The translations under genes were made by a program, and so were the position numbers. A stretch of DNA of 64,000 bases from Phycisphaerales bacterium (GTDB lineage Bacteria > Planctomycetota > Phycisphaerae > Phycisphaerales > UBA1924): contig JAJDDK010000008.1 in NCBI GenBank assembly GCA_029260345.1, forward strand, positions 1 through 64,000, read 5' to 3'. The notes below the pieces were generated by a model. That model ran no database searches. It saw only the letters and a list, made by a program, of their open reading frames with translations, and was not told the origin of the DNA. How positions within the stretch are numbered: the first letter of the stretch is position 1; every line of letters begins with the position of its first letter. Positions 1-64,000 of this stretch are shown here, piece by piece.

Positions 1-185
1 ATGCGATCGATGTTGGGGGTTTCGAGGATGCCGAGCCCGTGACCGGTGACGAAGTGTGCGGCGTGATCGTCGGACATGATGTAGACGATGTTCGGTCGAT
101 CGTCGGCGCCGAGGGTTTGAGAAACAAAGAAGGTGGCGTGAATGAGAAAAACAGCCGCGGCAAGGGCTCGGGTCGGGTGATTCAA
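1..185 (-). CDS. Secreted sulfatase, N-terminal part (runs off window)
   Basis: Reading the minus strand from a TTG at 185, the product has a short hydrophobic signal sequence (about residues 5-26, ending near SQTLGA) followed by DDRPNIVYIMSDDHAAH. That is the first metal-binding motif of type I sulfatases (PNIVxIxxDD, whose Asp pair binds calcium). An AGGAG Shine-Dalgarno lies 7 nt before the TTG, which supports this unusual start. The catalytic C-x-P-x-R cysteine that becomes formylglycine would lie beyond the window edge, so activity cannot be judged. The family hydrolyses sulfate esters, in planctomycetes usually on sulfated polysaccharides, in the periplasm or outside. The family call is firm; the substrate is unknown. 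Confidence 0.8.
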   Translation of the reverse strand, partial: MNHPTRALAAAVFLIHATFFVSQTLGADDRPNIVYIMSDDHAAHFVTGHGLGILETPNIDR

Positions 186-431
186 GGTCGTGCTCCTGAG
201 GATGAAAAAGGTATTGTAACGCGGATCGCGCGGGGGTTGGGCGATCCGGAAGACGACCGATCACCTCCCCGTCCCTCGGCGGCTTCGGCCTTGCGTGATC
301 CACCTCGATCCCGTCGATCGAAGACCGATCACCCGCCCAAATTCGGAAGCGTCCACGTTGTCGATCAGGCACCCTCCCACACGCCCTCCCACTCATACCC
401 TCCCGACGTAAAAGGCACATACCATACGACA

Positions 432-460
432 AGCGGTTCTTATCGGAGCCGCTCTTTTAT
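432..460 (+). terminator. Terminator-like hairpin with no upstream + strand gene
   Basis: AGCGGTTC (432-439) pairs with GAGCCGCT (446-453), including one G-T pair, around a six-base loop, and CTTTTAT follows. On the plus strand this looks like a weak intrinsic terminator, but no plus-strand gene precedes it; only the divergent sulfatase start lies upstream. It may end a short RNA, or be an attenuator or chance structure. The rest of 186-585 shows no convincing gene. Confidence 0.35.
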
Positions 461-585
461 GGGTACTCCTTGGTAATGGTGATTATAGGCGCGCCGAAAA
501 CCCTCTCCGTACAACCGTTACAACCCCTACCACCCGTTCTTCTTACTGAGGCCTTCCCCCCTCCAAGCGGGGGATTTGAATTCAG

Positions 586-613
586 TTACAGGCGGGTTGG
601 ACCGATCTACAAT
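586..613 (+). promoter_or_regulatory. Candidate promoter of the sigma factor gene
   Basis: TTACAG (586-591) and TACAAT (608-613) are separated by 16 bp, a reasonable housekeeping promoter about 55 nt before the sigma gene ATG at 670. The -10 box is good and the -35 box weak. Not tested. Confidence 0.4.
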
Positions 614-669
614 GAGTACGACACGTTGCGGGCTTACCCGTCCGCGACCGTTTGAGAGAGGTGATACCT

Positions 670-1581
670 ATGGCATCCAACGCTGTTCAATCTTCCTTGC
701 AGATTTATTTGAAGGAGATCAACCGCACGCCGCTGCTGAATGCCGAGGAGGAAAAGTCCCTGGCGCGCAACATCATCGACGCGGGGTGCCTGGAGTCGCG
801 CGATACCATGATCCGCGCGAACCTGCGCCTGGTCGTCGCGATCGCCAAGCGATACAACAACCGTGGGCTGGCGCTGACGGACCTGATCGAAGAGGGCAAC
901 ATCGGTCTGTGCAAGGCGGTGGAGAACTTCAACCCCGATATGGGCGCCCGCTTCAGCACCTACGGGTCGTGGTGGATCAAGCAGGCCATCAAGCGTGCGT
1001 TGATTAACGCGGTGCAGCCGATTCACGTGCCGGCCTACATGGTCGAGCTGATCGCCAAGTGGAAGCGCGCCCACCGCAAGCTGGAGGACAAGCTGGGGCG
1101 TCAGCCGTCGATCAACGAGTTGGCCGAGGAGATGCAGTTGCCCGTGAAAAAGGTGCGGGTCATCCGCAAGGCGGTGAAGGTCTTCCAACGCCCCAGCCAA
1201 TCGACCAACAAGGACCACGGCGACGGGCTCACGCTCGCCGACATCATCGAGGACGAAACCGCCAAAGCGCCCGACCATCCGATGGAGTTGCGTGAGGAGA
1301 TCGAATCGATCCACCGACTGCTGGACATCATCGACGAGCGCGACGCGACCATCCTGCGCCTGCGGTACGGGCTCGGCGGGCAAGAGCCCATGACGCTCAA
1401 GGAAATCGGGCAGCACGTCGGCCTCACCCGCGAACGCGTGCGCCAGTTGGAGATCCTGGCCCTCAAAAAACTGCACAAACGCATCAACCCCGACGCCCCG
1501 CTCGATCACACCACCACGCGGCGCGAAGGTAACAAAAAGACCAAGCGACCCGACAAGGAACACGCTTACGTCACCACCTGA
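670..1581 (+). CDS. RNA polymerase sigma factor, sigma-70 family (RpoD/RpoS-like)
   Basis: A 303-residue sigma factor of the primary or group 2 type. Region 1.2 is at about residues 8-35 (SSLQIYLKEINRTPLL). Region 2 is at about 44-114 and contains the core-binding and -10-recognition helices (NLRLVVAIAKRY, DLIEEGNIGL, FSTYGSWWIKQAI). Region 3 is at about 119-190, and region 4 with its helix-turn-helix (TLKEIGQHVGLTRERVRQLE) is at about 240-272. It lacks the long acidic region 1.1 of the main E. coli factor, so it could be the housekeeping sigma of a planctomycete or a group 2 alternative. ATG 670 is preferred over an in-frame TTG at 652 because AGAGG lies at correct spacing before it. The basic tail (about 284-303) is unusual. 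Confidence 0.93.
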   Translation: MASNAVQSSLQIYLKEINRTPLLNAEEEKSLARNIIDAGCLESRDTMIRANLRLVVAIAKRYNNRGLALTDLIEEGNIGLCKAVENFNPDMGARFSTYGSWWIKQAIKRALINAVQPIHVPAYMVELIAKWKRAHRKLEDKLGRQPSINELAEEMQLPVKKVRVIRKAVKVFQRPSQSTNKDHGDGLTLADIIEDETAKAPDHPMELREEIESIHRLLDIIDERDATILRLRYGLGGQEPMTLKEIGQHVGLTRERVRQLEILALKKLHKRINPDAPLDHTTTRREGNKKTKRPDKEHAYVTT

Positions 1582-1651
1582 GCCACACCACCGCCCCAAT
1601 CGACGGAAGGGAAACCGCCGCCTTGGGCCCAAAGAGAACGAATGACGCACC

Positions 1652-2500
1652 ATGAAACGTTTCGCAAAAACCTCGATCCTCGTCACCGCGCTATGCTTGC
1701 TGGCTTGCGTTGCAATCTACTTTACAACCGAGCCGCAAGCCGCCACCGCCGCCTACCTCAACAGCTACGGCACACCCCAGCGTGACGACGGCGGCGCCGT
1801 GGATACCCGTTCACTTTCCACCCCGTCGGATTCGTCGGCATTCATCGACCCCTTCAACCAACCCACCTCGGTGTTACCACAACGCCAACCCACTCCCTTC
1901 CCCTCCACCGCCAACCCACTCCCCACTACCCCCCCCACCCCCTTGCCCTCAAACCCTGTGTCTACCGCTCCAAAGAGCGCGCCGGCCTCCAATTTCTTTC
2001 GATTTCGTGGGGTCACTTGGGGAGATGATCGGCAGACCGTGCGGTTGACCGAAAACCAGGAAATCATCGCCGAGGACGATTTCAGCCTCACGGTCGGCGA
2101 TTACCTTGACGGGCTACGCTGCTCGCTCACCTACGGCTTCGTCAACCAGACCCTCGCCAACGCACGCTACACCATCATCGAACGCCATACGGATAAGTAT
2201 TACCACATCAGCGATTACGGCTCGATCAAGTCTCTCCTGACTCAGAAGTACGGGTCACCGGCGCGCGATCGCGTGATCTGGAAGGACGATCGCCTCAAAG
2301 ACGACCCCATTCGCTGGGGAAACGCGCTGGGGCTCGGGCATCTGATTCTTTCGGCGGCGTGGGATCTGCCCCACACGACGGTCGACCTGCGTTTTGAGCC
2401 TTACGCCGACACCCTGAAACTGATCATCGAGTATCGATCCAAGGCGCACACGACGATACTCGCTCCCGGTGAATCCCGGCATTCCTTACGCGATCTGTAA
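1652..2500 (+). CDS. Membrane-anchored or exported protein of unknown function
   Basis: A 282-residue protein with a basic N-terminus and one hydrophobic stretch (about residues 8-27) that serves as a signal peptide or anchor. A proline/threonine/serine-rich linker follows (about 60-112) with long Pro runs. The C-terminal globular region (about 115-270) has alternating hydrophobic strands and begins FFRFRGVTWGDDRQTV. I do not recognise the domain. A short-signal, Pro-rich-linker, folded-domain plan suggests a sensor or envelope protein standing off the membrane. It lies 70 nt after the sigma gene and a strong terminator follows it, so the two may share a transcript. It could interact with the sigma factor, but nothing in the sequence shows this. 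Confidence 0.75.
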   Translation: MKRFAKTSILVTALCLLACVAIYFTTEPQAATAAYLNSYGTPQRDDGGAVDTRSLSTPSDSSAFIDPFNQPTSVLPQRQPTPFPSTANPLPTTPPTPLPSNPVSTAPKSAPASNFFRFRGVTWGDDRQTVRLTENQEIIAEDDFSLTVGDYLDGLRCSLTYGFVNQTLANARYTIIERHTDKYYHISDYGSIKSLLTQKYGSPARDRVIWKDDRLKDDPIRWGNALGLGHLILSAAWDLPHTTVDLRFEPYADTLKLIIEYRSKAHTTILAPGESRHSLRDL

Positions 2501-2542
2501 GCCAGGACGCCTCACTCCGCCACGGCGTAAACCCTTGCTAAT

Positions 2543-2582
2543 AAAAACACCCCGGCTCTTTGGGCCGAGGTGTTTTCGTTTT
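2543..2582. terminator. Bidirectional intrinsic terminator
   Basis: AAAACACC (2544-2551) pairs with GGTGTTTT (2569-2576), and an inner CGGC/GCCG stem extends it. The A-run on one side and T-run on the other mean it can end both the unknown protein gene (plus) and the HU gene (minus), which converge here. Confidence 0.85.
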
Positions 2583-2605
2583 GAGATAGGTCAAATGTTT
2601 GGCTT

Positions 2606-3016
2606 TTAGACCATGTCCTTCAGGCCCTTGAGGGGGCGGACCTTCACAACGTTGCGGGCCGGCTTGGCCTTGAACATCATTTCTTCACCGGTGAACGGAT
2701 TGGTGCCCTTGCGCGCCTTGGTGGCGGGCTTGCGCTGGAGCTGGACCTTCATCAGGCCGGCGACGTTGAACACGCCCGGACCGCTGCGTCCCAGATCCTT
2801 CTCGATCATCTGGCCGAGCACGTCAAAGACTTCCTGAACCTTCTTGCGGGGAAGTTCGGTGTTCTCCGCGATCTCGCGGAAGACCTGTCCCTTGGTGCGG
2901 GGCGTGTCCGTCGATGCGATTCTCGCCTTACGAACCGGCGCCTTCGCGGCGGCGCGAGTGGCCTTCTTCCGTGTGGTCTTGCGGGCCGCAGTCTTCTTCT
3001 TCGTCTTCTTCGCCAT
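2606..3016 (-). CDS. HU-family DNA-binding protein with lysine/alanine-rich N-terminal tail
   Basis: A 136-residue protein. Residues 1-35 are a histone-H1-like tail rich in Lys, Ala and Arg (MAKKTKKKTAARKTTRKKA). Residues about 40-132 form an HU/IHF fold: the helical dimerisation part (QVFREIAENTELPRKKVQEVF), then the beta-arm with the TNPFTGE turn, a variant of the RNPxTGE signature, and the closing ARNVVKVRPLKGLK. HU proteins bend and compact DNA in the nucleoid; the basic tail should add non-specific DNA contacts. Start 3016 is chosen because GGAGG lies 5 nt before it; a longer upstream reading frame has no family match. A shared terminator lies downstream. Confidence 0.92.
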   Translation of the reverse strand: MAKKTKKKTAARKTTRKKATRAAAKAPVRKARIASTDTPRTKGQVFREIAENTELPRKKVQEVFDVLGQMIEKDLGRSGPGVFNVAGLMKVQLQRKPATKARKGTNPFTGEEMMFKAKPARNVVKVRPLKGLKDMV

Positions 3017-3445
3017 CTGAGCCTCCGTGACACGTGATGTGCTGCGTTTCGGCGGGGCCCGGACTTCGGAGCGCCCCTGTTCCGATTCGCCTGTATTCGC
3101 AGGGTTTTTACTCAGCATTCGAGGAACGCACAAGCCATTCACACTCGAAATCACTGTTTTTTTCGGCATTTTTTGACTTGGAGCGCCAAATTGAGCCATT
3201 TTTCAATGAAACTGGCTGTTCAGAGCCTTGTTTTGGCGTTTGATCGATTGAAATTCAAATCAGGACTTCAATGCGAAAAGTCAGAGAAGCGCTGGTTTTC
3301 AGAACCCGTCTGTCCTCCCAGCGGTACTACTATTGAGTGACCGGCCTCCCAAGATCCTCACTCTTCTTTGGAGTGAGCCTCACAAGACACCGGTCGATTC
3401 GTGCGTCCGATCGGAAGCCGCTTCCGATCGCATGGAGGCGAGAAC
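3017..3445. other. Divergent intergenic region between HU and the Tyr-rich protein
   Basis: About 430 bases with no gene I can support. It must hold the HU promoter on the minus strand; TTGTGC and TAAAAA 17 bp apart (about 3094-3122) are the best I can find, and they are weak. A 7-bp hairpin, CTCACTC/GAGTGAG, lies at 3357-3377, and a perfect 10-bp inverted repeat at 3408-3430 is listed separately. Confidence 0.5.
3408..3430 (+). promoter_or_regulatory. Perfect 10-bp hairpin in the 5' leader
   Basis: CGATCGGAAG (3408-3417) and CTTCCGATCG (3421-3430) form a perfect stem with a CCG loop. It sits three bases before the GGAGG ribosome-binding site (3434-3438) of the gene starting at 3446. It could control translation or mRNA stability, or be a protein-binding palindrome. 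Confidence 0.55.
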
Positions 3446-5203
3446 ATGCGTCAATCAAAGATCAGCTTTGGCCTATTCGGCGCCAGCGCCGCGGGTGTCC
3501 TTCTGACCCTTGGCGCCCTGACAATGCCTTCCGTCGCCCTTGCCGATGACGATGACGCTCCATCGCGCCGTCGCGCCGCCCAAAAAACCACGGCGCCATC
3601 ACGGCCAGCCGCCTCGGCGCCGGCACGCCGCAGTGCGCCCGCGGCGTCACGCAATTCCAGCGCGTCCCGACCCTCCGCGACACCATCGCGCCGTGCCGCC
3701 GCTCCTTCACGATCTGCGCCCCCTTCGCGCGCCACGTCGCCGTCGCGCACAGCGCCCCCGTCGCGCACCGCCGCGCCCGCGCCAAGCCGCACGACAACGC
3801 CTGCATCACGAACCATGCCCTCGTCCCGTCGCTACGCGGCTCAACCGAACACGCAAACGCCGGCCACCGTGGGCCGTCCATCACTGACCTCCTCCGGTCC
3901 GCCCCAGGTTCTGCCGCGCACGGCGCCGATGACCGGGCGGCACACGCCGCGCCTCTCGACGCCGTCTTCAGCGCCGGACGTCGCGCCGCCGACCGGAAGG
4001 CACACTCCGGCGCCAAACGTCACGACTTCTACGTCACGCCGATATCCCACAGCGCGGCCCTCGATCAATCCCTCCGGATCTGATCAAACTGCATCGATCC
4101 CCTCGCGCGAGGCGCGCCCATCGCCCACCGTGACTCCCCAATCAAGACGTCACGCCGGCGTCACAACACCTGCCCCAGTCACGATCGACGGACCTTCCGA
4201 AGCGCGTCGTCCGCGCGTCACCAATCCGTCCGGCCCTGGCATCGTTACATCAGAGCAGCGCGGCAATCGCGAGCGCTACCACAGCGCCCCGACAAAAACG
4301 CCCGCTGCCGAGCCGTACGTCTACGTCGACGCATCCCTCGCGTACAAGCAAGCGGACCGCTACACGAAATTGAAGTCCTATTCCTACGGCGGATACAAGT
4401 ACAAATCCGGCCATTCATCGCACTACGGCTTCAGCTACAACAACCACTATGGCTACGGATACGGCTGCCACTACAAACCGGGCTTTTCAATCAGCTTCAG
4501 TTTCGGCACGAACCACTACCCCTATTACTGCCCGCCCAAATACTACGGCAGCTACGCTCGCTACTCATATGGCTACGGGTATTGCAACACCTACGGCGGC
4601 TACTACTCCAGCTACTACGACTACTGCCCGCCCGTCACCTATTACGACTACGGCAGCTACTACAACGTGACGTATCGCAATTACATCGGCGCCGGCTACT
4701 ACGAAGTCGTCGATTCCGCGCCGTACTACGAAGTCGTGAGTTCCTATTCCCAGATGCCTTACGCAGAAGGCTGGAAAGAGCTTTCGTCCGGCTCAGCACG
4801 CTCGGCTTTCCGCACCTTCTCCAAGTTTGCAGCGCAAAACCTCGATGATGGCATTCCGAAGATCGGCTACGCCATCGCGTCCGCCATGCTCGGAGACGAT
4901 CGACGCGCCGCGTGGGCGATGCGCCGCGCATTCATTGTTGATCCGTACGGCGCCGACGTTGTTCGCTTTGACGAACGACTCCTCCGCCGCATCGATCAGC
5001 TCGCCGAACGCTACGCCAAGCAAGCCGACAATTCGAGCAATCCCGATGCGGATTTCATGCTCGCCGCCCTGAGCTACCTCATTCAGGACGACCAGCTCGC
5101 CTCCGTCGCGATCGACAACGCCATTCAGCGCGGCGACCGATCCGAAGCCGCCGCCAATCTCAAGGCCATGATTCCCACCGTCGAATACAGCTTCGAAGAT
5201 TGA
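3446..5203 (+). CDS. Secreted low-complexity protein: Ser/Arg/Pro/Ala-rich then Tyr/Gly-rich
   Basis: A 585-residue exported protein. A signal peptide (about residues 1-33, ending PSVALA) is followed by DDDD and then a long basic low-complexity region (about 36-275) of repeated short units such as PSRxA, TPSRR and TGRHTP. Residues about 295-440 are Tyr/Gly/Ser-rich (YSYGGYKYKSG, YGYGYG), with scattered Cys and His. The last about 130 residues are an ordinary soluble helical region that looks like tetratricopeptide-type repeats (SARSAFRTFSKFAAQ, GYAIASAMLGDDRRAAWAMR). The start with GGAGG at 3434 is better than an in-frame GTG at 3401. I do not recognise the family. Tyrosine-rich secreted proteins often cross-link or self-assemble, so a cell-surface or matrix role is possible but is inference. 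Confidence 0.8.
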   Translation: MRQSKISFGLFGASAAGVLLTLGALTMPSVALADDDDAPSRRRAAQKTTAPSRPAASAPARRSAPAASRNSSASRPSATPSRRAAAPSRSAPPSRATSPSRTAPPSRTAAPAPSRTTTPASRTMPSSRRYAAQPNTQTPATVGRPSLTSSGPPQVLPRTAPMTGRHTPRLSTPSSAPDVAPPTGRHTPAPNVTTSTSRRYPTARPSINPSGSDQTASIPSREARPSPTVTPQSRRHAGVTTPAPVTIDGPSEARRPRVTNPSGPGIVTSEQRGNRERYHSAPTKTPAAEPYVYVDASLAYKQADRYTKLKSYSYGGYKYKSGHSSHYGFSYNNHYGYGYGCHYKPGFSISFSFGTNHYPYYCPPKYYGSYARYSYGYGYCNTYGGYYSSYYDYCPPVTYYDYGSYYNVTYRNYIGAGYYEVVDSAPYYEVVSSYSQMPYAEGWKELSSGSARSAFRTFSKFAAQNLDDGIPKIGYAIASAMLGDDRRAAWAMRRAFIVDPYGADVVRFDERLLRRIDQLAERYAKQADNSSNPDADFMLAALSYLIQDDQLASVAIDNAIQRGDRSEAAANLKAMIPTVEYSFED

Positions 5204-5313
5204 CACCAGCCGCTCACGAAAACGACCGGCGCGACCACTACCTCCAAATACTCAATCCGCACAGCGATCTTCCTCACGATGATCGCTGTGCTGCGTTGTG
5301 CGCGTGCCGACGA

Positions 5314-5319
5314 TAGACT
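5314..5319 (+). promoter_or_regulatory. -10 box 7 nt before start (leaderless candidate)
   Basis: TAGACT ends 7 nt before the ATG at 5327, and no Shine-Dalgarno lies between. Transcription would then begin at or next to the start codon. Confidence 0.45.
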
Positions 5320-5326
5320 TCGCCCC

Positions 5327-6529
5327 ATGACTTCCATCGTCATGTTCGACGATCGTTCCGCCGCGCTGGATGTCGTCGCTGATGTGCGCGCCATCTTCGA
5401 TGTGCGCACCGGCTGCTTCACCACACGTCAGCGGCTCGAACATCACCTCGGCCGCACCACGGACGCCGTCTTCGTTCACGCAGATCTGACGCCGCTCGTC
5501 CGCGAAACTTCGACGACTCTCGTCAACGAGTGGCCGACCGGCGCTGCCGCCCTTCTCGTCAGCGGACGATGCGTTCTTCCGCCGGACGAACTCAAGAACC
5601 TCGCACAGAACACCGCCATACGCGAGAAGCACTCGGGCGAGATCATCGCCGCCCACGTGGACCGCGCCACGGCCAAGGCTTTTCTGAGTTCGAACAAACT
5701 CCCGGCCTCCATCATCGTCACCGACAGTCCGAACCCATGCCTTCTGCACCGACCGTGGGACATCATTCGCTTTCGAGACGCCGCGATTCGCGCGGACCTC
5801 GCTTCGATGACCTCGCCTGTTTCAACACTTCCAGCCGGCGTTACCGCCATTGGTGATCATCCGATCCGCGTCCACGGCGGCGCCACCATCGCCCCGAGCG
5901 TCGTGCTTGATTCCACTAATGGCGCCATAGTGATCGACGACAGCGCCACAGTCCGTCCCGGCGCCATCATCGTCGGTCCCGCGTACATCGGTCCTCACAG
6001 CGCTGTCCTCGAACACGCGCTCATCAAGGCCAACACCGCTATCGGCCCGGTGTGCAAAGTCGCGGGCGAAGTCGGCGGCACAATCTTCCAAAGTCATTCC
6101 AACAAAGGCCACGATGGCCACGTTGGCGATTCCTGGGTCGGCCAGTGGGTCAACCTCGGCGCCGGCACCACCAATTCGAACTTGCTCAATACGTATGGCG
6201 AAATCACCGCCGCAACATCGCCGAGCGCCCGCCGCGAACGAACGGGGCTGACATTCTTTGGCACGGTCTTCGGCGATCACGTCAAGACCGCGATCTGCAC
6301 GCGCCTGATGACGGGCTCGATCATTGGAACCGGCGCCATGATTGCCTCAACCGCCGCCCCGCCCACGGCCGTTCGCCGATTCGCCTGGCTTACCGACAAA
6401 GGCGAAACGCGTTTCCGCCTTGATCGATTCTTCGACGCAGCCGAGCGCATGATGGAGCGGCGCAACGCCACCATCACCCCCGCGCTGCGCGACCGACTGA
6501 CATCGCTCTTCGCGCAGGACGAGTCATGA
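5327..6529 (+). CDS. GlmU-family protein (putative sugar-1-phosphate nucleotidylyl/acyltransferase)
   Basis: A 400-residue protein beginning MTSIVMFDD. The N-terminal about 190 residues match the planctomycete/bacteroidete GlmU-like family with a reduced nucleotidyltransferase-like domain (LEHHLGRTTDAVFVHADL, the HRPWDIIR segment). From about 195 on there is a left-handed beta-helix of hexapeptide repeats (VLDSTNGAIVIDDSATVRPGAII) with the KVAGEVGGTIFQ and NLGAGTTNSNL stretches typical of the family. By homology it would act on activated amino sugars for cell-envelope precursors; the exact substrate is not evident. The start is chosen at 5327 because the family begins at MFDD and a promoter-like TAGACT sits just before it. 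It is followed 68 nt later by polA on the same strand. Confidence 0.82.
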   Translation: MTSIVMFDDRSAALDVVADVRAIFDVRTGCFTTRQRLEHHLGRTTDAVFVHADLTPLVRETSTTLVNEWPTGAAALLVSGRCVLPPDELKNLAQNTAIREKHSGEIIAAHVDRATAKAFLSSNKLPASIIVTDSPNPCLLHRPWDIIRFRDAAIRADLASMTSPVSTLPAGVTAIGDHPIRVHGGATIAPSVVLDSTNGAIVIDDSATVRPGAIIVGPAYIGPHSAVLEHALIKANTAIGPVCKVAGEVGGTIFQSHSNKGHDGHVGDSWVGQWVNLGAGTTNSNLLNTYGEITAATSPSARRERTGLTFFGTVFGDHVKTAICTRLMTGSIIGTGAMIASTAAPPTAVRRFAWLTDKGETRFRLDRFFDAAERMMERRNATITPALRDRLTSLFAQDES

Positions 6530-6597
6530 TCGTGCACAGCTTTGCTTCACCGGCGCCCGCAAGCCCTCGCACTCGATCTCGAGGACGGTGAAGCGCC

Positions 6598-9483
6598 ATG
6601 GCCGAAGCTGCACCACCAGAAGCCAAATCAAAGAAAGTCCTCTATCTCGTTGATGGCCACGCGCAATTCTTCCGCGCCTACCACGCCATCCGCACGCCGA
6701 TGAGTTCACCCGTCACCGGTGAACCAACAAATGCCACTTTTGGTTTCGTCGGCATGCTCCTCAAACTGCTGCGCGAGAAAAAACCGAACTACCTCGCCGT
6801 CGCCGTTGATGCATCCGGCGATCGCGGCACCTTTCGGTCGCAGCTCTACGCCGATTACAAAGCCAACCGGCCGCCACCCCCGGAAGATCTGCGTCCGCAG
6901 GTGGAACGCTGCATGAGCCTGCTCGAAGCCGCCGGCGTACCGGTGCTCGCCATCGAGGAGGTTGAAGCCGACGACACCATCGCGACCATTGCAACAAAGC
7001 TTGGCCACGATCGCGATGACATCCTCGTTCGCATCGTGTCGCGCGACAAAGACCTCATGCAACTCCTGGAGCCCGGGCGCGTCGAAATGTACGACCCGTA
7101 CAAGGACGAGCTCATCACGTCCGATTCACTCGAAGAACTGATGGGTGTCGGCGCGCACCAGATCATCGACCTGCTTTCCCTCGTCGGCGACCCCGTGGAC
7201 AACGTTCCCGGCGTTGAGGGTGTTGGTCAGAAGACCGCCGCGAAACTTCTCAACGAATATGGCTCCTTGGATAATCTGCTCGCTCACGCCGACGAAATCA
7301 AAGGCAAGCGCGGCGAGAAACTCCGCGAATCCGCGCCCAAGCTCGATCTGTCGCGCTCACTCGTCACTCTACGCAACAACGTCGACGTGTCATTCGATCT
7401 CGCAAACGCAGACGTCGAGCAACTCCCGCTCCACAAACTCGAGCCCATCCTGCGCGAGCTCGGATTCAACCGGCATCGAGATGATCTGCTCCGAATTGTG
7501 AAAGCCAGCGCTGAAACCGGGAAGTCATCAAACAATGATGACGAGGCTCCTGCGCCGGATTCACTCTTCGCCATGGCCGCGTCCGAAGCGCCGGTCCGCG
7601 CTACGGACGCAGACTACCGCTGCATCAAGACGAAAACAGAACTCGATGAACTCTTAACCGAACTTCGCGCCGCCGACATCATCGCCATCGACACCGAGAC
7701 CACCGGTCTTGATCCACTCACATGCAAGCTTTGCGGCGTCTGCCTCTCCACCAAACCAAAAACAGCCGTTTACATCCCCGTCCGCTCGCCTGACCCGTCT
7801 TCGCATCTGGACGAACAGACCGTTCTCGATGCGCTGCGCCCGATTCTCGAAGATCCCACGCGCCCAAAGTGCGGCCACAACCTCAAATACGACCTCCTCG
7901 TCCTGCGCGCCAACGGCGTCGAACTGCGCGGCGTCGCGTTCGATTCCATGATCGCCAGTTTTCTCATTGACTCCTCCCGCTCGTCGCACGGACTTGATTC
8001 CTTGGCCCTCGCGCTCCTCGGCCATTCCTGCATCCCGATTCGTGATCTGATCGGCAGCGGCAAGAAGCAGTGCACATTCGACACCGTCTCGCTCGACGTC
8101 GCGACGGTGTACGCCGCCGAGGACGCGGATATTTCATTGCGGCTTCACGACGAGATGGCGCCGCAAATCAAGGCCCTTGGACTCGCAAGCCTATTCAATG
8201 ATGTCGAAATGCCACTGGTTGATGTGCTCGCCGAACTCGAATGGAATGGCGTGCTTGTGGATCCCGATGAACTTGATCGTCAAGCGGATCGGCTCAACCA
8301 GCGGCTTGCCGAATTGCGCGAGGAGATCAACACCGAGGCGCCGCACCCGTTCAACCCTGATTCGCCGAAGCAACTCGGCGCCGTGCTCTTCAACCCACCG
8401 GACCACCCAAATGAACCGGGCCTGGGCATCAAGCCGCTGAAGAAAACGCGCACCGGCCACTCGACCGACATCGAAGTGCTCGAAAAATTGGTGACGGATG
8501 ACTCGGTGACGTCGCCCATCCCGCAGCTCATTGTGGAATACCGGCAACTGGCGAAACTCGTTGGGACCTATCTCGTCGCATTGAAGGACGCGATCAATCC
8601 ACACACGCACCGCGTGCACGCGTCTTTTCACCAGACCGGCGCCGCGACTGGGCGACTTTCATCTTCCGACCCAAACTTGCAGAACATCCCGATTCGCACG
8701 GAGCTTGGCCGCGCCATTCGCAAGGCGTTCATTGCGCCGCCCGGCCGGGTTCTCATTTCTGCAGACTATTCACAGATCGAACTGCGCATGCTCGCGCATC
8801 TCTCTCGCGATGAAGCGCTCATCCGCGCCTTCAAAGAGGGCGCGGACATTCACCGCGCCGTCGCGGCGGAGATTCACGGCGTCGCGCCCGAAGACATCAC
8901 CCGAGAACAGCGCGACGGCGCCAAGATGGTCAACTTTGGCATTATCTACGGCGTCACGCCCTATGGCTTGGCGCGGCGGCTCGGCGTTTCCAACGAGGAA
9001 GCCACGACCATCATCAATGACTACAAGGCCCGATTCCCGGGCATCACCACCTTCCTTGCGGAATGCGTCGATCAAGCCCGTAAGTTCGGTTACGTCGAGA
9101 CAATTCTGAAGCGACGCCGCGCCGTGCCGCAGATTGAATCGCGCAATGGTCAGCAGCGCGCCTTGGGCGAGCGCATCGCGATCAACTCCGTCGTTCAAGG
9201 CTCCGCGGCGGATCTCATCAAAATCGCGATGGTCGATCTTCACCGGCGCCTCAGCCCGCACGCCGCGCCTTGGCGCCCAGAGCACAACGGCTCCGCCGCG
9301 CCCGAAATCGACGATGTGCTGATGCTCATTCAGATTCACGACGAACTGGTCTTCGAAGCGCCCGAAGCCACCGCCGACGCAACGCGCAAGCTCATTGTTG
9401 ATCGCATGGAAAACGCCATGACACTGACCGCGCCATTGGTGGTGGAGTCGGCAATCTCGACAAACTGGTTCGAAGGCAAATAG
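6598..9483 (+). CDS. polA: DNA polymerase I
   Basis: A 961-residue polymerase with all three parts. The 5'-3' exonuclease domain (about 1-300) carries YLVDGHAQFFRAYHA, EADDTIATIA and VGDPVDNVPGVEGVG. The 3'-5' exonuclease (about 340-540) keeps its acidic motifs: DTETTGL, NLKYDLLVLR and YAAEDADISL, so proofreading should be intact. The polymerase domain has motif A (DYSQIELRMLAHL), motif B (RDGAKMVNFGIIYG) and motif C (IHDELVF). It fills Okazaki fragment gaps and repair tracts. A GAGGACGGTGAAG stretch before the ATG can serve as ribosome-binding site. The C-terminus converges within 3 nt on the beta-helix gene on the other strand. There is an acidic linker around 300-325. Confidence 0.97.
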   Translation: MAEAAPPEAKSKKVLYLVDGHAQFFRAYHAIRTPMSSPVTGEPTNATFGFVGMLLKLLREKKPNYLAVAVDASGDRGTFRSQLYADYKANRPPPPEDLRPQVERCMSLLEAAGVPVLAIEEVEADDTIATIATKLGHDRDDILVRIVSRDKDLMQLLEPGRVEMYDPYKDELITSDSLEELMGVGAHQIIDLLSLVGDPVDNVPGVEGVGQKTAAKLLNEYGSLDNLLAHADEIKGKRGEKLRESAPKLDLSRSLVTLRNNVDVSFDLANADVEQLPLHKLEPILRELGFNRHRDDLLRIVKASAETGKSSNNDDEAPAPDSLFAMAASEAPVRATDADYRCIKTKTELDELLTELRAADIIAIDTETTGLDPLTCKLCGVCLSTKPKTAVYIPVRSPDPSSHLDEQTVLDALRPILEDPTRPKCGHNLKYDLLVLRANGVELRGVAFDSMIASFLIDSSRSSHGLDSLALALLGHSCIPIRDLIGSGKKQCTFDTVSLDVATVYAAEDADISLRLHDEMAPQIKALGLASLFNDVEMPLVDVLAELEWNGVLVDPDELDRQADRLNQRLAELREEINTEAPHPFNPDSPKQLGAVLFNPPDHPNEPGLGIKPLKKTRTGHSTDIEVLEKLVTDDSVTSPIPQLIVEYRQLAKLVGTYLVALKDAINPHTHRVHASFHQTGAATGRLSSSDPNLQNIPIRTELGRAIRKAFIAPPGRVLISADYSQIELRMLAHLSRDEALIRAFKEGADIHRAVAAEIHGVAPEDITREQRDGAKMVNFGIIYGVTPYGLARRLGVSNEEATTIINDYKARFPGITTFLAECVDQARKFGYVETILKRRRAVPQIESRNGQQRALGERIAINSVVQGSAADLIKIAMVDLHRRLSPHAAPWRPEHNGSAAPEIDDVLMLIQIHDELVFEAPEATADATRKLIVDRMENAMTLTAPLVVESAISTNWFEGK

Positions 9484-9486
9484 CGT

Positions 9487-11133
9487 TTACAGAACGCCGC
9501 ACGGGCCCCAATTGCCCAGCAACGTCGCCAAATCGGCGCCGTTCACAATGCCATCGCCATTCAAGTCTGCATCGCCGGCGCCGCCCCACAAACCGAGCAG
9601 CGTGGCGAGGTCCGCACCGTTGACCTGACCGTCGCCATTGATATCCGACGGGCACGGCGGGGCCAGAATCACGAACTCATACGCGCCGATGTCGACGATC
9701 GGCGCATCGCCCAGCCCCGTATCGGGCGTGTCCGGATCGTCGAATCGGCGCGTGTTCCCGGCAAGATCAATCGGCAGTAGTTCCGCCGTATCGGCGTCTT
9801 CGTCGAGGTCGAAATCATCGAACGGCAGGGCGCTGTTGTCGCCCGCATCAATGCACGGTGAACCCGGCATGAGGCTCACGTCGTCATCCAGAGTGCCCAG
9901 TACATCGTCCGGCCCGTCCACATCGACAAACATCGGGTCCGCATCAAAATTGCCATTGCCGGTGAAGAGTTCGAGTTGATCGATGATGTTGTTGTGAACC
10001 GTAAAGGGAACAAACAACTGATTCGAAATCTGTGATCGCTCCTCAAATGCGGCGCCGCTCAGCGTCTCGTTGCCGCGAAAAATCGAGTTGAGCACCGTCA
10101 AGCTGCCATCTTCACCTTGAAATGCAATGCCACCACCAATTGAACTGGCGCTGGTGTTGTTGACGAACGAACAGTTTACAACAGTCAGGTCAATGCCATT
10201 GGCATGAATCGCCCCGCCGCTGAACATGGTGTTGTGATTGCCCACAAACTCGCAATTCACAAACTCCGCGAATGCCTTCTCAAAGGGGCTGACCGAGACG
10301 GCGCCGCCGAAACGGTGACCGTTGTTTCCAACGAATCGCGAGTTCAGCACTGAGACTGAACTGCCAAGAGTCGCATAGAGGGCGCCCCCGTCGCTGGTCC
10401 CCGTCGTGTTTCCGTAGAACTCGCAATCAATGAGCACATTGAAGGTGTTGTTGCGGAGGTGGATGCCGCCGCCCGAACCCTGCGAATGATTATTGAGGAA
10501 TGAACAGCGGAGAAACGTCGCCATGCTTTCGCGCCCGGCGACGCCGCCACCCTCGGTGAAGATCGCCTCATCAGCCGCGACGTTGCTATCGAACACACAG
10601 TCCGAAACTGTTGGGCTCGAAAAGAAATTATTCATCCCCGCGCCGAGGACTGCCGTGTTGTTTCGGAAGATGCAATTCTCAACCACCGGATTTGAACCCA
10701 TGTAGTTCGCCATGCCGGCGCCGTACTGACCCGAATTGTTTTCGAAGATGCAATTGCGCACCGTCGGGTGGGCGCCCTTGTAATTGATCATTCCGGCGCC
10801 CCACGTCATAAAGCCGTTGGTCACCGTAAAGCCATCAATGATCGTGTCCGGCCCTTCCCCATTGGCGACTTGCAGGACGCGCCCCAAACCGCCGCCACTA
10901 AGGATCGTCGTCTCCGGGCCGTCCTCGCTGCGAAGCTCGATCGCCTTGCCCTGCGTGTCAATCAGCCCCACGTACGTCCCTGCCGCCACGAGAATGACAT
11001 CGCCCGGCGCCGCAATCTGAATCGCCGCCTGGATTGTCGCTGACTCCGCCGGCACCTCAATCGTCGCGGCCGGCGCGGACGACACCACGGCCAAGACAGC
11101 AAATGAAACCAAGACGTTCAATCGATCTCGCAT
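9487..11133 (-). CDS. Secreted parallel beta-helix (polymorphic-membrane-protein-like) protein with dockerin-like tail
   Basis: A 548-residue exported protein. It has a signal peptide (about 1-22, ending SAPAAT), then the start typical of right-handed beta-helix proteins (IEVPAESATIQAAIQIAAPGD), then many repeats of the form C-x-F-x-x-N-x-A-x-x-GGG (VRNCIFENNSGQYGAG, VENCIFRNNTAVLGAG). These resemble chlamydial Pmp and pectate-lyase folds. The last about 50 residues carry two calcium-loop repeats (DINGDGQVNGADLATLLGLW and DLNGDGIVNGADLATLLGNW), which resemble dockerins. The start at 11133 is preceded by GAAGGA at about 10 nt. Such proteins are probably cell-surface or extracellular; no enzymatic residues could be assigned. 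Confidence 0.88.
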   Translation of the reverse strand: MRDRLNVLVSFAVLAVVSSAPAATIEVPAESATIQAAIQIAAPGDVILVAAGTYVGLIDTQGKAIELRSEDGPETTILSGGGLGRVLQVANGEGPDTIIDGFTVTNGFMTWGAGMINYKGAHPTVRNCIFENNSGQYGAGMANYMGSNPVVENCIFRNNTAVLGAGMNNFFSSPTVSDCVFDSNVAADEAIFTEGGGVAGRESMATFLRCSFLNNHSQGSGGGIHLRNNTFNVLIDCEFYGNTTGTSDGGALYATLGSSVSVLNSRFVGNNGHRFGGAVSVSPFEKAFAEFVNCEFVGNHNTMFSGGAIHANGIDLTVVNCSFVNNTSASSIGGGIAFQGEDGSLTVLNSIFRGNETLSGAAFEERSQISNQLFVPFTVHNNIIDQLELFTGNGNFDADPMFVDVDGPDDVLGTLDDDVSLMPGSPCIDAGDNSALPFDDFDLDEDADTAELLPIDLAGNTRRFDDPDTPDTGLGDAPIVDIGAYEFVILAPPCPSDINGDGQVNGADLATLLGLWGGAGDADLNGDGIVNGADLATLLGNWGPCGVL

Positions 11134-11349
11134 CTGGAATCGCATCCTTCGTATCTCTGTTTCACGATTGCCAGGCCGGCAGCATGCGGCTCGCCCAGCG
11201 CTCTCCCGTTCATCCAAGAGAACAAGAATTACTCGAATCACGCGCAAAGCCGATTTCAAATTTCCAATTTGGGACGCTGCCAGCCTCTCCGCCACGATTC
11301 TCGGACGAGGTACACTGAGCGGCCCAGCACTCTCCGTCGAGACCTCCTT

Positions 11350-12942
11350 ATGCCCGATCCCAGCCTATCCGTGCTCGCAGGCCCCCCGCTGCCGCCGATT
11401 CGACTGACCGGCAAGGGTCCATTCGTATTCGGTCGATCGTCGAAGTGCGAAGTCCGGCTGGAAGACCCGGCCGTCTCGCGTCGGCACGCTGAAATCGCAA
11501 GTTCGCCCGATGGCTGGACCATCATGGACGTGGGCAGCCGTCACGGCATCAGCCTCAATGGCGTGCCGCTTGAACCACAAGTCCCGGCGGTGATCTCCTC
11601 CGGCGATCGCATTCTCATCGGGCCATGGACGCTCCGTTTTCGCCTCGGCGACGTCGAGCCTTCCACACTCGCATCGATCAACGACACCACCAAGCGCGGC
11701 GCCACGCGCATCCCGCGCGATCAACTCGGCGCCCTCGCCCAAAAACGTCTCACACTCCTCATCGAGTCAGCGCGTTCGATTCATACCGCCGCTGAGGAAT
11801 CCGCCGTCGCGCACGCCGTCGTTGATGCACTCGTCGCCGGCGCTGGTTTCGAACGAGCAGCGCTCATTCGCCCTGTCGCCGGGTTTGATTCCCTCGATGT
11901 GCTCGCCATGCGCACCGGGCCGAGCAAACGGCCAATCACTCCCAGCCGCACGCTGCTTGAAGCCGCCAGCGAAGGCGCCATCGTCAAACTCGAAGACGAT
12001 TCCGCGATGCGTGGCGCCATGAGCATCATCTCCAGCGGCGTCACGGAAGCCATGTGCGCTCCCATTTCCGTCGGCGATCAGATCGACGCCTACGCCTATC
12101 TCGATTCGACGAACCCCTCGGCGCCACAGCCCGACGCCGCCGCCTTTGCCGCGGCAATTGCTGACCTTTGCGGCCTTGCCTTCGCCAACTTGCGCCGGCA
12201 TGCCTTGCAGGTGCAGCAGGATCGCCTGATGCGCGATCTCAACGCGGCACGCGACGTACAAGGCCGCTTGATGCCGCCGAAATCAGGGCGCGTCGGCCCG
12301 TTGCAATACACCATGCACTTCCAGCCGGGTCGCGTCGTGGCGGGTGACTTTTTCGGCCTGCGTCAGCTCAGCGATACGTCGGCGGCGATGTTCATCGGTG
12401 ACGTCGCGGGCAAGGGCCTCGCGGCCTCGCTTCTGATGGCAACGATTCAGTCTCACTTGGATGCGTTACTGAGGACTGATCAGACTTTGCCGCAGATCGT
12501 GTCGGAACTGAATCGATATATCTCCGGACGGTCCGCTTCAAACGAATTTGCATCACTTTGGATTGGCATAGTTGATGCGCAGAAGCGCACACTTCATGCG
12601 GTGGACGCGGGGCACGGGTACGCCATCCTTCGGCGCGGCTCTGGCCCGGAAATGCCCTCATTTGAAGGCGGTCCGCCCATCGGCGTTGAACCATCCATCG
12701 AGTTCGGCGAAACGGTAATAGAGATTTCTTCGGGCGATCGCGTTGTGCTCTTCAGTGACGGCGTGCCCGAACAGCCGAACAAGAACGGACAGCTCTTCGG
12801 CGTGAATCGCATCCTCGAAGCGCTGACCTCATCGCAATTTCTTGACGACGATCTACCCGTCTTGATCGATGCGCTCGCCGCGCATGCGCCAACCGATGAA
12901 TTCAGTGACGATGTCACCATCGCGTCTCTGGCGATTGATTAG
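11350..12942 (+). CDS. FHA-GAF-PP2C (RsbU/SpoIIE-type) serine phosphatase
   Basis: A 530-residue cytoplasmic regulator. An N-terminal forkhead-associated domain (about 20-95) has the phosphothreonine-binding signature GRSSKCEVRL, SRRHAEI and GSRHGISLNG. A GAF-like sensor region follows (about 125-285). The C-terminal PP2C/SpoIIE phosphatase (about 310-530) retains its metal-binding Asp residues in VAGDFFG, GDVAGKG, FSDGVPEQ and DEFSDDVTIASL. Relatives dephosphorylate anti-anti-sigma factors in partner-switching pathways; here the FHA domain suggests control by a Ser/Thr kinase. No kinase, anti-sigma or STAS gene is adjacent. A TACACT box about 36 nt before the ATG may be its -10. Confidence 0.9.
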   Translation: MPDPSLSVLAGPPLPPIRLTGKGPFVFGRSSKCEVRLEDPAVSRRHAEIASSPDGWTIMDVGSRHGISLNGVPLEPQVPAVISSGDRILIGPWTLRFRLGDVEPSTLASINDTTKRGATRIPRDQLGALAQKRLTLLIESARSIHTAAEESAVAHAVVDALVAGAGFERAALIRPVAGFDSLDVLAMRTGPSKRPITPSRTLLEAASEGAIVKLEDDSAMRGAMSIISSGVTEAMCAPISVGDQIDAYAYLDSTNPSAPQPDAAAFAAAIADLCGLAFANLRRHALQVQQDRLMRDLNAARDVQGRLMPPKSGRVGPLQYTMHFQPGRVVAGDFFGLRQLSDTSAAMFIGDVAGKGLAASLLMATIQSHLDALLRTDQTLPQIVSELNRYISGRSASNEFASLWIGIVDAQKRTLHAVDAGHGYAILRRGSGPEMPSFEGGPPIGVEPSIEFGETVIEISSGDRVVLFSDGVPEQPNKNGQLFGVNRILEALTSSQFLDDDLPVLIDALAAHAPTDEFSDDVTIASLAID

Positions 12943-12955
12943 TCTGCCAAACCAT

Positions 12956-13858
12956 TCAGGAAAGAATTGGCTCGCCCTCGCGCGCCACCAGCTCACTGAA
13001 TAGTGCGCTCAAGCGCGTGGTCATCGGACCGACCTCACCATCGCCAATCGTGTATCCGTCCACGGTCAATACAGGCGCGATCTCACCCATCGTCCCCGTG
13101 CAAAACATCTCGGTGGCGCTGGAGATTTCTTCAGGCCGAACCTGCCGCACCTTGTGAGCGATGCCATTGGCGCGGCACAAACTCAATACAGCGTCCCGCG
13201 TGATCCCTTCCGGGCATGCTCGCGTGGTGGGCGTCGTCACCACGCCTTCAATCACCAGGAAAAGGTGCGTCGCGTTTGTTTCGGCTATGCACCCAGCCGT
13301 ATCGAGAAGAATCGCATCGTCAGCGTTCGCCGCGTTCGCTTCAAGCTTCGCAAGAATGGAGGTGAGCTGGTTGCAACTGTGAATCTTCTGATCCAGCACA
13401 TCCTCCGGCGGACGCCGCAACGATGATGTCACGAGCCTCAAGCCGGTCTTGTCATACACCGGCGATTTGTGTTCCGCCAGAATGATGAGCATGCACCCTT
13501 CGGTGTTTAATCGAGGATCAAGACCGCTCGTGTACTTGCGGCCGCGCGACAGCGTGAGACGCACATGCACGCCGTCGCGCATGTTGTTGGCCTCAAGCGT
13601 CTGGCGCAGTTCATTTCGAATCACGTCATCGCCGGGCACGCCTTGGTACTGAAGGCGCTCAGCGCCATGGCGCAGCCGGGCGAGATGTTCGGTGAGACGG
13701 AAGATCTTGCCGTCGTAGAGCCGCAGCCCCTCCCAGACTCCGTCGCCGTTCTGCACCGTCGAATCAAACGGACTCACTCCAGCCTCGTCGCGGTGAATGA
13801 GCTTCCCGCCGATGTTGACGATCAGATCACGGTTGCGGTCGTCGTAGCTTTGGAGCAT
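12956..13858 (-). CDS. Class IV PLP aminotransferase (branched-chain aminotransferase/D-amino acid transaminase-like)
   Basis: A 300-residue fold-type IV aminotransferase. It shows GDGVWEGLRLYDGKIFRLTEH near the N-terminus, the PLP lysine region DQKIHSCNQL, the glutamate strand CIAETNATHLFLV and the closing CTGTMGEIAPV. Family members move amino groups between branched-chain or D-amino acids and keto acids. The gene is the last of three on the minus strand, 30 nt after the sulfotransferase-like gene. That pairing is notable because these two domain types recur together. A TATTCT hexamer ends 10 nt before the ATG, so it might also have its own start point. Substrate specificity cannot be read from sequence alone. 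Confidence 0.88.
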   Translation of the reverse strand: MLQSYDDRNRDLIVNIGGKLIHRDEAGVSPFDSTVQNGDGVWEGLRLYDGKIFRLTEHLARLRHGAERLQYQGVPGDDVIRNELRQTLEANNMRDGVHVRLTLSRGRKYTSGLDPRLNTEGCMLIILAEHKSPVYDKTGLRLVTSSLRRPPEDVLDQKIHSCNQLTSILAKLEANAANADDAILLDTAGCIAETNATHLFLVIEGVVTTPTTRACPEGITRDAVLSLCRANGIAHKVRQVRPEEISSATEMFCTGTMGEIAPVLTVDGYTIGDGEVGPMTTRLSALFSELVAREGEPILS

Positions 13859-13888
13859 GGCGATTGAGAGAATACCACCGGTTCGCGA

Positions 13889-14626
13889 TCACACTGGAAT
13901 CAGCCGCCGTTCGTGCAACGGCTCGTACAACCGCTCGCACGCTCGCACCAGCGACCGCAGCCGCGCCGGCGGCTCCGCAGTTGAAGGCACATACGGCTCG
14001 AATCCCGAGGTTTTCTCGACGTTTGCATACCAGTGCTTCGCCCATACACCGTCCGTCGCGCGCGGCCCAGGCGCCCACGTCAGCATGTGCTGCGTGAACG
14101 GCACAGCAATAGCATCACACATGGCCCGCAAAGCCACTTCGGGGTTCATCAGCACGTCGCGTGAGTCAATCACGGGCGCTGCACGCCCCGTTTGATCGCT
14201 CAACCACTCTGCAAGCCGCACTTGCTGCGGAAGCCCGGTTTCTTCAATCGTCGGATTCGGAATCACTTTCGCCAGCGACGTCACCATCGCGCGCGGCTCA
14301 CGAATCAACAAGACATTGCGAAGTGACTCAATCCAGTCGAGTTCAATGTCCGGCAGCAGATGATGCGCCATGTGCTTTTGATAGAACAACGGCTTCTCGC
14401 CCGGCACAGGCCCAAGCAAGGCATCAACCACGATTCGCCAGTCCGTTTCGTGCTGCGCCATCACCTCCGCCGCGCCGGGATGATCATGCCCCGTCGCTGC
14501 GAGATAGTGCGCATACAGCGGTTCATCAACGACGGCGCAGTCGCCGCGCGCCTCCCACGAACGCATCATCGCCGTTGAAATATTCCGAGGGCCGGACCAC
14601 ACCGCGATGCGAATGGTTTCTGGCAT
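13889..14626 (-). CDS. Sulfotransferase-like P-loop protein
   Basis: A 245-residue protein beginning MPETIRIAVWSGPRNISTAMM. SGPRNxSTAMM is a modified P-loop like the 5'-phosphosulfate-binding loop of PAPS-dependent sulfotransferases. Further on, IREPRAMVTSLAKVI resembles the 3'-phosphate-binding segment. It is shorter than most membrane sulfotransferases and has no signal peptide, so it should be cytoplasmic. Relatives sit next to, or are fused with, class IV aminotransferases annotated as branched-chain aminotransferase-like. The start at 14626 is preceded by GGAG. It lies 22 nt after the decarboxylase gene and 30 nt before the aminotransferase gene, giving a three-gene operon. Acceptor substrate unknown; it may act on an amine or hydroxy acid made by its neighbours. 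Confidence 0.8.
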   Translation of the reverse strand: MPETIRIAVWSGPRNISTAMMRSWEARGDCAVVDEPLYAHYLAATGHDHPGAAEVMAQHETDWRIVVDALLGPVPGEKPLFYQKHMAHHLLPDIELDWIESLRNVLLIREPRAMVTSLAKVIPNPTIEETGLPQQVRLAEWLSDQTGRAAPVIDSRDVLMNPEVALRAMCDAIAVPFTQHMLTWAPGPRATDGVWAKHWYANVEKTSGFEPYVPSTAEPPARLRSLVRACERLYEPLHERRLIPV

Positions 14627-14648
14627 CAGCGGACTCCGGCCACACTCG

Positions 14649-16064
14649 TCAGCAGCACGACTCGCGCATGGCTTCAGACGCAGCGGTTTGAGGACGCGAC
14701 CGAAGCTCGCGCCCGACCGTGCGAATCTCTTCCAGCGCTTCTTCGATGTGATCAAACGTGAGATCGGGATTCACAAACGGAATACGGATCACGTCACGCC
14801 CTTCAACATCGCCATAGCCAACGATCAGGCGGCTCTGCCGGCGCAGCTCCTCGCAAAGCTCCGGACTGGAGACACCGTCAAATTCGAAACACACATTCAC
14901 CGATTCCGGCGTTTTGGTCAGCGTCATCTCGGGATCACGATCAATGATCGACGCCGCGTGCTGCGCCATCGACATGAGGTAATCCATGTGTTCGCCAAGA
15001 CCCTTATCACCGTGGCGCTTCCACAGCGCCCAGACCTTCAGCGCGTCATTGCGCCGGCCGCACTGCAAAGCCCGCGTGCCGAAGTTCAGATCATCATCAT
15101 CGGACTGGAACAAGTAGCTCGCATCTTCATTGAAGTGCTTCACCAACATGCCCGGCTGGCGCACCAGAATGACCGAGCACACCAGCGGCACCGTCATCAG
15201 TTTGTGCGCATCCCATGTCACGGAATTCGCATTCTCAACGCCATCAAGCAGATGTCGATGCTTTTCCGAAAGAATCATCGTGCCGCCAAGCGCGCCATCG
15301 ACATGCAGCCAAAGGCCAAACTCAGACGCGATCGCCGAGATGCTGCGAATCGGATCAAAGCTCCCCAGCACCGTCGTACCCGCCGTGGCATTGATCATGA
15401 ACGGTCGGTTTCCAGCCTCAATGTCTTTCTCAATTGCTTCCTGCAATTTCGCTGGAATCATGCGGCCGCGGTCATCGCACGCCACCGGACGCACATTGGA
15501 TCGGCCAAGCCCCGCCATCGCGGCGCCCTTGGTGATCGAATAGTGACTGACTTCCGACGTGTAGAGAATCATCGGAACGCCGTCGTGCCCGTCCTCGCGC
15601 ATCGTCTTCATCGCTTCGTTGCGTGCCATGACAATGGCCGTGAAGTTGGACATCGACCCGCCCGGCGCAAAGACGCCTTCGCCATTTTCAAATCCGATGA
15701 GCTTCGCCATGTGGCGCGTCATCGTGTGTTCGATAATCGCGTTGGCGCCGGCCGCTTTGTACGTGTACAGCGACGTATTCAGGATGACCGTCAAAAGTTC
15801 CGCCGCGAGCGCGGAGTCGTCCTTGCCGGCAAAGAGCTGATTCAGAAACCGGCGGCTCGACGTGCGCGGCGTGACCGCGGCGACCTGGTCGAGCAGCTCA
15901 AGAACTTGTTCTTCTGACTGACCGGTCTCGCTCAGATCAAAATCGATGCGGTCGAGCAATTCGTCCGCCGAGATGTAGGGCGCCACCGGCTCGGTGATTT
16001 GTCGCGTTCTGGCGCGATCAAGGAGTTCATAAACAGCGTGAAACGACGATCGTGATTCGGACAC
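14649..16064 (-). CDS. Group II PLP-dependent decarboxylase (glutamate/cysteine-sulfinate decarboxylase-like)
   Basis: A 471-residue enzyme of the aromatic/glutamate decarboxylase superfamily. Recognisable parts are RFLNQLFAGKDDSALA, NTSLYTYKAAGA, FAPGGSMSNFTAI, the SHYSITKGAA segment, ATAGTTVLGSFDPI, LWLHVDGALGG and the PLP lysine in TWDAHKLMTVPL. The region ASYLFQ through LQCGRRNDALKVWALWK closely resembles animal GAD and CSAD proteins rather than the aromatic group. It would remove the alpha-carboxyl group of an acidic amino acid, giving GABA, beta-alanine or hypotaurine; which one is not decided. GTG 16064 has GAGG before it. It heads the operon with the sulfotransferase-like and aminotransferase genes. 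Confidence 0.9.
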   Translation of the reverse strand: MSESRSSFHAVYELLDRARTRQITEPVAPYISADELLDRIDFDLSETGQSEEQVLELLDQVAAVTPRTSSRRFLNQLFAGKDDSALAAELLTVILNTSLYTYKAAGANAIIEHTMTRHMAKLIGFENGEGVFAPGGSMSNFTAIVMARNEAMKTMREDGHDGVPMILYTSEVSHYSITKGAAMAGLGRSNVRPVACDDRGRMIPAKLQEAIEKDIEAGNRPFMINATAGTTVLGSFDPIRSISAIASEFGLWLHVDGALGGTMILSEKHRHLLDGVENANSVTWDAHKLMTVPLVCSVILVRQPGMLVKHFNEDASYLFQSDDDDLNFGTRALQCGRRNDALKVWALWKRHGDKGLGEHMDYLMSMAQHAASIIDRDPEMTLTKTPESVNVCFEFDGVSSPELCEELRRQSRLIVGYGDVEGRDVIRIPFVNPDLTFDHIEEALEEIRTVGRELRSRPQTAASEAMRESCC

Positions 16065-16180
16065 AGCAGCCTCGGAAAAGTCCCGGAGAGAGTGAGGTCA
16101 GAGAGCGCAGCGATGCCTCCAACACGCACCGGAGGATATGGCCTCACTTCCAGCCGGACCAGACCAATGCCCGAAACCGC

Positions 16181-16429
16181 TTATTCCGCCGCGACAACCG
16201 CCTCTTCGGCGATCGCCTCGTCCGCGATTTCGGCGCCGTGCACCCGGGTTCGAGCCAGATTCTGCAAATCGACCAAGGTCGTTTGCACCTGGACTTCCGG
16301 CATGTCCAACACCAAGGCGATCTCCTGGATCGTCAGTTCCTCGGCGTAGTAGAGGACGAGCACGCGTCGTTGTGTCAAAGTGAGTTGCTGCACCGCTTCG
16401 CGCAGGGCCGCGACATCCATGTCGCTCAT
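16181..16429 (-). CDS. Stand-alone sigma-70 region-4-like helix-turn-helix protein
   Basis: An 82-residue protein with a sigma region 4 signature, LTLTQRRVLVLYYAEELTIQEIALVLDMPEVQVQTTL, at about 16-53. It has no region 2, so it cannot act as a complete sigma factor. An acidic Ala/Glu tail follows (about 62-82). A CAGGAG site 7 nt before the ATG decides the start. Upstream, TTGACG and TGTTAT 18 bp apart (16568-16539, minus strand) could be the promoter. It may be an antagonist or accessory DNA-binding protein for RNA polymerase, or simply a regulator that uses this fold. The gene is separate from the decarboxylase operon by about 115 nt but on the same strand, so co-transcription is possible. 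Confidence 0.75.
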   Translation of the reverse strand: MSDMDVAALREAVQQLTLTQRRVLVLYYAEELTIQEIALVLDMPEVQVQTTLVDLQNLARTRVHGAEIADEAIAEEAVVAAE

Positions 16430-16762
16430 CACAGGACTCCTGCCGGGACATCGTGGAGGTCGGCCCCGAAGGTTTGCCATCCGTGCATTCCTTCGGCCCG
16501 CACGAGCCCGATTGATCGGACAAGTCTTGAACCGCGTTATAACACTCTGCGGACCCATGCGCCGTCAAGCTATTTCCGCAATGTGGAAGAAATGTGGATA
16601 AGGCGATCGCCTGATTTCGGGTGGGTTTCGTAAGTCATTCGGGCGCTATGCTCCCGCGCGAATGGCGCTGAGCCACGACAGGGCATTCAATTTCCTGAGG
16701 AGACAGACATATCCACATCCGCTGGGAGTGATGAACGATCCGGCGTTGCGCTCGGGGCGACG

Positions 16763-17752
16763 ATGGTTCTCATGACGCTGGCGGGGTGGTCCGCGGTGCC
16801 GCTGTTTTTGCGCCACTTCGCCCTGAGCATCGATGCCTGGACCAGCAACGGCTGGCGCTATGGTTTCTCCGCGTTGATCTGGCTGCCGGTTGTGCTCATC
16901 GCGCAAAAGCGCGGGAAGACGCCGCCCAACTTGTGGCGACTTGCCATTGTCCCGAGCCTCCTCAACGCCGCTGGGCAGATCTGCTTCACGTGGGCCCATT
17001 ACAAAATCGACCCCGGTCTGCTCACGTTTGGATTGCGTGTGCAGGTCGTGTTTGTGGCGATTGGCGCGTACATGATGTTCCCATCAGAACGACGCATTGT
17101 GCGCTCACCGGGATTCATCTTTGGATTCGTGATGGTGCTCGCGGGAACGGCTGGCGCCGCCTTCTTTGGTGAGAATCCGTTCGCGCCTGAACGCCTCATA
17201 GGCCTGCTGCTTGCGATCGGATCCGGCGCCCTCTTCGCGGCGTACGGCCTTTCCGTGCGCAAATACATGCATGGCGTCAATCCGGTCATCGCATTCGCCG
17301 CGATCAGCCAGTACACCGCGACGATCATGGTTCTCTTGATGTTGGGACTGGGTCACAACTTTGGCGCTGGCGCTCTCGCGCTCTCGGGATCACAGTTCAG
17401 TTTGCTGCTGCTTTCCGCGGTGCTTGGCATTGCGCTCGGCCATGTGTTCTATTACGCGAGCATCGCCAAACTCGGCGTCGCCGTGACTGCGGGCGTCCTG
17501 CAACTTCAACCGTTCGCTGTCGCGATTGCGTCGCTGGCCATTTTCGGAGAACGACTGCTCTTCATGCAATGGGTCGGAGGCCTGACCGCCGTCGCGGGGG
17601 CCATCCTCATGCTGAATGCCCAGCGGCGCATTTCAAAGCTCGCCCGCCTCGAACGCGCCACGGCGGCGCGGCAACGGGAAGCTCTCTCGCTTGCCGAATC
17701 CCCTCCAGATGGGGCACGCCCGTCAGCCGTCGCCGCAACGATTTCGGATTGA
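16763..17752 (+). CDS. EamA/DMT-family membrane transporter (start uncertain)
   Basis: A 10-helix drug/metabolite transporter. The two EamA halves are visible: the first begins LAGWSAVPLFLRHFAL, the second LLAIGSGALFAAYGLSV, and the last helix is WVGGLTAVAGAILML. Such proteins export or import small metabolites across the inner membrane; the substrate is unknown. The ATG at 16763 leaves a short first helix and has no Shine-Dalgarno. The frame is open back to 16634, and a perfect GAGGAG at 16697-16702 is followed six bases later by an in-frame ATA (16709) that would complete the helix with SGVALGATMVLMTL. The true start may therefore be the rare ATA codon, or there is a sequence error. The C-terminal about 40 residues are a charged cytoplasmic tail. 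Confidence 0.85.
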   Translation: MVLMTLAGWSAVPLFLRHFALSIDAWTSNGWRYGFSALIWLPVVLIAQKRGKTPPNLWRLAIVPSLLNAAGQICFTWAHYKIDPGLLTFGLRVQVVFVAIGAYMMFPSERRIVRSPGFIFGFVMVLAGTAGAAFFGENPFAPERLIGLLLAIGSGALFAAYGLSVRKYMHGVNPVIAFAAISQYTATIMVLLMLGLGHNFGAGALALSGSQFSLLLLSAVLGIALGHVFYYASIAKLGVAVTAGVLQLQPFAVAIASLAIFGERLLFMQWVGGLTAVAGAILMLNAQRRISKLARLERATAARQREALSLAESPPDGARPSAVAATISD

Positions 17753-17994
17753 ACTCTGAATCGCCAATTGGAACATCCCCATAGCGTCGATTCAACCCCC
17801 TGATGACTCACTCAAACACCCGCCGACCAATCGTTGTGGGGCTATCATGCCCCTATCGGCTTGATGTGTTGACGTGTGCGAGCGACCGAATCCGGCGCTG
17901 ACCTCCCGGCGAACAACACGTGCAAGTTCGGATTTCCTCGGCGGCCGCGCTCGACGGATGCAAGACCGCTTCTCACCCCACATCCGTCTGTGGA

Positions 17995-19374
17995 ATGACT
18001 GTGACTGATTCGGATCAACCTCAGCGTCGAGAGCCCGCGCGACGAGTCGCTGTGCGTCTGGGTCTCGGCGTACTGGCGCTCGCGCTGGCGATCGGTGTGA
18101 CCGCCGTTCTTGTGACAACAAAGCCGTCTCCGAAGCTGGCGCCGACCGGCGAACGCGCTCTGACTGTGCGCATCATCACCGCAACGGAAATGCCGGTGGC
18201 GCGCGCATGGAGAGGGTATGGAACGGCCCGGGCGTTGAACTCAGCCAACGTCGCATCTCAAGTCTCAGGCCAGGTCGTTGAACGACCGGCCACCATCGAC
18301 GCGGGGGCCTCGGTCGAAGCGGGCGACCTCCTCGTCCGCATTGACGCTGCGGAGTTTCAGGAACGTCTTGTCGCCGCCAATGAACTGATCCGGGCGCTCG
18401 AAGCCCAATTGGAAAGCCTTGATGTTGAACGCCTCTCGCTTGAAGACAATGTCCGACTCTCGGAAGAAGCCGTTGAGCTTTCCAATCGAGAATTGGCCCG
18501 CGCAAGGGACGCGATGCAGCGCGGCGCCGCGACACAAAACGAGATCGAACGACTCGAGCGGGAACTCACCGTCCTGAATCGCCTCAGCGTGGACCTGCGC
18601 CAGCGACGCGATCAGATCCCCATTCGCCGCCAGGAGATCGAATCGCAGATTCGGCAGCAGCGGGCGCAGGCGCGTCTGGCTGAGATTGACGTTGAGCGGG
18701 CGCGGATTGCCGCGCCCATCAGTGGCGTGTTGCAAACCGTCGAGGCGCACGTGGGGGATTGGCTCGGCGTTGGCGCTCCCGTCGCCCGAATCGTCGACCT
18801 CAGCCACATCGAAGCGCCCATGCGTATGCCCGTCTCCGCCAGTGAAGACCTGCGCGTTGGCGACACGATGGATCTCGCCTCTGACGGGCCAAGTGAAATT
18901 CACAAGAGCGCCCGCATCACCCGCATCGCGCCGGAAGCCGACCCCGGCAATCGAACGCTGACCGTATTTGCGGAATATGAACAAAGCGGAGGCGCCGATG
19001 AAATCGGGCGTCTGCTCCCCGGTCAGTTTCTGGTGGGCACGGCGCAGTCTCGACATCTGGTCGATCGCATCATTGTGCCGCGCCACGCCGTAGTGAGCGA
19101 TCATGTGGCGATCATGAACGACGAAGGCCGCGTTGAAACACGCCGCGTGCGCATCGCGTTCTATCTCGATGAACGATTCCCGGAGCTGGACCCGATCATC
19201 ACCCAATGGGCCGCGATCGCTGATGGACTTGCCCCCGGTGAGCGCATCATCGTTTCCAATCTTGATGACCTTGAAGAAGGCCTGACGGTTCGACCGGTAG
19301 CGTCGAGTTCCACCGCCGCACCAACCGCACAGCGCCGCGTCCTTAATGCCGAACGCGGGAGCGCGCAGCAATGA
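17995..19374 (+). CDS. RND efflux membrane-fusion (periplasmic adaptor) protein
   Basis: A 459-residue HlyD/MdtA-family adaptor. A membrane anchor (about 20-42, LGLGVLALALAIGVTAVLV) precedes the lipoyl half-motif (ASQVSGQVVERPATIDAGASVEAGDLL). A long coiled-coil hairpin (about 115-225) follows, rich in Glu, Arg, Leu and Gln. Then come the second lipoyl half (ARIAAPISGVLQTVEAHVGDWL) and beta-barrel domains. It should link the inner-membrane pump encoded next to an outer-membrane channel; no TolC-like gene is nearby. Its stop overlaps the pump start (ATGA), so the two are translationally coupled. An in-frame GTG at 17920 could add 25 residues. The start codon has no clear Shine-Dalgarno. Confidence 0.9.
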   Translation: MTVTDSDQPQRREPARRVAVRLGLGVLALALAIGVTAVLVTTKPSPKLAPTGERALTVRIITATEMPVARAWRGYGTARALNSANVASQVSGQVVERPATIDAGASVEAGDLLVRIDAAEFQERLVAANELIRALEAQLESLDVERLSLEDNVRLSEEAVELSNRELARARDAMQRGAATQNEIERLERELTVLNRLSVDLRQRRDQIPIRRQEIESQIRQQRAQARLAEIDVERARIAAPISGVLQTVEAHVGDWLGVGAPVARIVDLSHIEAPMRMPVSASEDLRVGDTMDLASDGPSEIHKSARITRIAPEADPGNRTLTVFAEYEQSGGADEIGRLLPGQFLVGTAQSRHLVDRIIVPRHAVVSDHVAIMNDEGRVETRRVRIAFYLDERFPELDPIITQWAAIADGLAPGERIIVSNLDDLEEGLTVRPVASSSTAAPTAQRRVLNAERGSAQQ

Positions 19375-22300
19375 ACATTGCGGCGTTCGGAGTGCGACGC
19401 CCTGTTCCCGCAAACCTTGTCATGTTTGCGCTTCTCGGTGCGGGGATCATCCTCGGCCTTGATCTGCGCCGCGAATTCTTCCCCGAAATTCGACCAAACG
19501 AAGTGATCATTAGCGCCCCCTACCCCGGCGCCTCACCTGACGAAATTGAAGAATCCCTCGCGATCAAGATCGAAGATCGCATCGCGGACCTCGATGACGT
19601 CGTCGAGATCAACACCATTGCCGTCGAAGGCGCCGCGACAATTCGCATTGAGTTTGAACCCGGCATCCCCATTGAAGAAGCCGTCGCCCGCGTCAAACGC
19701 GAAGTGGATTCGCTGCAGGATCTCCCCGAACGCGCTGAACGCATCATCGTCACGGAATTCGAGCCAAACATCCCCGTCATCAGCGTGACGCTCTTCGGCA
19801 ACGCGGATGAGCGCGTCTTGAAGGACGCCGTCCGCGACATTCGCGACGATCTCCTCACGTTGCCGGACATGGGCGACGTGATCATCTCCGGCGTGCGCGT
19901 AGACGAGATCTCCGTCGAAGTCAGTCCCGAAACCATGATCGAGCATCGCGTCTCGCTGCCGTTGATCGCGCAGCGCATCCGCGAAGGCATGACCGAAACA
20001 CCCGGCGGCGCCGTGCGCACGCCGAGCAGCAACGTCACGCTCCGCACCGTCGGCGCTCAGGAACGCGCCGAAGAAGTGCGCGGCATCGTCGTCAAATTTG
20101 ACCCCGAAGGCCGCCCGCTGACCGTTGGTGAAGTCGCTTCCGTCACCGACGCCTTCGCCGATGTCGATCTGCGCACGCGTTTCAACGGCGCCCCGGCGGC
20201 GTCACTCACGATCTACGCAACTGGCGATCAGGATGTCATCGACATTGCAGGTCTGGTGAAGGCCTACGTCGCAGGGCGCATCCGCGAGCCACTGAAACTG
20301 AACTTCCGCGAACGACTCGCCCTCGTCGCAGCCCAGGACCAACCCGGCGCCGAATTGCCGCCACGCGTGCGCGCCCACACTCTCGGTGAACTACACCCCG
20401 TCGTCCCCGGTCTCCAGATTCAGGCGCACAGCGATTTGGCGCGCTTCGTCTCACAACGACTCGACTTACTGTCACGCAACGCCTTCTGGGGCGGCATACT
20501 CGTATTTGGAACGCTGCTGCTCTTGCTCGCGACGCGCGTCGCGATTTGGGTGACGGTCGGACTCATCATCGCGCTGTGCGGCACGCTCGCGTTCATGTAC
20601 GCGCTCGACATCACGCTCAATTTTCTCACGATGTTCGGCCTGATCATTGTGATCGGCCTGCTCGTTGACGATGCGATCGTGGTCGCCGAGAACATCACCA
20701 GCAAATACGAAGCGGGAGAGCCCGCGCTGGCCGCCGCGGTCTCCGGCACGAAACAAGTGGAGTGGCCGGTCGTTGCGACGGTGCTGACGACGATTGCCGC
20801 GTTCGCGCCGCTGCGCGCCATCGATGGGCGCATCGGCGACATGATGGGAGCGATCCCCATCGTGGTGGCGTGCGCCCTGTCCATGTCGCTGCTCGAATCA
20901 CTTCTGATTCTGCCCAGCCACATGGGGCACAGCCTGAAAAAAGCGGAACGACGCAAACGGAAACAACCAAAGGAAACCGCGAAGCGCGGCGCCGACACCC
21001 GCCAGCGCCTCTTTCAGAACTCACTACTGAAGTGGTACACCGCAACGCTTGAATGGTCGTTGCGCCGGCGCTACCTGACCATGGCGCTTACAATCAGCAT
21101 TTTGATCGGTTCGGCCGCCCTCGTCGCCGGCGGACGCGTGCGATTCGAATTCCTGACGACGGCGGACGCCGAACTGGTCCTCGTTGACCTGCGCATGCCG
21201 ATCGGCACGCCGGTGGACCGCACCGACGAAATCATTCGTCACATCGAAGAAGTGTCACTGGCGCTGCCCGAAACTGACTCCGTCTTCGCAGCGGTCGGCG
21301 CCCGCCAGGACCTCGAAGGCGGCGGCGGCTCACAGCAGAGCCACCTGGCGCAGCTCTACCTTGAACTGAAACAGGTGGAATTCCGCGATCGAACCAGCCG
21401 CGAAGTCATTGACGACTTGCGCCGCCAGCTCGGCGAAGTGCCCGGCGTGAAAAGTCTGCGTTTCGAAGAAGCGCAAGGCGGCCCCGGCGGTCCGGACATT
21501 TCCTTCGCCATCGTCGGCGGCTCAACCGATCGCATCATGTCCGTGGTCGATCGCATCAAGGAACGACTCACCGAGTTCGAAGGCGTCTACGGCATTTCCG
21601 ATGACGCCGACGCCGGGCAACGCGAACTGCGCTTCGAACTCCGCCCCGGCGCCAGTGAGCTTGGCTTCACCACGCAGAATCTCGCCACACAACTCCGCGC
21701 CTCCGTGTTCGGCTTGGAGGCCTACACCTTTGCCGGTGATCGTGAAGACGTCGACGTGCGCGTCATGCTGACTGAGCCGTATCGGCGCAGTCTCGCCAAG
21801 CTCGAAATGATGCACGTGTACACACCCGAGGGGCGGCCCGTGCCGCTCGCGGAAGTCGCCCGCATCACCGAAGGCGAAGGATTCGCCACTGTGCGCCGGC
21901 TTGATCGCCAGCGCGCCGTCACCGTGACTGCCGACGTCGATCGCGCTTTCGCCAATCCAGAAGAAATCACCGCCGCGATGCAGGCGGAGCTCAAGGAATT
22001 CGCCGCCGGCGCGCCGGGTGTGCGCATCGTGCCCCGAGGCAGACAGGAAGACCTCGTCGATTCATTCCGCTCATTGCCCATGGCGATGCTCGCGGCCGTC
22101 GCCGTGATCTACGTGATCCTTGCGTGGCTCTTTAGCAGCTACGTGCAGCCGCTCGCGGTGCTGCTCGCCGTTCCATTCGCCAGCGTCGGCGCCATTTGGG
22201 GTCACCTGATCATGGGCTTCGACATGACGATCCTTTCACTGATCGGCTTTGTCGCGCTGACCGGCATCGTCGTAAACGATTCACTCATCCTGATGGAGTT

Positions 22301-22649
22301 CTACAACCAGAAGCGCACCGAGCATGTGTCAATGCACGATGCGCTCATGGCGACCGGCCGCGCGCGCTTGCGCGCCATTTTGCTCACGACGATGACCACC
22401 GTCCTCGGCCTCAGCCCGCTGATGCTCGAACAGAGCTTCCAGGCGCGCTTCTTAATTCCCATGGCGATCACCATCAGCTTCGGTCTCATCGCCGCCACCG
22501 GCGTCATGCTGCTTGTCTTGCCGTGCATCCTGATGATCGGGCGCGACATCCATCGCGTGGCCCACTACGTGTGGACCGGCGAGCGCGTCAAAGGTGATTT
22601 TGTGAACTGGGAAGAATCACTCGAAGCGAAGTCCGCCGAATCAGCGTGA
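19371..22649 (+). CDS. RND-family efflux transporter (HAE1-like inner-membrane pump)
   Basis: A 1092-residue resistance-nodulation-division pump with the classic layout: TM1 near residues 12-30, a large periplasmic loop (about 35-365), TM2-6, a central cytoplasmic segment, TM7, a second periplasmic loop and TM8-12. The proton-relay acidic pair is present in TM4 (VIGLLVDDAIVVAENI), and FMYALDITLNFLTMFGL and the TM10-11 motif SLIGFVALTGIVVNDSLIL are clear. It should export lipophilic compounds using the proton gradient, together with the upstream adaptor. The start overlaps the adaptor stop by 4 nt, and the stop overlaps the convergent coaC gene by 9 nt. Confidence 0.95.
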   Translation: MNIAAFGVRRPVPANLVMFALLGAGIILGLDLRREFFPEIRPNEVIISAPYPGASPDEIEESLAIKIEDRIADLDDVVEINTIAVEGAATIRIEFEPGIPIEEAVARVKREVDSLQDLPERAERIIVTEFEPNIPVISVTLFGNADERVLKDAVRDIRDDLLTLPDMGDVIISGVRVDEISVEVSPETMIEHRVSLPLIAQRIREGMTETPGGAVRTPSSNVTLRTVGAQERAEEVRGIVVKFDPEGRPLTVGEVASVTDAFADVDLRTRFNGAPAASLTIYATGDQDVIDIAGLVKAYVAGRIREPLKLNFRERLALVAAQDQPGAELPPRVRAHTLGELHPVVPGLQIQAHSDLARFVSQRLDLLSRNAFWGGILVFGTLLLLLATRVAIWVTVGLIIALCGTLAFMYALDITLNFLTMFGLIIVIGLLVDDAIVVAENITSKYEAGEPALAAAVSGTKQVEWPVVATVLTTIAAFAPLRAIDGRIGDMMGAIPIVVACALSMSLLESLLILPSHMGHSLKKAERRKRKQPKETAKRGADTRQRLFQNSLLKWYTATLEWSLRRRYLTMALTISILIGSAALVAGGRVRFEFLTTADAELVLVDLRMPIGTPVDRTDEIIRHIEEVSLALPETDSVFAAVGARQDLEGGGGSQQSHLAQLYLELKQVEFRDRTSREVIDDLRRQLGEVPGVKSLRFEEAQGGPGGPDISFAIVGGSTDRIMSVVDRIKERLTEFEGVYGISDDADAGQRELRFELRPGASELGFTTQNLATQLRASVFGLEAYTFAGDREDVDVRVMLTEPYRRSLAKLEMMHVYTPEGRPVPLAEVARITEGEGFATVRRLDRQRAVTVTADVDRAFANPEEITAAMQAELKEFAAGAPGVRIVPRGRQEDLVDSFRSLPMAMLAAVAVIYVILAWLFSSYVQPLAVLLAVPFASVGAIWGHLIMGFDMTILSLIGFVALTGIVVNDSLILMEFYNQKRTEHVSMHDALMATGRARLRAILLTTMTTVLGLSPLMLEQSFQARFLIPMAITISFGLIAATGVMLLVLPCILMIGRDIHRVAHYVWTGERVKGDFVNWEESLEAKSAESA

Positions 22650-23231
22650 ATTCGCCCCGATCATTTCAACAACACGCTCAAAGATCACCTGCGGCTCGCT
22701 CATGCGCCCCGGTCCCACCGCGCGGCACGCCTGCCAGCCATCATCCGGACCAATCATCTTGAAACCATCCGTCTGAAGCTGACTGATGTTCCGCTGCGTC
22801 GCCGGCTGCGACCACATCACCGAATTCATCGCCGGCGCCAGCAGCACCGGCGTCTTCGCGCGATCAACCGCGCTGAGCACCAATGACACCACATCATCCG
22901 CCATGCCCATCGCCAGCTTCGCCAGAAAATCCATCGACGCCGGCGCCACCACCGCAATGTCCGCGCTCGTCGCCAGACTGATGTGCTGCGGATCGTGCGC
23001 TTCGATGTGCTCCCATGCGCTCGTGTACACGGGCCGTCCGGAGAGCGATTGAAACGTCAGCGGCGCCACAAACTTTGTCGCGGCGTCCGTCATGCACACC
23101 GTCACCTGCGCGCCAGATTGCGCAAGACGGCTCACGAGATACGCGGCCTTGTATGCCGCGATCCCGCCCGTCACGCCGACAATACAGCGCCGACCGTCGA
23201 GGACGTTCGTGCTGGCGGCGGATTCAGTCAT
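22641..23231 (-). CDS. coaC: Phosphopantothenoylcysteine decarboxylase (flavoprotein, CoaC only)
   Basis: A 196-residue flavoprotein of the HFCD family. It has the FMN-binding start VGVTGGIAAYKAAYLVSRL, the active-site His in PQHISLATSADIAVVAPAS, the PAMN motif (LLAPAMNSVMW) and the ACRAVGPGRM clamp with the catalytic Cys. It makes 4'-phosphopantetheine in coenzyme A synthesis. In many bacteria CoaC is fused to the CoaB ligase; here the protein ends after the first domain, so CoaB must be encoded elsewhere. It lies 32 nt after rpoZ on the same strand, a common rpoZ-coaBC arrangement. Confidence 0.92.
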   Translation of the reverse strand: MTESAASTNVLDGRRCIVGVTGGIAAYKAAYLVSRLAQSGAQVTVCMTDAATKFVAPLTFQSLSGRPVYTSAWEHIEAHDPQHISLATSADIAVVAPASMDFLAKLAMGMADDVVSLVLSAVDRAKTPVLLAPAMNSVMWSQPATQRNISQLQTDGFKMIGPDDGWQACRAVGPGRMSEPQVIFERVVEMIGANSR

Positions 23232-23263
23232 GGCAGTGCGGCCGTCGTCGGCCGAAGCGCGCG

Positions 23264-23497
23264 TCAGAGCGCGGCGTCAGCAGCGAGTTCGCTTTCTTCT
23301 TCAGGCGCGAACTCAATTGTGATCTTGTCCTGCATGATCTCTTCGAAGACAAGCTCAAGGTCTGATCGACCATCGCGCTCTACCAGCGGACGGGCGCCGT
23401 CCATCAATTCACGCAAGCGTGCCTGAACCAGCGCGCAGAGCTTGAAACGCCCGCCGTACTTCGAGAGAATCGCATCGTCCTTCAAGGCTTCGATCAT
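23264..23497 (-). CDS. rpoZ: RNA polymerase omega subunit
   Basis: A 77-residue protein with the omega signature: LSKYGGRFKLCALVQARLREL, then VERDGRSDLELVFEEI and an acidic C-terminal tail. Omega helps fold and stabilise the beta-prime subunit of RNA polymerase. The start at 23497 is placed where the family begins (MIEALKDDAILSKY). An AAAGGAG site lies about 11 nt before it, a little far. A good promoter, TTGCCT-N17-TACTCT (23587 to 23559, minus strand), is directly upstream. The coaC gene follows in the same operon. Confidence 0.9.
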   Translation of the reverse strand: MIEALKDDAILSKYGGRFKLCALVQARLRELMDGARPLVERDGRSDLELVFEEIMQDKITIEFAPEEESELAADAAL

Positions 23498-23558
23498 CTT
23501 CTGGTCGGCTCCTTTGGGGCCTGCTCGCGGCCTGCTGGCTCGCGGAGCGGAACGGGGA

Positions 23559-23587
23559 AGAGTATCATTGACGATTCGACGAGGCAA
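23559..23587 (-). promoter_or_regulatory. rpoZ promoter, overlapping a divergent -10 box
   Basis: On the minus strand TTGCCT (23587-23582) and TACTCT (23564-23559) are exactly 17 bp apart. On the plus strand TATCAT at 23563-23568 overlaps this -10 and could serve the divergent DUF3553 gene. A hairpin CCCGAATC/GATTCGGG lies just beyond (23599-23619). Confidence 0.6.
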
Positions 23588-23606
23588 CGTCGCGACGCCC
23601 CGAATC

Positions 23607-24221
23607 ATGCGGATTCGGGCCGCGCCAGCAGACCGGGGAGCTTCGCACACCGTGGATTATCGATCTGGTGAGCGGGTGGTCCATCAGGACCGACCCGAAT
23701 GGGGTGTTGGAGTTGTGCTGTCCTCCCAGCCAGGGAGTGACGCCCAGCGGTTGCGCGTCCGCTTCGAACGGGCCGGGCTGAAGACACTGTCCGTGCCCCC
23801 CGCAGCCGTCGTTCATCAGCAAATCGACCCCGCTCGAGCCGCGGCGCCAACAGATCGCCTTCAAGGCCTTTCGGACGACGAAGTCACGGAAATCATGACC
23901 GGCCTGCCCGAAGCGACCCGAGACCCCTTCGAAAGCGTCCCATCCCGCCTCGCGGCGACGCTCCGTCTTTTCCGCTTCGAATCCACCGGCGCCTCCATCA
24001 TCGACTGGGCCGCCACACAGAGCGGCCTCGCCGACCCTCTCTCCCGCTTCACCCGGCACGAACTCGAAGCCCTTTACCGGGCCTTCGAACGCCGCCGCGA
24101 CGCTCATCTGAAGCGCCTCTCGGATGACGTCCGAAATCTCTCCCCCGCCGATCTGGCCGCGGCGGTCGAAAAAGCCCCGCCCGCCGGCAAGCGCGCGTTG
24201 TCGCGCTACATCGGGCGATGA
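23607..24221 (+). CDS. DUF3553-domain protein
   Basis: A protein of about 204 residues. Near the N-terminus it has VDYRSGERVVHQDRPEWGVG, the signature of DUF3553, a small SH3-like domain also found on some helicases and transcription-associated proteins. The rest (about 90-204) is helical, with charged repeats (RHELEALYRAFERRRDAHLKRL) and no catalytic motif I recognise. Start alternatives are ATG 23607, or GTG 23652 right before the domain with GGGGAG upstream; the evidence is balanced. It is divergent from rpoZ, which hints at, but does not prove, a link to RNA polymerase or genome maintenance. Confidence 0.75.
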   Translation: MRIRAAPADRGASHTVDYRSGERVVHQDRPEWGVGVVLSSQPGSDAQRLRVRFERAGLKTLSVPPAAVVHQQIDPARAAAPTDRLQGLSDDEVTEIMTGLPEATRDPFESVPSRLAATLRLFRFESTGASIIDWAATQSGLADPLSRFTRHELEALYRAFERRRDAHLKRLSDDVRNLSPADLAAAVEKAPPAGKRALSRYIGR

Positions 24222-24439
24222 TGCTTCAGAGCAACATCCCGCACGCGCGGACCTGACGCCGGACACGCGCCTCCCGCACAAATTCACGCCAATCTGCGAT
24301 CCCGCACCGAACGCCGCGTTATTCCCGGCCCTCGCGATCACTTTGCCAATTGGCGCCACTCCGGGCGTGCGGATTGATCTCTCTCTTTTCACGCGGCTGC
24401 ACCGTCGCGAGACAAACCAAGATCAGGAGAGAGAGCCCG

Positions 24440-24721
24440 ATGAGTAACCAGGACTTCAACACTCGACTTGCCGAACTGCTCGACCAAATCGAACACCTCC
24501 CCAACGGTGAGCGTGATCGCCTTCGCGAGCTTGCTGATGAGACCCGCGAGCGCCGCGAGCGCATGAGCGAGTCGGTTTCGCAGCTTCAGGAGTCGCTCGA
24601 TTATCTGCGGCTCAGCGTCAAGTACCTCGTCTTCGATCTCGAAGCGACCCGCCGCGAGAACCAGTACCTCCGCCAGCTTCTTCGTGAGGGTCCCGACGAC
24701 GAGCGCGAAGGCGCCGACTGA
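24440..24721 (+). CDS. Small coiled-coil protein of unknown function
   Basis: A 93-residue acidic/basic mixed protein that is almost entirely predicted helix, with heptad-like spacing (LDQIEHLPNGERDRLRELADETRERRERM and on). It has no signal peptide or membrane segment. AGGAGAGAGAG stands before the ATG. It could be a structural or regulatory scaffold; I do not recognise a family. Immediately after it comes the structured RNA candidate at 24751-24888, whose T-rich end may also terminate this gene. Confidence 0.7.
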   Translation: MSNQDFNTRLAELLDQIEHLPNGERDRLRELADETRERRERMSESVSQLQESLDYLRLSVKYLVFDLEATRRENQYLRQLLREGPDDEREGAD

Positions 24722-24750
24722 CCCACGAGTTTCACACAACCCATCCCTTG

Positions 24751-24888
24751 CTTTCTCCGCACTGCCACCGGGCAGGAGGAGAAACCGTCAGGAACGCAGG
24801 CGCGGCGAAGCGTCGATCCATCCGAGAGGACAGGACGACGGCGTGACGAGGTGAATCGTCGCTTCGCCCCCTGCCGTTCCTTTTTTTT
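24751..24888 (+). ncRNA. Candidate structured ncRNA or long structured 3' UTR
   Basis: Two elements lie in a row. First, TTTCTCC/GGAGAAA encloses CTGCC-ACCG-GGCAG. Second, a long stem starts AGGAACG (24790-24796) against CGTTCCT (24875-24881), continues with CAGG/CCTG and GGCGAAGCG/CGCTTCGCC, and ends CGAT/ATCG, for 24 base pairs with small bulges. The 37-nt apical part contains a TCC-GAGA-GGA tetraloop hairpin. Eight T follow the stem, as in a terminator. The total length is far above a normal terminator. It lacks the conserved signatures I know for SRP RNA, RNase P, tmRNA or 6S RNA. It may be an independent small RNA or the processed 3' end of the coiled-coil gene. Confidence 0.55.
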
Positions 24889-24898
24889 GAAAAGCGAG

Positions 24899-24918
24899 CC
24901 GGCTCGTCCCCGAGCCGG
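24899..24918. repeat. Perfect 8-bp GC hairpin
   Basis: CCGGCTCG and CGAGCCGG are separated by TCCC. No T-run follows. It is part of a hairpin-rich intergenic stretch (24889-25206) that has no gene. Confidence 0.5.
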
Positions 24919-24997
24919 TCAACGCCCATGTGACATTGAGCGCAAACCAATCTCATCCCCCCGAGTCTGCCAACGATCAACTTGAATCAAACGTCGA

Positions 24998-25017
24998 CCG
25001 GGCCGTGGACGGCCCGG
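24998..25017. repeat. Perfect 8-bp GC hairpin
   Basis: CCGGGCCG and CGGCCCGG flank a TGGA loop. It is followed by GAGCCGG-like letters also seen in the preceding hairpin (as RC), so both may be members of one degenerate repeat family. Confidence 0.5.
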
Positions 25018-25044
25018 CTCGCTCGTATTCATCTTTTGAGATTC

Positions 25045-25087
25045 AACCGGGCGCCGTGGTTCGGCCGCTGCAAGCGGCAGTACCACG
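25045..25087 (+). repeat. Dispersed hairpin repeat, copy 1 (covaries with 56083-56126)
   Basis: AACCGGGCGCCGTGGT leads into an outer stem CGTGGT/ACCACG and an inner stem CCGCT/AGCGG with a GCA loop. The copy at 56083-56126 (opposite strand) keeps the lead and outer stem but has CCACC/GGTGG inside, so both sides of the inner stem changed together. Confidence 0.6.
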
Positions 25088-25206
25088 ATGATGCGCCCCC
25101 AAAGAAGGCTGCCCCCATCGCGCACCACTCTTGAGACTCCCGCCCCGCCTGCTAGACTCCCCCTTCCAGCGGCGACCGGGCCTCAACCAAAGCCCACGCC
25201 CACGCC

Positions 25207-25296
25207 GGAGAGATGGCCGAGTGGCTGAAGGCGCCGGTTTGCTAAACCGGTGAGTCGCGTCAAGCGGCTCCGCGGGTTCGAATCCCGCTCTCTCCG
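25207..25296 (+). tRNA. tRNA-Ser (anticodon GCT)
   Basis: A full class II cloverleaf: acceptor GGAGAGA/TCTCTCC, D arm with GGCCGAGTGGC, anticodon stem CCGGT/ACCGG around TTGCTAA (anticodon GCT at 25241-25243, reads AGC/AGT), a long variable arm TGAGTCGCGTCAAGCGGCTC typical of serine tRNAs, and T arm GCGGGTTCGAATCCCGC. CCA is not encoded. A short T5 run follows. Downstream lie lower-GC genes, but no integrase or repeated 3' end is seen. Confidence 0.97.
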
Positions 25297-25319
25297 CTTT
25301 TTGCGAAAACATTGCCCAT

Positions 25320-25649
25320 TCACATTTCACTGTTTGTGCCAGATTCATTCTCGTCAACACAGGCGCGAAGCTGATCCAAATGGTTGAGAAATGCCTTTCT
25401 CCCGGTCGACGTGATCTTGCACGTCGTGCGCGGTTTGCGCCCCGCAAATGTCTTATGTATTGAAATATATTTCGCTTCTTCGAGCTTTTGGAGATGAATC
25501 GTGAGATTGCCCTGCGTCAGAGCAAGGCATTCTTTGAGTTCAGAGAATGTCGCTTGCTTTCGGGCCATAAGGACGGTCACGACGCCCAGGCGCGCTTGCG
25601 ATAGCAGGACGGCGTCAAATCGGTGCTCACCGGTCACTTCGTGTCCCAT
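25320..25649 (-). CDS. Winged-helix transcriptional regulator (ArsR/MarR-like)
   Basis: A 109-residue protein with a winged helix-turn-helix at about 15-80: LSQARLGVVTVLMARKQATFSELKECLALTQGNLTIHLQKLEEAKYISI, then a wing (KTFAGRKPRTTCKITSTGRKAF) and a short dimerisation helix. No metal- or thiol-sensing Cys pair is obvious. It ends the operon with the membrane protein gene (gap 12 nt), a layout in which the regulator often controls its own operon. Palindromes at 26334-26346 and 27205-27216 are candidate targets. Base composition here is lower in GC than in neighbouring kilobases. Confidence 0.85.
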   Translation of the reverse strand: MGHEVTGEHRFDAVLLSQARLGVVTVLMARKQATFSELKECLALTQGNLTIHLQKLEEAKYISIHKTFAGRKPRTTCKITSTGRKAFLNHLDQLRACVDENESGTNSEM

Positions 25650-25661
25650 TGCGATGGCAGG

Positions 25662-26279
25662 CTATTCAATAAGGGGCGCATCGGATTGTTCCAAAAGACG
25701 GCGGACCCGCAATTCGGCGCGAACTCCCGGAATGAGCATTCCGAATCCCATAAAAGGGCCGAGCACAAATCCGTTGTACTTCGAAGCAAACATTGCAATG
25801 ACGCATCCTACAAAAATCGCCGCGCCGCTGATCGCAAAGTCTCGACTGTACGCCACTCCAATCATGAACGCCATGTTGGCGTAAACCACTCCCCAGACAA
25901 TGGGGATATCCTCAGGTCGGATGACGCCCGCGATAGGCGCCAATGAGCTGATCAAAGCGCCAGCGATCACATTGGCAAGAGTAATGGCCGACAACTGTCT
26001 CGTGAGAACCGTGTTTCCCGCGGGCAAGCGCGAATGCCGCATTGATCGCACCCCGCCAACGATGCTCAGACATGCTCCAATCAGAAATGCGAGAGCGCCC
26101 GTAACCATGTAGCTGACGTGCCGATTTTCCAGCCAAAGCCAGTTCCCCAATGGATACCACACCAGAACAATGAGTCCCCAATGAATGAAATGAAACGCTT
26201 GAGCGTCGACGCGATTGCTCGTCATCCGTACGATGCTCTTGATGAATTCTAGATCTTTTTGCGCGGCGATCGCATCCAT
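25662..26279 (-). CDS. Multi-pass membrane protein of unknown function
   Basis: A 205-residue protein with about six hydrophobic helices (HFIHWGLIVLVWYPLGNWLW, YMVTGALAFLIGACLSIVGG, ITLANVIAGALISSLA, WGVVYANMAFMIGVAYS and more) and a charged C-terminal tail (RAELRVRRLLEQ). The start at 26279 has GGAGG five bases before it; a longer in-frame start at 26324 lacks one. It is co-transcribed with the winged-helix regulator downstream. Similar regulator/membrane pairs exist in many bacteria, but I cannot assign a substrate or signal. Confidence 0.8.
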   Translation of the reverse strand: MDAIAAQKDLEFIKSIVRMTSNRVDAQAFHFIHWGLIVLVWYPLGNWLWLENRHVSYMVTGALAFLIGACLSIVGGVRSMRHSRLPAGNTVLTRQLSAITLANVIAGALISSLAPIAGVIRPEDIPIVWGVVYANMAFMIGVAYSRDFAISGAAIFVGCVIAMFASKYNGFVLGPFMGFGMLIPGVRAELRVRRLLEQSDAPLIE

Positions 26280-26333
26280 TATTTCCTCCGACGGTGGCCG
26301 TTGCGCCTTCTCAATGCGTTTCATTGAACGTCA

Positions 26334-26346
26334 GTGTGCTGCACAC
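26334..26346. promoter_or_regulatory. Palindrome upstream of the regulator operon
   Basis: GTGTGC-T-GCACAC is a perfect odd palindrome 55 nt before the membrane protein gene. It is nested in CAGTGT...ACACTG. It could be an operator for the winged-helix regulator. Confidence 0.4.
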
Positions 26347-26411
26347 AAACACTGCGACTGGTGAGTTTGCGGCCATGTTGTCCGCTCGATGCACATCGCG
26401 ACACCCGATCT

Positions 26412-27173
26412 CTATTTCATGATAATCCAATCGGTCCAAGTAATGGTTTTTGAGCCGCTTGGAAAGCCATTCCAGGTGGACGTCTCTTCCACCTTGCTGG
26501 GCATAAGCACTCCGTCGATCTCCACATAGCTGAAGATCGATGTTGAAACGACCTCACCACCCATATTCATCTTGAACATCTCTTTTGATTTGACAAATCG
26601 GCCACTGCGCTCTTCAAAAGTTGGCTCGACCGAATACCGAAGATCTAGACCACCTTGCCTGAACTCATAATCCACTTTGGCAAGCACACCCGTAGGGCCA
26701 AATGTCATCGTTCGAACGCCATTGGAGGGCCGTCCGTTCACAGAAATGATGACGTTCCCGTCCTGAGCGTTTGCAGTCAGCGTGCAGTCAGCGTAGTTGG
26801 CAAATTCGTCGGTCACGAGAAACAGATGATCGATGATCTCTTTGGACCACCCTTCCGTCGCCATTTGATGACCAAGCTTCGCAGGCCTCCACTCAAGACT
26901 GCTTGAAGATTGCTGCTCAGTCGATTCCCAAACGTACATGGCCATACCTTCGAGATTCTGACCGCGCGATTTCCCGTCAACCCGCAACACGACTGAACCA
27001 CCACGCAGTTGCTCAACGGACGGCCGGTACTCCAGTTCAGTCCACTCTTCCAGAGTTGCCTTGGCCAGGCTGTCCATAATTACAGGTTGATTTGCCTGCG
27101 AGCTCGGCGATGGAACCACAACGGCGGCGATGGCGACTCCGAGAAGGGATTTGAAGGCGTGGGACGTGGGCAT
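26412..27173 (-). CDS. Exported protein of unknown function
   Basis: A 253-residue protein with a signal peptide (about 1-27, LLGVAIAAVVVPSPSSQA). The mature part is strand-rich without recognisable motifs (VEQLRGGSVVLRVDGKSRG, EIDGVLMPSKVEETSTWNG); its general look resembles periplasmic lipid- or lipoprotein-carrier-like beta sheets, but I would not assign it. AAGGAG precedes the ATG. Its promoter is unusually clear: TTGACG-N17-TAGTCT, with a 12-bp palindrome over the -10. It is transcribed in the same direction as the membrane/regulator operon 130 nt downstream, which suggests a regulatory link. Confidence 0.75.
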   Translation of the reverse strand: MPTSHAFKSLLGVAIAAVVVPSPSSQANQPVIMDSLAKATLEEWTELEYRPSVEQLRGGSVVLRVDGKSRGQNLEGMAMYVWESTEQQSSSSLEWRPAKLGHQMATEGWSKEIIDHLFLVTDEFANYADCTLTANAQDGNVIISVNGRPSNGVRTMTFGPTGVLAKVDYEFRQGGLDLRYSVEPTFEERSGRFVKSKEMFKMNMGGEVVSTSIFSYVEIDGVLMPSKVEETSTWNGFPSGSKTITWTDWIIMK

Positions 27174-27191
27174 TCGAGTCTCCTTTGAATA

Positions 27192-27234
27192 TTAGTCTGT
27201 TTTTTAGACTAGTCTATATTCATCCTCCCGTCAA
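27192..27234 (-). promoter_or_regulatory. Promoter with palindromic operator over the -10 box
   Basis: On the minus strand TTGACG (27234-27229) and TAGTCT (27211-27206) are 17 bp apart. TAGACTAGTCTA (27205-27216), a perfect 12-bp palindrome, covers the -10, and a third half-site (TAGTCT on the plus strand, 27193-27198) lies at the expected start of transcription. This is a strong candidate repressor site. Confidence 0.65.
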
Positions 27235-27737
27235 ACTCCTGCCCTGAAAATGCGTTCCAGCGAGCGCGTCCCCATTCGTGGCGTCATTTCGGGCGGGCCT
27301 CCAGAGTCGCTCACGATGACTTCAGGAAATCAGCCGATCGACGGCGGCACAGAGGTCGCGAATTCAACAAAGATTCCACAAAACCTCGGCCAACTCAATC
27401 AGCAAGAACTCGTGACATAACGCCAAAGATCGTGATCACTTTGTGCCTCGACGATTCCCTTCGGAGACACCAACGCATTCGCGACGTGCTTGTTACGCAT
27501 TGTGGAGTGGATTCCCCTCCTCGTGCCGCAAACCCCTGATTCCAAATTCCGATTTGTGGCGCTGGCTCACCCCTTGAACTTGCGATGCGCCACAAGAGCG
27601 TTCCACCATAAATCCGAGAAAAACCCAGTCTTCCTTCTACACCATGATCCGCTGATCTATACGCTGAACATCGCCCACTCTTCTGGAGAGCATCAAATCG
27701 AACGAAGGAACTTGATCGCAAGCAGAAATCAACACCA
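27235..27737. other. Intergenic stretch without a supported gene
   Basis: About 500 bases between divergent genes. Short reading frames exist on both strands, but none has a ribosome site, family match or consistent codon use. TATACG at 27658-27663 is a possible -10 for the DUF985 gene. Confidence 0.5.
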
Positions 27738-28238
27738 ATGACTGCTGAACAAATCATCGACATCCTCGGACTGGCGCCACTCCCTCAAGAAGGCGGACTT
27801 TTTCGAGAGACGTACCGCACGCCACAATTGCTGGCGCCGAGAGTCATTGGGGATGCATATTCCGGATCTCGCTCCCTCTCGACGGCGATCTATTACCTGC
27901 TGATTGGCGACGCGGTCTCAGCGATGCACCGCTTGCCCGGCGACGAGATGTTTCATTTCTATGCAGGGGATCCTGTGGAAATGCTTCAGATCGCACCGGA
28001 TGGAACGTCATCAGTGGTCATGATCGGAACCGACTTGGAGTCCGGCATGCGGCCGCAGGTCGTGGTCCCGGGTCGAACGTGGCAGGGCTCGCGCCTTGCA
28101 CCCGGAGGGCGCTTCGCACTCTTAGGGGTCACGATGTCGCCGGGATTCGACTACGACGACTATGAGCATGGCAGCCGAGACAGTCTCGTCGCACTGTGCC
28201 CGTCCCAAGAAGCTCTTCTTCGGGCGCTCACGCCCTAG
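27738..28238 (+). CDS. Cupin protein of the DUF985 family
   Basis: A 166-residue single-domain cupin. Typical DUF985 features are LAPLPQEGGLFRETYRT at the N-terminus, STAIYYLL, SAMHRLPGDEMFHFYAGDPVEM (the His and Glu of the cupin metal site) and PGFDYDDYEHG near the C-terminus. The family is widespread and its activity is not settled. There is no signal peptide, so it should be cytoplasmic. The ATG has no clear Shine-Dalgarno. The gene ends 12 nt from the convergent membrane protein gene. Confidence 0.88.
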   Translation: MTAEQIIDILGLAPLPQEGGLFRETYRTPQLLAPRVIGDAYSGSRSLSTAIYYLLIGDAVSAMHRLPGDEMFHFYAGDPVEMLQIAPDGTSSVVMIGTDLESGMRPQVVVPGRTWQGSRLAPGGRFALLGVTMSPGFDYDDYEHGSRDSLVALCPSQEALLRALTP

Positions 28239-28249
28239 ACGCCCATCAT

Positions 28250-28765
28250 CTAGGAGTTTCTCGCACGCTCTTCATCGGAATAGCGATGCGCTTTCGTCCG
28301 CCGATCCCCAACCACCCGCGCTCCCCCAAGAAACGCCAGCGCCCCAACAAACGGCGTCGCAAACGAGAACCAGATCGGCTCTTTCCCGACTTCCATCATC
28401 TCTTCAAAAATGCGCGTCGCGTACTGGCTTTCGCTCTCCCCCTCCACCGCGGCGCCGCGCGCCGGCGGATCAGCCTTTTGCAGGTTCTGCACGGCCCCGA
28501 GGAGCCCAAGCGCAAGGATCACACCAACCACCACCAAGGCAGGCCGCCACGACCGCGCGATGAACGCGCACAGTGCGCCGCTCAATGCGCTCATGACGGC
28601 GCCGCCGATCAGCACGATGATATTGAACGTGTCCGAGGTCCAGTATTCACCCGGGCGCAGTGTGCCGCGGATCCCGAGCGCGAGCACCGTCACAAAAAAC
28701 AGCGCCATGATGAGCAGGTTGACTGTGATGAACGAAACAGCAATGGCGATGATGGATCGAATCAT
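28250..28765 (-). CDS. Small membrane protein of unknown function
   Basis: A 171-residue protein with four hydrophobic helices (about 3-28, 46-70, 74-93, 133-150) and a polar loop between the third and fourth. The C-terminus is basic. GGAG lies 7 nt before the ATG. No family recognised. It lies between a cupin gene (convergent) and the hybrid kinase (same strand, 71 nt upstream), so it could be the last gene of that operon. Confidence 0.7.
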   Translation of the reverse strand: MIRSIIAIAVSFITVNLLIMALFFVTVLALGIRGTLRPGEYWTSDTFNIIVLIGGAVMSALSGALCAFIARSWRPALVVVGVILALGLLGAVQNLQKADPPARGAAVEGESESQYATRIFEEMMEVGKEPIWFSFATPFVGALAFLGGARVVGDRRTKAHRYSDEERARNS

Positions 28766-28836
28766 GGCAATGCTCCACGCGCTCGAGGGATGATGTCAGA
28801 ACCCCGCAAACACCGTGAGCATACTTCAAATCTGAC

Positions 28837-30750
28837 TTACGCCGCCTTGATCTCCGGCTCTTCCCCGAACCGGCTTGCGCCCTTCTCCACCCAGTGGCGG
28901 CAGACGGAAATCAGCTTCGCGCGGTCGATCGGCTTGGATGCATAGTCATCGCACCCGGCGCGCATGCACGCCTCGCGGGCGTCGTCCATGGCGTGCGCCG
29001 TCAGCGCCACGATGGGGCGCCGATACCCGCTGCGCCGCAGGAGCGACGTCGCCGTGTAGCCGTCCATCTCCGGCATCTGCATATCCATCAGAATCAGATC
29101 AAACGCGTCACCACTCTCCATCGCGCGCATCGCCATCGTCACGGCGACGCGGCCATTTTCCGCCACTTCCACCACGGCGCCGGCCTTGCGAAGCAAATGG
29201 CTGATCAGCCGTTGGTTATCCACGCCGTCTTCGGCGAGCAGGATGCGATGATCGAGCCGCAGGTCCGCGGCGTCCGGCGCCTGTTCGGGAGACATCGTCA
29301 CGACGCTTGCCTGCGCTGCCTTGGCAACGTCATCCAGTGACCACGCCTGATCTTCTTCACCAACAGCGCCGACATTCACGGTGAGTGTGAAAACGCTTCC
29401 CTTGCCTTGTTCACTGGTCACGACGATGTTGCCGCCGATCATTTCAGCGAGCGACTTTGCGATGCGCAGCCCAAGGCCAGAGCCGCCGAAGCGGCGCGTC
29501 ATCGATGTGTCCGCCTGCGTAAACGGCTGGAAGAGTTTTTCCACTTGCTCCTGCGTCATGCCGATGCCGGTGTCGGACACTTCCGCAACAAGCGTTTCGG
29601 CGCTGTATGACAAACGGACGCGCACGCCGCCGGTTTCCGTGAACTTCACCGCGTTCGACACCAAGTTCATTAGGATCTGGCGCAAACGCACTGGATCGCT
29701 CTGAATCATTGCCGGCAATGGCCAGACGTGCTCCTGCTCCAGTGTGATGCGCTTGGTCGCTGCTCGCTCACCGAGCATGGAATACACCTCTTCGAGAATC
29801 TGCACGGGCGAGCAAGGAATGCGCTCGATGCTCATCTTGCCCGCTTCGATTTTCGACATATCAAGGATGTCGTTGATGATCGCCATCAGGTGACGACCAT
29901 TGCGGTTGATCACTTCAGCATATTCGTGTCGCTCTTCCTCGCCCGCGGCGGGATCGCGCAACAGGTCCAAATACCCAAGAATCGACGTCATCGGCGTGCG
30001 GATCTCGTGGCTCATGTTCGCGAGGAATTCGCTCTTGGCGACATTTGCGGCGTCCGCCACTTCGCGCGCCTCCGCAAGCTCGCGCGTGCGCTCGGCGACT
30101 TGCCGCTCCGTGGATTCTTTCGAATCTTCCAGCTCTGCCTGGCGCAAGGCGATGTTTTGCATCTCCAGCATGGCGCGGTGGCAGGAGCGTGTGAGAAAGG
30201 CGACTTCAAACATGACCCAACCGGCATGCTCGGCCCAACGCCAGTTGCCGGCAAGGACGACGCCAAATACAGATTGCGGCCAGTACACGCCGCGCACCAA
30301 GTGATCAATAGCGACGACGGCGGACGCCGTGATCAATACTTTCCAGTCCCGGTAAAACGCAAGAAACGCGAGCGAGCCAAAGATAAAAAAGTGCGATTCG
30401 AGACGCCCGCCGGTGATGTGAATGAACAGCGCGGCAAACAGCATCTGACCTGCCGCAACAGCGTGACGCGTGATTGTGCGTCCGGGATAGAGCAGCGCCA
30501 GCGCCACCGGCGCCGCTGTGATCACGCCGCCCAGAATGATCGACGCCCAGACATGAATATGAACCTGGCTCGTGTCACCAATCCATGTGCGAGGCGAAAC
30601 GACGATGGCGATCATCACGCCAAAGATCCACTGCGCGAGCATGAGCGCTGCGAACAGGCGGTCTGTCCAGCGATAGTTCGCGTCGACGGATTCTTGAAAG
30701 AGCTGCGTCGCGCGCTTGGCGACGGGGGCTGGCACGTCTGCGAACATCAT
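28837..30750 (-). CDS. Hybrid sensor histidine kinase (membrane sensor, HisKA, HATPase, receiver)
   Basis: A 637-residue kinase. Residues 30-190 form a multi-helix membrane sensor with several conserved His (HITGGRLESHFFIFG, AIDHLVRGVYWPQSV, EHAGWVMFE), a pattern seen in planctomycete kinases next to RedB-type genes. A coiled-coil (about 200-235) leads to HisKA with the phospho-acceptor His248 in NMSHEIRTPM, then an HATPase domain (NLVSNAVKFTETGG, DTGIGMT, GSGLGLRIAKSL). The receiver domain near the C-terminus has ILLAEDGVDN, the phospho-Asp in LILMDMQMPEMDG and the Lys in YASKPID. Its start overlaps the stop of the RedB-like gene by 4 nt, so the two are coupled. No separate response regulator is adjacent. 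Confidence 0.93.
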   Translation of the reverse strand: MMFADVPAPVAKRATQLFQESVDANYRWTDRLFAALMLAQWIFGVMIAIVVSPRTWIGDTSQVHIHVWASIILGGVITAAPVALALLYPGRTITRHAVAAGQMLFAALFIHITGGRLESHFFIFGSLAFLAFYRDWKVLITASAVVAIDHLVRGVYWPQSVFGVVLAGNWRWAEHAGWVMFEVAFLTRSCHRAMLEMQNIALRQAELEDSKESTERQVAERTRELAEAREVADAANVAKSEFLANMSHEIRTPMTSILGYLDLLRDPAAGEEERHEYAEVINRNGRHLMAIINDILDMSKIEAGKMSIERIPCSPVQILEEVYSMLGERAATKRITLEQEHVWPLPAMIQSDPVRLRQILMNLVSNAVKFTETGGVRVRLSYSAETLVAEVSDTGIGMTQEQVEKLFQPFTQADTSMTRRFGGSGLGLRIAKSLAEMIGGNIVVTSEQGKGSVFTLTVNVGAVGEEDQAWSLDDVAKAAQASVVTMSPEQAPDAADLRLDHRILLAEDGVDNQRLISHLLRKAGAVVEVAENGRVAVTMAMRAMESGDAFDLILMDMQMPEMDGYTATSLLRRSGYRRPIVALTAHAMDDAREACMRAGCDDYASKPIDRAKLISVCRHWVEKGASRFGEEPEIKAA

Positions 30751-31385
30751 TCGCCACCTTTCATGACCACGGTTTCATCGCCAAACAGGGCGCAGCCAAA
30801 CACCGGCGCCGCGGGCGCGCCATGACCAGTTTCAATCCAATCAAGAATCGCACGCCGACCGGCGCTGGCGCCTTCGTGACCACGCGCGATCGTCACACCG
30901 CCGGAAAACTGCGCTTCGCCGGTTGGCGAGAGCAACATCACATGGCCCGAAGTGGCGGCGCCGAACGAGCGGGCCAGTTCGCCATTTCGATCAATGGTGA
31001 TTTCGGTATTCGGCATGCGGCGAGCTGCACGAAGAATGTCGCCTTCCGCCCATGACTCCGGCTCATCACCTGGCACGTACACAAGCACGCGAAGATCGAC
31101 ATCGTTCTGAATGAGCGTCATCAATCGATCGAGTTCACTCATGGTGGCCCGCGTGCAGGGGCACTTCGGATGGGCAAGCACGAGGAGCGTGTGCCGTGAC
31201 TTATTGTTTGTGAAGACTGCCGCGCCGTCAGCCGCGGCGGCCATCACCGGACCGGCCCCAAAGCTGTACTGCACGATGACCGCAAACCCAGCAACGACTG
31301 CAATGAGCCAGACGCTCAGAATCGCAGTGATTGCGGCGGGCGGAAATCGGCGCCGATCAGTCGTTGGCTTATTGACAGACAGCAT
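30747..31385 (-). CDS. RedB-like thioredoxin-fold membrane-anchored protein
   Basis: A 212-residue protein. It has a single N-terminal membrane segment (about 15-40, AAITAILSVWLIAVVAGFAVIV) followed by a periplasmic thioredoxin-like domain with AHPKCPCTRATMSELDRLM, where CPCT stands in the place of the redox CxxC. The C-terminal part has VMLLSPTGEAQFSGGVT and a GHEGASAGRR segment. It is likely a thiol-redox protein outside the inner membrane. Its stop overlaps the kinase start (ATGA), which suggests that it reports redox state to, or is controlled by, that kinase; this is inference. A longer in-frame start (31448) gives an unusual basic leader. Confidence 0.8.
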   Translation of the reverse strand: MLSVNKPTTDRRRFPPAAITAILSVWLIAVVAGFAVIVQYSFGAGPVMAAAADGAAVFTNNKSRHTLLVLAHPKCPCTRATMSELDRLMTLIQNDVDLRVLVYVPGDEPESWAEGDILRAARRMPNTEITIDRNGELARSFGAATSGHVMLLSPTGEAQFSGGVTIARGHEGASAGRRAILDWIETGHGAPAAPVFGCALFGDETVVMKGGE

Positions 31386-31560
31386 GGCAGGACTATCGGG
31401 CCTTGCATGACCTGCCTTGACCGGACCGGCGCGGCATTTCGCACCCATCCGAGCCGGGTCCCGGTGATCACACCGTAAGGATGTAAATGCGTCAGTCCTC
31501 CGCCGCCGCGCGTTGGCTATAACTCTTGCGGTCCTTGCGCGATTCCTTTGGAGCGCAAGA

Positions 31561-32097
31561 ATGGGGAGTGTTTCATCGATGCCGACGCGTGATTACGAAC
31601 AACTCGCCAAGACCGTCCACTCGCAACTGAAGCCGGGCGACGATCGCACGGCGCGCATGCAGTGCGTCAGCGATGCAATCTGGGAAGCGCTCAGCGGCGC
31701 CGGGGTTTCCTGGGGCGGGTTTTATATTGCCGATGAAGGCGCCCCCGAAGACCAGCGCCTCATCCTCGGACCGCGCCGCGACAAACCCGCGTGCTCACCG
31801 ATCGGCGTGCACGGCGTGTGCGGCGCCGCGTACCTCTCAAAGCGCATTCAAATTGTGCGCGATGTGCGCGACCTCGGCCCGAACTACGTCGCATGCGATC
31901 CGCGCGATCAGTCCGAAATTGTCATCCCGCTCTTTGAATCACCGGATGCGAACACCGGCTGGGGCGTGCTTGATCTCGATTCGTTCGAAACCGGCGCGTT
32001 CGACGAAACGGACGCCGCCGGGCTCGTGCGCGTGCTGACCGCAGCCGGATTTCACTGCGCGGCGCCGGAAACGGCAACGTCAACGACGAACGAATGA
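31561..32097 (+). CDS. msrC: GAF-domain protein, free methionine-(R)-sulfoxide reductase
   Basis: A 178-residue single GAF domain. The three Cys of the fRMsr family are all present: Cys78 in KPACSPI, Cys87 in HGVCGAAY and Cys112 in YVACDPRDQSEIVIPL. The WGGFYIADE and GPRRDKPAC segments also fit. The enzyme reduces free methionine-R-sulfoxide with thioredoxin and protects against oxidative damage. A TTTGGAG site lies before ATG 31561; a second ATG at 31579 is also possible. TATAAC at 31518-31523 may be the -10. It is divergent from the RedB-like gene. Confidence 0.85.
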   Translation: MGSVSSMPTRDYEQLAKTVHSQLKPGDDRTARMQCVSDAIWEALSGAGVSWGGFYIADEGAPEDQRLILGPRRDKPACSPIGVHGVCGAAYLSKRIQIVRDVRDLGPNYVACDPRDQSEIVIPLFESPDANTGWGVLDLDSFETGAFDETDAAGLVRVLTAAGFHCAAPETATSTTNE

Positions 32098-32099
32098 AT

Positions 32100-33242
32100 T
32101 CAGCGGGCGGTTTCTTCCGCCGTCACCGACTCATCGTCCTCGAAATCGTCTTCCGAATCATCATCTTCATCTTCGAACGAGTCGAGCCACTGCTCGGTTT
32201 CCTTCAGCGTGATGCGCAACGGCGTTCCCGGCTCGAAGTCGTCCGGCATGAGATCAACGGCGAGTTCGAGCGATTCGAGCAGCGCCGGGTCCGAAGGCGC
32301 CAGGTCGTGCTGCTCCAGCAATGTGCGCACGATGTCGTCCAGACGTTCCCAGTCGTGTGTGCCGCCGTCGCCTGAATCAATTCGGGCGGCGTGGTAGCGA
32401 ATGCGATTCAGCATTCGTTGCTTGTCGCCGCCTTCTTCGTTGTCCGTCTCGAGCTGCTCGACCAGTTGCTGGCCGGCTTCGATGCGTGACTCCCACGTTT
32501 CCGGGTCGGCTGGGTCCATGAGGCGCATGTGACGAGCAACATAGATGCGCCGGCGACCGGTCTGATCTTTCAGCCAGTGGAACGCATCTTCCTGATCAGG
32601 ATCGCGCTGGCGGCGACCGCCATCGAAGAGCGACTTACGCAACGCCGACTGCGCCGCGGCGACAAGCTGCATCGCTTCCTGCTGAATTTCACGATTGCCG
32701 TTGAGGCGATCAATCTCCAGCATCGACTCCACCGCCGTCGCCAAACATTCATAGCACCCGGCGATGACTTCCAGTTGATGATCATCCGGGAGGTCCGCGT
32801 ACGGATGCAGCGCCCACACGAAGCAGTTGTCGTAAGAGCGGGCGCGCTCGATCAATTCCGCATCGCGCGGCGCAATCCGCTCGTCGTTCTCACCGCTGGA
32901 ATCCATAATCTGGCGGCGCTCAATCGCCCAGCGGCACGACTCCGCCTTCACGCGGCAGCGTCGGCTGATCAATTCAAGCGACACATCGCGCTGCTCGTCG
33001 CGATCTCCATCGCCCTCGTCCGAACCGTCATTGGAGTCCCAGTCTTGCTCCGGCGTCGCGGCTTTCGCTGCGGCCGGCGCACGCTCAGGCGGCGCGCTGC
33101 GACGACGCGATGAGCCGCGCGACGAACCGGCGATCTCAGTGAGAATCGCGCCAAACGAGGCGATCACCTCACGCGCTTTGGGGTTGTCTTCCGCAAGTGC
33201 CGACAGCGCCTCGGCGAACCGAGTGATCTCAGACTGCAACAT
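32100..33242 (-). CDS. Cytoplasmic protein of unknown function with acidic tail
   Basis: A 380-residue soluble protein. The N-terminus is helical (MLQSEITRFAEALSAL), followed by a basic Ser/Arg/Ala linker and an acidic stretch (about 35-85). The central part (about 90-330) is helical and contains RCRVKAESCRWAIERR, SYDNCFVWALHPYADLPD and CYECLATAVESMLEI, with several Cys. The last 40 residues are highly acidic (DSFEDEDDDSEDDFEDDE). GAGGA precedes the ATG at 33242. I do not recognise the family; similar charge patterns occur in planctomycete-specific proteins. It abuts the fRMsr gene (convergent, 2 nt apart). Confidence 0.75.
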   Translation of the reverse strand: MLQSEITRFAEALSALAEDNPKAREVIASFGAILTEIAGSSRGSSRRRSAPPERAPAAAKAATPEQDWDSNDGSDEGDGDRDEQRDVSLELISRRCRVKAESCRWAIERRQIMDSSGENDERIAPRDAELIERARSYDNCFVWALHPYADLPDDHQLEVIAGCYECLATAVESMLEIDRLNGNREIQQEAMQLVAAAQSALRKSLFDGGRRQRDPDQEDAFHWLKDQTGRRRIYVARHMRLMDPADPETWESRIEAGQQLVEQLETDNEEGGDKQRMLNRIRYHAARIDSGDGGTHDWERLDDIVRTLLEQHDLAPSDPALLESLELAVDLMPDDFEPGTPLRITLKETEQWLDSFEDEDDDSEDDFEDDESVTAEETAR

Positions 33243-33350
33243 GGTGTTTTCCTCGTGGACATTCAAAGTGGCATTCAAACCATCGAAACGTACACGAGTA
33301 TAGACACGTATGAATGCATCTGCATCCCGCCCGCCGCGCCGCGAGCCGAT

Positions 33351-34199
33351 TTATCTCGCCGCGACCACCGGCTCCGGGAAGAGCTCATCGAAACGCGCAT
33401 TCCAACGCTGTTCGATCTCCTTCATTTCACGCTCGGAAGCGTCGTATCGCGCCAGCCAGAGGAACGCCTCGGTGAATGGCTTGCCCTCATCGTGAGTCCA
33501 CTCATCAAGATGAATTCGCAAAATGGCGTGATCAAGATTGGTTGCGAGCATGGCGAAGTCCTTTGGGCGGGAGAGCACTTCGATCGCTCCGGTGAATCGC
33601 TCGCCGCTCGCCGTCGTGAAGTCGAGTGCATCACCCGGATTTCGCGCCGTAACGTCTGCTGGAAGATTGAGGAAGTCCGGACCGCACAGCCGTCGCCAAG
33701 CCTCGTCCGGGCTGACCTTGGCGCGCCGGCGTGACCACGCGACGACCCTGTCCTTCCCCTTGTGGTGCTCGAAGTACCGCTGCATGCTGCGCAGTTCAAA
33801 GTGCCAGCCGCGCGAGACGCTGTCGTACATCGCGTCCCAGGATTGGTCGGCGCTGAAGCCCGAAGTGACCACGCGCAACTTCGTTGTGCCGCCTGACTGC
33901 CCTTCGATGTAGTAATCAACGGCGATCGGCGTAGCCGGATTCATGTCCTCGAACGGCTGAGCCTTCTCGAACCACCGTGTTCGCAGATGGACATTGGGCT
34001 CCCAGATTTCGATGGGGCAATTCCCATCCCAGACCTCATCCCAGAGCAGGCGAATCGTGCCGCCGACGCCGGGCGTGACCTCGGACTTCAGCGGGAACCA
34101 TCGCGTGAGTTCCTGCGCGTCCGTCAGCGCCTTCCACACCTCTTCAGGCGTCGCGTGAACTTGAATCTCAGACTCAATCGGCTTTCTCGTCTTGCTCAC
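33351..34199 (-). CDS. SRPBCC/AHSA1-family protein with duplicated domain
   Basis: A 282-residue protein. It begins SKTRKPIESEIQVHATPEEVWKALT, the typical AHSA1/SRPBCC start, with RWFPLKSEVTPGVGG and GWHFELRSMQRYFEHHKGK. A second half (about 150-282) resembles the fold again (AKVSPDEAWRRLCGPDF and so on). The fold binds hydrophobic ligands or acts as a co-chaperone-like domain. The GTG start at 34199 is within the upstream ArsR gene and has a GGAGG site at 6 nt, so translation is coupled. ArsR-SRPBCC pairs are common, with the regulator controlling the pair. Confidence 0.88.
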   Translation of the reverse strand: MSKTRKPIESEIQVHATPEEVWKALTDAQELTRWFPLKSEVTPGVGGTIRLLWDEVWDGNCPIEIWEPNVHLRTRWFEKAQPFEDMNPATPIAVDYYIEGQSGGTTKLRVVTSGFSADQSWDAMYDSVSRGWHFELRSMQRYFEHHKGKDRVVAWSRRRAKVSPDEAWRRLCGPDFLNLPADVTARNPGDALDFTTASGERFTGAIEVLSRPKDFAMLATNLDHAILRIHLDEWTHDEGKPFTEAFLWLARYDASEREMKEIEQRWNARFDELFPEPVVAAR

Positions 34200-34836
34200 C
34201 GGTGGCCTCCTTCGTGCCTTTCGAATTTGATTCCTCGTGCGGCTTCGTGATCGCCGGATGTCCGCCAACGAAGAACTGGAACGTCCTGCCGTTCTCAGCG
34301 TTCTCGTCGTGATGCCGCGACACCAACTCGGCGACGGCGCTAGCGAGCTCCTCGGCGAATGCATGCATCGCGACCGGATCACGAAACCGAACTTCCGTCT
34401 CAAGAGTGAATGTGGGGAGTTTCTTGCCCGCTTCGTCGGCGCCGCGCCGCAACGTGGCAAGGTCGCGAATCGCGCGCCCCGCCACCGCAACGAGGTACGC
34501 CCACGAATAGCGATCGCGCCAACGCGACGGATCCACGTCCCCAAGCGGACCCAGCGCACTCGGGCTCACCACAAAGTGCGTCGCCTTAGCGCGAACGATG
34601 CGTTCGATGCAGTTGCCTCGCTTTCGCTCCTCAACGAAATCAACGAGACCCACACGCTCCAGCTCGCGCAAATGGAAATTCACCTTCTGGCGAGGCTCGT
34701 CAAGCCGCCGAGCCACGCCAGTTGCCGAATCCGCTTCGGACAACGCTTCAAGCACCTTCAGCCGCAGCGGATTCGCCAAAGCCGCGGCTTGCTCGCCGTC
34801 GTCCACCACCGCCAAATTCCCAATCACGCTTGCCAT
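34174..34836 (-). CDS. ArsR-family winged-helix regulator
   Basis: A 220-residue protein whose first about 85 residues are an ArsR-like winged helix (ALANPLRLKVLEALSEADSATGVARRLDEPRQKVNFHLRELERVGLVDFV). The C-terminal about 130 residues are a ligand- or dimer-domain with no metal-binding Cys motif seen. Start 34836 is chosen because TTGACA-N17-TATTTT ends 8 nt before it; this gene appears leaderless. An inverted repeat GACA-N8-TGTC overlaps the -35, consistent with self-repression. The downstream SRPBCC gene overlaps it by 26 nt. Confidence 0.88.
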   Translation of the reverse strand: MASVIGNLAVVDDGEQAAALANPLRLKVLEALSEADSATGVARRLDEPRQKVNFHLRELERVGLVDFVEERKRGNCIERIVRAKATHFVVSPSALGPLGDVDPSRWRDRYSWAYLVAVAGRAIRDLATLRRGADEAGKKLPTFTLETEVRFRDPVAMHAFAEELASAVAELVSRHHDENAENGRTFQFFVGGHPAITKPHEESNSKGTKEATGEQDEKAD

Positions 34837-34844
34837 TGATGCTG

Positions 34845-34873
34845 AAAATACGTCCGACAATTCTATCTGTCAA
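34845..34873 (-). promoter_or_regulatory. Consensus promoter and operator of the ArsR gene
   Basis: TTGACA (34873-34868, minus strand), a 17-bp spacer and TATTTT (34850-34845) form a near-perfect housekeeping promoter. Only 8 nt separate it from the ATG. GACA-N8-TGTC (34855-34870 on the plus strand) overlaps it. Confidence 0.75.
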
Positions 34874-34942
34874 TGATAATTTCAATTTTCGGCTGCAATC
34901 CTGACCCCTCACGCCGAGGCCCCCGCCGGGTACTCTCCAGCC

Positions 34943-35551
34943 ATGATCAGGCGATATCGCTTCGTCGGGCCTTTCACCCTCGCATACATGGCGGTATTCG
35001 GAGCCGCGATCCTCCTCCAAGGGAATCAGGAGTTCATTTTCTATGGCGTCGTGATGGCGGCCTTGATCGCCATAGTTGTCGCGATTGATCTCCGCGTTCG
35101 GTTCTCCCAAGGCGTCCTCTGGGGACTCTCCATCTGGGGGCTCCTCCACATGGCCGGCGGCAACGTGCCGATTCCGCCCGAACTCGCGAACGAATCCGGC
35201 AAACCTGTCCTCTATTCACTTTGGATCATTCCGACGTATCTGAAATTCGATCAGATCGTCCACGCTTTCGGCTTCTTCGTCACGACGTTCGTCTGCTCTG
35301 AAGCGCTGCGCCCGCGACTGACCGCCAATGGTCGCATCTCGACCGGTGTCGCCGTACTTCTCGCCGCAGCAAGCATGGGTCTCGGCGCTTTAAACGAAGT
35401 CATCGAATTTGCCGCCGTGCTGCTGATCCCGAACACCAACGTCGGCGGCTACACCAACACCGGATGGGATCTCGTGGCCAATCTCGTCGGCGCTTCCACC
35501 GCCGCGTTGATTCTTCGATTCCGACACGGCCGTCGCGCTACCTCTGCGTGA
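34943..35551 (+). CDS. DUF2238 (YjdF-like) membrane protein
   Basis: A 202-residue protein with six or so hydrophobic helices. Family landmarks are YLKFDQIVHAFGFF (the DxxVH segment), LGALNEVIEF and YTNTGWDLVANLVGA near the C-terminus, with conserved acidic and His residues inside the membrane. Its function is not established; YjdF-like proteins are widespread inner-membrane proteins. TACTCT (34931-34936) lies 6 nt before the ATG with no ribosome site, so the mRNA may be leaderless. The gene's end overlaps the convergent YtoQ gene by 14 nt. Confidence 0.87.
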   Translation: MIRRYRFVGPFTLAYMAVFGAAILLQGNQEFIFYGVVMAALIAIVVAIDLRVRFSQGVLWGLSIWGLLHMAGGNVPIPPELANESGKPVLYSLWIIPTYLKFDQIVHAFGFFVTTFVCSEALRPRLTANGRISTGVAVLLAAASMGLGALNEVIEFAAVLLIPNTNVGGYTNTGWDLVANLVGASTAALILRFRHGRRATSA

Positions 35552-35993
35552 GCACGTACTTCAAAATCTCCACCACGTGCTGCGGCTCGCGGCACACCGC
35601 CAGCGCTGCCGCATCCACTTCCTTGAGCGCGTGATCGTGCTCCTCCGGATGCAGCGTGATCAACCGCTTCCCGAGCGCCGCGGCGTACCCCGCATCGAAC
35701 GCTGCATTCCACTGCTTGTATTTCTCGCCGAATCGCACGACCACGACGTCAGATTTCTCAATCAATGTGCGCGTTCGAATTGCATTGATCATCGCCCCTT
35801 TGTGGTCCTTCCAGAATGAACTGGGTTCAGCGCCAAGGATGTTGACGCCGCAATCATCGCTGGCGCTGTGATCCGTCACCGGAGCGTGAAAAATCACCGG
35901 AAGCCCTGCTTCTGAAGCCTCTCGCTCGATTTCCATTCGCCAGTCGCTGTGAATCTCGCCCGCGAGATACACCCGCCATGATCGTTCTTTCAT
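35538..35993 (-). CDS. ytoQ: YtoQ family protein
   Basis: A 151-residue protein with WRVYLAGEIHSDWRMEIE, FHAPVTDHSASDD, FWKDHKGAMINAIRTRTLIEKSDVVVVRFG and YKQWNAAFDAGYAAALGKRLITLHP. These match the YtoQ family, related to nucleoside 2-deoxyribosyltransferases. The fold could bind a nucleoside or nucleotide; the reaction is not known. There is a GGAG site about 10 nt before the ATG. It converges on and overlaps the DUF2238 gene. Confidence 0.88.
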   Translation of the reverse strand: MKERSWRVYLAGEIHSDWRMEIEREASEAGLPVIFHAPVTDHSASDDCGVNILGAEPSSFWKDHKGAMINAIRTRTLIEKSDVVVVRFGEKYKQWNAAFDAGYAAALGKRLITLHPEEHDHALKEVDAAALAVCREPQHVVEILKYVLTQR

Positions 35994-36167
35994 GTGCGTT
36001 GAACTCCTTCTTCATTCGGTCCTGCAATGGTGTGAGCGTAGCGATCACACCGCAGCGCGGAGCGAGTGCAATGTTGAAACGCAACCAAACAACACAATGA
36101 CGTGTCGCGTCTCAGCATCTGAAGTTGATCGCGAATACGAACCCACATGAAATGACAGGAGAATGCC

Positions 36168-36515
36168 ATGCAACCGATTTCACGAAACAAGCTCAAGAGC
36201 ATGATCGACGGCGATGCGTCGTTCCATCTCGTTGAGGTGCTCGACCAGAACGAATTCGACGAATTCCATCTTCCCGGAGCCCGCAATGTGCCGTTCAACG
36301 ACCAGTTTGACGACCGCATTGCGAGCCTCGCGCCGGACACGAGCGACACCATCGTCGTCTATTGCAAGAACGCGGATTGCCCCGCATCCGCCAAGGCGGC
36401 ACAACGCTTGGAGGAGCTTGGGTACACGGAGGTGCTCGACTACGAAGACGGCAAGGAAGATTGGAAGGCCGCCGGCCTCCCGATTGAAGCGCCGACCGGC
36501 TCCGCCCCGAGGTGA
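36168..36515 (+). CDS. Single-domain rhodanese
   Basis: A 115-residue rhodanese-like protein. The active-site loop is VVYCKNADCPAS with catalytic Cys66 and a second Cys71, preceded by the structural FDEFHLPGARNVPF motif. No signal peptide is present, so it is cytoplasmic. It could transfer sulfane sulfur or act in sulfide or cyanide handling. AGGAG precedes the ATG at good spacing. A 13-bp hairpin follows and may terminate it. Confidence 0.9.
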   Translation: MQPISRNKLKSMIDGDASFHLVEVLDQNEFDEFHLPGARNVPFNDQFDDRIASLAPDTSDTIVVYCKNADCPASAKAAQRLEELGYTEVLDYEDGKEDWKAAGLPIEAPTGSAPR

Positions 36516-36563
36516 CGCCCCCGCGTTTTTGAAGTCTTGACGAAACCAATCTGAATCGCCGGC

Positions 36564-36603
36564 ATAGGAGGGGAATCATCCACAATTCCCCTCCTATCGT
36601 TCT
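36564..36603 (+). terminator. Terminator-like hairpin, perfect 13-bp stem
   Basis: ATAGGAGGGGAAT (36564-36576) and ATTCCCCTCCTAT (36585-36597) form a perfect stem with an 8-nt loop. Only a weak T-run follows (CGTTCTT), so it may work with Rho or act as an mRNA stabiliser. Confidence 0.6.
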
Positions 36604-36728
36604 TGCCGGAGGGCGAGCCGGTCCGATGCCGCCCTCATTTCCATTACAGTGGAGTGTCGGCCGCACGGCTTTGAGAGTTTGCGGCGTCCACGTTCATCCA
36701 ATCTTGACTCAGAGAGAAGGATCTTCAC

Positions 36729-37430
36729 ATGCGACGATTCACCGGCGGCTCATTGCTGCTTCCCTTGGGCATCATCGGCGCGACGGTCACCGTGGCGGGC
36801 GTTGGAGACATCGACTATTCCCAACTCCGCCCCAGCGCCAAAGAAACGTTGACCAAGCTCAACATGTGCGGCGCCTCGCTCACCGACGCCATCCTCATCG
36901 CTGAGGAAAAAGTTGGCGGCAAGGCCAGCAATGCGGCGTTCGAATTCAGCAACGGCGGCATGATCTATTCCGTTGATGTCGTCACCGAAGAAACCACGCA
37001 CACCGTGATCATCAATGCATCCACCGGCGAGATCACTGGCACACGCTTCGAAGAGAGCACGATCCCCGGCTGGAACATTCCATCAAACGTTGACGTCGTC
37101 ACCACCGACACCGGCCTGATGTATTACGACATCGTCGAAGGCGTCGGCGCCAAGCCCGAAGGCTCCACCGATCGCGTCACCGTGCATTACACCGGATACC
37201 TCGTTGACGGAACCAAGTTCGACAGCTCCGTCGATCGTGGCCAGCCCGCGACCTTCGGCCTGAATCAGGTCATCCCTGGCTGGACCGAAGGCGTCGGCTC
37301 CATGAATGTGGGCGGCAAGCGCAAACTGATCATTCCCTATCAGCTCGCCTACGGTGAGCGCGGACGCCCCGGCGCCATCCCGCCCAGGGCGCTGTTGGTC
37401 TTCGATGTTGAGCTGGTCGAGCTTCCGTAA
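36729..37430 (+). CDS. Exported PepSY-FKBP peptidyl-prolyl isomerase fusion
   Basis: A 233-residue protein. A signal-like N-terminus (about 1-25) leads to a PepSY-type domain (about 45-105, [33 protein letters not shown]). The C-terminal FKBP domain (about 125-233) has [35 protein letters not shown] and [16 protein letters not shown] domains isomerise Xaa-Pro bonds and help fold exported proteins; PepSY is usually a protease-inhibitory or modulator module. This order is unusual to me. GAGAAGGA precedes the ATG, and a very strong terminator follows. Confidence 0.9.
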
Positions 37431-37464
37431 GCGACGTTCGAACCAAACCACACGATTGAAATTG

Positions 37465-37500
37465 ACAAAGCCCATGGACAAACTCCATGGGCTTTGTTTG
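37465..37500. terminator. Strong bidirectional terminator, 14-bp stem
   Basis: ACAAAGCCCATGGA (37465-37478) and TCCATGGGCTTTGT (37484-37497) pair perfectly with a CAAAC loop; TTG/TTTGTTC follows. It separates the FKBP gene and the convergent dipeptidase gene. Confidence 0.88.
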
Positions 37501-37522
37501 TTCTTGATGTATGCCGCCGGAT

Positions 37523-38857
37523 TCAGTCTTCAGCAATAAACTCAGCGTCAAGCACTTCAAAACGCGCACCAGATGGGCCGCGCTCCTGTTGAATCCGTTT
37601 GCTGGCTTTTTCCATCTTGCGCATCACACGCAGGAGATTCTCGCCGGCGATCTTCTTGAGTTCAGCGTTGGTGTATCCGCGATTGGCGAGCTCGAGAAAG
37701 AGATCCGGGTACGTTGAAACATCTTCAAGGCCGATCGGTCCCTGCCCGATGCCGTCGAAGTCGCCGCCAATGCCGATGTAGTCAATCCCGACAACGTCCC
37801 GAATATGATCAATGTGATCCGCCACCTGCGCAAGTGTGGCTCGCGGCTGTGGACGAGCTTCCGCCCATGCCGCCATCGCCGTGTCATAGGCCGATTCATT
37901 CTCGCCATGCGCTTCACGCTGGCGCCGCCGCTCCGCCTGACGATCTTCGTACCACACGCGAAGCTCTTCAGAAACGTAGGACTGAACAAACGTGACCATC
38001 ACGACGCCATCAGTCTCCGGCAATCGCAGCAGCACATCGTCGGGAACATTGCGCGGATGATCGCAAAGGGCGCGGGCCGAGGAATGCGAGAAAATGATCG
38101 GCGATTCGGTGATGTCCAGTGTCTGATGCATCACATCCGGCGAAACGTGTGACAAATCCACGAACATGCCGAGCCGGTTCATCTCGCGAATCACTTCAAC
38201 GCCAAACGGCGTGAGCCCACCGATCAGCGGCTCATCCGTCGCTGAATCCGCCCACGGGATGTTGCTCGAATGCGTCACGGTCATGTACCGGGCGCCGAGG
38301 TCATACGTCGCGCGCAGAACCGCGAGGGAGTTCTCGATGGAGTGGCCGCCCTCCATACCAAGGAGCGAGGCGATCTTCCCTTGACGGTGAATGCGTTCAA
38401 TGTCCTTCGCCGAAAGCGCCAGCTCCAGATCGGGGTATCGATCGATGAGTCGGTGCGTCAGGTCAATCTGATCAATCACAATGGCCGCATCGCCGGGCCG
38501 GCCGCCTTCCTCATCCACCGGAATGTAAACCGACCAGAACTGAGCGCCGACGCCGCCCTGGCGCAACCGATTCAAATCCGTGTGCATCGGCGGCTGAAGT
38601 GTTGAGGTGTCCGAAGCAATGTCGATCGCGTCAAGATCGTTCGAGACGCGCTCGCGGTATTGCCACGGAACGTCGTTGTGCCCGTCAATCAGCGGCGTCT
38701 CAGCGAACACCGCCATCACATCGTCCCGGTCGACGCTGGTCGCCTTGTGCGCGCGGCCCGCACAACCGGAAAATCCACTCACGAACGCGGCGAGACAAAT
38801 GGCCACTCCAGCACGAGAGACCATGAGTCGCAACATTCCAGCAGTCGTTGTAGCCAT
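37523..38857 (-). CDS. Membrane dipeptidase (M19, renal dipeptidase family), lipoprotein
   Basis: A 444-residue zinc peptidase. The N-terminus is a lipoprotein signal with the lipobox FSGC near residue 32. The zinc ligands and conserved motifs are visible: DGHNDVPWQYR, GMEGGHSIENSL, DLSHVSPDVM, FSHSSARALCDHPRN and GIGGDFDGIG. The enzyme cleaves dipeptides and some beta-lactams, probably at the outer surface of the inner membrane or in the outer membrane. TAAGAT ends 6 nt before the ATG with no ribosome site, so the transcript may be leaderless. Confidence 0.92.
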   Translation of the reverse strand: MATTTAGMLRLMVSRAGVAICLAAFVSGFSGCAGRAHKATSVDRDDVMAVFAETPLIDGHNDVPWQYRERVSNDLDAIDIASDTSTLQPPMHTDLNRLRQGGVGAQFWSVYIPVDEEGGRPGDAAIVIDQIDLTHRLIDRYPDLELALSAKDIERIHRQGKIASLLGMEGGHSIENSLAVLRATYDLGARYMTVTHSSNIPWADSATDEPLIGGLTPFGVEVIREMNRLGMFVDLSHVSPDVMHQTLDITESPIIFSHSSARALCDHPRNVPDDVLLRLPETDGVVMVTFVQSYVSEELRVWYEDRQAERRRQREAHGENESAYDTAMAAWAEARPQPRATLAQVADHIDHIRDVVGIDYIGIGGDFDGIGQGPIGLEDVSTYPDLFLELANRGYTNAELKKIAGENLLRVMRKMEKASKRIQQERGPSGARFEVLDAEFIAED

Positions 38858-38917
38858 GCGGCGATCTTAGTGATCTTTCGCGCACGACGTTTCCAGAGAC
38901 GTATTGCCGACGAAATC

Positions 38918-39259
38918 TCAGTAGCCAGGCTCAATGTCAATCGCGACGACGTCACCATTCGGACTGACGAATCGAAGCCGCCTCAACCCTGAAAATGGGG
39001 ATGGCCCGATGGACACTGCCTGGCCAGGCTCGACGAACCAATCCTTTCCATCGCCTGTGCTGTGGGCGCCCCAGCCGCACTTCCATACGGAAAGCATCCG
39101 CAGGAGATCATGCGTATCAACGATCCCATCCATATTGAGATCCGCGACTCCTTGCTGGCCCCATTGGTTGAAAATCATCGACGTATCGCCGCTGTTGATG
39201 ATTCCGTCGTGGTTCAGGTCTGCGGCGATAATCGCCAGAGCGAGCGCCGGTACAACCAT
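38918..39259 (-). CDS. Small exported protein built around dockerin-like repeats
   Basis: A 113-residue protein. A short hydrophobic N-terminus (MVVPALALAIIA) is followed at once by two calcium-loop repeats, ADLNHDGIINSGDTSMIFNQW and ADLNMDGIVDTHDLLRMLSVW, and then about 50 residues of unassigned sequence. No catalytic domain is attached. GGAGG stands 10 nt before the ATG. It could be an intact tiny exported protein, a loose binding module, or the 5' remnant of a longer gene. I saw no matching frame upstream or downstream to support a frameshift. Confidence 0.65.
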   Translation of the reverse strand: MVVPALALAIIAADLNHDGIINSGDTSMIFNQWGQQGVADLNMDGIVDTHDLLRMLSVWKCGWGAHSTGDGKDWFVEPGQAVSIGPSPFSGLRRLRFVSPNGDVVAIDIEPGY

Positions 39260-39510
39260 GGCGTCCTTGCCTCCAAACGTGTGTTGTGTGAACCGCGTCC
39301 GAACGTCCGATCCGTCGCGTGAACCAAAGGTCGGCGTTTGTCGCCTTCCTCAATCAGAATCCGCAACGCCGATCCGCTGCGGACGCCGCATATATAGAGC
39401 AAATCAGTTCGTTCGGTTCCCGCGAAGTTGTGCGCCAACACGAGATACGCAAGAACTGGGCATTTGCTCCCCGCCTTCGCCCCCAACAAGGGAACGCTAC
39501 ATTGGCGCCC

Positions 39511-39702
39511 ATGAACGGAACACTGACACGATCGCGATCCGACCGGATGTTCGCCGGTGTGTGCGGCGGGCTTGGTAAATGGATGGGGCTTGATTCAACA
39601 CTCGTGCGCGTGCTGTACGTGTTGATTTCGCTTCTGTCCGCCGCGTTCCCGGGGTTATTGATTTACATCATCCTCTGGCTCGTCGTGCCGGAAGGTGATT
39701 GA
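39511..39702 (+). CDS. PspC-domain small membrane protein
   Basis: A 63-residue protein consisting of one PspC domain: TRSRSDRMFAGVCGGLGKW, then VRVLYVLISLLSAAFPGLLIYIILWLVVP. PspC proteins sit in the inner membrane and, in phage-shock systems, regulate PspA; no pspA is nearby. TACATT (39498-39503) ends 7 nt before the ATG and no Shine-Dalgarno is visible, so leaderless translation is likely. Confidence 0.9.
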   Translation: MNGTLTRSRSDRMFAGVCGGLGKWMGLDSTLVRVLYVLISLLSAAFPGLLIYIILWLVVPEGD

Positions 39703-39738
39703 GCGCGCAAGCACCATGCGTTCACTTCATCTTTCTTG

Positions 39739-40134
39739 CTAGATGCGTGCTTGTCGTTCGGGCGGAACCGCCCGCGGTGTGTTCGTCTCTCCGGTGTGCG
39801 CTGTGTTCGCCGGCTCAAAGAGAAGGACGTGACACTCCTCCGCCGCGAACGGGCAGTGTTCCACGCCGCGCGGCACAATGAAAAACTCTCCCGACTTCAG
39901 GTCAACGTCCCGATCCCGCAACCGGATCGTGAGCGCACCGTGAACCACAAGGAAGAATTCATCCTCCGCCTCGTGCGCATGCCAGACGAACTCCCCTTCC
40001 AGCTTCGCCAGTTTCAGCAATTGCCCGTTCAACCCGCCTACCACGCGCGGCGACCATTGCTCGGAAAACAGCGCCAGCTTGCCCTCCAAATTGACCTTCT
40101 CATTCGGCCAGGCCGCTGATTCATTCTTGTTCAT
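39739..40134 (-). CDS. Cupin-domain protein
   Basis: A 131-residue cupin. The metal-binding motif HAHEAEDEFFLVVHGAL carries the two His and the Glu, and FIVPRGVEHCPFAAEE supplies the last His. It is similar to mannose-6-phosphate isomerase-like and other small cupins, and the reaction is unknown. No signal peptide. It is followed on the same strand by nothing close; the epimerase gene upstream ends 24 nt before its start, so both are probably one transcript. Confidence 0.87.
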   Translation of the reverse strand: MNKNESAAWPNEKVNLEGKLALFSEQWSPRVVGGLNGQLLKLAKLEGEFVWHAHEAEDEFFLVVHGALTIRLRDRDVDLKSGEFFIVPRGVEHCPFAAEECHVLLFEPANTAHTGETNTPRAVPPERQARI

Positions 40135-40158
40135 GAGTCGAATTCCCCATCCTGAATT

Positions 40159-41106
40159 TCATCTTCCCGGCGCTTCTCCGCCCAGAAGATCCGCCATCGC
40201 CGCGTCAACCGTCGCATACGCGAATTCGAACCCTTGGTGTTTGAGTCGCTGCGAAACGCAGTAACGCCCGTATAAAACCAGTTCCGGATCCGTCCGCATC
40301 ACCAGCGGTGCGCCGAGCCGCACCATCCACGCCGGGGTCGGCAACCCGATGGGCATCCCAATCCTTCGGCGCAGGCCGCGCATGAAATCCGCATACGAAA
40401 CTGGCTGCGGCGCCGTCGCCACATACATCCCGCGCATTGAGTCATCCACGATGGCATGCACAAAGATTCGGTTCATATCCGTTTCGTGAATCCAACTGAT
40501 CCCCTGCCGTCCATGCCCGACGCGCCCGCCCAGACCGAACTTCGCCAGCTTCACCAATCGCGGAAACGCGCCGCCGCTCCGCCCAAGGACAAAGCTCGTG
40601 CGAAGCACCACGCCGCGCATTGTTTCTAATTTCGATTCTTCAAATGCGGCTTCCCATTCGCGCCCGACATGGGGCGCCAATCCATACCCCACCGCCGAAT
40701 TCTCATCACACACGCACTCCGGCGGATCGCCGAAAATGTGCGCCGTGCTCATCTGCACCCAAACCGGCGGCGGCGTATCCAGTTCGCGCACCGCCGCGCC
40801 GAGCGCCAGTGTGGCTTCAACGCGCGAACGAAGTATTTCATCACAGCGATCTGGCGTCTTCACGCAATCCACCGAACGCCCTGCGAGATTGATGATCGCT
40901 GCGGCGCCGTTCATTTGGGCGCACCACGCACCGGTCGTTCGCGCATCCCACGCGACATGCGTCCAAGGCCCAGACTCGCTGGGCGCTCGACGCGACAGGA
41001 TTGTCACCTCACGCCCATTTTCCGCCAGGCGCCGCGCCAAATTTTGACCAAGAAAACCGCTCCCACCGGCGATCACAACGCGGTCTGATAATGCCGTGGA
41101 ATCCAT
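40159..41106 (-). CDS. TIGR01777-type NAD(P)-dependent epimerase/SDR protein
   Basis: A 315-residue extended SDR. It has the Rossmann motif [39 protein letters not shown] and the C-terminal [16 protein letters not shown] with [18 protein letters not shown], all typical of YfcH-like TIGR01777 proteins. The substrate is unknown. TACAAT ends 6 nt before the ATG at 41106, and there is no ribosome site, so this is one of the clear leaderless candidates. The cupin gene follows. Confidence 0.9.
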
Positions 41107-41231
41107 TGGTCAATTGTAGAGGCGCCTCGAACTTTGTCGCTTCATTCTCAAACGTCACACCATTCAAAACGCATGAACCAGTCGATCAAGAAAGAGCGCC
41201 ATTCAATAAGGACGCTGGCAGGAGAATCACC

Positions 41232-41447
41232 ATGGATCTCAGCCCCGGCATGATGCTTTCCGGCCTTTTCATCGGTTCCGTTGGCATGGGTATGCTCGTC
41301 TATGGCAAGAAGCGCGGCGATGGCAAGTGCCTCCTTGCCGGCATCGCGATGAGCGTGGCCCCATTCTTCGGGCACTCGCTCGCCGTCATGTGGTTGATCG
41401 CCGCCGGCTGCGCCGCCGCGCTCTATGGCGCATCAAAGTGGATGTGA
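41232..41447 (+). CDS. Small two-helix membrane protein
   Basis: A 71-residue protein with two hydrophobic segments (about 6-24 and 36-66) and a short basic loop (KKRGDGK) between them. AGGAG stands before the ATG. Function not known. Small proteins of this size with a helix-loop-helix plan are frequent in planctomycetes. Confidence 0.7.
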   Translation: MDLSPGMMLSGLFIGSVGMGMLVYGKKRGDGKCLLAGIAMSVAPFFGHSLAVMWLIAAGCAAALYGASKWM

Positions 41448-41492
41448 TGCGGCGCCATAGACTTCGTGCCAAACGCACATTGTGCTTGCTCG

Positions 41493-42020
41493 TTAAAAAC
41501 GAAGCTTGAGCACACTGCTCTCTTGCGGGTCATCGAGAATCACCACAAACAGCCGGTCGTACTCAGTCGCTTCAACCAAGTCCGGCACTTCCGGTCCGCC
41601 AAGCGCGGCCAGAATCATCGGGACTGTGTTCGAGTGCGCGACAATGAGCACGCGTTTCCCCTGCGGCAGTTCACGAATCCGACCGGCAAGGCCGTTCGCG
41701 TCCATCGGCGCGTAATCTGAAATCCCCATCCCCATCGCCGCCGCCAGCGGCGCGCCGGTCTCGCGCGAACGATTTGTAGGCGTGCAGTACACCGCCGCAA
41801 TCGATTCTTCACCGAGCATGTGCGCCAGCCGCTCCGCCCGCTGTTGCCCGGCCTCGGACAACTGCGGATCGCGCATGCCATCGTTCACTTTTTCCGCATG
41901 GCGCACGAGATACACAATCGTCGGCCCTTCCGCCTCACCGGGCGCCGCCCACGCCAAAATCGCGCCGCTCATTCCCAGCAGCGCCAACATTCCAACCACA
42001 GCAAGAAAAGCGCGTCTCAC
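41493..42020 (-). CDS. Exported histidine-phosphatase (phosphoglycerate mutase-like, SixA type)
   Basis: A 175-residue protein. A signal peptide (RRAFLAVVGMLALLGMSGAILAWA) precedes the phosphatase domain with the phosphohistidine motif YLVRHAEK, the ERLAHML region, RSRETGAPLA and the second catalytic His in VLIVAHSNTVP. It should hydrolyse a phosphoester or phosphohistidine in the periplasm. GTG 42020 with GGAGA before it gives the better signal peptide; ATG 42041 would add seven residues. It is divergent from the acetyltransferase gene. Confidence 0.88.
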   Translation of the reverse strand: MRRAFLAVVGMLALLGMSGAILAWAAPGEAEGPTIVYLVRHAEKVNDGMRDPQLSEAGQQRAERLAHMLGEESIAAVYCTPTNRSRETGAPLAAAMGMGISDYAPMDANGLAGRIRELPQGKRVLIVAHSNTVPMILAALGGPEVPDLVEATEYDRLFVVILDDPQESSVLKLRF

Positions 42021-42099
42021 AATGAATTCTCCATCAGACAACCGCTACGGAATGCCTGTGACCAAAGAGCTTCGAGTTCAAACTCAATACGATACCGCC

Positions 42100-42948
42100 A
42101 TGACGACTTCCCGATTCTTCGCCAGCCAGGAATTAGCCGCCCGCATTGAGAGAGCCGACGGCGCCCTGATCGCCGCTTGCGTGGACACGGCGCGCCGGCT
42201 TCACCCCGACGATGATGTCTTCGCCACACCTATCGCCGGCGGCGTCGCGGCATTCACAGGCCCCCACTCGCCGCTGAACAAAGTCGCCGGACTCGGTTTT
42301 GCCGGTCCGATCGACGAGAACAAACTCACCGCCATCGAACGTGCATTCGCTGAACGTGACTGTCCAGTGCAAGCCGAAGTCTCCAGCCTCGCCGACCCGA
42401 CCGTCGGCGCCATGTTGACGAAACGCGGGTACGTCCTGCAAGGCGTCGAAAACGTCCTCGGCCTGCGCCTGCCTTTCGCAAACGAGACGCCGTCGCGACT
42501 GTTAGACATTCAAGTGTCGCCATGCCCGGACGAGGATTATGCAAACTGGCTTGATGTAGTCGTCACCGGCTTCCTCGCCGCCGACACACAGGGCGTCGCA
42601 TCGCACGAAGCCTTTATGCGCGAGTCACTCGAACGCGTGATCGGTGATTTCACTGCCGTCAGCGGCATGCGCCGTTACCTCGCGCGCCGTGGCGACTCCA
42701 TCGCCGGCGGCGCCAGCATGAGATTGACTGACGGCGTCGCCCAGATGTGCGGTGCTTCAACACTCCCCGAACACCGCAGGCGCGGCGCCCATTACGCCAT
42801 GCTCGACGCCCGCCTGCGCGACGCCGCGTCCGCCGGATGCGACATCGCCGTCATCACCACACTGCCGGGGTCGAAGTCACAAGAAAATGTGCAGAAGCAA
42901 GGATTTGAGCTGTTGTTCAGCCGCACGATTCTTGTGCGCGAATGCTGA
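42100..42948 (+). CDS. GNAT-family N-acetyltransferase
   Basis: A 282-residue protein. The C-terminal half has the acetyl-CoA-binding layout of GNAT enzymes (AGGASMRLTDGVAQMCGASTLPEHRRRGAHYAMLDARLRDA, where PEHRRRGAHYAML is the Q/RxxGxG/A-type loop). The N-terminal half is a second GNAT-like or regulatory region. The substrate is unknown. TACGAT (42088-42093) ends 6 nt before the ATG with no Shine-Dalgarno, so it is a leaderless candidate. Confidence 0.85.
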   Translation: MTTSRFFASQELAARIERADGALIAACVDTARRLHPDDDVFATPIAGGVAAFTGPHSPLNKVAGLGFAGPIDENKLTAIERAFAERDCPVQAEVSSLADPTVGAMLTKRGYVLQGVENVLGLRLPFANETPSRLLDIQVSPCPDEDYANWLDVVVTGFLAADTQGVASHEAFMRESLERVIGDFTAVSGMRRYLARRGDSIAGGASMRLTDGVAQMCGASTLPEHRRRGAHYAMLDARLRDAASAGCDIAVITTLPGSKSQENVQKQGFELLFSRTILVREC

Positions 42949-42976
42949 GGCGCGCCTACAGAGCATGACGCTCATT

Positions 42977-43483
42977 TCACCGTGACAACTCCATCGTCAT
43001 GCACGTGCTCAGCGGATCATCCCAATAATCCGCAAACGGCGCGCACACCACGAATCCAAACTGCGCATACAACGTTCGTGCAGGAATGTACGCCTCCATT
43101 GATCCAGTCTCGAGACTGAGCCGCGCATAGCCGCGCCGATGGGCTTCATCCAACACATGGTGCACAAGCCGCCGCGCCAGACCTCGCCCGCGCGCCGATT
43201 CGAGCACATGCATGGACTTGATCTCACCGTGCGCCGAATCAAGCTCTTTCAGAGCGATGCACCCCAGCGCATCTTCCCCGTCGCCAATCGTCCAAAACGT
43301 GACATCCGCCTTCGTCAGCCCATCGATGTTCAGCGCATGCACACTTTCCGGCGGCGAATGCGCCTTCGTGTACCGCCAGTGATGCTCCAGCAGCGCCATC
43401 GCCGGCGCCGAGCGAGGATCCGTGGCCTTAATATGGAATTCCGCAAGCCCCAACGATCTCCCCTCCGACAACGCGAATCGCAC
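42977..43483 (-). CDS. GNAT-family N-acetyltransferase (small)
   Basis: A 168-residue acetyltransferase with CIALKELDSAHGEIKSMHVLESARGRGLARRLVHHVLDEA, in which ARGRGLARRL is the acetyl-CoA pyrophosphate loop, and RLSLETGSMEAYIPARTLYAQFGF, the typical C-terminal motif. It probably acts on amino groups of small molecules or proteins. The GTG at 43483 has no ribosome site; a TTG at 43453 preceded by GGAGGGGA fits the family start (LGLAEFHIKATDP) and may be the true start. Confidence 0.88.
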   Translation of the reverse strand: MRFALSEGRSLGLAEFHIKATDPRSAPAMALLEHHWRYTKAHSPPESVHALNIDGLTKADVTFWTIGDGEDALGCIALKELDSAHGEIKSMHVLESARGRGLARRLVHHVLDEAHRRGYARLSLETGSMEAYIPARTLYAQFGFVVCAPFADYWDDPLSTCMTMELSR

Positions 43484-43663
43484 GATTCGCGCACTCGATC
43501 ATTCACTCACGACATCGAACGATCATACGTCAGCGGACCCAACTCGAAGGAGGCTTCGAACGCGGCCATGGGCGAATCGGCGCCCGGCCCAAGCAAGCGG
43601 TTGCTATTCTTCGCACTTGGCGGCATCGCCGCCGCTCAACACATTCCAGCAAGGATTTGTTCA

Positions 43664-44038
43664 ATGACCACGGCGACAAAAGACTCGAAAGCTCACGCAG
43701 CCATTACCACCCTCATGCAGCGCTACATCGACGGCGGCGTCTCCGGCCGCGTTGAAGACGAGCGACCGCTCTTCGCTGAGAACGCCACCATCGTCGGTCA
43801 CCTCGGCCCGGACTTCATCTCCGGCCCGATTCAAATCTTTTTCGACTGGCTCGAAGAGAACGGTGGCTCCGCAAACCTGACCCATGAAGTCGTCAGTATC
43901 GACGTCGCGGACACCATCGCCACGGCGCGCATTGAATGCTACGACTGGCTCGGTCACCGCTTCACGGACATGTTTACACTTTTGAAGACCGACGGCGAAT
44001 GGAAAATCATCAGCAAAGTGTTTCACCTGCACGGCTAA
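43664..44038 (+). CDS. NTF2-like (SnoaL/lumazine-binding-like) protein
   Basis: A 124-residue protein of the NTF2-like fold: AHAAITTLMQRYIDGGVSGRVEDERPLFAENATIVG, then the strands TIATARIECYDWLGHRFTDMFTLLKTDGEWKIISKVFHLH, ending in the W-K-I-I-S-K-V-F motif common in the family. It could bind or transform a small organic molecule. AAGGA lies about 8 nt before the ATG. An upstream in-frame extension has no family match. Confidence 0.85.
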   Translation: MTTATKDSKAHAAITTLMQRYIDGGVSGRVEDERPLFAENATIVGHLGPDFISGPIQIFFDWLEENGGSANLTHEVVSIDVADTIATARIECYDWLGHRFTDMFTLLKTDGEWKIISKVFHLHG

Positions 44039-44049
44039 GTGCGCACCGC

Positions 44050-44772
44050 TCAAAAGAAGATGCGAAACCCGATCTCGTAATTCAGCATTTCGCCGTCAAT
44101 CTCAAGTGTGTCATCGCCCATGTCGCCCGCATCGGACCAGCGGATGCCCGCCAGAATCTGTGCCTGCGGATGCACCGACACCGTCACACCCGCCATCGCC
44201 TGCCAGAAGAAACCCGTCCCATCAATCGCGGCGGAGCCCGCTCCACCCGAACTGCGAAATGAAAACGAGCTGATGTTAAACCCGATGCCGCCGCCGGCAT
44301 ACACGCCGACTGGGCCGATCAAATCCGGATAATCGAACATTGCATTCCATGACAACGTGTTCAGTGACACGCTGCCGTCATTCATGCCGCCGGTTCCGTC
44401 CGCATCCAAATAGCGATAGGCATATTCAAACTCAAACGTCAGTGGCGCCCCAGGGAATCGATAGCCAATCGCCGCCGACACACCGCCGCCAATGTTGAGA
44501 TCAACCGGATCGCCACTCGGGATCGCCATCCCGCTCCCGACCGGGTCAAGCACAAGACCGGACACGCGGACGAAGTACCCACTGTGGGGCGGCGGCGAAA
44601 AATCAAACACCGGCTCTTCGTATTCCGGATCTTCCAGCGGATCATGAATCGCCGACGACAGGCTGAGGCTGCTGCTCTCTGCCTCATCAATTGCGCCATG
44701 CGCCGGGGACACGACGGTGAACGCAAACACCAGCATCGCCAACCCACACAACTTCACGAATCGTTCCACCAT
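44050..44772 (-). CDS. Outer-membrane beta-barrel protein
   Basis: A 240-residue exported protein. It has a signal peptide (about 1-26, ending SPAHGA), a short acidic/serine-rich segment, and then amphipathic strands of an eight-stranded OmpA/Opa-like barrel (YFVRVSGLVLD, VSAAIGYRFPG, FEFEYAYRYLDADG, GVYAGGGIGFNI, MAGVTVSVHPQAQILAGIRW, LNYEIGFRIFF). The last residue is Phe, as needed for insertion by the BAM complex. Substrate or ligand unknown. GAAGGAG precedes the ATG. Confidence 0.88.
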   Translation of the reverse strand: MVERFVKLCGLAMLVFAFTVVSPAHGAIDEAESSSLSLSSAIHDPLEDPEYEEPVFDFSPPPHSGYFVRVSGLVLDPVGSGMAIPSGDPVDLNIGGGVSAAIGYRFPGAPLTFEFEYAYRYLDADGTGGMNDGSVSLNTLSWNAMFDYPDLIGPVGVYAGGGIGFNISSFSFRSSGGAGSAAIDGTGFFWQAMAGVTVSVHPQAQILAGIRWSDAGDMGDDTLEIDGEMLNYEIGFRIFF

Positions 44773-44886
44773 GACGGCTCCTTCAACGTATCTGTAGCCC
44801 CGCCGTCACATGGTAGAAACCGAAGTCAATTCGCGGTGGCGTCGCACCTCATCCCTTTCCCCTTGGGAGCGACGAGGTAGGCGCCG

Positions 44887-45053
44887 CATCCCATCCCTCT
44901 CCCCCTGGGAGAGGTTAGGTGAGGGCTCCCCATCTACTCTCTCCTCAAGGCCTCAAACGAAATCAGCGCTAGCAATTTCAGGAGTTCTCAGTACACCGGC
45001 GCCTGTTCCATACCCTCGACCCAACCATGCCCACTCAGAAGTGAGCATGCCAG
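44887..45053 (+). repeat. Dispersed palindromic repeat, copy related to 48727-48893
   Basis: Starts with CCCTCTCC/GGGAGAGG hairpin, then GTTAGGTGAGGGCTC, ATCTACTC, CCTCAAACGAAA and CAACCATGCCCAC...GCATGCCA. The segment at 48727-48893 shares this order for about 85 bp with high identity and then more loosely. A degenerate additional start lies at 44857-44880. Confidence 0.75.
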
Positions 45054-45094
45054 CCGTCGAGCTTGGCTCACGTAATCGAAACACGTCGTTCGCC

Positions 45095-46525
45095 TTACGT
45101 CCAGTTCGCCAGAAGCTGCGCCATATCGGCACCATTCACAACCCCATCGCCATTCAAATCTGCGGGACATCCCGGGCATGCCCCCCAGTTCGAAAGCAGG
45201 TTCGCAAGGTCGGCGCCGTCCACAACGCCATCGCCTGTCAAGTCAGCAAACGCCGCGGCACAGTTCAAATCAAACACGTACGCCTCACCCAGATGCGACT
45301 GATTCATGCGCACAGCGCCTGCAATCGCACTCTCCCCATCCGTACCCACAGAAGTTCCGAATCGCGTGTTCAGCAGCGTGTCCGACGCTTGTATCTGCGC
45401 CTGCTCTGTCCAGCTTCCGCCAATACGGGCGAACACATACGCAGACCCCGCTGCCGGTCCATCCAACGGCGCGCCGATCACAGCGATGTTGCCCGACATC
45501 GCAATCGTCAAGCCGAAAAAGTCGTTCGATGCCTGATCTGACGCGGTCAGCAATTGGTCAAACGCCCACACGCCGCCCGTCCGCGTGAACACATACGCCG
45601 AACCGGAATTGCAATTTGCATTGGTCGGACACGCCTGATCATCACGAGAGGCGCCGATCATTAAGCAATCATCAGAGATCGCCAACCCCTCACCGAAGAA
45701 ATCCTGCGCTTGTGCATCCGGCGCGACGAGTTTTTGCAACTGGCTCCAGTTCGTCCCCGTGCGCTGGAACACATACGCGGCGCCGCTATCGTTCCCCGCG
45801 TGATTGTCATCCGAATTTCCGATGAGCGCCGTGTCGCCGGAAATCGCAACCGAAATTCCAAAGGACTGAAACGCCGCAACGTCTGACGCGATCAATCGCT
45901 GCTGATGCGACCATGTCGTTCCATTCCGCACAAAAATGTACGCCGCCCCGCCATTGACAGCGCCCGGACTATCGCTTTGGGTGGAACCCACAATGATGGT
46001 GTCGCCGTCAATGGCGACCGACTGTCCAAACAAATCCCCAGGCTCGATGTCTGGCGCCAAGAGCTTCGCTTGTTCGATCCACTGATCGCCCGAGCGCACA
46101 AACACATACACCGCTCCTGAGTTATTCCAGGCCCGCGCCGCGATAACGGCGGTGTCGCCCGACATCGCAACCGCGCCGCCAAAGCGATCACTTCCGTCCG
46201 TGTCGGACCCGATGACCTTGTGCATTTCAACCCACGAGTCGCCGATGCGCTGGAAGAAATACGCCGCGCCGGCCTCGGTGCCGGCGACATGGTCCTCCCC
46301 GCCCACCACCGCATAGTCGCCGCGGATATCCACGCCTTGGCCAAACTCATCGGAAGGAAAACCTTCGGACCCGACTAAGATCTCGACCTCCTCAACAGGG
46401 CACGCTGCGTACACGGCTTGCTGTCCCAACAACAGCACGGCAATCCCTGCCGCAAGAACTCGTTGCGACCTCTGGCAGCGAATGGCGCTCATTCGGCGCA
46501 CGGATGTGAAGTGTGTGATGTCCAT
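45095..46525 (-). CDS. Secreted FG-GAP repeat protein with dockerin-like tail (paralogue A)
   Basis: A 476-residue exported protein. Signal peptide (about 18-40, AAGIAVLLLGQQAVYA) is followed by seven repeats of about 50 residues with a recurring D-x-F-G-x-S/A-V-x-I/M-x-G-D-x-x-I/V-V-G core (SDRFGGAVAMSGDTAVIA, GDLFGQSVAIDGDTIIVG). This is the integrin-like FG-GAP beta-propeller pattern. The last 50 residues carry two calcium loops, DLTGDGVVDGADLANLLSNW and DLNGDGVVNGADMAQLLANW, ending NWT. AAAGG before the ATG at 46525 matches the leader of the neighbouring paralogue. Probably a cell-surface protein; no partner is known. Confidence 0.87.
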   Translation of the reverse strand: MDITHFTSVRRMSAIRCQRSQRVLAAGIAVLLLGQQAVYAACPVEEVEILVGSEGFPSDEFGQGVDIRGDYAVVGGEDHVAGTEAGAAYFFQRIGDSWVEMHKVIGSDTDGSDRFGGAVAMSGDTAVIAARAWNNSGAVYVFVRSGDQWIEQAKLLAPDIEPGDLFGQSVAIDGDTIIVGSTQSDSPGAVNGGAAYIFVRNGTTWSHQQRLIASDVAAFQSFGISVAISGDTALIGNSDDNHAGNDSGAAYVFQRTGTNWSQLQKLVAPDAQAQDFFGEGLAISDDCLMIGASRDDQACPTNANCNSGSAYVFTRTGGVWAFDQLLTASDQASNDFFGLTIAMSGNIAVIGAPLDGPAAGSAYVFARIGGSWTEQAQIQASDTLLNTRFGTSVGTDGESAIAGAVRMNQSHLGEAYVFDLNCAAAFADLTGDGVVDGADLANLLSNWGACPGCPADLNGDGVVNGADMAQLLANWT

Positions 46526-46762
46526 GATGTGCCTTTCATTGATTTGCTTGCTGCCGCATCGCAAAGAACGACAACGTCCAACACAAACGAGAACGCAAAA
46601 GAGAGATGCCCGGCGCAATATCGTTCAACAATCCCCTTCAAGCGGCGTCTAACGCAACGAACAAAACAATGCCCCTCCGGTTTGAAACGGCGAAGCATTG
46701 CGGCGCCCAAGGCCTGCGATCCGCCAGGCTCCGTAGCATTTTTCTGAAATACAAATCTCGCG

Positions 46763-48199
46763 TCAGGTCCAGTTCGCCAGGAGCTGCGCAAGGTCCGCCC
46801 CATCAACAACACCATCGCCATTGAGATCCGCAGGACATCCCGCGCACGGCCCCCAGTTCGCGAGCAGCGTTGCCAGATCAGCGCCGTCAACAACACCGTC
46901 GCCGTTCAAATCACCAACCGTTCCGGCGCAATTCAAGTCGTAGATATACGCCTCACCGGTATGCAAAGTGCTCATGTACGGTGCGCCCACAATCGCCGAC
47001 TCACCGTCTGTGCCCACGAAAAACCCAAATTGTGAAACCATGGTCGGATTCGGCGTGGCGCCCATGCGCTCCTGCTCCACCCATGTTCCGCCTCGTCGAG
47101 CAAACACATACGCCGCGCCGATCGTTCCCGGCGCAAACGGCGCACCAACCGTCACAACATCATCCGCAATCGCCACCGCATAGCCAAAGAACGCGACCGG
47201 CGTGGCGTCAGACGCCGTCAGCAACTGCTCAAACTGCCACACGCCGCCCACACGCACATACACATACGCGGAGCCTGAATTGCAATGGACGTCGCCCGGA
47301 CACGCTTGATCATCGCGGGCAGAACCGACGACCAATCGATCATTCGAGATCGCCGCGGCTTCCCCGAAATAGTCCGCCGCAGAGGCGTCGGGCGCTTTGA
47401 TTTTTTGCACTTGATTCCACACGCCGCCGTTGCGCTGAAAGACATACACCGCGCCGCTGTCGTTCCCGGAAGCATTGTCTTCAGGATTGCCGGCGATCGC
47501 GGTGTCGCCGGACACCCCCACCGTGATTCCGAATCCTTGAAACGCCATGATGTCCGACGCGGTCACCGTCTGCTGATGCGTCCACGTGACGCCGTTGCGC
47601 ACAAAGATCGAGGCTGTTCCTCCATTGACGGCGCCCGTCACATCGCCAAGCCAGGCGCCGACGATTATCGTGTCGCCGTCGATATCCACGGAGCGGCCAA
47701 ACTCGTCTCCGTTCATTTCGTTGGGGGCCACGAGCTTCGCTTGCTCAACCCATGTGTCGCCCATGCGCACAAAGACATACGCCGCGCCTCGTCCGATGTT
47801 GTGCGACTTCGCGCCGACAACCGCCGTATTGCCCGAAATCGCAACGGCCGAGCCAAACCGGCTGGCGGCGCCGATGTCAGATCCCTTTGCCTTCTGCTGC
47901 TCACTCCACACGCCACCCGTGCGTTTGTAAAAGTACACCGCGCCGGATTCCAACCCCTCATCATGGTCCGACGTTCCGACGATCGCGTAGTCACCATCGA
48001 TATCGACACTGCGCCCAAAGTCGTCCGACGTAAACCCTTCGGACCCAACGACGATCTCCACTTCCTGCACGCCGCAATCCGCAAGCGCCAATTGCTGCCC
48101 CACAAACAGCAGACAGAACCCGATGCCGAGGCAGCCCAGCGCTCGCCGACCTCGACCCGCAACCGCCCGGCGCGCAAACGTCGTCACTCTGTTGTCCAC
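46763..48199 (-). CDS. Secreted FG-GAP repeat protein with dockerin-like tail (paralogue B)
   Basis: A 478-residue protein that is closely similar to paralogue A through its whole length: LVGSEGFTSDDFGRSVDIDGDYAIVG against LVGSEGFPSDEFGQGVDIRGDYAVVG, the shared Cys-containing insert (RDDQACPGDVHCNSGSAYVY), and a C-terminal pair of calcium loops ending LLANWT. The start is GTG 48199: the leader (gaaaggcacatc) is the same as the one in front of the ATG of paralogue A. The two genes are a tandem duplication 237 bp apart, on the same strand. Confidence 0.88.
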   Translation of the reverse strand: MDNRVTTFARRAVAGRGRRALGCLGIGFCLLFVGQQLALADCGVQEVEIVVGSEGFTSDDFGRSVDIDGDYAIVGTSDHDEGLESGAVYFYKRTGGVWSEQQKAKGSDIGAASRFGSAVAISGNTAVVGAKSHNIGRGAAYVFVRMGDTWVEQAKLVAPNEMNGDEFGRSVDIDGDTIIVGAWLGDVTGAVNGGTASIFVRNGVTWTHQQTVTASDIMAFQGFGITVGVSGDTAIAGNPEDNASGNDSGAVYVFQRNGGVWNQVQKIKAPDASAADYFGEAAAISNDRLVVGSARDDQACPGDVHCNSGSAYVYVRVGGVWQFEQLLTASDATPVAFFGYAVAIADDVVTVGAPFAPGTIGAAYVFARRGGTWVEQERMGATPNPTMVSQFGFFVGTDGESAIVGAPYMSTLHTGEAYIYDLNCAGTVGDLNGDGVVDGADLATLLANWGPCAGCPADLNGDGVVDGADLAQLLANWT

Positions 48200-48402
48200 G
48201 ATGTGCCTTTCGCAAATGAACCAGCGGCCCCGCCGCGGATGCCGAAAACGCCCAGAACCGACGCGCGGCGGTGACCCCCACGTCCGACCAACATGGAAAC
48301 GCAAAGCAAAGAAGCGCGGCGCAATACCGCTCAATAAATCCAAGAGTGCGGCGGAATTGTGGAGGATGTCACAACACCCCGCCGCCTCGAAAGAGCGAAA
48401 AC

Positions 48403-48454
48403 TCCTTCTCCCCCTGGGAGAAGGTGGCTCGGCGCAGCCGAGACGGATGAGGGC
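48403..48454 (+). repeat. Palindromic repeat, 52-bp copy (identical to 48627-48678)
   Basis: CCTTCTCC-CCCTGG-GAGAAGG hairpin, GTGG spacer, inner hairpin CTCGGC-GCA-GCCGAG and terminal GACGGATGAGGGCC. Another copy upstream of groEL (55695-55746, minus strand) has CTCCGC-GAA-GCGGAG in the inner stem. Confidence 0.85.
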
Positions 48455-48460
48455 CAGATC

Positions 48461-48540
48461 TCCCTCTCCCCTTGGGAGAGGGTGGCGACGCGCAGCGTCG
48501 CCGGGTGAGGGCCGAATCTGTTTTCATTTTCACGCTTTTC
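48461..48540 (+). repeat. Palindromic repeat, GGGTGAGGG type, with 25-nt tail
   Basis: CCCTCTCC-CCTTGG-GAGAGGG, then inner stem GGCGACGC/GCGTCGCC and CGGGTGAGGGCCGAATC, followed by GTTTTCATTTTCACGCTTTT. The copy at 49191-49262 has the same order, including the tail. Confidence 0.8.
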
Positions 48541-48563
48541 GTCGTCCGCAAGCGCAACACTCG

Positions 48564-48618
48564 GCCCTCACCTGTCATCCCGACGAGTCGGGAAGACATC
48601 CTCTCCCAAAGGGAGAGG
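48564..48618 (-). repeat. Palindromic repeat, opposite orientation
   Basis: On the minus strand it reads CCTCTCCC...GGGAGAGG, then an inner stem TCCCGAC/GTCGGGA and GGTGAGGGC, so it is a member of the same family with a different inner stem. Confidence 0.7.
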
Positions 48619-48626
48619 AGACAAAC

Positions 48627-48678
48627 CCTTCTCCCCCTGGGAGAAGGTGGCTCGGCGCAGCCGAGACGGATGAGGGCC
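48627..48678 (+). repeat. Palindromic repeat, 52-bp copy (identical to 48403-48454)
   Basis: Same 52 bases as the copy 224 bp upstream. The identity suggests a recent duplication or gene conversion, while other copies have diverged in the inner stem. Confidence 0.85.
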
Positions 48679-48686
48679 GAATCAAT

Positions 48687-48717
48687 CCCTCTCCCTTGGG
48701 AGAGGCCAGGTGAGGGC
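48687..48717 (+). repeat. Short palindromic repeat
   Basis: CCCTCTCCCTTGGGAGAGG followed by CCAGGTGAGGG; a family member without the inner GC stem. Confidence 0.75.
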
Positions 48718-48726
48718 TGTGATCCA

Positions 48727-48893
48727 TCCCTCTCCCTTTGGGAGAGGTTAGGTGAGGGCTCTTGATCTACTCCCCCTCCAAGCCTCAAACGAAAACAGAG
48801 CCAGCAGATTCAATGGTCAACAAATAACAAGCGCCCTTTCTCGATCCCACCACACAACCATGCCCACGAAGACGTGGGCATGCCACCCGGAAC
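48727..48893 (+). repeat. Dispersed palindromic repeat, copy related to 44887-45053
   Basis: CCCTCTCC...GGAGAGGTTAGGTGAGGGCT, ATCTACTC, GCCTCAAACGAAA and later a perfect hairpin CATGCCCACG-AAGA-CGTGGGCATG. In the other copy this last hairpin reads TGCCCACT...AGTGAGCA. Confidence 0.75.
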
Positions 48894-48925
48894 CGCGCAC
48901 TTCAAAGCCGCCGCGGCGTCCAACC

Positions 48926-48999
48926 GCCCCGAAGGGGCGCAACGATTGTTGCCACGAGTGAAGCGAACCCGCAACGCGGGAGAGCGCAACTCGTGGGAA
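48926..48999 (+). repeat. Structured repeat with nested variable stem, copy 1
   Basis: GCCCC-GAA-GGGGC hairpin, then CCACGAGT (48952-48959) paired with ACTCGTGG (48989-48996) around an inner stem CCCGC-AAC-GCGGG. An inverted copy at 49114-49183 keeps the outer parts and replaces the inner stem. Confidence 0.8.
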
Positions 49000-49113
49000 G
49001 CAGTGCTTATTCAAGAAAGCCCTGAAGGGGCGCTGGAAATCTTCGCTTGAAATGTGCTCCGTCGCCCCTCTGGGGCTGGGGAATTCAAAGGAAAGAGAGA
49101 GAATTTATGTGTC

Positions 49114-49183
49114 GCTTTCCACGAGTTGCGTCCCGGCGGCCGGGACTTCACTCGTGGCAACAATCCCCCGCCCCTTCGGGGCT
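49114..49183 (-). repeat. Structured repeat with nested variable stem, copy 2 (inverted)
   Basis: On the minus strand: GCCCC-GAA-GGGGC, TTGTTGCCACGAGTGAAG, inner stem TCCCGG-CCG-CCGGGA and ACTCGTGG. The outer sequence is almost the same as in copy 1 but the inner stem is entirely different and still paired. The segment 49000-49113 between the two copies holds no gene. Confidence 0.8.
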
Positions 49184-49190
49184 CTCCCAT

Positions 49191-49262
49191 CCCTCTCCCC
49201 CTGGGAGAGGGTGGCGACGCACAGCGTCGACGGGTGAGGGTCGAATCAGTTCTCAATTTCAT
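49191..49262 (+). repeat. Palindromic repeat, GGGTGAGGG type, overlapping a gene end
   Basis: CCCTCTCC...GGAGAGGG, inner stem GGCGACGC-ACA-GCGTCGA(C), CGGGTGAGGGTCGAATC and the 25-nt tail. The tail overlaps the last codons of the gene at 49246-49671. Confidence 0.8.
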
Positions 49263-49671
49263 GCTCGGCGGCGCCGGCGTCGCACCACTCCTGCGGCATC
49301 GCCGAATTCATCGTGAACACGGCGAGTCGGTCCAGATCATGGTTGACGCCCCACGTGCCCCCGCCATTCATGAGTCGCTTGAACTCCGCCGCGACGAACC
49401 ACGACCGATCGCTCGCGATGCCGAGAAGATCAAGCGATTGGGCATTGTCGCCCGGCTGGCGCGGAAACGGAATCTCACACATCACCGCGGCGCCGCGACT
49501 GAGGAGCGCATGAGCAAAGTGCGCGGTCACATTTGCCTCGCACGGATCGCTCAGACCGCCCGGATCACTCGGCCAGTAGCTGCCGAACGAACCCCCGATC
49601 GACGCCGCGGCGTCCCGCCAGGATTCGTGAATGATTGGAGGCGGAGCGGTGACAGGAATGCGTGATGACAT
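49246..49671 (-). CDS. Protein with nuclease-like core, 3' end formed by a repeat
   Basis: A 141-residue protein without signal peptide. Residues about 50-120 contain HALLSRGAAVMCEIPFP, NAQSLDLLGIASD and FVAAEFKRL. The spaced acidic residues with E-F-K resemble the PD-(D/E)xK nuclease core, but this is a weak resemblance. The last five codons and the stop lie in a copy of the dispersed repeat whose tail also occurs elsewhere without a gene, so the original C-terminus was probably lost. It may be a degraded or truncated gene. Confidence 0.55.
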   Translation of the reverse strand: MSSRIPVTAPPPIIHESWRDAAASIGGSFGSYWPSDPGGLSDPCEANVTAHFAHALLSRGAAVMCEIPFPRQPGDNAQSLDLLGIASDRSWFVAAEFKRLMNGGGTWGVNHDLDRLAVFTMNSAMPQEWCDAGAAEHEIEN

Positions 49672-49751
49672 CTTTGACTCCGGTCATCTTTTCAACTTCA
49701 ACATAGACAGACACTTATGCTCCGCTACACTCAAACTATACAAATTTACAA

Positions 49752-49780
49752 TTGTTTTTCTTGAGATTACCCTCTATCAC
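49752..49780 (+). promoter_or_regulatory. Candidate promoter of the coiled-coil exported protein
   Basis: TTGTTT (49752-49757) and TATCAC (49775-49780) lie 17 bp apart, 48 nt before the ATG at 49828, in an AT-rich stretch. Confidence 0.35.
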
Positions 49781-49827
49781 ATAGTTCACAAACAACATGG
49801 GCCTCGTTGCCCAGAAAGGAACGCTCC

Positions 49828-50349
49828 ATGGTCACGAGCAAAGGATTCCGACAGTTCATCACTGTTGCAGGTGTTGGGGCAGTTATCACCGCCGTATTGT
49901 GGGCCGCGCCGGACACACTCGATCCTCCACCCGGGCCTGTTGAAGGGACTGGGCACACCTTGGAGGAGTTGTACCAGAAGCTTGATACGCTCCAGAATTC
50001 AGTTGATGACCTCTCATCGAGCGTTTCACTTTTGAGTTCAATTCCCACATTCGACACCGCCATTGTCAATGCGAACGGACGAACTCCGATACTCGAAGAA
50101 GGCGGCGAACGCACTGTCATACTCGATTCAATCCATGTTTATACCGGAGGCGTGTTTATCAACGATCGGTTCGGCAATACGGTCGCTCGGGTTAGCACAA
50201 CGCCATTAAGCAATGGGTCAGGCCAAATCATCGGCAGCAATGAATACACGCCGCGTGGTCTCGTCGTCGCCGCTCCGTTGATGGTCCATAGCTTCTCATC
50301 AACGAACAACTCAACCGTAACCATTGGGTTCTATGAAGCCGGACCTTAA
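49828..50349 (+). CDS. Exported protein with short coiled coil, unknown
   Basis: A 173-residue protein. Signal peptide-like start (about 8-27, FITVAGVGAVITAVLWAA), then a Pro-rich piece, a coiled-coil segment (about 43-72, LEELYQKLDTLQNSVDDLSSSVSLL) and a strand-rich C-terminal domain (about 80-173) rich in Gly, Ser, Asn and Thr. It looks like a surface or trimeric fibre-like protein, but I recognise no family. GAAAGGA stands before the ATG. This is the first gene of a lower-GC block. Confidence 0.7.
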   Translation: MVTSKGFRQFITVAGVGAVITAVLWAAPDTLDPPPGPVEGTGHTLEELYQKLDTLQNSVDDLSSSVSLLSSIPTFDTAIVNANGRTPILEEGGERTVILDSIHVYTGGVFINDRFGNTVARVSTTPLSNGSGQIIGSNEYTPRGLVVAAPLMVHSFSSTNNSTVTIGFYEAGP

Positions 50350-50509
50350 ACGAACGCCCGGTTGAGCTTTGCGGCTGACTTTTCTGTTGAGTACGAAATG
50401 CCACCCGCACGGCGCGTGCCGCGCCCAGACCGGGGCGTTTCTGTCTCCGAGTCTTCTCGCGCCCTCATGCCAGCACACAGAAAGTCGCATTTCTACATAG
50501 GAGGTCGCC

Positions 50510-51070
50510 ATGAAAGTAATCCCTTCGATGTGTGCGATTGCGATCGTCACTGCTGCAGCGCTCATTGGTTGCACGCATTCTCGCTGCGCTTCTTGCGGCG
50601 ACACGCCAGATCCAGATCCGAATAGCGACAAGATACTTGAGTATTCCTTCACAGACCTTGAGAGCTTCGACACTGATTTAACTGGAGCCAAGAGCTGGAC
50701 TGTTCAATTCGACATTCCCGATGGATTGACCGAGAACGACATCTCGATCGTGCTCGTCGGCATCAATACTTCACAGTTGAGTTTCAACAGTGAACTCTGC
50801 AACATTAATGGCGTAAAAGAGCACTGCATGGATTCACTTCGCTGGGATGATGCCGGCGTGCAATGGGAAATTTTTGATCGCACCAACAACACATATACTG
50901 TGACCACGACGACGGCATGGGACCGAAATGACAAGACTGAACGGAAGGGTTTTTCGAAAGATCGAGAAAAGCGCGCAGTTCTCGACGGAAAGGCATTGCT
51001 TAGAGTGAAGCCTTCTACAAATGACAGCTATCAAGTTCATGAGATTCTAGTTCGGATCGTACTGCTCTAG
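50510..51070 (+). CDS. Lipoprotein of unknown function
   Basis: A 186-residue protein with a lipoprotein signal (AAALIGC lipobox at about residue 21), a Cys-containing linker (CASCGDTPDPDP) and a strand-rich mature part (SWTVQFDIPDGLTENDISIVLVG, WEIFDRTNNTYTVTTTTAW). GGAGG precedes the ATG. No known domain seen. Codon use and GC are lower than in the flanks. Confidence 0.72.
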   Translation: MKVIPSMCAIAIVTAAALIGCTHSRCASCGDTPDPDPNSDKILEYSFTDLESFDTDLTGAKSWTVQFDIPDGLTENDISIVLVGINTSQLSFNSELCNINGVKEHCMDSLRWDDAGVQWEIFDRTNNTYTVTTTTAWDRNDKTERKGFSKDREKRAVLDGKALLRVKPSTNDSYQVHEILVRIVLL

Positions 51071-51379
51071 CTGGGCTTTCTTCACCCAATGATGCCGTTC
51101 AATTTCGGCTACGGAGCCCATGGCCTGTGCTGCGCCCAGACCATGGCACAATCCGCCGCGTTCTTCCACGCTCCCCGTGCCATGGTCTCGCCAACGGCGA
51201 GGCCATGTCTCACCACTCAAGCCCGGCCACCCGCCCACCCGCCCAAAGGCAAGGCCGTGATTGACCGCCCAAAGCTCGGCCACCCGCCCTACTCACCCCA
51301 AATTGATAGATAATTGCTTTCTGGATATTCATGGACATATAATCGAAGTAATTCCATATCTCGACTGGAGAACGTATAC
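51071..51379. other. Intergenic stretch with a long inverted repeat
   Basis: About 310 bases without a gene. It contains AGACCATGGCAC (51138-51149) and GTGCCATGGTCT (51177-51188), a perfect 12-bp inverted repeat with a 27-nt loop, and further CCATGG-like boxes nearby. A T/A-rich segment precedes the next gene. Confidence 0.55.
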
Positions 51380-51622
51380 ATGGCAACGATTTCACTCTCA
51401 CCAGGCGAAACGTTCGTGCATGAGCACTCATTTCCATCGACAACGACCCTGTTAAGTGGTTCGGTCAGAATCCGAATTGGCGACGAAGAACAATTGCTTG
51501 AGCGCAATGTCGAAGCTTTGATTCCGTCAAGTGTTGAACATGCACTGACCAACATTGGCGACACGCAAGCAATAGTTGAATGTGCGATGTGTCAACCGAT
51601 CACTCCTCCTCCAGGTCGCTAA
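51380..51622 (+). CDS. Small cupin-like protein
   Basis: An 80-residue protein: ATISLSPGETFVHEHSFPSTTTLLSGSVRIRIGDEEQLLE, then PSSVEHALTNIGDTQAIVECAM. The His pair (HEHS) and final EH fit a minimal cupin barrel. GGAG lies about 10 nt before the ATG. It may bind a metal or small ligand. Confidence 0.75.
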   Translation: MATISLSPGETFVHEHSFPSTTTLLSGSVRIRIGDEEQLLERNVEALIPSSVEHALTNIGDTQAIVECAMCQPITPPPGR

Positions 51623-51668
51623 TCACCAATAGCGCAATTTCGGGTGCCGAGAGGCCGACGAACCCACA

Positions 51669-52505
51669 ATGCGATACAACTTTGGACAGAGTCAAACGCG
51701 ACACTTTTCGCCGACTTGCACTGGAGTATTACTTTGGATACTCATCCTTATTGCATTCGCGATGTTGGGCCAAGCACTGATTAGGGCAAATCTTGGAGAA
51801 TTCAGAGACGTCGTTACTGCTCATCAAATACACAGTGCAACAATGTCGTTTCTCACTACCCTGGCAGACTTTCAGATCCTGAGTGTGGACAGCGCGCTTG
51901 CTTTGGTAATCACACTGCTTGGGCTAGCAATTGCGCGATACCATTTCGCGTCCTCCCAACAGCCACTCTTGGTTTTTCAGAATCTTCGTCGAGCGCCTTC
52001 AGCGGATTCATCTCAGCCCGCTCACGACTCGTCAAATCCGCTCACGAGGGAAGTGACAATAGTGAATGCCGGCGCTGGCCGTGCTGTTATTGAAAGCGTA
52101 GGTTACCGCATTATTTTTAACACTAATGAGCATGAGCAAATTGTAGATCAGGATGAATTGATACCAACATTGTGCAAAGTGCTGAACGACGTCTGCTTTT
52201 CCGACCTCTGGCTAGCCCGCTTCACGCCTGGCGTCGCCATCGCCCCAGAAAAAAGCATCATTTTCCTTCAATACGCCAAATCTTTTCATTCGGCTGTTCT
52301 CGCGATTGACGTCAGATTTGTCTTTCGAGATATAGTCGGGTTCAGGTATCACAAAGATTATCGCTGTATCGACAATCCCAAGAATCGATTGCGTGACGCA
52401 ACAAACCCTGCATGTTCACAACCGCCAACTCGGACAACAAGCCCTAACCAAGACAACCGCTTAGATGTACAACCAACAGTTGACAAAGCTTTTGACGAGC
52501 AATGA
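51669..52505 (+). CDS. Membrane-anchored protein of unknown function
   Basis: A 278-residue protein with two hydrophobic helices (about 18-40, LLWILILIAFAMLGQALI; about 73-92, ALALVITLLGLAIARYHF) and then a soluble domain with beta strands (REVTIVNAGAGRAVIESVGYRIIF, LAIDVRFVFRDIVGFRYHKDY). No motif recognised; the domain may face the cytoplasm. Lower-GC codon use. No ribosome site stands out before the ATG. Confidence 0.6.
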   Translation: MRYNFGQSQTRHFSPTCTGVLLWILILIAFAMLGQALIRANLGEFRDVVTAHQIHSATMSFLTTLADFQILSVDSALALVITLLGLAIARYHFASSQQPLLVFQNLRRAPSADSSQPAHDSSNPLTREVTIVNAGAGRAVIESVGYRIIFNTNEHEQIVDQDELIPTLCKVLNDVCFSDLWLARFTPGVAIAPEKSIIFLQYAKSFHSAVLAIDVRFVFRDIVGFRYHKDYRCIDNPKNRLRDATNPACSQPPTRTTSPNQDNRLDVQPTVDKAFDEQ

Positions 52506-52603
52506 TTTCATAAACAACATCTCGCGACCTCGCGGCTGCGCGGCTGCGCCAAATGGGATGCGACCTATCAGCGGGTTGACATTCCCGACACGTGCGTAAT
52601 GAG

Positions 52604-53911
52604 CTATCGTAATTGTCGCGCTTTCCAGAATACTCGCTGCAACCCACCACGCGATTTGTCATCATTTACCCATCGTAGAACTTTCGTCTCCAGAGCCTTG
52701 CTAAGATGATCTTTGCCCTTTATTCGTCGATACAGACCCTGTAAATAGACTGCGTTTGAATATCCTTGCTCATCGGCACAGTCCGCGAACTGCACAAGGT
52801 CATCCCAATCCAAGAGCTTCCAATAGTTCACTTCGAGAAGCGATTCAAATGCCTCTGTTCCCTTGGTCCACAGTCCTTCAAGCACACTCAAAGCGCCCTC
52901 ATTTACCAACCACACGGCTTTGGCAACGGGGTGATCCCCACAAAGATCGCCCAATTCGTTATTCAAAAGTCGAGCGATTTCAAACCGACCCAAAAAGAAT
53001 TCATCGCGCGCCTGGTGAGCGACGACTTCAGGAAAGTCTTTTGAATAAAGCTCGGCGGCGACTCGCGCCTCACCAACGGCCTTTTCCAACTCGATCGGAC
53101 CAGGTGGATCCGATGCGGAGAAAACGGAACGTGCAATTCTTGAGCGCATTGCCAACCAACGAAAAGCGACACGGGGTTCTTGATTGGGCCTAAAACGATC
53201 CTTTAATCTACTATCCAACTCTTCAGCAATTGGATAAGCAATATCGAATTGCTCTCGCGTAAAAGCAATTGCTGACGCAACTGCGAGAACACATTCGTAA
53301 ATACTTTTCGCATGCCATTTGAATGCATCTTCAGGCGTTGGCGGCGCCGTATCGCTTGCGAATGCGGCCTGCACATGCTTAAACGTGGCCTTCTGAAAGC
53401 CGTCACTCATATGCTCAACATCGACCGCAGGAACATTTATCTCAAGCTGCTTCGAGTCAGCCTTTGAGACAAAGAGACCGACGTCAAGGTTGTACTTCTG
53501 CTTTACGCGGCGGTATTGCTTATCGCTCGGATCTGTCTCAAGCCATGCTTGAGGCATGAGTTTTATGACGATCTTGCGGCATCCGCCGTCACTGTTGGCA
53601 AGAGCATTTAAATACTTGCGGGCGCGAGCCCAGTCTTCTAAAGGGATGTCGTAGTGACCATATGATATCCCAATGCGAATTCCATTACCTGAATGAAAAT
53701 AGATTGCCCTGCCAATAAACCATAAAATTGCACTCAATACAGGTAAGAGTGGCAAAAGAAGAAGTGTGACTCCCAACGGCCGAGGACCTGTTGAAAGCAC
53801 AATTCCTCCCCATACCGTCGAAATAAATGCGACAAATATCAAGCCACCTGATCGAGTTATCCACTGCTCCGGGTATTGAAGCCGATGCAACGTCGCAAGG
53901 AATCCTTCCAT
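52604..53911 (-). CDS. Membrane-anchored helical-repeat protein, unknown
   Basis: A 435-residue protein. Two hydrophobic helices near the N-terminus (about 20-42, LIFVAFISTVWGGIVLS; about 47-70, VTLLLLPLLPVLSAILWF) are followed by a long soluble part of helices that resemble TPR/Sel1-like repeats (GPIELEKAVGEARVAAELYSKDF, WTKGTEAFESLLEVNYW). No enzyme motif seen. AGGAG precedes the ATG. Directly upstream is the groEL terminator, whose T-run merges with a TATATC box before the start. Confidence 0.7.
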   Translation of the reverse strand: MEGFLATLHRLQYPEQWITRSGGLIFVAFISTVWGGIVLSTGPRPLGVTLLLLPLLPVLSAILWFIGRAIYFHSGNGIRIGISYGHYDIPLEDWARARKYLNALANSDGGCRKIVIKLMPQAWLETDPSDKQYRRVKQKYNLDVGLFVSKADSKQLEINVPAVDVEHMSDGFQKATFKHVQAAFASDTAPPTPEDAFKWHAKSIYECVLAVASAIAFTREQFDIAYPIAEELDSRLKDRFRPNQEPRVAFRWLAMRSRIARSVFSASDPPGPIELEKAVGEARVAAELYSKDFPEVVAHQARDEFFLGRFEIARLLNNELGDLCGDHPVAKAVWLVNEGALSVLEGLWTKGTEAFESLLEVNYWKLLDWDDLVQFADCADEQGYSNAVYLQGLYRRIKGKDHLSKALETKVLRWVNDDKSRGGLQRVFWKARQLR

Positions 53912-53924
53912 ATCGCTCCTAGGA

Positions 53925-53960
53925 TATAAAAAACGCTGCCCACAAGGTTTGTGGGCAGCG
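53925..53960 (-). terminator. groEL terminator
   Basis: On the minus strand CGCTGCCCACAA (53960-53949) and TTGTGGGCAGCG (53945-53934) form a perfect 12-bp stem with an ACC loop, followed by TTTTTTATAT. It ends the groEL transcript 36 nt after the stop codon. Confidence 0.92.
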
Positions 53961-53994
53961 AGTGCTTATCCGAACCGACGGGCCATAGTCCGCC

Positions 53995-55626
<1,632 letters not shown>

Positions 55627-55694
55627 TTTTGAGCAGTCCTCTTTATTTGAAGTGGGTCTTTGTTGGTTCGTGTGAATCGTTGGGAAAGAAACTT

Positions 55695-55746
55695 GGCCCT
55701 CATCCGACTCCGCTTCGCGGAGCCACCTTCTCCCAGGGGGAGAAGG
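55695..55746 (-). repeat. Palindromic repeat in the groEL leader
   Basis: On the minus strand CCTTCTCC...GAGAAGG-GTGG then inner stem CTCCGC-GAA-GCGGAG and TCGGATGAGGGCC; same family as 48403-48454 with a covarying inner stem. A second shorter copy, CCCTCTCCCCACGGGAGAGGG, lies at 55765-55785. Confidence 0.82.
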
Positions 55747-55791
55747 AAGACCCCTCACCCCGGCCCTCTCCCGTGGGGAGAGGGAGGTGCG

Positions 55792-55995
55792 TTATCCGAT
55801 GCGTATCCAGGCGACGCGTTCGGCGTCGATGATGTAGACGTGCTTGCCGTCGGAGACTTTGACCAGATGGTCGGGCTCGTCGGGAATGAGCATCGCGTTG
55901 GGGACGACGCACGGGTCCGCATCAACGAAGGCGAACGTGGCGTCGCGCTCGGTGTTGAGTTCGCGAAGTGCTTGTCGGAGTTGGTCGTTGGTCAT
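55792..55995 (-). CDS. Small protein between groES and groEL, unknown
   Basis: A 67-residue protein: TNDQLRQALRELNTERDATFAFVDADPCVVPNAMLIPDEPDHLVKVSDGKHVYIIDAERVAWIRIG. The N-terminal helix is followed by a few strands. It has no signal peptide and no family I know. Codon pattern and position between groES and groEL argue that it is a real gene; there is no good ribosome site. Confidence 0.62.
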   Translation of the reverse strand: MTNDQLRQALRELNTERDATFAFVDADPCVVPNAMLIPDEPDHLVKVSDGKHVYIIDAERVAWIRIG

Positions 55996-56082
55996 GGAGG
56001 CCCGGAAGAGTTCGTTGTGTGGGGGTGCCGTCGTACGGGCGAAGCCAGTGCGACGGTTGAGCGCTCGCTCACAGTGGGAAAG

Positions 56083-56126
56083 CGTGGCACTCCCACCTTT
56101 GGTGGCCGTACCACGGCGCCCGGTTG
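56083..56126 (-). repeat. Dispersed hairpin repeat, copy 2 (covaries with 25045-25087)
   Basis: On the minus strand CAACCGGGCGCCGTGGT leads into CGTGG/CCACG and an inner stem CCACC/GGTGG with AAA loop. It lies just after the groES stop. Confidence 0.6.
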
Positions 56127-56132
56127 TTGGTG

Positions 56133-56459
56133 TTAGTCGACCACCGCGAGGATGTCGTCTTCGCCCATGATCAGGACTTCGAGACCGTCGAGCTTGATCT
56201 CGGTGCCGGCGTACGAACTGAAGATCACGCGGTCGTTCTTCTTGATGTCGAGGGGGATTCGCTCGCCGGTGTCGGTGTTGAGCGCGCCGTCGCCGACGGC
56301 CAGCACGACGCCGGATTTCGGGGTGTCTTTGGCGCGCTCGGGCAGATAAATGCCGGCCTCGGTGCGCTCTTCGGCTTCGTCACGCTTGACGATGACGCGA
56401 TCACCAAGGGGACGGATGTTGATTTTCGTCTTGGATCGCGGTGCTGTTGCAGTCGCCAT
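56133..56459 (-). CDS. groES: Co-chaperonin GroES (10 kDa)
   Basis: A 108-residue protein with an N-terminal extension (ATATAPRSKTKI), then NIRPLGDRVIVKRDEAEERTEAGIYLPERAKDTPKSGVVLAVGDG, including the mobile loop that contacts GroEL, and the closing YAGTEIKLDGLEVLIMGEDDILAVVD. It caps the GroEL ring. AAGGAG is about 11 nt before the ATG. No CIRCE inverted repeat (TTAGCACTC...GAGTGCTAA) is visible upstream, so heat-shock control must use another system. Confidence 0.95.
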   Translation of the reverse strand: MATATAPRSKTKINIRPLGDRVIVKRDEAEERTEAGIYLPERAKDTPKSGVVLAVGDGALNTDTGERIPLDIKKNDRVIFSSYAGTEIKLDGLEVLIMGEDDILAVVD

Positions 56460-56538
56460 GATTCGAATCGCTCCTTCTTCTTCTGTCTGAACTGTGAATC
56501 TGTTTGTCGCGGGCGGCGCCCATGCGCCGTCGCGTCGT

Positions 56539-57120
56539 TTATGAATCTGCCGACGAGTCGCGCGGGCCGCACCCGTCGGGCCAACGATCCTGATAGTGCC
56601 GGCGCAACACGCGCCGGAAGGTGTCGAGGAGAACTTCCATCTGCACCGGGCGGTGCATGACGGCAAAGACGCCAAGGCTCAGCGCCTGGGCAAGCTCGCG
56701 CGAGCGGTCGCGCGAAGTGCGCGCCCGAGGCACGACGATGGTCGGGGGCGGGGTGGAGAGCCGACCGAGAAGCTGGAGCAGCCGGGCGCCGCCCTCATCC
56801 GTCGCAGGCTCATTGCATTCCGCCAACGGGAGGGCCAGATCGACGACTGCAATATGGATCGGGATCTCCCGAATCAGACGGGCGGCTTCATCGCCGGTGC
56901 GAGCGCGATATGCCTGCACGCCCATCGGCTTCATGAGCGCAGGCAGCGACTCGACCCAAGGTTCGGACCGCCATCCGCCGCTGGTCAGCAGCAGATTGAG
57001 GCGCCCGCCGTTCGGGGACGTCGCATCGCCGGATTGTGCATGCACCGACACCATGGCGCCAGACATTGTGCAAGGGGCGCGCCGCGGCGAAATCAGGGGA
57101 AACTCGGCTGAATCGGCCAC
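56539..57120 (-). CDS. Degenerate receiver-domain protein
   Basis: A protein of up to 193 residues. The C-terminal about 150 residues follow the receiver fold: LNLLLTSGGWRSEPWVESLPALMK, then IPIHIAVVDLALPL, which has an Asp in the phospho-acceptor place, and GVFAVMHRPVQMEVLLDTFRRVL at the end. The acidic pair normally found after the first strand is missing, and the conserved Lys is replaced by Arg (MHRPV). It is therefore likely a pseudo-receiver that does not phosphorylate normally. Start is not clear (GTG 57120, ATG 57066). It precedes groES by 80 nt on the same strand. Confidence 0.65.
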   Translation of the reverse strand: MADSAEFPLISPRRAPCTMSGAMVSVHAQSGDATSPNGGRLNLLLTSGGWRSEPWVESLPALMKPMGVQAYRARTGDEAARLIREIPIHIAVVDLALPLAECNEPATDEGGARLLQLLGRLSTPPPTIVVPRARTSRDRSRELAQALSLGVFAVMHRPVQMEVLLDTFRRVLRRHYQDRWPDGCGPRDSSADS

Positions 57121-57291
57121 TTGCGGAAGACGCCGCCATGGATGTGCTGCCAGCGCGGGTCAGGAGGCGGAACGAGCCCGCCAAAGTGGCAGTCCGCCCC
57201 GTTGCGCCGTACGAGCGGTTTGTCGCACTTCAACATTGATTCTCATCGACCGGTACCCTTGCCGCCTTGCACCGCAACAGGGGATCGACAC

Positions 57292-58197
57292 GTGCCGCAC
57301 TGGGTTGAATTGGAATCTCGGAGAGGAACTTGGACTACGGCGCTGGCCGCGGCGCTCGCGATGGCGGCGCCAGGCTTGGCGCAACAATCCGATCCCGCCC
57401 CGCCAGTCCTCGAGCCTGAAACCCAGCCCGTGATGGAAACGGAACCCGAGTTGAATTTGGTCCATCGGGAGCGGTGGACGCTTCAATTTGAACCCTCCAT
57501 CTGGGCGCCGGCGCTAGGCGGCGACATCCGCCTTCCCGGCGGCACGGGAACCGCTGACGTCGAGAACCTCGGCGTTGATGATCCCGAGATCACGCCATTC
57601 GGCGAACTGACCTTTCGGCACAACAAGCTGACGTTCGCGTTTTCAGGTTTTGGTTTCTCACTCGATGAAACGGCGACGCCCGCATCCGGAGGCAGCGTTG
57701 GCGGCGTGACCATCCCCGCCGGCGGGCCGGCGAGCGTCGATTTCGATCTGTTCTCCGCGCAAGGAACCGTCGGGTGGCGCGTCATTGAACACACCGTCTC
57801 ACCTGAAACAGCGCCGCAATCCGTCACGCTTTCACTCGATGTTTACGGCGGCGTGCGCGGCTACGACATGGACATCAACATCGCCAGCGGCGCGAACAGC
57901 TCCGGCGGCAGCGATGGCTGGGTCGAACCAATCATCGGCGCGAAGTTCACGGCGGACATCATGGAGAACTTTACGCTGGACCTCGCCGTCGATGGTGGAT
58001 TCATGCCATTTGGCGATCACTCCTCGTCATCACTCGACATCATCGTCGGTCTTCAGTGGCAACCGACCAACAACCTTGGACTCCAGTTCGGGTGGCGCCA
58101 GATCGTCATGGACTTGCGCGACGGCGATGGGTCGGATGAACTGAAATTCAATGGTGCGCTCGCGGGCATCTATGGCTCCGTCGTGTTTCGGTTTTAA
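57292..58197 (+). CDS. Outer-membrane beta-barrel protein next to an MMPL exporter
   Basis: A protein of about 301 residues. Signal peptide (LAAALAMAAPGLAQ), an acidic Pro/Glu linker and then strands of a barrel (WTLQFEPSIWAPALGGDIRLPG, LTFRHNKLTFAFSGFGFS, VGWRVIEHTVSPETA, VTLSLDVYGGVRGYDMD, GLQFGWRQIVMDLRDG) ending in VVFRF with terminal Phe. AGGGGAT precedes GTG 57292. The MMPL-type transporter begins 3 nt after the stop, so the two share a transcript; it may form an outer-membrane part of the same export route. Confidence 0.85.
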   Translation: MPHWVELESRRGTWTTALAAALAMAAPGLAQQSDPAPPVLEPETQPVMETEPELNLVHRERWTLQFEPSIWAPALGGDIRLPGGTGTADVENLGVDDPEITPFGELTFRHNKLTFAFSGFGFSLDETATPASGGSVGGVTIPAGGPASVDFDLFSAQGTVGWRVIEHTVSPETAPQSVTLSLDVYGGVRGYDMDINIASGANSSGGSDGWVEPIIGAKFTADIMENFTLDLAVDGGFMPFGDHSSSSLDIIVGLQWQPTNNLGLQFGWRQIVMDLRDGDGSDELKFNGALAGIYGSVVFRF

Positions 58198-58199
58198 CG

Positions 58200-60782
58200 A
58201 TGACACGCCGCGACCGGTTCATGACGGCATGGGCGAACCTTGCGACGGGCCGGCCGTGGCTTGTGCTGATCATTTCGTTGGCGTTCGCCGCTGCGGGCAT
58301 TGGCGTCGCCGTCAAATATCTTCAGTTCCACACCGACCGCGATGAGCTCGTGGATCAATCGCTCGCGTGGCAACAGCGCTATACCGCCTTCAAGAAACAA
58401 TTCCCACGATGGAACGACGCCGTCGTCGTCATTGAGCGACCGGCCGAAGGTGGAAGCGGCCTGCGCGATCAATTCATTGATGAATTGGCCCAGCGCCTCC
58501 GCGCCACTGGCGAGTTCGCCGCCGTCACGGATGGCATTCCCAGCGCCGAAGCGCCGCCGGGGCTGTTACTCGGCGAATCGACGGAGCGCGTGCAAGACGT
58601 CGCGACATCATTACGCCAATCCGCGCCGATTCTTGGCGCTTCAACGGCGGCGCAACTGCTCGCACTTCCTCTGATCAGTCCGTCGCTCAACGAAAAAGCG
58701 CGGCACGAACTGACCAGCCTCCTCCATCGCTTGCACGACGCCGCGATGGGTGATGCTCCATACGACGGCGTTCTTGGCGCCTCAGCGCCGGTGCAGCGAT
58801 TAACGACTTCAAACGACGAGCTTGCGTTTGTCCTCGTGGCCCTGAACAGCGCGTCGGCACAAGAGACGCCAGATGCAAAGGCGCTCGAGACGAAGATTGC
58901 GCTGCTTCGCCGCATCCTTCGTGACGTGCAGGCACAACCACAATTTCAAGCAATGCAAGCGGGCGTCACCGGTGTTCCCGTCCTTGAGGTCGATGAGTCA
59001 AAACAAAGCATCGCCGATGCGTCAATTTCAACGTCGATCGCCTTCGTCTTGATCGCGCTCTTGCTCTTCATCGTGTACCGCGGCGTAGCGATCCCGCTCC
59101 TCGCGCTTGCATCCCTCCTGCTCGGCGTCGCATGGACGTTCGGCTACCTGACACTCGCCGTTGGGCACTTGCAACTCCTGAGCATCGTGTTTGCGGTCAT
59201 CCTGCTCGGGCTTGGCGTCGATACGGCGATCCATTTAATTGCGCGGCTCGAACTCGTCCATCCTGACCACGACCACATGCCGATGGCTGTTGCGCGCACA
59301 TTCCGCGGCGTCGGCCCCGGCATTCTGACGAGTGCGCTCACGACGGCCGCCGCCTTTGCCGCCACCGCGTTTACGGATTTCAAAGGCGTCGCCGAAATGG
59401 GCATCATCGCAGCGGGCGGCGTGGTGCTGTGCGCGATCAGTGTGATGACCGCCTTCCCCGCCGGGCTAGAAGTCATCCCCAAACCGGAAAAGCGCATTCG
59501 TTCGCGCGAAGGCGGTGAAGCGAAACCGTTCGCCGGTGGAATGTTGAACATCGTTGATCAGCACGCACTGTGGTTCGCCGTCATCGGCGGCGCCGTCACG
59601 CTGCTCGCGGCGTGGTACGGCTCCGGCGTGCGCTACGACCCCGACATTCTCAAACTCATGCCCGAGTCAATTGAGAGCGTCATCTGGGAACGCAAACTCG
59701 AAGCGAGTGACGATCGATCAGTGTGGCATGCCGTCGTCGTCGCCAAGGATGCTGATGAAGCCAACCAGCTCGCGGATCGCCTGCGCGAATCGCCGCTGGT
59801 TGCTGAAGTCGGCGATGCAGGCATGCTTTTCCCGGCGGAGCTTGACGAGAAACAACAGATCCTGAACTCACTGCCCGATCCGCACGCCGTCGATCCGTCC
59901 CCCGGTGGTGGCGACATTCGCGCCGTGGCGCAACAATTGGCGGACCGATGGGCTGACAATGACCCGGCGCTTGCCGATGCCGCACGTGCAATTGCTGATC
60001 TCCCAGACGACGATGTTGAACATCTCAACGAAGCATACGCTGCGGACCGCGCCGCGTTGATCGCGCAATTCAACGCGCTGCGCACCGCGGCGGCGCCAGA
60101 CGCCGCCGACCTTCCAAATGCGTTGCGATCACTCTGGATCGGCCAGGATGGCTCGCTCCTCCTCCGCGTGTATCCGCATGGCGGCGACGAAGGCGCCAGC
60201 GTGCTTAGTCCGGAACGGTTGAATCCGTTTGCACGCGACGTGCTCGCCGCCGCGCCAAACGCCACCGGCCCGGCGATTCAGATTTACGAATCCACGAGAC
60301 TCATCGGGCGCGCGTATCTGCTTTCGGCGATCTACGCCGCGGTGGTGATCTTCGCGCTGCTGCTTCTGGATTTCCGAAACATCGGCGATGCGCTTTCCGC
60401 CCTCGCTCCAGTCATCGTCGCCGCCGCGCTCCTCGCCGCGGCGCTGCGGCTCTTCGGGATCGATCTGAACTTTGCAAACATGATCGTGCTGCCTCTCATC
60501 GTCGGCCTTGGTGTTTCGGCGGGCGTGCATACGACGCATCGCTGGCGCCAGCAGCCGCACGATCGGCCGGCGGGACTGGTCGGCGGCTCCGGCCGCGCCG
60601 TCACGCTGACTATCCTGACCACCGTGATCGGTTTTGCCTGCATGATGTTCGCCGAACATCGCGGCATCCGGTCGCTGGGCATGGTGATGTCAATCGGGTT
60701 GGCGCTCGTGTGGGTCGCGACAGTGTTCTTGCTTCCGGCGATCCTGCGCCTTCGCACTCGTGACGGAGAGGTGGCACGATGA
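58200..60782 (+). CDS. MMPL/RND-family exporter (HpnN-like)
   Basis: An 860-residue transporter with two halves, each with one helix, a large periplasmic loop and five helices. Early residues LISLAFAAAGIGVAVKYLQFHTDRDELVDQS match HpnN-type hopanoid transporters. The TM4-like segments LQLLSIVFAVILLGLGVDTAIHLIARL and LNFANMIVLPLIVGLGVSAGVHTTHRW carry polar residues used in proton transfer. It probably exports lipids or lipid-like molecules to the outer membrane. It is in an operon with an outer-membrane barrel gene upstream and a thioesterase downstream (ATGA overlap). Confidence 0.9.
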   Translation: MTRRDRFMTAWANLATGRPWLVLIISLAFAAAGIGVAVKYLQFHTDRDELVDQSLAWQQRYTAFKKQFPRWNDAVVVIERPAEGGSGLRDQFIDELAQRLRATGEFAAVTDGIPSAEAPPGLLLGESTERVQDVATSLRQSAPILGASTAAQLLALPLISPSLNEKARHELTSLLHRLHDAAMGDAPYDGVLGASAPVQRLTTSNDELAFVLVALNSASAQETPDAKALETKIALLRRILRDVQAQPQFQAMQAGVTGVPVLEVDESKQSIADASISTSIAFVLIALLLFIVYRGVAIPLLALASLLLGVAWTFGYLTLAVGHLQLLSIVFAVILLGLGVDTAIHLIARLELVHPDHDHMPMAVARTFRGVGPGILTSALTTAAAFAATAFTDFKGVAEMGIIAAGGVVLCAISVMTAFPAGLEVIPKPEKRIRSREGGEAKPFAGGMLNIVDQHALWFAVIGGAVTLLAAWYGSGVRYDPDILKLMPESIESVIWERKLEASDDRSVWHAVVVAKDADEANQLADRLRESPLVAEVGDAGMLFPAELDEKQQILNSLPDPHAVDPSPGGGDIRAVAQQLADRWADNDPALADAARAIADLPDDDVEHLNEAYAADRAALIAQFNALRTAAAPDAADLPNALRSLWIGQDGSLLLRVYPHGGDEGASVLSPERLNPFARDVLAAAPNATGPAIQIYESTRLIGRAYLLSAIYAAVVIFALLLLDFRNIGDALSALAPVIVAAALLAAALRLFGIDLNFANMIVLPLIVGLGVSAGVHTTHRWRQQPHDRPAGLVGGSGRAVTLTILTTVIGFACMMFAEHRGIRSLGMVMSIGLALVWVATVFLLPAILRLRTRDGEVAR

Positions 60783-61249
60783 AAGCTGGACACGCGGCCC
60801 GTCGAACCAATGTGCAAACAACGCCTGATCGAACCATTCCGCGCGAAGGCCGACACACCGTGCGCGTGCGCTACTGCGAGTGCGACCCGATGGGCGTCGC
60901 GCATCACGCTTCATACGTCGCCTGGCTCGAAATGGGGCGCACCGAATTACTTCGCGAAAGCGGAATCGCGTATCGCGATCTTGAGGCCGAACACGTGTTC
61001 CTCGTGATCACGCGGCTCGAACTGAAATACAAGAGCCCCGCGCGATACGACGATGAAGTCACGATCATCACAAAGGTCAGCGGCGGCGGCCGCGCTCGCA
61101 TCGATCATGAGTATGAAATCCGCCGAATCGCGCCCGGTGAAGATCGCGGCGAGCTGCTCGCAACCGCATTAACCACACTGGCATGCGTCGATCAGAACGG
61201 GCGCCCACAGCCATTGCCCGACTGGCTGCGGGCCGATTCGCACAAATAA
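60779..61249 (+). CDS. Acyl-CoA thioesterase (4HBT, YbgC/FadM type)
   Basis: A 156-residue hotdog-fold thioesterase. The signature VRVRYCECDPMGVAHHASYVAWLEMGRTELLR contains the catalytic Asp (CDPMG) and the V-AHHASY helix, and YKSPARYDDEVTIITKV follows. It hydrolyses acyl-CoA thioesters. Its start overlaps the stop of the MMPL exporter (ATGA), so it is translated with it and may supply or remove acyl groups for the exported lipid; that is inference. Confidence 0.92.
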   Translation: MKAGHAARRTNVQTTPDRTIPREGRHTVRVRYCECDPMGVAHHASYVAWLEMGRTELLRESGIAYRDLEAEHVFLVITRLELKYKSPARYDDEVTIITKVSGGGRARIDHEYEIRRIAPGEDRGELLATALTTLACVDQNGRPQPLPDWLRADSHK

Positions 61250-61262
61250 TCAAAGTTTGCGA

Positions 61263-61961
61263 TCAATCGCCGCGCGGCTCACCGCCCGCATCGATCACCA
61301 TCACCTCATCCAGCGGCTTGCGCAACAGCGCTTTCGCCGGCACTTGGCAATCATCCGATGGATAGCCAACCGGGATCAACAGGAACGGTCGTTCATTCGC
61401 CGGTCGCTTGAGGACTTTCGCAAGAAATCCCATCGGACTAGGCGTGTGCGTCACACTCACAAGCCCTGCATGATGGATCGCGGCCAGCAGCAGGCCGCAC
61501 GCGAGGCCGACGGATTCATTCAGGTAATACACCTGCGAATCGTCATCCATCTTGGCGAGTTTGAAGACAACGATGAGCCACGGCGCCGTTTCAAGGAACT
61601 CCTTGTTCTCATCGGTGCCCAGCGGCGCCAGATCACGCAGCCATTCCTGACTGGCGCGCCGTGAATAAAACTCGCGCTCTTCCTCCTCCGCGGCGTGCCG
61701 AATCTTCCGCTTGATCTCCGCATCCTGCACGCACACGAATCGCCACGGCTGTTTGTTGGCGCCGCTGGGCGCGGTGGTCGCCGCTTTGACGATCCATTCA
61801 ATCGTTTCCTGCGAGACGGGCCGGTCGCTGAACATGCGCACCGTTCGGCGCGTCCGCATGACCTCGAAAAAATGTTTTGCCGCTTCTTCCGGTGTCGAAT
61901 CCGGCACATAACGAGGCGGGAGAGGAACGAATTTCGCTTTGGGCAGATCGGCGTGCGGCAT
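61263..61961 (-). CDS. Iodotyrosine-deiodinase-like nitroreductase
   Basis: A 232-residue FMN-dependent nitroreductase-fold protein. It resembles animal iodotyrosine deiodinase along its length: RRTVRMFSDRPVSQETIEWIVKAA, TAPSGANKQPWRFV, the helical lid EEEEREFYSRRASQEWLRDL, LETAPWLIVVFK, YLNESVGLACGLLLAAIHHAGLV, PVGYPSDDCQVP and RKPLDEVMV. It could reductively dehalogenate a halogenated aromatic, or act on other aromatics. TACGCT ends 7 nt before the ATG; no Shine-Dalgarno, so it is a leaderless candidate. Confidence 0.9.
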   Translation of the reverse strand: MPHADLPKAKFVPLPPRYVPDSTPEEAAKHFFEVMRTRRTVRMFSDRPVSQETIEWIVKAATTAPSGANKQPWRFVCVQDAEIKRKIRHAAEEEEREFYSRRASQEWLRDLAPLGTDENKEFLETAPWLIVVFKLAKMDDDSQVYYLNESVGLACGLLLAAIHHAGLVSVTHTPSPMGFLAKVLKRPANERPFLLIPVGYPSDDCQVPAKALLRKPLDEVMVIDAGGEPRGD

Positions 61962-62088
61962 GCGCTACAGCGTACCGAGACCAAGACGCGAAGAAGACGT
62001 CTTTCGAACAGACGCCTGATCTGAGCGAAGCGAAGGTCAGGATTCCCACGTCCAATCCGAGCCTTCGTTTCTCTCAGACTCGGCGTCG

Positions 62089-62814
62089 TCACGCAGTGCT
62101 CGCGTCCTCGAACCGATACGCAAGTTCGGCGAGAGACTGCACCGTCAGGTCAGGCGTCACGCCTTCTGGCGCCGCCGGTGTTGCTCCCCCACCGCGGCCC
62201 CCTCGTCGATCCACCCAGCACGTGCGAATGCCCATCGCCCCCGCCGGCGCGATGTCGTGATACAGACTCTGCGCCACATGCAGATGCGAACTCGATGAAA
62301 CACCGAGCTTCTCAATCGCCGCTTGCAATGCATCAAACATCCGCCGATCCGGCTTGTAGGCGCCGACATCCTCCGCCGTCACGATCGCATCGAACTCAAC
62401 TTTCAATCGTGGCAGCGTGCCGCGCAACGACGCATGATCAACATTTGAAAGGACGACCAGTCGGCAACGGCGCATGAGTCGAGCCAGCGCTTCAGCCGTG
62501 TCGGCGAAGGCGGGCCATGCGCCGACGCTCGAAGCCAGCGCTTGTCGATCATTCTCATCACACGGCGCGCCAAACGAGTCCGCGATTCGACTCATCACGT
62601 CCTTCAGCACGTCAGAGTAAAGCGCGCCGGGATGTTCCTCCTCGGCCGCAGGCTCACACTCCGCAAACGCCGCCAGCAGCGCGGCGTCCGAAGCGCCAAC
62701 CTGCTGACGAATCGCCCACGGCCGCAAGGTCTCAACGATACCCGCCTCCCAATTGATCAGCGTCCCATAGCAATCGAAGGAGAGCGTGTTGATTTGGGAA
62801 AGATTGATCGGCAT
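62089..62814 (-). CDS. HAD-superfamily hydrolase (haloacid dehalogenase type II-like)
   Basis: A 241-residue HAD protein. Motif I is LSFDCYGTLINWEAG with the nucleophile Asp and following Cys/Tyr of the haloacid-dehalogenase branch. Motif II is VVLSNVDHASL, motif III includes GAYKPDRRMFDAL with the conserved Lys, and motif IV is HVAQSLYHDIAPAGAMG with Asp. It hydrolyses a phosphate or halide ester. TACGAT ends 6 nt before the ATG without a ribosome site, another leaderless candidate. Confidence 0.9.
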   Translation of the reverse strand: MPINLSQINTLSFDCYGTLINWEAGIVETLRPWAIRQQVGASDAALLAAFAECEPAAEEEHPGALYSDVLKDVMSRIADSFGAPCDENDRQALASSVGAWPAFADTAEALARLMRRCRLVVLSNVDHASLRGTLPRLKVEFDAIVTAEDVGAYKPDRRMFDALQAAIEKLGVSSSSHLHVAQSLYHDIAPAGAMGIRTCWVDRRGGRGGGATPAAPEGVTPDLTVQSLAELAYRFEDASTA

Positions 62815-62973
62815 CGCGGCATCGTAGACAAGGGGGATACAACCGGGAGCGGTGAGAACCCCACCCTATTTCGAGAATTCATCGCGGAATCATTCAAATT
62901 AGGGCGCCCGTCGCCCACACTTCCCGTTCTATACTTGCCGAGCGTTTCGTTTTTGAACTGCGAGGAGTGTGCG

Positions 62974-63816
62974 ATGGGAAGCAAGTGTGTGTTGGCGGCG
63001 GGCGTGGCGATCATTTTGGCGTCCGGCAGCGCTTTGGCGGAATCGGTCGACCTCACATCAGACCGTGACAACACGATTTATCTCGACGGACTCCCTCTCA
63101 GCAACGGCGCCGGCCAGCACATGTTCGCGGGCAACAGCGGCAATGGTCTGCCGCGCCGAGCGCTGATCCGCTTTGACGTCGCTGGAAGCGTGCCCGCGGG
63201 CGCGACAATCGACAGCGTCACGCTCACGCTGAATATGTCGCGCACCAACATTGGCCCTCGAAACAATGCGCTGCATCGCCTTGTTGCCGATTGGGGCGAA
63301 GCAGGTTCGATCGCATTCGGTGAGGAAGGCGGCGGCGCCTTGGCCATGCCAGGCGACGCCACTTGGGAGCAAAACTTTTACGACGCGAATGCGCCTCAAT
63401 TGTGGGCGACCCAAGGCGGAGATTTCGTCGCGGCATCCAGCGCATCGATCATTGTGGATCAGGAAGGCCTCTACACGTGGGGAAGCACCACAGAGATGGT
63501 CGCTGACATTCAGATGTGGCTCGACGATCCCGCTTCAAACTACGGCTGGATCATCATTGGCGGCGAAAGCGGTTTCGGCGGCGCCAAACGCTATGACACG
63601 CACGACAACATCGACCCGCTGGTTCACCCCGTTCTCACCGTGATGTATTCCATGGGTTCCCCCGCGGATCTCAATGGCGACGGGTTCGTCAACGGCGCCG
63701 ATCTCGCGGCGCTGCTGGCCGCCTGGGGACCGTGCGCCGGCTGCCCCGCTGATCTCAACGGTGACGGCGACGTCAACGGCTCAGACCTTGCGGCATTGCT
63801 TGCTGCTTGGACTTGA
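62974..63816 (+). CDS. Secreted DNRLRE-domain protein with dockerin-like tail
   Basis: A 280-residue exported protein. Signal peptide (about 1-22, ending GSALA) is followed by a DNRLRE-type domain (DLTSDRDNTIYLDGLPLSNG, RRALIRFDVAGSVPAGATIDSVTLTLNM) as in many planctomycete surface proteins. The C-terminus has two calcium loops, DLNGDGFVNGADLAALLAAW and DLNGDGDVNGSDLAALLAAW, ending AWT. GAGGAG precedes the ATG. A TATACT box lies at 62930-62935. The OsmC-like gene converges 6 nt after it. Confidence 0.87.
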   Translation: MGSKCVLAAGVAIILASGSALAESVDLTSDRDNTIYLDGLPLSNGAGQHMFAGNSGNGLPRRALIRFDVAGSVPAGATIDSVTLTLNMSRTNIGPRNNALHRLVADWGEAGSIAFGEEGGGALAMPGDATWEQNFYDANAPQLWATQGGDFVAASSASIIVDQEGLYTWGSTTEMVADIQMWLDDPASNYGWIIIGGESGFGGAKRYDTHDNIDPLVHPVLTVMYSMGSPADLNGDGFVNGADLAALLAAWGPCAGCPADLNGDGDVNGSDLAALLAAWT

Positions 63817-63822
63817 TTCCAG

Positions 63823-64000
63823 CTACGCAATATCAGCTAGCTTGCTGCGAATTTTGATTTCACCAGTCAGTGTGCGATGCACCGGGCACTTGTCCGCGAT
63901 CTCAAAGATTCGTGCGCGCTGCTCCGGCGTGAGATCGCCATCGAGATGCAGAGTCGTCTGAATGACATGGACAAACGCGTCCTTCGATTCGCAATCCTCA
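63823..64000 (-). CDS. OsmC-family peroxiredoxin-like protein, C-terminal part (runs off window)
   Basis: Reading the minus strand, the visible part gives a segment with LTPEQRARIFEIADKCPVHRTL ending LADIA. IADKCPVHRTL contains the second catalytic Cys of OsmC/Ohr proteins, which reduce organic hydroperoxides. The start and the first catalytic Cys lie beyond the window. Confidence 0.85.
   Translation of the reverse strand, partial: EDCESKDAFVHVIQTTLHLDGDLTPEQRARIFEIADKCPVHRTLTGEIKIRSKLADIA

Follow-up and report, generated by a model that had tools for sequence, protein, structure and literature searches.

A branched, highly structured element downstream of a coiled-coil gene in a Phycisphaerales bacterium, probably a 3' UTR with its intrinsic terminator

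The interval 24751-24888 of a 64,000-nucleotide stretch of DNA from a Phycisphaerales bacterium (referred to below as the window) combines a stable, branched fold with a run of eight T, and raises the question of whether it represents an RNA gene of its own or the end of a neighbouring mRNA. The original prediction had correctly placed it between a gene for a small coiled-coil protein of 93 aa (24440-24721, + strand) and the next gene, that of tRNA-Ser(GCT) (25207-25297, + strand). The coiled-coil protein shows no Pfam or NCBIfam family above cut-off, and its gene is the likely source of the host transcript. The stop codon of this gene is the TGA at 24719-24721; a spacer (24722-24751, + strand) follows, nearly unpaired in the fold of 24722-24888, and the structured element begins 30 nt past the stop codon.

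Three components are found in the predicted fold: an upstream compound hairpin of 7 + 5 pairs with an ACCG loop (24752-24784, + strand), a large branched stem (24790-24881, + strand) and, directly 3' of the stem, the T8 tract (24881-24888, + strand), a proposed intrinsic termination site and the sole 8-T run among the T runs of at least 6 recorded on the two strands of the window. The GAGA loop, the preceding compound hairpin and T8 are all present where they had been described, and the same is true of the interrupted stem of 7+4+9+4 pairs, in which exactly 24 pairs close 37 nt: AGGAACG (24790-24796) with CGUUCCU (24875-24881), CAGG (24797-24800) with CCUG (24870-24873), GGCGAAGCG (24804-24812) with CGCUUCGCC (24860-24868) and, innermost, CGAU (24814-24817) with AUCG (24855-24858). 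The outer part of this stem is retained in the prediction, but the innermost CGAU/AUCG pairing is not, its pair probability being about 0.03; the inner four pairs are open because two hairpins are favoured instead, H1 (24812-24839, + strand; GUCG...CGAC with the GAGA loop, about 0.95) and H2 (24845-24860, + strand; GACGA GGUGAA UCGUC), with probabilities of 0.94-0.97 for the pairs of both. The predicted fold is thus a three-way junction, closed by the upper stem GGCGAAGC / GCUUCGCC (24804-24868) and carried on the lower stem AGGAACG-CAGG / CCUG-C-CGUUCCU. The computed energies are -51.0 kcal/mol for the three-way junction, -48.7 for the best fold keeping the originally proposed stem and -39.4 for the original fold as drawn.

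This is a real and very stable structure, and its description as highly structured is borne out by comparison with dinucleotide shuffles: the predicted energy of 24751-24888 is -69.6 kcal/mol, while 200 shuffles average -48.95 +/- 4.01 (z -5.15) and none of them is as good. The big stem alone (24786-24888) gives z -4.27 and the interval extended to the stop codon (24722-24888) z -4.06, while the segment containing the upstream hairpin (24722-24789) is modestly better than its shuffles (z -1.82). When both strands of the stretch were scanned in 138-nt segments with a step of 40, nine of 3194 lay at least as far below their GC-expected energy as the element, all of them at 48.4-49.1 kb. The strongest folds of the window belong to a cluster of direct and inverted repeats at 48397-49278, in which a perfect inverted repeat of 20 bp occurs together with copies of 80-89 nt that bear CCTCTCCC...GGGAGAGG palindromes.

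The absence of an Rfam assignment for the element at curated cut-offs, as originally expected, was upheld: the only match in the window at the gathering score was to tRNA, and a relaxed search of 24735-24900 gave three matches that scored 14-16.7 bits where 40-82 would be needed, the best of them (16.7 bits) facing a cut-off of 82. These matches, to microRNA, snoRNA and Caulobacter sRNA models, lie far under their cut-offs and were taken as chance. Further, Rfam returned 21 matches in 20 orthologous loci, every one of them a tRNA. ARAGORN reported a tRNA-Val(gac) at 6223-6318 (- strand), within a long ORF of the other strand (5279-6529, + strand); this call is probably false, the Rfam tRNA model giving no confirmation at its cut-off. 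Elsewhere in the genome, an SRP RNA match (G000:C6:270590-270688) reaches 46.2 bits, above the cut-off of 40, and a 6S-like match (G000:C5:73945-74140) reaches 36.3 bits, below the cut-off of 46.4. Since both lie on other contigs, the element need not be either RNA, and with no Rfam match to them at the site itself both identities were rejected. In a set of 61 genomes, 17 match the 6S model at E <= 0.001, yet just four pass its cut-off, so that the model may undercall this group.

The element is present in a single copy in its genome. A BLASTN search with the interval at E <= 0.001 recovered one of 101 genomes, its own; at E <= 10 short matches appear in all 163 genomes of the family, the best outside its own genome, among the matches listed, being 24 nt at the end of the coding gene in the genome designated G039, and among those listed the coverage of the element stays at or below about 50 nt. 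A single-sequence covariance model (R1), which gives the element itself 121.3 bits, found matches in five of the 163 genomes at E <= 1 under stricter filters. The other four (21-27 bits) lie on other contigs than the respective coiled-coil genes and were taken as chance, leaving no convincing relative in the 162 other family genomes; moreover, in 41 orthologous loci the same model gave seven weak matches, with a best E of 0.22.

The closest relative in the sample is G039 (loci L003/L032), whose coiled-coil protein is 81% identical. Its corresponding interval (GCGCG-AGCGGAG-C-CGTCGAT...ACGACGGCGTG...GGCTCCGCC) can be paired as the same closing stem and H1; by manual count, one of 11 pairs carries a compensatory change (A-U to G-C), with the other 10 unchanged. 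The local score of this core, 29, was reached by 15/2000, 16/2000 and 32/5000 shuffles, and L084, an unrelated locus among 129 other regions, also scores 29. The reverse-strand control gave higher scores, 39 for L009 (a CT-rich match past that gene's own terminator) and 35 for L061, each reached by 0/5000 shuffles. The G039 interval folds hardly better than its shuffles (z -1.50, 17/200 as good), shows no hairpin with a T-run before tRNA-Ser, and its core corresponds to a part within the big stem of the element, not upstream of it. A second model (R2), built from the element's core and that of G039, gave E < 0.02 over 45 sources only for its two training sequences. Because of the tie with L084, the higher reverse-strand scores and the weak fold of G039, the presence there of a core resembling that of the element is treated as suggestive only. 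The covariance across Phycisphaerae that had been put forward as a check was not found, no relative standing clearly above chance bar this possible core with its single compensatory pair of 11.

The gene preceding the element is far better conserved: an orthologue was found in 153 of the 163 family genomes and in 94 of the 101 genomes of a mixed family and order sample. Of the loci fetched, 191 extended at least 150 nt 3' of the gene, representing 130 distinct downstream regions. A hairpin followed by at least four T occurs within 400 nt in 77 of the 130 and tRNA-Ser(GCT) within 700 nt in 52, while in 62 such a hairpin precedes any tRNA, 54-396 nt from the stop codon (median 128). The T tract of the element, at 162 nt from the stop on the same scale, falls inside this range. 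In the remaining 68 regions the rule applied recognised no terminator of this kind ahead of a tRNA; it does not count the imperfect T tracts seen by eye after a hairpin in some regions, for example UUGUUC. The frequency of terminators at a similar distance in orthologues indicates that the element is most likely the gene's tail and stop signal, and not a new RNA gene; its distance is ordinary for the terminator of this gene, and it stands out by being large and branched.

Thus, the stretch 24722-24888 is probably a structured 3' UTR of the coiled-coil mRNA, with the branched stem and T8 acting as its intrinsic (Rho-independent) terminator. Once RNA polymerase has left the coiled-coil gene, the compound hairpin, H1 and H2 would each fold while emerging; the inner three-way junction would then draw the stem halves together, and the lower stem would zip as the polymerase meets the T tract, where the transcript would be freed, ahead of the tRNA-Ser gene with its separate transcription. 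The completed hairpin might also shield the 3' end of the mRNA from exonucleases. In agreement with this model, the lower stem is stable and ends at 24881, directly at the T tract (24881-24888), at a post-gene site where 62 of 130 orthologous regions have terminators. The usual form, a single hairpin whose loop measures 3-8 nt, is lacking, a three-way junction sitting within the closing stem, and a consensus terminator scan of the + strand, limited to loops of 3-8 nt, does not list the T8 site. Counting against a terminator are also that the stem encloses far more than usual terminators do and that G039, for all its possibly similar core, shows no hairpin with a T-run before its tRNA-Ser, nor, under the rule used, do 68 of the 130 regions before a tRNA; further, the upstream hairpin would not be needed for termination. 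On this reading, the branched stem would work like a terminator. The earlier remark that the element is larger than a terminator is correct for the stem, but the position taken up by the element is that of the terminator of the coiled-coil gene.

The idea of the original prediction, a small RNA gene transcribed independently from a promoter of its own up to the T8 terminator, draws on the very stable branched fold ending in T8 and on the lack of an Rfam family at cut-off. Its promoter would need to sit within the coiled-coil gene or where that gene ends, and a scan of both strands of 24200-25130 revealed no sigma-70-like site, which is weak evidence as the scan may not suit planctomycetes; the sole site found (TTGAGA-16-TAGACT, 25131-25158; 0.2 expected) lies 5' of tRNA-Ser(GCT) and suits the tRNA. 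With a start 30 nt past a stop codon, terminators at this place in 62 of 130 orthologous regions, a single genomic copy, no convincing R1 relative in 162 genomes and none with E < 0.2 in the 41 orthologous loci, a free-standing RNA is unsupported and appears quite improbable. What remains of the earlier interpretation is therefore the high degree of structure, T8 and the lack of an Rfam assignment. A 3'-UTR-derived sRNA, cut from the coiled-coil mRNA or started within it, stable at 130-170 nt and acting on its own or other mRNAs, would be compatible with the position of the element, mRNA 3' ends with terminators being known sources of sRNAs according to a review (PMC9438474), which also describes 3'-end-derived sRNAs as making use of the mRNA terminator; sRNAs by phylum are the subject of another work (PMC9029176). 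It would also fit the structure of the regions downstream of this gene, whose first 160 nt have a mean z of -2.44 (n=130; 31.5% below -3 and 8.5% below -5) against -1.08 (16.2% and 4.6%) in controls, 130 of 140 regions 3' of other long ORFs on the same contig pieces, although this difference is a hint only given the crude ORF calling of the controls. The stretch before the terminator hairpin is mildly structured as well (mean z -1.28, n=50; six below -3), and a well-conserved two-hairpin RNA, described below, follows the same gene in six related genomes. As the upstream hairpin of the element is only modestly stable (z -1.82) and the structure controls are crude, an sRNA of this type is considered unlikely.

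Two further readings concern motifs and repeats. The interval contains three CAGGA motifs against 0.35 expected (at least three in 7/2000 shuffles), and the genome has three CsrA matches, which would be in line with an RNA titrating CsrA through these motifs; CAGGA was, however, picked after inspection, plain GGA is present five times against 3.6 +/- 1.3, the GGA bases are paired or bulged in the predicted fold with none in hairpin loops, and the G039 core has no CAGGA, all of which makes such a function extremely improbable. As to a mobile or repeat DNA palindrome, instead of an RNA element, REP-like palindromes do start about 4 nt past T8: an inverted pair at 24893-25023, with cores at 24899-24924 (- strand) and 24992-25017 (+ strand), carries CGTYGACCGGNNCGNGGACGNNCCGG on both strands and lies outside the proposed RNA. 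The palindromes have many further copies in the genome: of 49 matches to this part of the sequence, 35 are to one or other of the two arms, some of them a single site counted on each strand, and 12 are to a further dispersed hairpin at about 25041-25098. Y1_Tnp, a transposase type linked with REP sequences, has three matches in the genome. The inner ends of the palindromes, CGTC/CGTT, recall the CGTC-tagged REPs treated in PMC3733652, and the link between TnpA-REP and REP is mentioned in PMC8266576. Unlike the adjoining palindromes, the element is single-copy; it is not part of the REP-like repeat, and a reading as repeat DNA is very improbable. Next to the pair, a second dispersed hairpin repeat is found around GTGGTTCGGCCGCTGCAAGCGGCAGTACCAC (25045-25089); roughly a dozen matches to it occur across the genome, one more of them within the window at 56083-56126 (80% identity).

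Returning to the proposed structured 3' UTR with its terminator, the interval changes its sequence quickly from one relative to the next, as has been reported for bacterial 3' UTRs generally: in a review (PMC7821165), most 3' UTRs of orthologous genes are described as unconserved among Staphylococcus species, and sequence conservation as being lost around the stop codon. Other structured RNAs occupy the same place in other genomes. Genus g59 is represented in the family list by 21 genomes, and in six of these (loci L067, L080, L089, L093, L178 and L203) the coiled-coil gene is followed by a two-hairpin RNA (A3) with an invariant GGUGGGUAG loop and the second stem AAGGGAUUC.../...UCCCUUGUUC, in which four of 36 pairs are changed on both sides. 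Its model (R3), under stricter filters, recovered among 163 genomes its six training genomes and one weak match (E 0.043). The motif GGGUGGGUAGGA is present nearby in L195, L201 and L208. The downstream RNAs of L004 and L035 (80% identity over 172 nt) form a structured 3' UTR of about 190 nt, made up of a hairpin with the loop GGCUGAGGGGCC, another with GGGAUGC, and a terminator; by eye, the inner stems differ in sequence with their pairing kept. No sequence relation of either RNA to the element was seen: neither appears among its best local scores, and R3 gives the element 1.2 bits. The RNAs at this place thus seem to be exchanged even among members of one genus.

A wider proposal, rather unlikely in our estimate, would be that several lineages of Phycisphaerae maintain an elaborate RNA at a fixed site, just after the coiled-coil gene, where shape is selected and sequence quickly replaced, as in the three-way junction with its compound hairpin here, the two-hairpin RNA of six genomes and the three-hairpin RNA of two others. 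If true, the shape could serve the autoregulation of the coiled-coil gene or shield tRNA-Ser from read-through, and an RNA structure would be kept without its sequence and be missed by ordinary covariance searches. The case also advises caution, as a striking fold with a T tract, lacking relatives or transcripts, finds its simplest explanation as the end of the mRNA next to it.

Among known systems, 4.5S/SRP RNA and 6S RNA have long interrupted stems. The element shares this feature and differs from them in having no Rfam match. With the 3'-UTR-derived sRNAs reviewed in PMC9438474 it shares a location 3' of a coding gene, a terminator at the 3' end and extra upstream structure; a transcript, a processing site and a conserved seed would be the features to set such sRNAs apart. 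In the portions of the literature covered on planctomycete small RNAs with terminators and on three-way-junction terminators, none names the element, which is no proof of its being unpublished. Textbook terminators consist of a short stem with a small loop. The element departs from these in that its closing stem spans about 90 nt, holds a three-way junction and is missed by the consensus scan, and it resembles intrinsic terminators in its G+C-rich stem directly followed by T8, after a coding gene and before a separately transcribed one.
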